Positions 1-21,405 of a stretch of DNA of 21,405 nucleotides are shown in pieces. The notes below the pieces were generated by a model. That model searched no databases, was not told where the DNA came from, and worked only from the letters and a program-made list of their open reading frames with translations. Positions within the stretch are counted from its first letter, which is position 1. Every line of letters starts with the position of its first letter. A program made the position numbers and the translations under genes. The stretch covers positions 1-21,405 of IMG/VR virus record IMGVR_UViG_3300044612_001124; one strand, given 5' to 3'. The DNA is from a virus.

Positions 1-840
1 ATACTGGAACGCCCGAATGTATACATCAAACAGGAGGTGTGCGTCAGTAAACACCTCTCCAATCTGCGGCGTCCTGCTTCGCGTAATCACAGGCCGCAGG
101 ACCGGCGGCATCACGTTTGTCCTGCGACGGAGAACAGCGGTCTGGTCGTCAAGGTCACCGGCGGTCGCGCCTATCGTGTGGCATATTGGCGCATAAGTGT
201 CAAATGAATAGACACACGACGGCAGTTTTACGGTCCATCCCTGAAGTGCTTCCTCAAAGCCTTCGTCCGTCAGAGGAGCCGCGTAGTCAATCATCCGAGC
301 CCGCCAGTAAACGTCGCGGCCGTGGACGAACGTAATGCCTTCGCTACAAGTTTCTGGTACATACGCGCAATTCACTGCGCCGTTGCTGAAGAACACGGCG
401 TTCGCAGTTACCGGGGTCGGCGGGTCGCCCGAGAAATCAGGGAAAAACTCAAGCATCTCTGGGTTCTGAATGCACAGTTGCGCTGGCCCTGCGTCAGCCG
501 TAAATGTTGTCTCCCTTGCCGGATACCAAGTCAGGTCAAGTAGCCCGTCTGCGTACTCCTGGTACCACGCGGTGCGTATTACTGTGGTGCAATCCTCTAG
601 GTCAGCACCCGTGCAACTAATGCCCGGAAGTCCGACGTGTGTGCTGAAGTAGTTCCCGCTCCGCTTCTGCGACCACTCCCCCCAGAATCCTTTGAGCGTG
701 ACCGTGACCGTTTCTGGCATCTGGCACTTTGCCGCGATGCAACAGCACCTCGGCTCGCCCCAGAAGTTGTATAGGTAGGAGAATACGTCGTCCCCGTACC
801 GCCCCAGTTTGAAGTCGTCTTCTATCGTCCCGTATGGCAC
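1..840 (-). CDS. Cysteine-rich tail protein, hypothetical, cut by the window edge
   Basis: A minus-strand frame is open without a stop from the GTG at 840 to base 1, giving at least 280 residues; the C-terminus lies outside the window. The GTG follows the previous TGA after one base. The product begins VPYGTIEDDFKLGRYGDDVF, has a Cys cluster (PRCCCIAAKC) near residue 30 and about ten further Cys, unusual for this operon. Segments such as PETVTVTLKGFWGEWSQ and SGNYFSTHVGLPG suggest a beta-rich domain. I do not recognise the family. The tail tip, baseplate or receptor-binding apparatus is the likely location by position. No competing frame here is credible. Confidence 0.7.
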   Translation of the reverse strand, partial: MPYGTIEDDFKLGRYGDDVFSYLYNFWGEPRCCCIAAKCQMPETVTVTLKGFWGEWSQKRSGNYFSTHVGLPGISCTGADLEDCTTVIRTAWYQEYADGLLDLTWYPARETTFTADAGPAQLCIQNPEMLEFFPDFSGDPPTPVTANAVFFSNGAVNCAYVPETCSEGITFVHGRDVYWRARMIDYAAPLTDEGFEEALQGWTVKLPSCVYSFDTYAPICHTIGATAGDLDDQTAVLRRRTNVMPPVLRPVITRSRTPQIGEVFTDAHLLFDVYIRAFQY

Positions 841-841
841 T

Positions 842-1228
842 TCAGCATTCCGCCGTAATGAGGATGTTTGTGCCGCCAACTGAAGCGAACGCGCAATATC
901 TGACGCGATCGTAGTTCGGCGGTATCGTCACGAAGATGTTTAGTACCGAGGCAGTTTCGGGGGAGCCGTTGCTGTACTTTGGAACAAGTGTGCCGTTACT
1001 GACTTCGTAAAGGTTCACCGTCTTAAACGTCCCCTTTTCCCACTGCGTGCCTGCGGTGCTGTACGCTCCGATGCTTACCGAAGAGCCCGCGGCCTGTCGC
1101 AGGGTAGAGTCTTCAAATCGGGTAGGTATTTTACCATCGCCAAACGAAAGCGGCATCGCATCGACGCGACGGACGGTCGAGGCGATCCGTTGCGCGAAAC
1201 TCTCGGTGATTTTGACGCCTTGTGACAT
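842..1228 (-). CDS. Tail tip protein, hypothetical
   Basis: A 128-residue protein of unrecognised family. It begins with a helical segment, MSQGVKITESFAQRIASTVR, and continues as a beta-rich domain (KGTFKTVNLYEVSNG, then SVLNIFVTIPPNYDRVRY) ending in ILITAEC. It starts four bases after the TGA of the preceding gene and ends one base before the GTG of the next, so it belongs to the same transcript. A small tail-tip or adaptor role is plausible from its place downstream of the tape measure gene. Confidence 0.6.
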   Translation of the reverse strand: MSQGVKITESFAQRIASTVRRVDAMPLSFGDGKIPTRFEDSTLRQAAGSSVSIGAYSTAGTQWEKGTFKTVNLYEVSNGTLVPKYSNGSPETASVLNIFVTIPPNYDRVRYCAFASVGGTNILITAEC

Positions 1229-1232
1229 TGGG

Positions 1233-2351
1233 TCAATCTAAGCGAAGTCTCATAAGGCCCATGTTGAAGTCAGCGAATACTTGGCATCGCTGCACAAGAG
1301 GCATGAGGGAGAGTTTTCTCGGCGTGCCGTTCCAGTTAAGTGCCACCGGCTGGGCGCTGGGGCGCTGCGCGGCTTTTGAATTAGGCGCGGAAATGAGCAC
1401 GTTAGCCCGGCTGTTTTCGCCCACCAGAGTCGGCTCAATGACTGCATTTGCAAGGCTAGGATCAATAGTGCCCAGGTCTGTTAGTTTCAGCGCAAGCGAC
1501 CCCTTTTCGACAGTGTTGTCGGCAGTCGCCCCGGCCACGTTTTTCACGTTGAAGCCCGACACGGGGATGGCAATATCCCAGCCGAGGAACTCATTTAGGT
1601 AACTATTAAACCCAGGCTTGTACACAAACTCGTAGTTTGCCTTCCAGCCTCGCCATCGCCTATTCCCAACGATCTCGGCGTGTGGCGTTGCCGATATGCC
1701 TTTCAGCATCACGCTCCTTGCACCGCACTGAAGCGCGCCTATCCTGAACGCGGCTGTGTTGACCTGACCCACATACATGGCGAATATGTTCGGGTCATTT
1801 GCCTGTGTTTGCTCCACCTTGATCGTGACGATCGGCTGCATCGTCATTACGCCGTCGTACATATCGCCGACCGGGTTTTTAGCCATGCCCCACTGGCCTA
1901 CGCCGGGTGCTTGCGGGGGCCAGATGGGCTTCCAGTGCCAACTCGGCGCTTCGATCGCGCTGGTGTCGGTGCTCCAGTTAGCCTTTCGAGCCTCTGGGGG
2001 CTGCGATCGGGGGTCCGCGTTCCCGCCAGCGCCAGTCTCGTACCCACCGCTCTGGAGCGAGAGTGCTTGCGACGAGTAGTTCGCCGTGACGATAAAGACA
2101 TGGCGACTGTCGCCGTCCGGCTTTACGTCGATGGAGTCGCAAACACAGAATGGATTTAAGGGGTGCAGTTGCCCGACCGTAGTTCCGACGCGAGGTCGGA
2201 CGTCATCGGTAACGATGTCCTGCGGGTTCTCGTAGACGATCTTCCACACCCGCTGAAAACGCAAACTGGAAGACCCGGAGCCTCCGGCAGCGTCAAGGGC
2301 GAGCGTAGCACTTGAGCCAGACGTGATTTCTTTGACTAACTTAACGCCCAT
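1233..2351 (-). CDS. Distal tail protein, hypothetical
   Basis: I do not recognise the family. The 372-residue product has no signal peptide or membrane span, looks largely beta-stranded, and has a Trp/Pro-rich stretch at about 126-155 (PSWHWKPIWPPQAPGVGQWG) that could be an extended loop or binding surface. VMTMQPIVTIKVEQT and RRWRGWKANYEFVYKPGFNS are the best-conserved-looking segments. Its ATG shares one base with the stop of the tape measure gene, so it is translationally coupled and takes the position where siphoviruses encode the distal tail (Dit-like) or hub protein. That role is inferred from position only. Confidence 0.65.
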   Translation of the reverse strand: MGVKLVKEITSGSSATLALDAAGGSGSSSLRFQRVWKIVYENPQDIVTDDVRPRVGTTVGQLHPLNPFCVCDSIDVKPDGDSRHVFIVTANYSSQALSLQSGGYETGAGGNADPRSQPPEARKANWSTDTSAIEAPSWHWKPIWPPQAPGVGQWGMAKNPVGDMYDGVMTMQPIVTIKVEQTQANDPNIFAMYVGQVNTAAFRIGALQCGARSVMLKGISATPHAEIVGNRRWRGWKANYEFVYKPGFNSYLNEFLGWDIAIPVSGFNVKNVAGATADNTVEKGSLALKLTDLGTIDPSLANAVIEPTLVGENSRANVLISAPNSKAAQRPSAQPVALNWNGTPRKLSLMPLVQRCQVFADFNMGLMRLRLD

Positions 2352-5300
2352 TAGAGATTCACCACTACGCCCGTCGATTGCAGGACGGCCCTTTCAACGG
2401 CTTCGAGGAGGCTTGACTGCTTCTTTAGTTCGGCAAGGTTCGCATCCCTCGCCGAGTCGTCGCCTCGAATGAGGCGGTTAAGTTCGGAGGCACCCTGTGC
2501 CGTATTGATGTCGCTGACGTTGAGGGCGGCCCTGGATGGCCCCTGAAGGCGTGCTGTCATCACCTCCTCGCCCAACTGGGCGTAGAGCGGGGCGACGTCC
2601 TTTGCCATCTCCATAGCGGCTTTTCGGGCAAGGCCGCGAATCTCATTGCCTCGCCCCTCGTCTCGGAGGAACTTTGCGGCGTTGCCGAGGTCGCCGGCCT
2701 GTCTGGCGATCTCTTCCTTTCGGCGATCCTCTTCGGTTCGGCCCATCTCCAGGCCACGCTCGATCGACTGCCGCCGCTGCATCTCGCGGTCGGCCTTGTC
2801 GGCCTTGTCGCGTTCAGCCTGAACCTCTGGGCGACTCTCGAACTCGCGTTGCTGTTCTGAACGCAGGCGTCGGGCCTCGGCGGCGGCGTCCTCGCGCTGC
2901 GCGGATGTACCGCTCTCGCCCGCCGCAAACTTCTCAAGTTCAGCGATCCTGTCGGCCCGTGCCTTCGCCGCCGGATTCTGGCCGGTCGCCATCTCATCCT
3001 CGAATGCCACACGCTGCTCGTTGATGGACTTTTCTGCGCGCTGCCTCTCGTCCTCGGCGTCCTGCATTGCCTGTTCGGCACGCTCCCGCTGCCCTCGTGC
3101 CCGTCGGGCCTCTGGCGAGTTTGCGCCGAAGGTCGCCGCCGCCTCGTTCTCGCGCCGGCGAGCGTCGCCAGCCCGGCCGGTCGCCTCACCGACCAAGGTG
3201 TTCTGGAGGGTCATCGCAGCCTTGTTAAGGGCTTCTTGGAAACCGCCCAGCGCGACGGACGTGGCGAGGATTTCTGCCGCCACGTTGTTCTGGGCGTCAA
3301 TCTCTCCTTGGATTGCCCGCGCTCTCTTATCTCCTTCCGGCGTCCTCTCTCGGATGGCCTCGTCACGACGCTTCTCAAGGTCGCTGCGTCGCACCTCCAT
3401 TTCAGTCATCTGGCCTTGAAGGTTTGAGATACCAACGCCGGACAGGTTCTTTCGGGCTGCGTCAAGCATCCCCTCGGTGCTGAAGGACTTCCGCAAAGCC
3501 TCCCAGACCTTGTTGTCAAGCAAATTGACGCGAACCTTTTCGATCCGGTCGCGGAGGTCGTTCATCGCGTCGTCAAATGGAGACTCGATACCGGCAGCGA
3601 TAGCCGCCTCCATGTCTCGCTGGAGTTGCTCCATCTCGGTGCGCAGGTCGAGCCCTTGTATTCCGCCACCGAGGGCTGCGGAATCGCCGACGACGCTGTC
3701 CAGGCTGGCTGCCATGCCCGACATCTGCCGCTGACGCATCTCGTTCGCAAGGGCGATGCGGTCCTTTTCCTGGGCGCTGGCCGCATCCGCTGCATCGACG
3801 GCTGCCCTGGCCTGCCGGACGCCTGCGCGTTGCTCAAACCTACGCCGGAGTTCCAACTCGGCTTCTTCGGCGTCGATCCTTGCCTTCTCTTGATCCTCGG
3901 CAGAATTCTCTCTGTTGGCCGCCCCCGCCCTGCCGGCCCTCACCCGCTCGGCAAGGGCCGAGAGTTCAGCGTTGCCTGGAATCTCTGCCTCAAATTGAAT
4001 TCGCTCTCGATTGAGGGCTCGCTCTAGCGCCCGATCGCGGCCTTCTTGATTCCTGGCTTCCGCTTGTGCGTCAGCCGCCGCCCCGGCGAAAGCGGGATTT
4101 CGATTGGCCGCCCGACGAAGTTCCTGTTCCCTGTTCTGCGCCTCCTGCACAAGCGTGCGAGAGAGAGCCACGGCGGCCTCTTCGATCGCGCGTTGGAAGA
4201 TGGCGACGGCATTGGCGGCGGCTTCAAGTTGTGTCGTAAGCCGATCGACGCGATCCAGTTCGTACTCGGCCCTGTTGGCTCCGAACTCGTCGCCTCTCGT
4301 CCTGGCACGATCTCGCTCGCCTTCCAGTTGCTGCCGCATCGCCTGCGCCCTGGCGATGTCGGTGGCGATGTTCGACGGGCCGATGCCGCTAAGTTGCTCT
4401 GCCGCGCGGTCGAGCCGTTCCTTCGTCGGCACCAGAGCGCCGAGGGCTACGTCGCGAGCGAACTTGTCGGCTTCTTGATAGAGGAACTCAAGAGCCTTCG
4501 CAGCGTCGTCAGCGGCCTTCTCTAGTTCCGCCGTGTTTCCGCCTTCCCGAGTCACCTTCTCCAGTTCGGTGATGATGGCGGCGAACTCCTCCGAGACGCC
4601 GGCGATCTGTGACTCAAACTGCGAAGTGACGTTGCTGCCCAGGCCCAGGCCGGCGACGCGGTCGCGAACGCCGGGAGTCAGTTCGGCCGCGGCGGCGGCG
4701 GCCATCGCGCGAGGCATGAATCGTTCGTTGCGACGGAGGACGATGTCCTCTTGAATCCTTGCCCTCTCCTCCTCCAACCTCGCGATTTGTTCTCGGGCTC
4801 GCCGGATTGCCGTCGTCCCGCTCGCCTCACTAGACATTTCTGGAACATAGTCTGCGCGAGCCCTCTCAAAGAAGTTTGACGATTTGATTGCATCGCCTAA
4901 CTCCGCTATTTGCTTATCGAGGGCGGCAACCGCGTCCTCTGGCCCTTTGACGTCAGAGGCTTTCTCTCCTGACGCCTCCCTCGCGCGACGGGCAGAGGCC
5001 GCGTCCGTCGCCTCCCAGTTCGAGCGACTCGAACCACGCAGGGCTATTTCCGCAGCGCGGGCCGCGTTGAGGTCCGCGTTGACTTGACTCATCGACGGAG
5101 GGGCTATGCTTCGGGACTGTATTGCGTCCCGCTGCTTCTTCGCCTCGTCGAGTTCTCGCAGCAACCTCGCTCTGGCTCCGATGTCCGTAGCCTTCTCGAC
5201 TTGCCCCTCAAGGGAGAGAACTCGGGACTGCGCTTGCGCGAAATCGGCGCTGCTTCCTAACACCCTCGACTTCGCAAGTTCGACGGCCTCTGCCCTGCGA

Positions 5301-7603
5301 TCTTTCGCAAAGTCTTCGGCCTTCGACTGACCTCCACCCATCCCTGATTCACGAAGCGCTTTCCCGAGTTCTTTGTAAGCCTCGGCCGTCTTCTCTGCGA
5401 TATTCTTAGACTTCTCAAGTTCGCCGTTTAGAGCCTTGTTCTGCTCCTCGAACTTACTGAAGTCAAAAATTGCTCTGGCAAGCGGGATGGCGAGCGTCGT
5501 CCCGATCACAGCGCCCAGACCAATCCAGAGCCCTGTTGTTCCGCCCAGGATGAACGCCATCTGCGTGATGTTGTTGCTGATGGCTCGGAGTTTGAACTCC
5601 AGGCCGCCAGTGGACGACATGAAATCGTCGACGGCAAATGCAGCCTGCCCCATAGCGAGGTTAAACTTGTCGGCCCCCATGCGGCCAACGTCGCCCATGC
5701 TCGACCGCTGGACGTTCTGAACGAATCCTGTCGCCTGCTTCTGAGTCATCAACTTTTCGGCCACTGCGACTTGGGCAATCTTGCCAAGGAGTTCGTCCAA
5801 GTCCTTCTTAGTGGTGGCTGTCGAAAGCGTGCCGGCCTTCGCAGAGTCGATTAGCGCCTTCTGATACTTCCCGATCGCGGTCGCCACCGGCCCGCTGGCT
5901 GTCGCGCCGACGGCAGCCATGCCTTGACGGATGGCTTCCAGTTGCGACGAGTAGCCGCTAACTGCGTTGCTATTTAGGAACGAGCCGAAGTTTCCGCGGA
6001 ACTGTGCCGCCGCCTGGGCTCGCTTGAGGTTTCGCTCAAGGTTGACTGCTTCTTGGGCTGCCTTCGCGAGTTGGCCGGCGGTCGGGTTGTTTCCGAGGGC
6101 GAATACAGCCTGCTTCGCCTTCTCCAAGGCGGGGATTAGTTTCGCTTGAACAGGAATCGGAAGGTCGGACATCGCCGACTGAAGCGACCGAACTTTCGAC
6201 GCCAAGTCTCCGACACGAGCCGCCGACGAGTCCGGGGAATCGCCAAACATTCCCTTGAATCGCCTGTCCTCGTTCTCCCGCAGCCTGTCTGGGAGATAGT
6301 TTGGCGGAAGAGTCGTCGCGCGTCGGCTGAAACGAACCGTCGCAGCGTCGATCTCCTCGTCTCGCTTTCGGTTTTCCTCGGCAACCCTGTCCCGAAAGAA
6401 GTTGGGAGGAAGATTTGTTACCCGGCGGCTGGACAAGCCAATAAGGTGACTCTCAAAATCCTTGATCTTCGACGTCGCCTGGGATGTGTCGACGTCGAGC
6501 GGAAGTTGCTTCGACAACCTTGCCATAAGGCCGTCGAGGACGTCCTGAACCCGTAAGAGTTTTGCCTCCGCTTCAGCACGGCCAGCGTCGGTGGTTGCTC
6601 CAACAACGCCAGAGTAGGCATCCGAAGCCCTCTGCGCGTTTCTGTTGATTCTCTGGGTGAGCCTTGATACGTCAGGCGCGCCCTCCATAAACGAGGCGGG
6701 CTGGCCGGCTGCCCTATTGGTGAGCGACCTTGCGGACTGAAGTTGTGCCGCGAGCCGCGGGTTGGCGAACGCCAACTCCCTCCCGGTGCTCATGCCGCCG
6801 ATCGCGGCCTGGGCTTCAGCCAGTTGCTTTAGAACTGAGAGCAACCCTCGGGCCTCTCTCGACACAGAGCCGAACTGACTACTTGCCCCGACCGTCCCCA
6901 ACGAGTCCTTTACGGCCTCTGCCTTGGCTTGAACTTGAGCCATTGCCGCAGAGACATTTTGCTGCATGGCTAGGCCCAGGCCCGCCGCAACTCTGGCCGC
7001 TTCGTTCAGCGGTTCCGCGATAAGTTTGGCCGCGGCGGCCGTCTGCCGCATCTTCAATTCGGCGGCGTCGAGCCCTTGCTTTCCGACAATCTCAATCGCG
7101 ACCGTGATCTGGTCGAGCGACTGCAACTTCTCGAACTTGTTGATGACCTCCTGCTCCTCCTTGCTCATTGCAGCGAGGAGTGACCTTGCCTGTTGCAGGC
7201 CGCCAAGGTCTGAGACGAACTTTATGTCCTTCGACGTGATTTTCGAGATCGCATCACGAAGTTCCGACACCTTGGCGAATCCGGTGCCGGTGACGCTGAT
7301 GTCGATCTGCCGCTTGCCAAGAGACGCAAGGCGGTTCTTCAGTCCTTCGATGTCCTTAAAGGCTCCCTCGAAGCCCTTAAAAGACAACTTCATCGAGGAC
7401 GCGGCCTGGAGCGCGCGCTCCATCTTCTGGAGCGGCGTGTAGATACCCTCGAAAGACTTCGAGGCGCTTGATGAGGCAGAGGAGAGGTTGCTCTGGACAG
7501 TCCTGGCGAACTTCTGGACGTCGGACGCCGCGGCATCCAACTTCGGCTTGAAGTCGCCAGTGTTCGCAGTGACGATCGCCGAGATTTTGCCGAGGTAGCC
7601 CAT
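2351..7603 (-). CDS. Tail tape measure protein
   Basis: At 1750 residues this is the longest gene in the window and sits right after the chaperone pair, the fixed place of tape measure genes. The protein sets tail length and is threaded through the tube, leaving at infection. Residues 1-650 are helical and Ala/Ser/Lys-rich. A hydrophobic Gly-rich segment at about 681-713 (ILGGTTGLWIGLGAVIGTTL) is the likely membrane-spanning part. Residues 715-1700 are strongly charged coiled coil with long runs of Glu, Arg, Ala and Gln. Two internal duplications are visible, at 391-417 against 425-451 and at about 1057-1285 against 1373-1613. I see no lytic transglycosylase or peptidase motif. Start ATG follows the T-frame TAA without a gap, and the stop overlaps the next ATG by one base (TAATG). 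Confidence 0.95.
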   Translation of the reverse strand: MGYLGKISAIVTANTGDFKPKLDAAASDVQKFARTVQSNLSSASSSASKSFEGIYTPLQKMERALQAASSMKLSFKGFEGAFKDIEGLKNRLASLGKRQIDISVTGTGFAKVSELRDAISKITSKDIKFVSDLGGLQQARSLLAAMSKEEQEVINKFEKLQSLDQITVAIEIVGKQGLDAAELKMRQTAAAAKLIAEPLNEAARVAAGLGLAMQQNVSAAMAQVQAKAEAVKDSLGTVGASSQFGSVSREARGLLSVLKQLAEAQAAIGGMSTGRELAFANPRLAAQLQSARSLTNRAAGQPASFMEGAPDVSRLTQRINRNAQRASDAYSGVVGATTDAGRAEAEAKLLRVQDVLDGLMARLSKQLPLDVDTSQATSKIKDFESHLIGLSSRRVTNLPPNFFRDRVAEENRKRDEEIDAATVRFSRRATTLPPNYLPDRLRENEDRRFKGMFGDSPDSSAARVGDLASKVRSLQSAMSDLPIPVQAKLIPALEKAKQAVFALGNNPTAGQLAKAAQEAVNLERNLKRAQAAAQFRGNFGSFLNSNAVSGYSSQLEAIRQGMAAVGATASGPVATAIGKYQKALIDSAKAGTLSTATTKKDLDELLGKIAQVAVAEKLMTQKQATGFVQNVQRSSMGDVGRMGADKFNLAMGQAAFAVDDFMSSTGGLEFKLRAISNNITQMAFILGGTTGLWIGLGAVIGTTLAIPLARAIFDFSKFEEQNKALNGELEKSKNIAEKTAEAYKELGKALRESGMGGGQSKAEDFAKDRRAEAVELAKSRVLGSSADFAQAQSRVLSLEGQVEKATDIGARARLLRELDEAKKQRDAIQSRSIAPPSMSQVNADLNAARAAEIALRGSSRSNWEATDAASARRAREASGEKASDVKGPEDAVAALDKQIAELGDAIKSSNFFERARADYVPEMSSEASGTTAIRRAREQIARLEEERARIQEDIVLRRNERFMPRAMAAAAAAELTPGVRDRVAGLGLGSNVTSQFESQIAGVSEEFAAIITELEKVTREGGNTAELEKAADDAAKALEFLYQEADKFARDVALGALVPTKERLDRAAEQLSGIGPSNIATDIARAQAMRQQLEGERDRARTRGDEFGANRAEYELDRVDRLTTQLEAAANAVAIFQRAIEEAAVALSRTLVQEAQNREQELRRAANRNPAFAGAAADAQAEARNQEGRDRALERALNRERIQFEAEIPGNAELSALAERVRAGRAGAANRENSAEDQEKARIDAEEAELELRRRFEQRAGVRQARAAVDAADAASAQEKDRIALANEMRQRQMSGMAASLDSVVGDSAALGGGIQGLDLRTEMEQLQRDMEAAIAAGIESPFDDAMNDLRDRIEKVRVNLLDNKVWEALRKSFSTEGMLDAARKNLSGVGISNLQGQMTEMEVRRSDLEKRRDEAIRERTPEGDKRARAIQGEIDAQNNVAAEILATSVALGGFQEALNKAAMTLQNTLVGEATGRAGDARRRENEAAATFGANSPEARRARGQRERAEQAMQDAEDERQRAEKSINEQRVAFEDEMATGQNPAAKARADRIAELEKFAAGESGTSAQREDAAAEARRLRSEQQREFESRPEVQAERDKADKADREMQRRQSIERGLEMGRTEEDRRKEEIARQAGDLGNAAKFLRDEGRGNEIRGLARKAAMEMAKDVAPLYAQLGEEVMTARLQGPSRAALNVSDINTAQGASELNRLIRGDDSARDANLAELKKQSSLLEAVERAVLQSTGVVVNL
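2765..3487 (-). repeat. Tape measure internal repeat, copy B
   Basis: Residues about 1373-1613 of the tape measure. It matches copy A in order: LSGVG (1387), FQEALNKAAMTLQNTLVGEA (1455-1474) and NEQRVAFEDEMATG (1528-1541). The offset between copies is about 316-319 residues, so few gaps are needed over roughly 230 residues. Confidence 0.7.
3749..4435 (-). repeat. Tape measure internal repeat, copy A
   Basis: Residues about 1057-1285 of the tape measure. Anchors shared with copy B are LSGIG (1071), FQRAIEEAAVALSRTLVQEA (1136-1155) and the later NRERIQFEAEIPG segment (1198-1210). The repeat is visible at protein level only; the DNA has diverged. It lies in the charged coiled-coil half. Confidence 0.7.
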
Positions 7604-8241
7604 TTATAGACCCTGCAACTTTTTAAACTCTGCGATCATCTCCTGTTCGCCCTGCGCCGGCCGCTTGGCAACAGGCATGAAAGCAGACTCCTCTGGGATG
7701 TCCTGCTTCTTGTAGTTACCAGAGGCCGCCATCACGATCCGGCAAAGCCTCGCCGTCTGTTGCCACGAGTCGGGGAGCGGCCACCTCTGGTCATAGGCGT
7801 ACCACTCGCTCAACTCTTCACTATCAACCTCCCGAAGGAGTTGTTTGACCGTCTTCCCTAGCGAGAGCGCTAGTTTGAAGTAGAAGCGTCGCTCGGGTCG
7901 ACGGTCGAATCGTTTCCCAGTTCGTCAATCGCCTCGTTGGTGAAGGCGTTCAGCGACCATGCCTTCTCGAACAGACGATTGAGGACGAGGCTGGACTTCT
8001 TGCCCAGTTCCGTAACCTCCGCGTCGGTGAAGAGTCGCGCGCCGTTTTCGTCACACAGCGTGAGGACGAGGAAGCGGCTGCGGAAGTTCTTCATCTTCTG
8101 TTCCGAGTAGCCGTCCTCGAAGCAGTCGCGGTCCAGGCCGCTAATCGTCTTGATGTACACGTCGCCGCCCCACTCTGGGACGTTGACCTTGTCCAACTTG
8201 AAGTCACCAGCCGAAAGAATCGCTGACTTACTAAGAGCCAT
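7604..8241 (-). CDS. Tail assembly chaperone GT fusion made by -1 ribosomal frameshift
   Basis: A -1 shift at GGGAAAC (7918 to 7912) takes the ribosome after codon 110 of the G-like gene into a frame that stays open to the TAA at 7604. The joined product is about 212 residues: 110 from G and 102 from the T part. The T part has the expected character: ERRFYFKLALSLGKTVKQLL, then SEELSEWYAYDQRW and a basic C-terminal half. Tail chaperone T domains commonly show this short L-G-x-T-V-x-E/Q-L pattern followed by a SEELSEW-like motif. The T frame has no good start of its own; a TTG at 7813 lies in the middle of this motif. The TAA directly abuts the ATG of the tape measure gene, to which T domains bind in lambda. 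Confidence 0.85.
7870..8241 (-). CDS. Tail assembly chaperone, G-like (unshifted product)
   Basis: This 123-residue protein corresponds to the G-type chaperone that keeps the tape measure soluble and recruits tube subunits. The opening is characteristic of phage tail chaperones: SKSAILSAGDFKLDKVNVPE, then WGGDVYIKTISGLDRDCFE, with the conserved PEWGG turn and a GLDRD segment. The second half is helical (FRSRFLVLTLCDENGARLF, then LNRLFEKAWSLNAFT). It ends in an Asp/Ser/Thr-rich tail that is read only when the ribosome does not shift at 7918-7912. GAGGG precedes the ATG at 8241. It is not part of the virion in known systems. Confidence 0.88.
   Translation of the reverse strand: MALSKSAILSAGDFKLDKVNVPEWGGDVYIKTISGLDRDCFEDGYSEQKMKNFRSRFLVLTLCDENGARLFTDAEVTELGKKSSLVLNRLFEKAWSLNAFTNEAIDELGNDSTVDPSDASTSN
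7912..7918 (-). promoter_or_regulatory. Programmed -1 frameshift slippery site GGGAAAC
   Basis: On the minus strand codons 108-110 of the G-like gene read CTG GGA AAC, so the heptamer G GGA AAC is in exact X XXY YYZ phase. The lambda G/T site is GGGAAAG. The -1 frame entered at 7912 is the frame of the downstream T domain. A weak 5-bp GC stem (CGTCG and CGACG with a 7-base loop) begins eight bases after the heptamer and may help, although lambda-type sites do not always need a strong structure. Confidence 0.88.
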
Positions 8242-8262
8242 AAAACCCTCAAGGAAAAGAAA

Positions 8263-8790
8263 CTAAACCTGCGTGACGCTGCACGCCAGATACGTTGATG
8301 AACCGCCACTCGGAACGCGGGTTGTGCTCTCGATCTGCATCAGCACTTTGCCTGCGATGATCATGTCTGCGACAGACGTTACGCCGCCGCTGGTCTTTAT
8401 GAAGTACGCGGAGTAGTCATACTCACGAGGGCTTCCCCCAACGGAGTATTCCGGCGTCGCTGAACTGAATGAAGTGCCGAACGGAATGACGAACGTCGCA
8501 ATGTTCGTAACCGTCGAATATGTGCCTGTTATGGTCGTCTTCGCGACGGCTGCCGTTGTAGCGCCCGTCACGACGTATGGCGACGACGTCACCACAGTCC
8601 CGCCTGTGGCTGATATCAGGTTCGATCCGGCCGGGTACTGTATGTTGTTGATCGACGCGAAGTCAGTGAAGACGGGCTGTGCCGTAATCCTGACCGCCGT
8701 CACCGTGTAGGTCGGGCCGCTGCACATGGTGGCAGTCGCCGTCACGTTCGAGGCCGATGTGATCGTGATGTCGTAGGAAGATAGAGCCAT
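8263..8790 (-). CDS. Ser/Thr/Val-rich tail protein, hypothetical
   Basis: I do not recognise a family for this 175-residue product. It is made almost only of Ser, Thr, Val, Ala, Ile and Gly, with a predicted all-beta character (YDITITSASNVTATATMC and later TGTYSTVTNIATFVIPFG), and is nearly free of charged residues until EYSVGGSPREYDYSAYF. Its place after three tube-like genes and before the chaperone genes suggests a tail structural protein, for instance a tube surface or minor tail protein. The start at 8790, five bases after the preceding TAG, is preferred over a TTG at 8811. Confidence 0.6.
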   Translation of the reverse strand: MALSSYDITITSASNVTATATMCSGPTYTVTAVRITAQPVFTDFASINNIQYPAGSNLISATGGTVVTSSPYVVTGATTAAVAKTTITGTYSTVTNIATFVIPFGTSFSSATPEYSVGGSPREYDYSAYFIKTSGGVTSVADMIIAGKVLMQIESTTRVPSGGSSTYLACSVTQV

Positions 8791-8795
8791 TGGGG

Positions 8796-9200
8796 CTAGT
8801 TGCCGTACCAATCAGTAGGCACGAATTTCATCGTTCCTCGAAACACGTCTCCGACAGACGCACCAGACGACGCCGACTCAAGGATCACGTTCTTGGACAG
8901 GCTGTACCCGGTAGCAGAAAAGGTCAAATTCCCAGGCTTCCCAACCATTGAGTCGATGTCCATTGATCCGTTTGTCAGAACAAGGAACTCGACAGTGATC
9001 GCGCCGCCCGTCTTCGCTCCCGTCGGCACTCGGACCATTGAAGTCGTCGTGTCGTAGAGTCCAGTGACGTCCGCTATTTCTGCCTGCGGGGTGTCGACAG
9101 TGACCCTTGTCACGCCGCCGTAGAAACTGCTTCCGCCACCTCTTGGCGCGAAACTGAACGTAGCGCCCTGGGCAGCGACAGCCCTGCCGGTTGGGGGCAT
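8796..9200 (-). CDS. Tail tube-like protein, paralog 3
   Basis: A 134-residue protein with the same overall plan as the two genes before it. VTRVTVDTPQAEIADVTGLYD corresponds to the opening strand and the DVT-containing turn of tube proteins, ITVEFLVLTNGSMDIDSM to the central strand and helix, and SASSGASVGDVFRGTMKF to the closing strand pair of the paralogs. The first 20 residues are Gly-rich. The ATG at 9200 has no good Shine-Dalgarno sequence, and an unnoticed alternative start is possible. The gene ends five bases before the next ATG. Relatedness to paralogs 1 and 2 is seen by eye and is weaker than between those two. Confidence 0.6.
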   Translation of the reverse strand: MPPTGRAVAAQGATFSFAPRGGGSSFYGGVTRVTVDTPQAEIADVTGLYDTTTSMVRVPTGAKTGGAITVEFLVLTNGSMDIDSMVGKPGNLTFSATGYSLSKNVILESASSGASVGDVFRGTMKFVPTDWYGN

Positions 9201-9214
9201 GGGTCAGCCAATCG

Positions 9215-9535
9215 TTAGCGTGAGAACTGAATCGTCGCCTGCGACCGGATGATGTTTCCGACAGCGAACGTCGTGCTCGATGAAATGACGGTGCCGCCGA
9301 GTGCTGATACGCCCGGCGCTGTGAACGCGCCGGATGCTCCGGCCCGTGGGCCGTAGCCCATAAACTCCAGGGTCGCCTCGGAAGCCTCCCGCAGCGGAGC
9401 GGCCTGATACTGCTTCTGCGTATCGAGGAGCGAGGTCACGTCCAACTGTTCCGCGGAGTCGCGGACTGTGACGCTGGCACATGCGTAGGTCGACCCGGCG
9501 AACGTAATTCCGGTGGATGAAAGTGCGGCTGGCAC
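9215..9535 (-). CDS. Tail tube-like protein, paralog 2
   Basis: A 106-residue protein related to its upstream neighbour. The shared C-terminal pattern is TVISSSTTFAVGNIIRSQAT here against TIMSSEVSFRVGEIVGFTTT in paralog 1: eight or nine identities over twenty positions, without gaps. The middle part has the tube-type element EQLDVTSLLDTQKQY. The start is a GTG at 9535 supported by AGGAG nine bases upstream; ATG starts are absent nearby. It is likely to be a second tube or tube-surface subunit, derived from paralog 1 by duplication. Confidence 0.65.
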   Translation of the reverse strand: MPAALSSTGITFAGSTYACASVTVRDSAEQLDVTSLLDTQKQYQAAPLREASEATLEFMGYGPRAGASGAFTAPGVSALGGTVISSSTTFAVGNIIRSQATIQFSR

Positions 9536-9569
9536 GGTTTGCTACTCCTGTGTCGTGGCGTGGAGACTG

Positions 9570-9905
9570 TTAGGCGTTGGAGGCGCGGACGGTGGTGGTG
9601 AATCCGACGATCTCGCCTACGCGGAAGGAAACCTCGGACGACATGATGGTCGAGCCCGTGAACGTGATCGAGCCGCACGAGAAACTTCCGGTGCTGCCGA
9701 TGGTCAGCGCTGCGCCGAGGTGGTTCACCGTGACGTCGGCCGCATCCTTCAGGCCGGCGATAAACGTCTTGTATCCGTTGTTGGCAATCGCCATGTCCGA
9801 CGTTTCAATCGTCGGCGCGGACTCGTTAATCGTGACTTGCGTCACGTTCGCGACGGTCGCGCCAGCGACGGTAACGGCAACGCCCTGAGAAACAGCAAAT
9901 GGCAT
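9570..9905 (-). CDS. Tail tube-like protein, paralog 1
   Basis: The 111-residue product resembles small tail tube proteins: VTQVTINESAPTIETSDM is a typical opening strand pair before an Asn/Gly loop, and GLKDAADVTVNHLG matches the central helix-strand element. It ends in a strand pair, TIMSSEVSFRVGEIVGFTTT, that is clearly similar to the end of the next gene. AGAGGG lies about ten bases before the ATG. Which of the three or four tube-like products forms the main tube cannot be decided here; this one is directly after the tail terminator, the usual place of the major tail protein gene. Confidence 0.68.
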   Translation of the reverse strand: MPFAVSQGVAVTVAGATVANVTQVTINESAPTIETSDMAIANNGYKTFIAGLKDAADVTVNHLGAALTIGSTGSFSCGSITFTGSTIMSSEVSFRVGEIVGFTTTVRASNA

Positions 9906-9909
9906 ATCG

Positions 9910-10335
9910 TTAGCCCTCTGATTCGCCCCAACGTATTTGATACAGTTGCCGCACTTCGTAGGCTGGCGGGAGTTGGGCTCCCACAGCCGACGGGTCTAGG
10001 TAGTCGTCCGTTTCGGAGACAAGCCTCATATCATGTATTGTACAACCGGCGAGTGTGCCGATTCGGCCATCCAGCGCAATCCGCACCTCGTCTGCCAACT
10101 CGCGGGCCTCGTCGTAGTTCTTGCCCCAGGTTGCTATCTGGAGATTTACTAGCGGCAGGAAGATTGGCCCCGCCAGCGTCGAGTCGCGTGTGATGTTCGC
10201 TCGACGGTAGACGCAGAAGGGCATCATGGCCGTCTTCGGCACAGCGACGGCGTAGACCTGAAAGCCAGCGACTCTGGCGACCTGGGGAGTCGTCACCAGC
10301 CGGAGCCAGATGTGCTTCTCGGGTGAGATTATCAT
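9910..10335 (-). CDS. Tail terminator protein (DUF3168-like)
   Basis: This 141-residue protein is expected to cap the head-proximal end of the tail tube and stop its polymerisation. The pattern matches the family: a basic-hydrophobic start (HIWLRLVTTPQVARVAGF), the strand PFCVYRRAN, a long LPLVNLQIATWGKNYDEARELADEVR strand-helix unit with the usual aromatic-basic step, and a C-terminal YEVRQLYQIRW strand. The start overlaps the previous stop by four bases, and the tube-like genes follow four bases after its TAA. Its position between the gp10-like and tube genes is the standard one. Confidence 0.87.
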   Translation of the reverse strand: MIISPEKHIWLRLVTTPQVARVAGFQVYAVAVPKTAMMPFCVYRRANITRDSTLAGPIFLPLVNLQIATWGKNYDEARELADEVRIALDGRIGTLAGCTIHDMRLVSETDDYLDPSAVGAQLPPAYEVRQLYQIRWGESEG

Positions 10336-11084
10336 TGGCCCATGATCCCGTTGATTTTGCTCTGAATGCTGTTGATCAGGAAGTTGAGGGCTTCCGATCC
10401 AGACTCCGAGATGGCCTGTTCCATCGCGTGCTTCGCCGGCATGGCCCCGTAGGTTTCGCCGGGGTGAAGCGTGACGGGGTGCATCTTGCCGCCCGTCTCT
10501 CCAAAATCGTGCGGGTAGCCCCGGCCCATGCGGGCCTGCCTCGTCGGCTCGTTGATCGAGCCCATGAGGTAGTAGTAGCCCTTCGACATATTGGCGAACT
10601 GGTCGTTATTGAACGAGCCACGCCTCTTCATCTTCCCGTTGATCATTTGATGGACGTTCAAGTACGTCCGGCGGCCTTTCGTGCCGGGCTTTCGGCGGTC
10701 TGTTCCGAATTCCACGATCCAGGCGTGATTGCCCGATTCGGCACCTTCCCGGCTCGCGCCTCGACCCGACTGATACGGACCTACGATGGCGAGGACAGCG
10801 TTGTCCTGCGGATAGACTCGCTTCTCGATCCTGACGGACTTGGAGAGATTCCCTGTGACGTTGCCGACCTTGGCCTTGTACCGCCGCTGAATAATCTTTG
10901 CCGCGTCCCGGCACGACTCGTACAGGAGTTTGTCGGCGTCAGCGCCGATGTCGTTGGCGAGCCGCCGGAGTTCCTCGGCCACCTCGCGAGCGCCGGACGT
11001 CTGAATCGAGACGAACGCCTCGGCCAGTTGCTTGCCAGAACGGCCGCCGAAGTCGCGAGGCGATCCCTGCCCTTGGTTGATCAT
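10332..11084 (-). CDS. HK97 gp10-like tail completion / neck protein
   Basis: The 250-residue product belongs to the gp10-like family that helps join head and tail. After a short Gly/Gln-rich start, residues 20-75 form the expected helices (EVAEELRRLANDIGAD and CRDAAKIIQRRYKAKV), followed by GNLSKSVRIEKR and the strand YVEFGT-like segment HAWIVEFGTDRR. The C-terminal PAKHAMEQAISESGSEAL helix is also typical. It is longer than most members (about 120-150 residues) because of an insertion around the basic KGRRTYLNVHQMINGK region. The ATG at 11084 overlaps the stop of the head-closure gene (ATGA). The frame is open up to 11507 but that upstream part is antisense noise from the neighbour. Confidence 0.85.
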   Translation of the reverse strand: MINQGQGSPRDFGGRSGKQLAEAFVSIQTSGAREVAEELRRLANDIGADADKLLYESCRDAAKIIQRRYKAKVGNVTGNLSKSVRIEKRVYPQDNAVLAIVGPYQSGRGASREGAESGNHAWIVEFGTDRRKPGTKGRRTYLNVHQMINGKMKRRGSFNNDQFANMSKGYYYLMGSINEPTRQARMGRGYPHDFGETGGKMHPVTLHPGETYGAMPAKHAMEQAISESGSEALNFLINSIQSKINGIMGQ

Positions 11085-11401
11085 GGGTCTTCCCTCGCCA
11101 GGAGTTCGTAGATCGTCCGATTCTCTCGTTCGAGGATGCTTGTGATCTGGAGTTCCCGATCCCGCCACACGAGGCGGTGCTGGTGAGTCAGGCCGGGGTA
11201 TGCCCTGATGAAGATGCGATGAGTGACGATGACGCCGGATTGCTGCCCGGCGAAGTAGTCTCGGACGCTGACGCCGGCCACGCTCGCCCAGACCTCGCCG
11301 ACCGTCTGGAACTCGACGGTCGCCTCGCCAAACGGGTTTTGCTGGTCGACGGGTGCCTGGATCGTCACCCGCTCGCGCATGAGGCCGATCTTCATGGTCA
11401 C
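11081..11401 (-). CDS. Head closure protein (phage head-tail joining, SPP1 gp16-like)
   Basis: This 106-residue protein fits the small beta-barrel head-tail joining family that seals the connector after packaging. Its opening, GLMRERVTIQAPVDQQNPFGE, has the usual basic RERVTI strand followed by a polar turn; EVWASVAGVSVRDYF and THRIFIRAYPGL, then the C-terminal RELQITSILERENR, follow family order. Translation probably begins at the GTG at 11401, which overlaps the previous stop, or at an ATG at 11395. Its own TGA overlaps the next ATG. It sits between the connector and the gp10-like gene, the common order in siphoviruses. Confidence 0.88.
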   Translation of the reverse strand: MTMKIGLMRERVTIQAPVDQQNPFGEATVEFQTVGEVWASVAGVSVRDYFAGQQSGVIVTHRIFIRAYPGLTHQHRLVWRDRELQITSILERENRTIYELLAREDP

Positions 11402-11727
11402 CCCACCCAGAGAGCGGTGTATGAGCCAGAGCCGCCTGGGGCGGAAACGGTGATCGTCGCCGTGGTCGGAATGACGGCGACCCGACCAGCCGGCACGTCA
11501 ATGGCACCAGCCAGCCGTAGGACAGCGTTTCCGGTGTTCTTTACGGCCAGAGTCGACAGCGAGCCGGCTCCGACGATTTGAACGGCCGAGGTGGCGACCG
11601 TCCCCGTGATCGTCAGGGCCGAAGTTGCCGTCGCCATAGAGTGCTCGGAGAGCGACCCGATGTTGAACGTCGTGTCTGTCGAGTCGTGGTAGATGACGTC
11701 TGTGTCGATTCGGTAGCGAATGGTCAT
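11398..11727 (-). CDS. Small Ser/Thr-rich beta protein of the neck region, hypothetical
   Basis: I do not recognise this 109-residue protein. It is rich in Thr, Ser, Ala, Val and Gly, with almost no charged residues after the first 30, and looks entirely beta-stranded (SALTITGTVATSAVQIVGAG, then VAVIPTTATITVSAPGG). It lacks a signal peptide. ATGA-type overlap with the connector gene upstream and a GTGA overlap with the head-closure gene downstream place it in the neck-building block, so a minor head or neck structural role is likely. Its composition resembles surface-exposed phage beta-sandwich proteins. Confidence 0.65.
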   Translation of the reverse strand: MTIRYRIDTDVIYHDSTDTTFNIGSLSEHSMATATSALTITGTVATSAVQIVGAGSLSTLAVKNTGNAVLRLAGAIDVPAGRVAVIPTTATITVSAPGGSGSYTALWVG

Positions 11728-12368
11728 CGGTAGTTGACCCCCAGGCCGCTGGCGGCCAGAAGCGTGTCGAAGGTGTATGGCACAGAAGAGACGCCGCCGA
11801 CGACTGCCGGCTGTCTCGACTCGAAGAGGTGTGCCACGAGCATGAGAATCAGGTGCTTGGCGACGGGGGGCACGCTCGTCCCGTCGGCCCCGTAGCCGGC
11901 CGTATACCGGACGATGACGCTGTTCTCGTCACCTCGGGTCGGCGGCCATGCCTCGGCCCATTTCGGAAAGATGCGGCCGGGGATGCCGCGACTGTCGACC
12001 TGAAAGTTACCGGCGTCGCTTGTGATCGAGGCCGTGGTTCCGTCGCCGTTTCTGTAGGTCACGGTGACGTTGGCAGCCGCCATCGGGGCTCGTGGCAGGA
12101 CGATAGCCCAGACAGGGAACAGGTCGTAGCGGGCTTCCCAGACGGTCGTGCAGAGTGTGATATCGAGGACGTCCTCGACATACTGCCTCGCGACGGCGAT
12201 GAGATTCTGGATGTATTCGTTTTCTGCGTCAGTGTCGATTCGACACTGCGACTTCGCCATCGCGAGACTGACGGGCTCGACGGCGGGATTTGTGACCCTC
12301 ACCAAACTCCGGTACGGCGTGAGCGTGGAGTTTGGCGGGTGCGGAGTGCCGAAGATGATCGTATCCAT
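11724..12368 (-). CDS. Head-tail connector protein, gp6-like (phiE125 gp8 type)
   Basis: The 214-residue product is the adaptor ring that binds under the portal. Residues about 29-65 show the family pattern: a Pro-Val-Ser segment, a short helix containing AKSQCRID, acidic residues, and the helix YIQNLIAVARQYVEDVL. A beta-rich middle part has VTVTYRNGDG, followed by SVIVRYTAGYG and a final helix VAKHLILMLVAHLFESRQ, as in gp6/gp8 connectors. AAGGGA precedes the ATG at 12368 by about six bases. Its stop overlaps the next start by four bases. Position between capsid and head-closure genes agrees. Confidence 0.9.
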   Translation of the reverse strand: MDTIIFGTPHPPNSTLTPYRSLVRVTNPAVEPVSLAMAKSQCRIDTDAENEYIQNLIAVARQYVEDVLDITLCTTVWEARYDLFPVWAIVLPRAPMAAANVTVTYRNGDGTTASITSDAGNFQVDSRGIPGRIFPKWAEAWPPTRGDENSVIVRYTAGYGADGTSVPPVAKHLILMLVAHLFESRQPAVVGGVSSVPYTFDTLLAASGLGVNYR

Positions 12369-12380
12369 TGCATTCCCTTG

Positions 12381-12590
12381 CTACTTGCGTGGCTTCTTCC
12401 CTGCCTTTGGCGACGCTTCGGCCGTCTCGATCTCCGGCTCGTCGACACTACGCTCGACCACCGGAGCCTTGTCCTTGACCTCCTCGATCAGTCCTCGGGC
12501 GATGAGGAGTTCGCACATGCCGCCCGGCCAATCCTCGAAGACTTGTCCCGGCTCGTAGGCGTCGAAGCCCATGAGGATGCGGACTTTCAT
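12381..12590 (-). CDS. Small protein, hypothetical
   Basis: The product has 69 residues. I recognise only the general type: a short phage protein opening with MKVRILMGFDAYEPGQVFED and ending its folded part with LLIARGLIEEV, then a charged tail rich in Pro, Glu and Lys. Similar small proteins often sit between capsid and connector genes, with no established function that I can assign. The ATG at 12590 overlaps the TGA of the glycosyltransferase gene in an ATGA junction, which decides the start and indicates translational coupling. A longer frame from 12692 runs inside the glycosyltransferase gene and is not credible. Confidence 0.65.
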   Translation of the reverse strand: MKVRILMGFDAYEPGQVFEDWPGGMCELLIARGLIEEVKDKAPVVERSVDEPEIETAEASPKAGKKPRK

Positions 12591-13315
12591 GTGATGGCCC
12601 CCCAGGCTTCCTTGGGTGCCTTCTGTCCGCTGTTCCAATACTCGGTGGAGTGCTGTTGAATCTTGTTGCCGGGGGCTCCAAGACTCGGCCAAGTGACCAT
12701 CAGTTCGCAGTGGCCGACGCTGATGCCGGTTGCCATGCCTAGCGTGTTACCGGCCTCTCGCCACTTGTTCCAGAAGGACACGTCTTCGTCGATGTGGCCG
12801 CCCGTGAACTCCCCGTCTTTGTTCGGAATCGCCTCGAACCAGGGCTTCGGCATCTTCTTGAGCGCCGAGGTGCGGAGGAACGTCAGGCCGAAGTGGGCGG
12901 TTCCCACCAGTTGCACCGGCTTGTCGAACCACTCGCCGCCGACCTGACACTTGTCGTCAGGTGCTACGCCGGGCATGGAGAACATGACCGCGTCGCTCTC
13001 TCGCTTGAGTTGCAGCGGGGCGATTGCGTCGACGCCGCTGTGCATCATCAGGGCGAGGAGAGCCTCGACCGTCTTAGAGTTGAAGACGGTGTCGTAATCT
13101 ATCGTCAGGATGAAGTCGTGCGTATCAATCACGCTCGACATCCCGCGGGCGAGGCACTGGGACCAGTAGGCACCCGTCACCTTGGTAGGCGAGATGCCGT
13201 GTGGTGCCAGTGCCGCCGCCACGCACAGGAGGTTGTCGGTAAACCCGACGCGCGGGGTCGACATGACCGCCGCGACCTTCGCGTCTGCCTCAACATTACC
13301 AACACGCAACTTCAT
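12587..13315 (-). CDS. Glycosyltransferase-like protein, GT-A fold
   Basis: The 242-residue product looks like a nucleotide-sugar-dependent glycosyltransferase. After an N-terminal region with FTDNLLCVAAALAPHG comes DFILTIDYDTVF, in which D73-Y74-D75 is the metal-binding DxD motif at the end of a beta strand. The acceptor half has HIDEDVSFWNKWREAG (residues 174-189), where E177 or D178 is the likely catalytic base, and a late GH (201-202) that fits the extra metal-binding histidine of many GT-A enzymes. The start at 13315 has AAGGAG seven bases upstream; the frame is open to 13477 but that part reads as non-coding. It overlaps the next gene by four bases (ATGA). Sugar and acceptor are unknown; sugar transfer to a virion protein is a possible role. 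Confidence 0.75.
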   Translation of the reverse strand: MKLRVGNVEADAKVAAVMSTPRVGFTDNLLCVAAALAPHGISPTKVTGAYWSQCLARGMSSVIDTHDFILTIDYDTVFNSKTVEALLALMMHSGVDAIAPLQLKRESDAVMFSMPGVAPDDKCQVGGEWFDKPVQLVGTAHFGLTFLRTSALKKMPKPWFEAIPNKDGEFTGGHIDEDVSFWNKWREAGNTLGMATGISVGHCELMVTWPSLGAPGNKIQQHSTEYWNSGQKAPKEAWGAIT

Positions 13316-13397
13316 CGGTTCGCTCCTTTTGACGGGAGCGGGCGCGCTTCCTTGCGCCTTCACCGGCCGGTCATTGGCCGTCCCGCTTGAATCGGGA
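13316..13397 (-). other. Intergenic segment with two short hairpins
   Basis: Immediately after the stop of the small beta-rich gene there is an inverted repeat, TCCCG (13381-13385) and CGGGA (13393-13397), with a 7-base loop, followed on the minus strand by a second GC-rich repeat of GGCC type. Neither is followed by a T-run. It may partly attenuate transcription from the strongly expressed capsid pair into the downstream genes. The segment ends in a strong AAGGAG before the glycosyltransferase start. Confidence 0.35.
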
Positions 13398-13823
13398 TTA
13401 GCCCTTGACCCAGCCGATGCAACCGGCCTCGGCCGCGGTCGACGGAGCGTTCTCGCCACGCGAGAGACGACCCTCAACAGCCACCGCGATCGAAGCAGAC
13501 GGCTGGACGCTGACCTTCAGGTAGCGCTTCCGCACCTTCGTGTCGATGTCCAACTTGACGATCGCCGTGTTCGCCGTGTCGGTCACGGCCGGGATCGTAA
13601 AGTCGGTGCCGCCGACGAAGCCGGTGACGTTCGAGTAGGACGAGTTGTCGTCCGACTCTTCGATCTTCAGCACGCTGGCGAAGGTGGTGGCAGCGTTCGA
13701 CGCCCGAAGGACGGTGAACGAAGCGTAATCGTAGGACTGCGTATCGACGACGAGCGTCGAAACTGACGTTGCAGCCGCCGTAGGCAGCGAGGCAACGATC
13801 TTGTGCATCTGCGAGAAAATCAT
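13398..13823 (-). CDS. Small beta-rich structural protein, probable capsid decoration or head protein
   Basis: I do not recognise a specific family. The 141-residue product is Ser/Thr/Val-rich with alternating polar and hydrophobic residues (YASFTVLRAS, then SVLKIEESDDNSSYSNV and RYLKVSVQP), which suggests a compact beta-sandwich. It has no signal peptide or membrane segment. It begins 30 bases after the capsid gene with a good AAGGAG, so it should be made at a high level like the capsid. That position, just downstream of the major capsid gene, is where head decoration or stabilisation proteins usually sit. The decoration role is inference from position and composition. Confidence 0.6.
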   Translation of the reverse strand: MIFSQMHKIVASLPTAAATSVSTLVVDTQSYDYASFTVLRASNAATTFASVLKIEESDDNSSYSNVTGFVGGTDFTIPAVTDTANTAIVKLDIDTKVRKRYLKVSVQPSASIAVAVEGRLSRGENAPSTAAEAGCIGWVKG

Positions 13824-13853
13824 GGCTCTGGGTACTCCTTGGAAGATTTAGGT

Positions 13854-15206
13854 TCAGGACGCGGCGGTCTTGAGAGCGATCACCGGACCCGCCGTGGAGT
13901 TGTCGCCAAGCGAGTGGTGGACGATATCGAACCGCATCGTGCCCTGGAGGAGCAACTGATCGGTCGTGGCGTAGACCTGATCGTACATCCGCACCGAGAA
14001 GTCTCGGCGACGAGCGTAGATCGAGGACAGGCCCAGGTTGGCGAAGAGAACCTTGACCTTGCCGGTGTCAGCACCGAGGGTCGAGTCCATGACATGGACG
14101 AGGTTCACGGGGAAGCCGAGGAACGTCTCGTTGACGCCGCCGCCGACGCTCTCGACGGTGTTACCGCCGGCAGCGTAACGGAGACGAGCCATCGAGGACG
14201 CGAAGCCGGTCGGGCTGATGTACCACTGAGCGCCGCTGCGGGCGTAGAGTGGCATCTTGCCGATGACGTTCACGAAGTCAGCGACCGTGAGAGTCTCGAA
14301 GCCGGTGCGACCCGTGCCCGAGGTGACGACGCTGGCGGTCTTCGTGCCGTCGTTGACGCGGGGGACAGCACCAGTGATGCCGCCGTACTGGGAGGTGCCG
14401 TCACCGATCCAGCCGCAGAGGTCGATCTTGTAGGCGAGGCTCGTCGCGAACTCGGTGGCGACTGCGTCGGCCAGCGAGATCAGGGCGTCCTCGACAACTT
14501 CCGTCGACATCCGCGTGCCAACCGCCAACTTCTTGGCGATCAACTGGACGTTGGCGTAACTCGGCTCGCTCTCGGTGACGGCAGTGCCTTCACCGACGAA
14601 GTAGGCCGTGGTTCCGGTTACCCGCTTCGGAATGATCATCGTGTCGCGGCTCATCGTCACCTTCTCGACGCCCGAGGCGGCGAAGGTGCCGTAGTTTTCG
14701 ACAAGACGAATCACGCGGGCGGCGAACTCTTCCGGCACGAGGATGCCACCAGCCGAGTTGCTTCCCTCGTTGAGGGCGCGGTTCTCGACGCCGTGCTCCT
14801 TGCACCACCGGATGTCGTCGGCGTTCTTGAACACCGCCGCCCGCAGCCATCGGCCGCAGCGGTAGGCGCTCTCGACAGCCTCGGGGCCGTCGTTGAAGGC
14901 CGAGAGTTGCGAGTGATGCGGAGCGATGCCCCGAATCTCGATCTTCTTCGGCTCGTCCTTCACCTCGGCCACGGGGGCCGCGGCAGGGGCCGGAGCGGCC
15001 TTCTCAACGACCGAACGAAGTTCGGCTTCCTTGGCAGCGATCCGCTCCTCGAATTCGAGGTCGGTCTTCACCTGATCGGCCTGGGCCGACAGGGAGAGAA
15101 GTTCCTTGGTCTGGTCCGCGCTGCGGTCCTCGACCGAGGTGAGTTCGGCCATGCGAGCCGAGATACCAGCCGCACGCTCCTGAAGACGCTTGAGATTGCT
15201 CGCCAT
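13854..15206 (-). CDS. Major capsid protein, HK97 fold
   Basis: This is the main shell protein, 450 residues from an ATG with a strong upstream AGGAG. Residues 1-70 form a charged coiled coil (LKRLQERAAGISARMAEL and onward) of the delta-domain type, which serves as internal scaffold. An Ala/Pro linker follows at about 70-80, and the start of the mature chain, probably between 92 and 145, precedes NSAGGILVPEEF (150-161), the usual HK97-type N-arm entry. The body contains TMIIPKR and AYFVGEG strands and a long central helix (MSTEVVEDALISLADAV), as in other HK97-fold capsids. It directly follows the protease that should cleave it. The frame is open further upstream to 15341, but that region lacks capsid character and includes the hairpin. 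Confidence 0.95.
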   Translation of the reverse strand: MASNLKRLQERAAGISARMAELTSVEDRSADQTKELLSLSAQADQVKTDLEFEERIAAKEAELRSVVEKAAPAPAAAPVAEVKDEPKKIEIRGIAPHHSQLSAFNDGPEAVESAYRCGRWLRAAVFKNADDIRWCKEHGVENRALNEGSNSAGGILVPEEFAARVIRLVENYGTFAASGVEKVTMSRDTMIIPKRVTGTTAYFVGEGTAVTESEPSYANVQLIAKKLAVGTRMSTEVVEDALISLADAVATEFATSLAYKIDLCGWIGDGTSQYGGITGAVPRVNDGTKTASVVTSGTGRTGFETLTVADFVNVIGKMPLYARSGAQWYISPTGFASSMARLRYAAGGNTVESVGGGVNETFLGFPVNLVHVMDSTLGADTGKVKVLFANLGLSSIYARRRDFSVRMYDQVYATTDQLLLQGTMRFDIVHHSLGDNSTAGPVIALKTAAS

Positions 15207-15365
15207 GATTGGCCTTGCTCCTGTTGAAGCCGGCCAAACGCGGAATGCGGCGGCCGGCGGGTGTGTGGTTCCCGCAAGCGCGCCGCGTCGTGAATCCTCA
15301 CGTCGCTCGCACTGCCCTACGCGACATCCATCGCGTAGCACTGTGTCTCTACCTGTAGATTAGCG
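15207..15365 (-). other. Intergenic leader of the capsid gene with an 8-bp hairpin
   Basis: This 159-base gap is the longest inside an otherwise tightly packed operon. It contains a perfect inverted repeat, CTACGCGA (15317-15324) and TCGCGTAG (15331-15338), with a 6-base loop. No U-run follows, so it is not a classical terminator; it could be an mRNA-stabilising or processing structure, or part of a promoter region for heavy capsid expression. At the downstream end CAGGAG, about 10 bases before the ATG at 15206, is a clear Shine-Dalgarno sequence. I see no convincing promoter consensus. Confidence 0.55.
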
Positions 15366-17060
15366 TTACTGCTTGCTGCTCTGCAAACGAGTGCGGAGCA
15401 AGACAGCGTTGAGTTCCGCCAACTTGATCTGCGCGGCGAGCCCGTCGTCGTTCGCCGGCGTCTCTTCGACGACCTCGGCGACATTCGTCTCTTCGGCGAC
15501 AACTGCCTCTGCCTCTGTTGCAACTTCTGCAACAACTGCCGCTGAACGCTTCGATTCTTCGCTCATCTTGCCCTCGGGGATGACCCACAACTTGCAGATT
15601 CCATTCTCCGAGATGCTTCCCTGCACCACCTCGCACGCACCGGCCTCGAAGAAGATGCAGTTGCTGCACTTCATGCCGCGTTCGGCGAAGGGGCTGACTT
15701 CGATGTAGTGGGCTCCGGCTGGGCCGCCCTGCGGCCACGGGCCGAACTCGTCGGCAATGCCTTCGAGCGACTCGGCGTAGGCGAGATTCGCAGGCGAGAG
15801 CGTGCCGTATTCCTCGATGTCATCGACGTCACGCTCCTCCTTGCGCTCCATCTGTGCGACTTTTGCCTCGCTCCAACGCTGCCCGGCAGCGCCAGCCCAG
15901 AGCAAAAACGCGACAAAACCCGGAGTCTCTTCGCCGGCCTTGTCCCAGCCGGGCCTCTTGTCGACCTTGTGACGAGCGTGCCACGCACGCATCTTGATGA
16001 CTTTCTCTTTGGTCAGGTTCTCGCGGGATGCGATCTTCTTAGCCCAGGAGATCGTCGCCGGAACGAGCCCGTCGCCGCCGCGGCCCTCTTCGTAGAGTTT
16101 CAGGCCGCGCCGGCAGGCCGCAGCCATGCCGGCCGTCGGCTTCAGGCTCACTTCGCCCTCGCGGAGTTCGCAATCGTCGGCCGTGTCGTCTTCAGATGTT
16201 ACGGAACCGCTGTCCGTTTCGATTTGAGCATCGGTTTCGTTACGCCGCTCGACCCACTTCTGGCCGCTATCGCCGCCGGAGAGGAGCCATTCGACGTGTG
16301 CCGTGGTGCCTGTCCAGTTCGCAGCCTTGGCCGCGAGACAACGCTCCTGCACTTCGGCGAGGTGAGCGACCTCCTCGACGCTGACAACGTCTCGGTTCAC
16401 GATCCGCTCGGCGATCACGAGGAGCCTGGGGTCGATGTCGTCCCGCTTTTCGGCCACTCGGAGGCCGCGCCGGGCCGAGTTCGCCATCGTCTGATTAGGC
16501 CGATAGTTCTCGCCAAGGGCCATTTCGATGGCTCGGCGGCTCACCACGACGCTGGATGCGTCATAGGCGGGTCGAACGACGGGGCCGACATCCTCCAGAA
16601 GGCCAATCGAGCGGATTTCACGCCGCTTCATGCCCTTCTCGTCGGTGCTCCAGATGTCGCCGCCGTTCTTTCTGACCGCGAAGGCGAACGAAGACCCGGT
16701 GACGAGTCGCTCTTTCACCATAGTTGCGACATCTTCGGCGTCACGAGTCGCCGGAAGCGACATTTCGTAGCGCAAACCGTAGCCATCGACCGACAACTTG
16801 AGCGATCCGTTGCTGGAACGGGCGAGCAACTTGTTTTTGTCGTGGTTGTAGAGCCCGAGGACGTCAGGTTTCGACGAAAGCACGTCGTCGAACGCCTTGG
16901 GATGCACGGTTTCGATGAAACCGCCCAGGTTTCGGCTCTCGGAGTTGAAAACGGCCCCGTAACCGACGATTGTCGGCCGCTTTTCGCCGTCTCCGGCGTC
17001 TCGATACTCGACCGTAGCGTCCGAAAGGGTGATCCGGCGCTCAATTTCCTGCGTTGACAT
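15366..17060 (-). CDS. HK97-type prohead maturation protease with duplicated accessory domains and a four-cysteine domain
   Basis: The enzyme is expected to trim the capsid N-terminal scaffold inside the prohead. The peptidase domain covers about residues 8-180, with H73 in YNHDK, S124 in GSSFAF and E156 in LLEDVGPV as the likely catalytic set of the S78 (HK97 gp4-like) family. Two diverged copies of one accessory domain follow at about 192-273 and 312-406; each begins with ARRGL or CRRGL and ends with GQKW or GQRW after a Leu-Leu segment. Next comes a compact domain with C465, C468, C476 and C489, resembling HiPIP-like modules I know from phage proteins, then an Ala/Val/Glu-rich tail. At 564 residues it is far longer than typical proteases of about 200. 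The ATG at 17060 follows AGGTGG, so it is preferred over 17096. Confidence 0.92.
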   Translation of the reverse strand: MSTQEIERRITLSDATVEYRDAGDGEKRPTIVGYGAVFNSESRNLGGFIETVHPKAFDDVLSSKPDVLGLYNHDKNKLLARSSNGSLKLSVDGYGLRYEMSLPATRDAEDVATMVKERLVTGSSFAFAVRKNGGDIWSTDEKGMKRREIRSIGLLEDVGPVVRPAYDASSVVVSRRAIEMALGENYRPNQTMANSARRGLRVAEKRDDIDPRLLVIAERIVNRDVVSVEEVAHLAEVQERCLAAKAANWTGTTAHVEWLLSGGDSGQKWVERRNETDAQIETDSGSVTSEDDTADDCELREGEVSLKPTAGMAAACRRGLKLYEEGRGGDGLVPATISWAKKIASRENLTKEKVIKMRAWHARHKVDKRPGWDKAGEETPGFVAFLLWAGAAGQRWSEAKVAQMERKEERDVDDIEEYGTLSPANLAYAESLEGIADEFGPWPQGGPAGAHYIEVSPFAERGMKCSNCIFFEAGACEVVQGSISENGICKLWVIPEGKMSEESKRSAAVVAEVATEAEAVVAEETNVAEVVEETPANDDGLAAQIKLAELNAVLLRTRLQSSKQ

Positions 17061-17529
17061 CGCCCACCTGATTTGTGAGGTAGTTTTCGAGCCCAATCTG
17101 GCTGATCACCAGACGAATTGCCTCGATGTTCGCCATCGAGTCTTCGCTTCCACGACGAAGACTCGCGAAAATCTTGGCCGAGGTGCTGTCGCCGAGGGTC
17201 GTGCAAAGCAGGAACCCTGATTGCTCCGCGTCTGCGGCGACCACATCGGTGTCGTAGTTGCTGTCGAGGATGCCCTCGAAGTCGTGGCGGGGCCACGAGA
17301 GGTGCTCGAAGTCGGTTGCCGGGGCAGCGTCGAAGAATTCGAGCCGCTCGGAGAGTGTTTTGATGTGGCCGCGCTCTTCCGCAGCATAGGCAGCCCACGC
17401 GACAGCCAGTTTCCCGTAGCCCCAGCGGCCAAAGTGAGTGGCCTGGAGGTCATACATCTCGGCCTGACCCCAATGGAGACGCAGCGCGAGTTGAAGTGCT
17501 TCGACAACGCCGTTAAGCGGGGCTGGCAT
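17041..17529 (-). CDS. Bacterioferritin-like (ferritin-fold) protein within the head module
   Basis: The 162-residue product matches bacterioferritins (about 158 residues) in length and in order of landmarks: Y26, W36-G37, E52-x-x-H55, SERLEFFDAAP at 60-70, and a near-diagnostic C-terminus, IGLENYL at 145-151. Bacterioferritins oxidise and store iron in 24-subunit shells. Aligned by eye without gaps to E. coli Bfr (offset +1), the di-iron ligands are only partly kept: E51 and H54 are present as E52 and H55, E94 becomes D95, E18 becomes H19, and E127 and H130 become S128 and S131. The haem ligand M52 is R53. Iron oxidation may thus be altered or lost. The gene overlaps the portal gene by 17 bases and the protease gene by 20, so it is a fixed part of the operon. 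A different ferritin-fold family, for example Dps-like, is possible. Confidence 0.75.
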   Translation of the reverse strand: MPAPLNGVVEALQLALRLHWGQAEMYDLQATHFGRWGYGKLAVAWAAYAAEERGHIKTLSERLEFFDAAPATDFEHLSWPRHDFEGILDSNYDTDVVAADAEQSGFLLCTTLGDSTSAKIFASLRRGSEDSMANIEAIRLVISQIGLENYLTNQVGDVNAGN

Positions 17530-19153
17530 TGGTGTTTTCCCCGTGTGCTTCGTACCAAGTTTCGATCACGGTTTCGTACTTCTGTCCGCTTCGGTGACAT
17601 CCCAGAAGAATGTCCTTCGAGCGACCCATCCACGATAGCACGAAAGAGTCAATGTCGCGGCCAGTAGCATTCGCAGCGTCGCGTAGTTCCGCGCACATTC
17701 GCGTCTGCATCTGATCGAACCAAGCGGTGAGTTTCTCGGGCTTGTTGCGTCGCTCGATGATGCCGTCGGCCTCGGTGGCGGCGAGGCGTCGAAGATTCGT
17801 GCGGAAGATGACTTCGTTCGTGTCGATGCTTCGCGACTCCTCGTCTTCGACTTCGTCGTCCGACGGCTCGTCTTCCTGCACCGGAGGGGTGGGTCGCACC
17901 TGATCCTGGCTGGGCTTTTGGCCGGTCGGGTTGTCAGTGGTGAATGCTTCGAGGAGTTGCATATTGACCTGAACGAAACGCTTCTTGCCCAGGCCGTCCG
18001 GCAGCGGGTTGTAGCCGATCGCGGCGCGGTACTCGTCGACGTCGATGGCACCGTTATTGAACGCTTCGCGGAGGAACTGAGCCCGCGCCTGATAGTCGCC
18101 GGCGAGGAGAGCATTCGTGTCGAAGGAGACGAAATAGTTCTTGTCGTCCACCACGAGGTCGCGCCGGCAGGCCATTTCCCAGCGTCGAAGCCACGGCGTG
18201 AGCGAGAAAGTCACGAAGTCGATGGCCGACTGTTCGGCCGTCGAGAAGCGGACGTTGCTGAAATCACCGATCAAATGGGGCGGCACTCTGTAGACTCGAC
18301 TCACATCCTCAAGTTGATAGCGCCTGGTGGACACCAGTTCAGCACTCTGATTGTCAACCGGGTCGTTTTTCTTGTGGAAGCCATACGGCATGACCACAGT
18401 TTTGAACGCTTTGTTCGGCCCCTGATGAGCCTCGTCCCACTGTTGCTTGAAACGCTGAATAGCCTCGGGCTTGTGAGGCTGATCGGTTTCGATGTAAGTG
18501 CCTGCCTGTGCTCCATTCCCAAAAAACGACGACGAGTGCAGTTCCGTCGCTCTAGCGAGGCCGATCGCGTCTCGGGATAGGGTGGTGGGCACAAATCCTG
18601 TGACCCCATCCGATGAAAGCCAGCGAAGATGAAAAATTTCGTCCTGTCGATACTCGGTGACCTTGATCTCCGGCTGGATCGGCGTGGTTGGCTCGGTGTA
18701 GTAGTAGCGGAGTTTGCCGTTCGAGAGCCGCTTGACCTCCATCCGCGAGGGGTGGAGCGGGATGAGTTCGCTGACGGCACCGTTGCGGCCCGGCTTGATG
18801 TACGAGTAGGCGTTGCCCCACAACAGGAGCCACGACTGCATGAGTTCGCGGTACTCGAACCCCGTCATCCACGAATTGGGCTGATAGCAGAGCACCTCGT
18901 GGAGGTGCTGCTCCTCGGCGATCTCCTTGCCGCCGCCTGGGAGGCGTCGATAAACGCCCATCGGGAGGCTGGCAATTGACTCCGAGAGGACGCGGACGCA
19001 GGCGAGAACCGCGCTGCATTCGAGAGCCGTCTCGGGACTGATCGTGACGCCGGCGACCGTTCGCCTCGTGTTGACGATCTCCTCGAAAATGCGAGAGAGG
19101 TTGCTCCGCATCTCGATCAGGTCGGCGACTTCTTCGTCTTCTCTTACGGCCAT
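17513..19153 (-). CDS. Portal protein, HK97 family
   Basis: The portal is the dodecameric ring at the unique capsid vertex through which DNA enters and leaves. The family signature appears early as SAVLACVRVLSESIASLPM followed by GVYRR (residues about 47-70), then the usual mixed stem and wing region with RVPPHLIGDF. From the ATG at 19153 the protein has 546 residues. The frame is open to an ATG at 19243, which would overlap the large terminase gene by 62 bases and add a Pro-rich 30-residue leader; I prefer 19153, though neither start has a clear ribosome-binding site. After a Pro- and acid-rich linker (near residues 390-425) comes a helical C-terminal extension of about 120 residues. Its 3' end overlaps the ferritin-like gene by 17 bases. 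Confidence 0.95.
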   Translation of the reverse strand: MAVREDEEVADLIEMRSNLSRIFEEIVNTRRTVAGVTISPETALECSAVLACVRVLSESIASLPMGVYRRLPGGGKEIAEEQHLHEVLCYQPNSWMTGFEYRELMQSWLLLWGNAYSYIKPGRNGAVSELIPLHPSRMEVKRLSNGKLRYYYTEPTTPIQPEIKVTEYRQDEIFHLRWLSSDGVTGFVPTTLSRDAIGLARATELHSSSFFGNGAQAGTYIETDQPHKPEAIQRFKQQWDEAHQGPNKAFKTVVMPYGFHKKNDPVDNQSAELVSTRRYQLEDVSRVYRVPPHLIGDFSNVRFSTAEQSAIDFVTFSLTPWLRRWEMACRRDLVVDDKNYFVSFDTNALLAGDYQARAQFLREAFNNGAIDVDEYRAAIGYNPLPDGLGKKRFVQVNMQLLEAFTTDNPTGQKPSQDQVRPTPPVQEDEPSDDEVEDEESRSIDTNEVIFRTNLRRLAATEADGIIERRNKPEKLTAWFDQMQTRMCAELRDAANATGRDIDSFVLSWMGRSKDILLGCHRSGQKYETVIETWYEAHGENTNASPA

Positions 19154-19181
19154 GTTGTGTCGCGGCGTGGAGGATAAGAGG

Positions 19182-20717
19182 TCAGAAGACCACCAGTTCG
19201 GGGGCTTCTTCGGGGCCGCGGGCGTCGCCGGAAGCGATGCCAATAGCCATCACGAGAGCAACGGCAGAGTCGATCCTGGCCGTCGAGTGAGAGTGAGCCT
19301 TGGTCGGCTTGATATTCCCGGCGTCGTCGGTGCGGACCTGAAGGTTCGACATTTGGTAGGTCAGCGCCGGGTTTCCGCCGTGTCGTAGTTTTTGCCCCAA
19401 AACGAGCGTCGACAGAAATTTAGTGGCCGGACTCATCGAGGCGTAGCCTTGTCCGAACGGCCTGACTTCAATCCCGTCAGACGTCAACTGCGTCGTAATG
19501 TGCGTGGCGTTCCACCTGTCAATGGCTACGGCTCGGACCTGATTCTTCTCGCAGAACGAGAGAACGTAGTTCCGAACGACGTCGTAATCGACAATATCGC
19601 CTTCTGTTAGTGTAACAAACCCATCTCTCGCCCATTGCCGGTACGGCGCTTCGTCCTTGTCAGCGTTGGACTCTGGCAGAAAGAGGTGAGCGAAGACATC
19701 GAACGTGCCGTCGTGGTTGCCGTCGAGGTCGATGCCCGGCCAGACAGCCACGAACGCGGTCGTGTCTTGGGTGCTCGACAGGTCGAGCCCGCAGTAGCAG
19801 GAGAGGTTGGAGGTGTCGCGAAGCGGTGCGTCGCACTTCTCGAACTGGCCTGTCCTGAAGAAACGGTTGGCTCCGTTGCTCACCCACTGATTCAGGTAGA
19901 GCGTCTTGAACTTGATCTCCTGTGCGACGCTCTCGCGTGCCAGATTGGCCTCGCGTTCGAGAAACTCTTTCCGCACAGTGATGTTGTAGTTCGGATTTGC
20001 CTTGGCCCAGGTGGCCTCCTCGAAGATGTCGTCGGTATCATCCGCAGCCCAGATACACGGCAAAAACGTCGGGTCGATGAGGAGTCCCTGTTGAATCTTC
20101 AGCGCCCGCTGCCACTCCTCGTAGCAGGGGCCGACGCGGTCCATGCCGGCTGTGGTGACGTAGATGACGAGCGGCTCGGCTCGCGCACCCATACCTGATT
20201 CGAGGACGTCGATAAGGTCGCGGTTCTTCTGGACGTGGAATTCGTCCACGATGACCACACTCGGATTGAAGCCGTGTTTGCCCTTGTGCTCGCTGGAAAG
20301 GAACTGAATCGTCGACTTCTTGTGAGGGACGACGATCGAGCCCTTGTAGATTTTGCATCGCTTCAGAAGGCCAGGGCATGACTCGATGTATCGAGAACAC
20401 GCCGTGAACAGGAGACTCGCCTGCTTCCTGTCGCCGGCGGCGATGAGAATCTGGCCGCCGTCAGCCCCGAAGAATGCTTCGTAGGCTCCGATTACGGCAC
20501 AGAGGGCCGTCTTTCCATTCTTGCGAGGCACCGCTACCAGAGATCGCTGATACGTCCGCAGTCCGTCGGCTCTCTTCGTGTTGAAGAGTTTGTCGAGGTA
20601 GTCGTCCTGCCAGGGCTGTGGCACGAACGGCTGCCCAGAGAATGGAGCCTCGGTATGTTTGAGCAACCGCGCGAAAGCGCGAATGTCAACCTGCGGCGGC
20701 GTCGCCAAAGAGTGCAT
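19182..20717 (-). CDS. Phage terminase large subunit (packaging ATPase and nuclease)
   Basis: This is the motor that translocates DNA into the prohead and cuts the concatemer. Its 511 residues are full length for the HK97-like Terminase_1 type. The ATPase half shows a Walker A variant, VPRKNGKTA at residues 63-71, a Walker B strand VVIVDEF at 154-160 with D158 and E159, and a coupling-type segment VIYVTTAG at 184-191. The C-terminal RNase-H-like nuclease half has the three expected acidic residues: D312 in GLDLSS, D400 in AIDRWN, and D483 in RIDSAVA. The gene begins inside the 3' end of the small terminase gene and is followed by the portal gene, the standard packaging order. The start at 20717 has no strong Shine-Dalgarno sequence, which fits translational coupling. 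Confidence 0.97.
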   Translation of the reverse strand: MHSLATPPQVDIRAFARLLKHTEAPFSGQPFVPQPWQDDYLDKLFNTKRADGLRTYQRSLVAVPRKNGKTALCAVIGAYEAFFGADGGQILIAAGDRKQASLLFTACSRYIESCPGLLKRCKIYKGSIVVPHKKSTIQFLSSEHKGKHGFNPSVVIVDEFHVQKNRDLIDVLESGMGARAEPLVIYVTTAGMDRVGPCYEEWQRALKIQQGLLIDPTFLPCIWAADDTDDIFEEATWAKANPNYNITVRKEFLEREANLARESVAQEIKFKTLYLNQWVSNGANRFFRTGQFEKCDAPLRDTSNLSCYCGLDLSSTQDTTAFVAVWPGIDLDGNHDGTFDVFAHLFLPESNADKDEAPYRQWARDGFVTLTEGDIVDYDVVRNYVLSFCEKNQVRAVAIDRWNATHITTQLTSDGIEVRPFGQGYASMSPATKFLSTLVLGQKLRHGGNPALTYQMSNLQVRTDDAGNIKPTKAHSHSTARIDSAVALVMAIGIASGDARGPEEAPELVVF

Positions 20718-21168
20718 CCACGGGGTCGGCGACGACCTTCACTGCCCCGTATCCGAGGCGGGTTCGGTCGGCTGGTGTAAGCCCCAACACCGTTTCGAGG
20801 TGTCGAAGTTGCTCGCCGCACTCCTTTGCCTGGGTCGCTACGCCCGTCGCCCGAGAGAATCGCAGGCTCCCGTCAGGTGCGGTGACCTCGACATAGGCGA
20901 GGTCGATGGCCTGGAGTTGCTGCGCGGCATACTCCCACATGACGTAGACAACGCAGTAGCGAATCAGGACGTGCTCATCCGTCTCGGCCAGCGTCCCCAT
21001 CTTCGTCAGCCACTCGACGAGCCGGCCGAAGAGCACTTTGGCCCTCGGCTTCAGCCACTCGGGCGGCTGCATCGTGGTCGGCGCAGTCCCCAACTCCTCG
21101 CGGCCCTTGGCGTGCTTCGAGCCCGTGAGTTCGAGGATGTGCTTCGGCTTTGGTGGACGACCTCTCAT
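20686..21168 (-). CDS. Phage terminase small subunit, P27 family
   Basis: This is probably the DNA-recognition subunit of the packaging motor: it selects the viral genome and hands it to the large subunit. The 160-residue product opens with MRGRPPKPKHILELTGS, the signature N-terminus of P27-type small terminases (a basic RGRPPKP segment followed by a short Leu-rich stretch), and the rest is mostly helical. The frame extends upstream to a GTG at 21225, but the extra residues do not look like the family, and the ATG at 21168 gives the expected start. An ATG at 21180 is also possible. The gene overlaps the large terminase gene by 32 bases, consistent with coupled translation of the two packaging subunits. 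Confidence 0.85.
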   Translation of the reverse strand: MRGRPPKPKHILELTGSKHAKGREELGTAPTTMQPPEWLKPRAKVLFGRLVEWLTKMGTLAETDEHVLIRYCVVYVMWEYAAQQLQAIDLAYVEVTAPDGSLRFSRATGVATQAKECGEQLRHLETVLGLTPADRTRLGYGAVKVVADPVDALFGDAAAG

Positions 21169-21217
21169 GCCATATAGCATGACGGGGCCGGTGGCCGGCA
21201 CGCAAAGGAGTGCAGCG

Positions 21218-21240
21218 TGATGCACCTGACAGGTGCATCA
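21218..21240. repeat. 23-base perfect palindrome upstream of the small terminase gene
   Basis: Arms TGATGCACCTG (21218-21228) and CAGGTGCATCA (21230-21240) are perfect inverted complements around a single A at 21229. It lies about 50 bases upstream of the preferred small terminase start at 21168. Two-fold symmetry of this size suits a dimeric regulator site; transcribed, it would fold into a tight hairpin in the leader. No U-run follows on either strand, so a simple terminator is unlikely. The function is inferred from symmetry and position only. Confidence 0.7.
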
Positions 21241-21405
21241 GAGGTCACCGCTGAAATCGCCTAGTTTTTGAGGCTTATTAGCACTTGGACAGTGGACAAG
21301 TGACTTGTCCACTGTCCATTGTCCACGGCTTTTGACGGCTCCGAGGCCACCCGGCGAACAGCCGGGGGGGTAAAAAGTTGGTTTTTGGCGGAACGCACGC
21401 ATCTG
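21241..21405. other. Non-coding leader region upstream of the morphogenesis operon
   Basis: This stretch holds no gene I would support. It is dense in inverted repeats: a 33-base palindrome with heptamer repeats at 21286-21325, and a 6-bp stem (CCCGGC at 21350-21355, GCCGGG at 21361-21366) around the loop GAACA. A 54-codon minus-strand frame (21402 to 21238) crosses the palindromes but looks like chance. I see no convincing -35/-10 pair and no hairpin followed by a T-run. As the segment upstream of the first terminase gene it is the natural place for the operon's promoter and control sites, but that is inference from position. Confidence 0.5.
21286..21325. repeat. 33-base perfect palindrome with TGTCCA heptamer repeats
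   Basis: Two perfectly complementary 16-base arms, 21286-21301 and 21303-21318, are separated by one base (G at 21302). The arms are built from heptamers: TGGACAG (21286) and TGGACAA (21293) on one side, then TTGTCCA (21305), CTGTCCA (21312) and TTGTCCA (21319) on the other, the last lying outside the palindrome. There are thus two copies in one orientation and three in the other, each phased at 7 bases. It could be a multi-site protein-binding operator, an RNA hairpin, or a short tandem heptamer repeat of the kind scattered through some bacterial genomes. Confidence 0.8.

Follow-up and report, generated by a model that had tools for sequence, protein, structure and literature searches.

Ferritins are known from phages. 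A role in the defence against ROS has been proposed for the ferritins of freshwater phages (PMC6802176), and the bacterioferritin of a lake-sediment virus was already known (PMC10904782). As regards the cellular protein, Tyr114 and Arg30 are important in the assembly of the E. coli bacterioferritin. In other bacterioferritins, the mutation of Glu128/Glu135 or of Arg61 has been shown to give dimers and no cages (PMC3179174). The building blocks of the present case, phage-borne ferritins, are therefore known; in the open-access literature searched, neither a bacterioferritin with a constant place between the genes for portal and protease nor the rewritten site reported below was found described.

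The window, that is, the whole stretch of 21,405 nucleotides analysed here, is a 21-kb viral record, and every gene-bearing relative is a metagenomic contig. Its head operon is read in the order terminase large subunit, portal, ferritin, S78 protease and HK97 capsid, with the following features:

19182..20717, minus strand: terminase large subunit, context (phrog_9, E 1.3e-141; PF20441, PF03354)
17513..19243, minus strand: HK97-type portal gene, the upstream partner (PF04860, E 1.6e-87; TIGR01537)
17041..17529, minus strand: bacterioferritin-like accessory gene, 162 aa, complete ORF with ATG start
15366..17060, minus strand: prohead protease (S78) with a long C-terminal tail, the downstream partner (PF04586, E 3.6e-37; TIGR01543)
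13854..15341, minus strand: HK97-fold major capsid protein, context (PF05065; TIGR01554)

The original prediction, made on the letters of the window, was of a complete bacterioferritin-like gene at 17041-17529 overlapping both head genes, with an ExxH pair and a C-terminus of the IGLENYL type. All of this is found in the DNA: the ORF shares 17 nt with the portal ORF and, if the protease starts at the ATG at 17060, 20 nt with that gene; the translation includes E52 and H55 and ends in QIGLENYLTNQV.

The assignment to the ferritin superfamily, which had been left to profile searches and a predicted model, was confirmed by both. PF00210 matches the window protein at E 1.8e-5 (25.1 bits, above the gathering score of 24.5) and all 16 of the family members tested, the best at E 4.4e-14. 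The bacterioferritin profile TIGR00754 gives E 2.3e-8, at 34.2 bits and thus below its equivalog cut-off of 125.55, and PDB entry 4am2 is matched at E 6.6e-9; the phage family profile reaches the bacterioferritins of the PDB at E 3e-20. No PHROGs profile, of a head protein or otherwise, was found for the window protein at E <= 1. The AF2 model, of a single chain and from 12 family sequences (pLDDT 90.1), contains the four-helix bundle of the superfamily and, moreover, the five-helix subunit of bacterioferritin with its short helix E: helices 8-35, 39-65, 84-112, 115-145 and 147-153 correspond to A-E, and 154 residues superpose on bacterioferritin with a Z of 24.3 and an rmsd of 1.0 A (VIA), in the bacterioferritin register, window residue n+1 lying on bacterioferritin residue n. 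Judged by sequence and model, the window protein is a bacterioferritin homologue and does not resemble one by chance. A Dps mini-ferritin was discarded, since residues 66-83 (the BC loop) have no helix and helix E exists, and so was Dps-like DNA binding, because the fold is wrong and the pI acidic (4.6, as in cellular bacterioferritins and unlike DNA-binding proteins).

The metal and heme sites were compared in 49 different phage proteins, in bacterioferritin numbering (window number minus one), the site geometry being based on the alignment register. The positions concerned lie in the window as follows:

17473..17475, minus strand: codon of H19 (bacterioferritin Glu18), His in 49/49
17365..17376, minus strand: codons of E52-R53-G54-H55 (Glu51, heme Met52, His54), Glu and His in 49/49, Met never
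17245..17247, minus strand: codon of D95 (bacterioferritin Glu94), Asp in 24/49 and Glu in 25/49
17137..17148, minus strand: codons of S128-E129-D130-S131 (Glu127, Glu128, 129, His130), ferroxidase Glu and His replaced, Glu128 kept

The six ligands of the classical ferroxidase (Glu18, Glu51, His54, Glu94, Glu127, His130) are not found together in any of the 49 proteins. Position 18 has changed from Glu to His and position 127 from Glu to Ser in all of them, and position 130 from His to Ser or Ala, while Glu51, His54 and an acid at 94 are retained throughout; two of the six ligands are thus lost, a third has become His, and a fourth is Asp in half of the proteins. The heme ligand Met52 is replaced by Arg (46 proteins), Phe (2) or Leu (1). 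The ExxH pair is therefore present as predicted, but it overstates the iron chemistry, and the loss of two ligands and the change of a third make iron oxidation of the classical type unlikely; the phage ferritin would have lost both the classical ferroxidase and the heme. In window numbering, H19, E52, H55 and the acid at 95 persist in all 49 proteins, even where identity falls to about 45%, and form a possible single-metal site. Other residues beyond this site are also invariant in the family, e.g. R35-W36-G37-Y38 and R81-H82-D83. Among the cage contacts, Arg61 (49/49), Glu135 (49/49) and Glu128 (48/49) are kept and the interface residues Arg30, Asp56 and Tyr114 are altered, which suggests that the contacts are in part under selection. 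On these alignments, the phage protein differs from an ordinary bacterioferritin in that its catalytic and heme sites are rewritten and its cage salt-bridge residues Arg61/Glu128/Glu135 are retained.

The gene order of the window recurs among relatives. A search with ferritin as the sole query found 30 viral contigs, and wherever the neighbour lies on the contig the portal gene is upstream (29/29 loci) and the protease gene downstream (29/29), so that the portal-ferritin-protease order sought in other phages is general at every locus that can be assessed on either flank. A search based on the portal, with 80 loci kept, gave 44 with ferritin at the same site, 33 without and 3 cut off inside the portal gene. 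The dN/dS of the ferritin gene is 0.02-0.21; synonymous changes greatly exceed non-synonymous ones, which indicates that the protein is used, and the phage ferritins are a real family under purifying selection. No second ferritin copy was found elsewhere on the 10 ferritin-less records searched whole, which may be fragments, and none of 41 candidates in bacterial genomes was a close relative. Isolated phages gave matches of 21-41% identity only, the window protein reaching E 3e-4 at best; some of these hits, several in number, are annotated as ordinary bacterioferritin.

The presence of ferritin on the portal tree requires at least six changes, and two losses have left scars. The protease gene of L062 and L067 opens with what were the six initial codons of ferritin (MPQPDN), the near-identical L069 having the whole gene; in L041 the last ferritin helix now forms the end of the portal protein (QIGLDNYLVNKVQE). 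In L058, whose close relatives have the gene, ferritin is cleanly absent. In ferritin-less relatives the portal gene ends at or inside the protease start. Furthermore, the ferritins fall into two sequence groups, A (the window, with Asp95) and B (with Glu95), a label which needs 10 changes on the portal tree. For the pair L060 and L025, DNA identity drops from 94% in the portal flank to 61% within ferritin and rises again to 87% in the protease flank; the corresponding values for L045 and L021 are 93%, 63% and 91%. A and B alleles have thus been swapped between close phages, always at the same address. Repeated loss with deletion scars and allele exchange mark an optional, dispensable cassette, and loss with intact head genes argues against an essential structural part. 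Ferritin is thus an accessory gene with a single address, where flank recombination maintains and exchanges it, and not a required part of the head. The conserved position in the head operon is supported, but the original prediction that the gene is native to the operon, as opposed to a stray insertion, is too strong in view of the losses and the exchange.

As to its origin, the phage ferritins group in a single clade, and its branch is very long, with 2.5-3.5 changes per site separating it from the sampled host proteins. Among the planctomycete bacterioferritins sampled, Ser127 and Ser130 are each found in 12/20, and Ser130 is found in 0/21 proteobacterial ones; the best profile score is 87 bits for planctomycetes versus 79 for proteobacteria. 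This motif, of planctomycete and not proteobacterial type, suggests an old capture from a planctomycete-like bacterioferritin, a lead drawn from two sampled phyla and across a long branch. A portal match at E 1e-100 was found in 1/392 planctomycete and 0/398 proteobacterial genomes; the one genome, a Planctomycetaceae MAG, has a close portal (58%) without ferritin, and has no match to the ferritin family profile at E <= 1. A planctomycete host is tentative for this phage lineage. On the cellular side, many planctomycete bacterioferritins (L114-L127) have Ser/Thr and Ser instead of the ferroxidase Glu127 and His130, together with Glu18 and the heme Met52, and by their sequences they may be a distinct cellular type.

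Several other features of the window were observed. The protease tail has, at 15585-15668 (minus strand), four invariant cysteines (CxNC...C...C..W), as in a high-potential iron-sulfur protein (HiPIP). The profile of the tail family matches in the PDB only four HiPIP-type entries (best E 5e-4), the predicted model of the tail is of low confidence, and the capsid maturation protease of Actinomycetia phage DSL-LC01 has a similar tail, with a gene annotated as HiPIP nearby. The association between ferritin and this tail was 29/35 versus 2/21 with a narrow motif, which missed the C..[LM]H variant, and 50/57 versus 7/24 loci with a looser one, near-copies being counted; the link was dropped, since only about 2/5 independent pairs on the tree support it. 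Between protease start and capsid, seven relatives (L005, L011-L014, L025, L029) have the protease split or extra stretches inserted, with tblastn pieces 0.6-1 kb apart, as if their protease tail were a mosaic with insertions. Elsewhere, two adjacent small genes at 9215-9535 and 9570-9905 (minus strand) are paralogues (29% identity, E 6e-13), and two further small genes, 8796-9200 and 8263-8811, are possible members of this tail-protein series. A weak glycosyltransferase-like gene at 12587-13477 (minus strand; PF13632, E 3.6e-4, below cut-off; phrog_1574) is kept in the head-tail region of nearly all relatives.

The function that we favour, tentatively and at somewhat less than an even chance, is that of an optional, late-expressed, heme-less and non-classical metal-binding cage, which would buffer metal and limit oxidative damage. 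A bacterioferritin-derived gene would have been captured once by the phage lineage and retained as an optional one at a fixed site of the head operon, where ferritin would be co-produced with portal and protease; the overlaps between the genes make late timing and translational coupling probable. The product would form a cage of the bacterioferritin type with neither heme nor a classical diiron ferroxidase, metal would be bound by His19, Glu52, His55 and Asp/Glu95, probably as one ion per subunit, and the cage would buffer or sequester iron, or another divalent metal, and so reduce oxidative damage during the building of capsids. Losses with scars show the gene to be dispensable, as expected for an accessory function. 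Against this reading, ferritin was never found outside the gap between portal and protease, and a general metabolic accessory gene would not usually be so confined; moreover, the cage-contact residues Arg30, Asp56 and Tyr114 have changed.

The invariant position in every assessable locus of the ferritin search, and swaps of alleles always at one address, would also fit a ferritin subunit or cage that is bound inside the prohead or to its surface, a dispensable internal or decorating component comparable to the ferritin cargo of encapsulins. HK97-fold encapsulins do load ferritin-like cargo (PMC8346489, PMC8229669) and BFVD holds phage proteins named prohead protease with a ferritin-fold match, but the residues after NYL are 4-11 and unconserved, with nothing past helix E like a loading tag or an encapsulin targeting extension, and close relatives manage without ferritin. 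Dispensability and the missing tail disfavour an essential or encapsulin-type cargo role, and we consider head association somewhat unlikely, presence in the virion being possible. In its boldest form, a viral counterpart of ferritin-loaded encapsulins in which a cage or subunit, binding metal through a new His-Glu-His-acid site, would travel with the prohead, perhaps working with the HiPIP-like module of the protease tail, it appears rather unlikely. A similarly low probability is given to mixed cages, in which phage subunits would join host bacterioferritin, lower the number of heme and ferroxidase sites and alter the storage or release of host iron. Such hetero-oligomers occur naturally (PDB 9iig, 9bts, 9h1u), contact residues are retained while Met52 and catalytic residues are gone, and the Ser127/Ser130 pattern is common to phage and planctomycete proteins; however, the host is tentative, the only MAG with a related phage has no family match at the threshold given above, and the branch of 2.5-3.5 changes per site sets the phage proteins far from any sampled host protein. 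Finally, the bundle could have been co-opted without metal: it would only help portal or protease to assemble, through protein-protein contacts, and its metal site would be vestigial. The lost ferroxidase and heme ligands and the many invariant residues off the metal site would agree with this. It is quite improbable, as the gene is dispensable and the conservation of H19, E52, H55 and the acid at 95 would be difficult to account for if these residues had neither a metal nor a structural role.

Whatever the function, a captured iron-storage gene occupies a single, constant position within an operon for virus assembly. Phages that are almost identical but differ in having or lacking ferritin are natural matched pairs, which makes its role testable, and the family is a natural series in which catalytic and heme sites are rewritten and cage contacts stay. 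A finding of the protein in particles would connect phage heads with the theme of ferritins and encapsulins, and with the question of virion iron.

Compared with known systems, the BFVD proteins A0A6J7WIS1, A0A6J7WPK9 and A0A6J7XDU5 (named prohead protease or Dps) share a ferritin-type bundle, but the matches are weak (TM normalised by query 0.56-0.69) and the proteins long or fused; those named prohead protease hint that some other phages have head proteases joined to a ferritin or Dps domain. The environmental-phage ferritins and bacterioferritins are alike in being a phage-borne family with a proposed iron/ROS role, whereas the accessible parts of PMC6802176 and PMC10904782 report them as accessory metabolic genes and describe neither a fixed position between portal and protease nor a rewritten metal site. 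The encapsulin systems (PMC8346489) also place a ferritin-family gene near an HK97-fold shell gene, but the phage locus is a full head module with a five-helix bacterioferritin and no cargo-loading tail; the encapsulin ferritin cargo model NF058679 matches 4 of 16 family members, at best at E 0.0035. The planctomycete bacterioferritins with S-E-x-S in helix D (L114-L118, L120-L124, L126, L127) share Ser (or Thr) 127 and Ser130, yet they are cellular and have Glu18 and heme Met52, and a very long branch lies between them and the phage clade. Bacterioferritin itself (TIGR00754; PDB 4am2, 1bcf) shares with the phage protein its length, five helices, register, IGLENYL C-terminus, Glu51, His54, Arg61, Glu128 and Glu135; the phage protein differs by its identity of about 20-25%, Glu18 to His, Glu127 to Ser, His130 to Ser or Ala, the lost Met52 and its place in a head operon.
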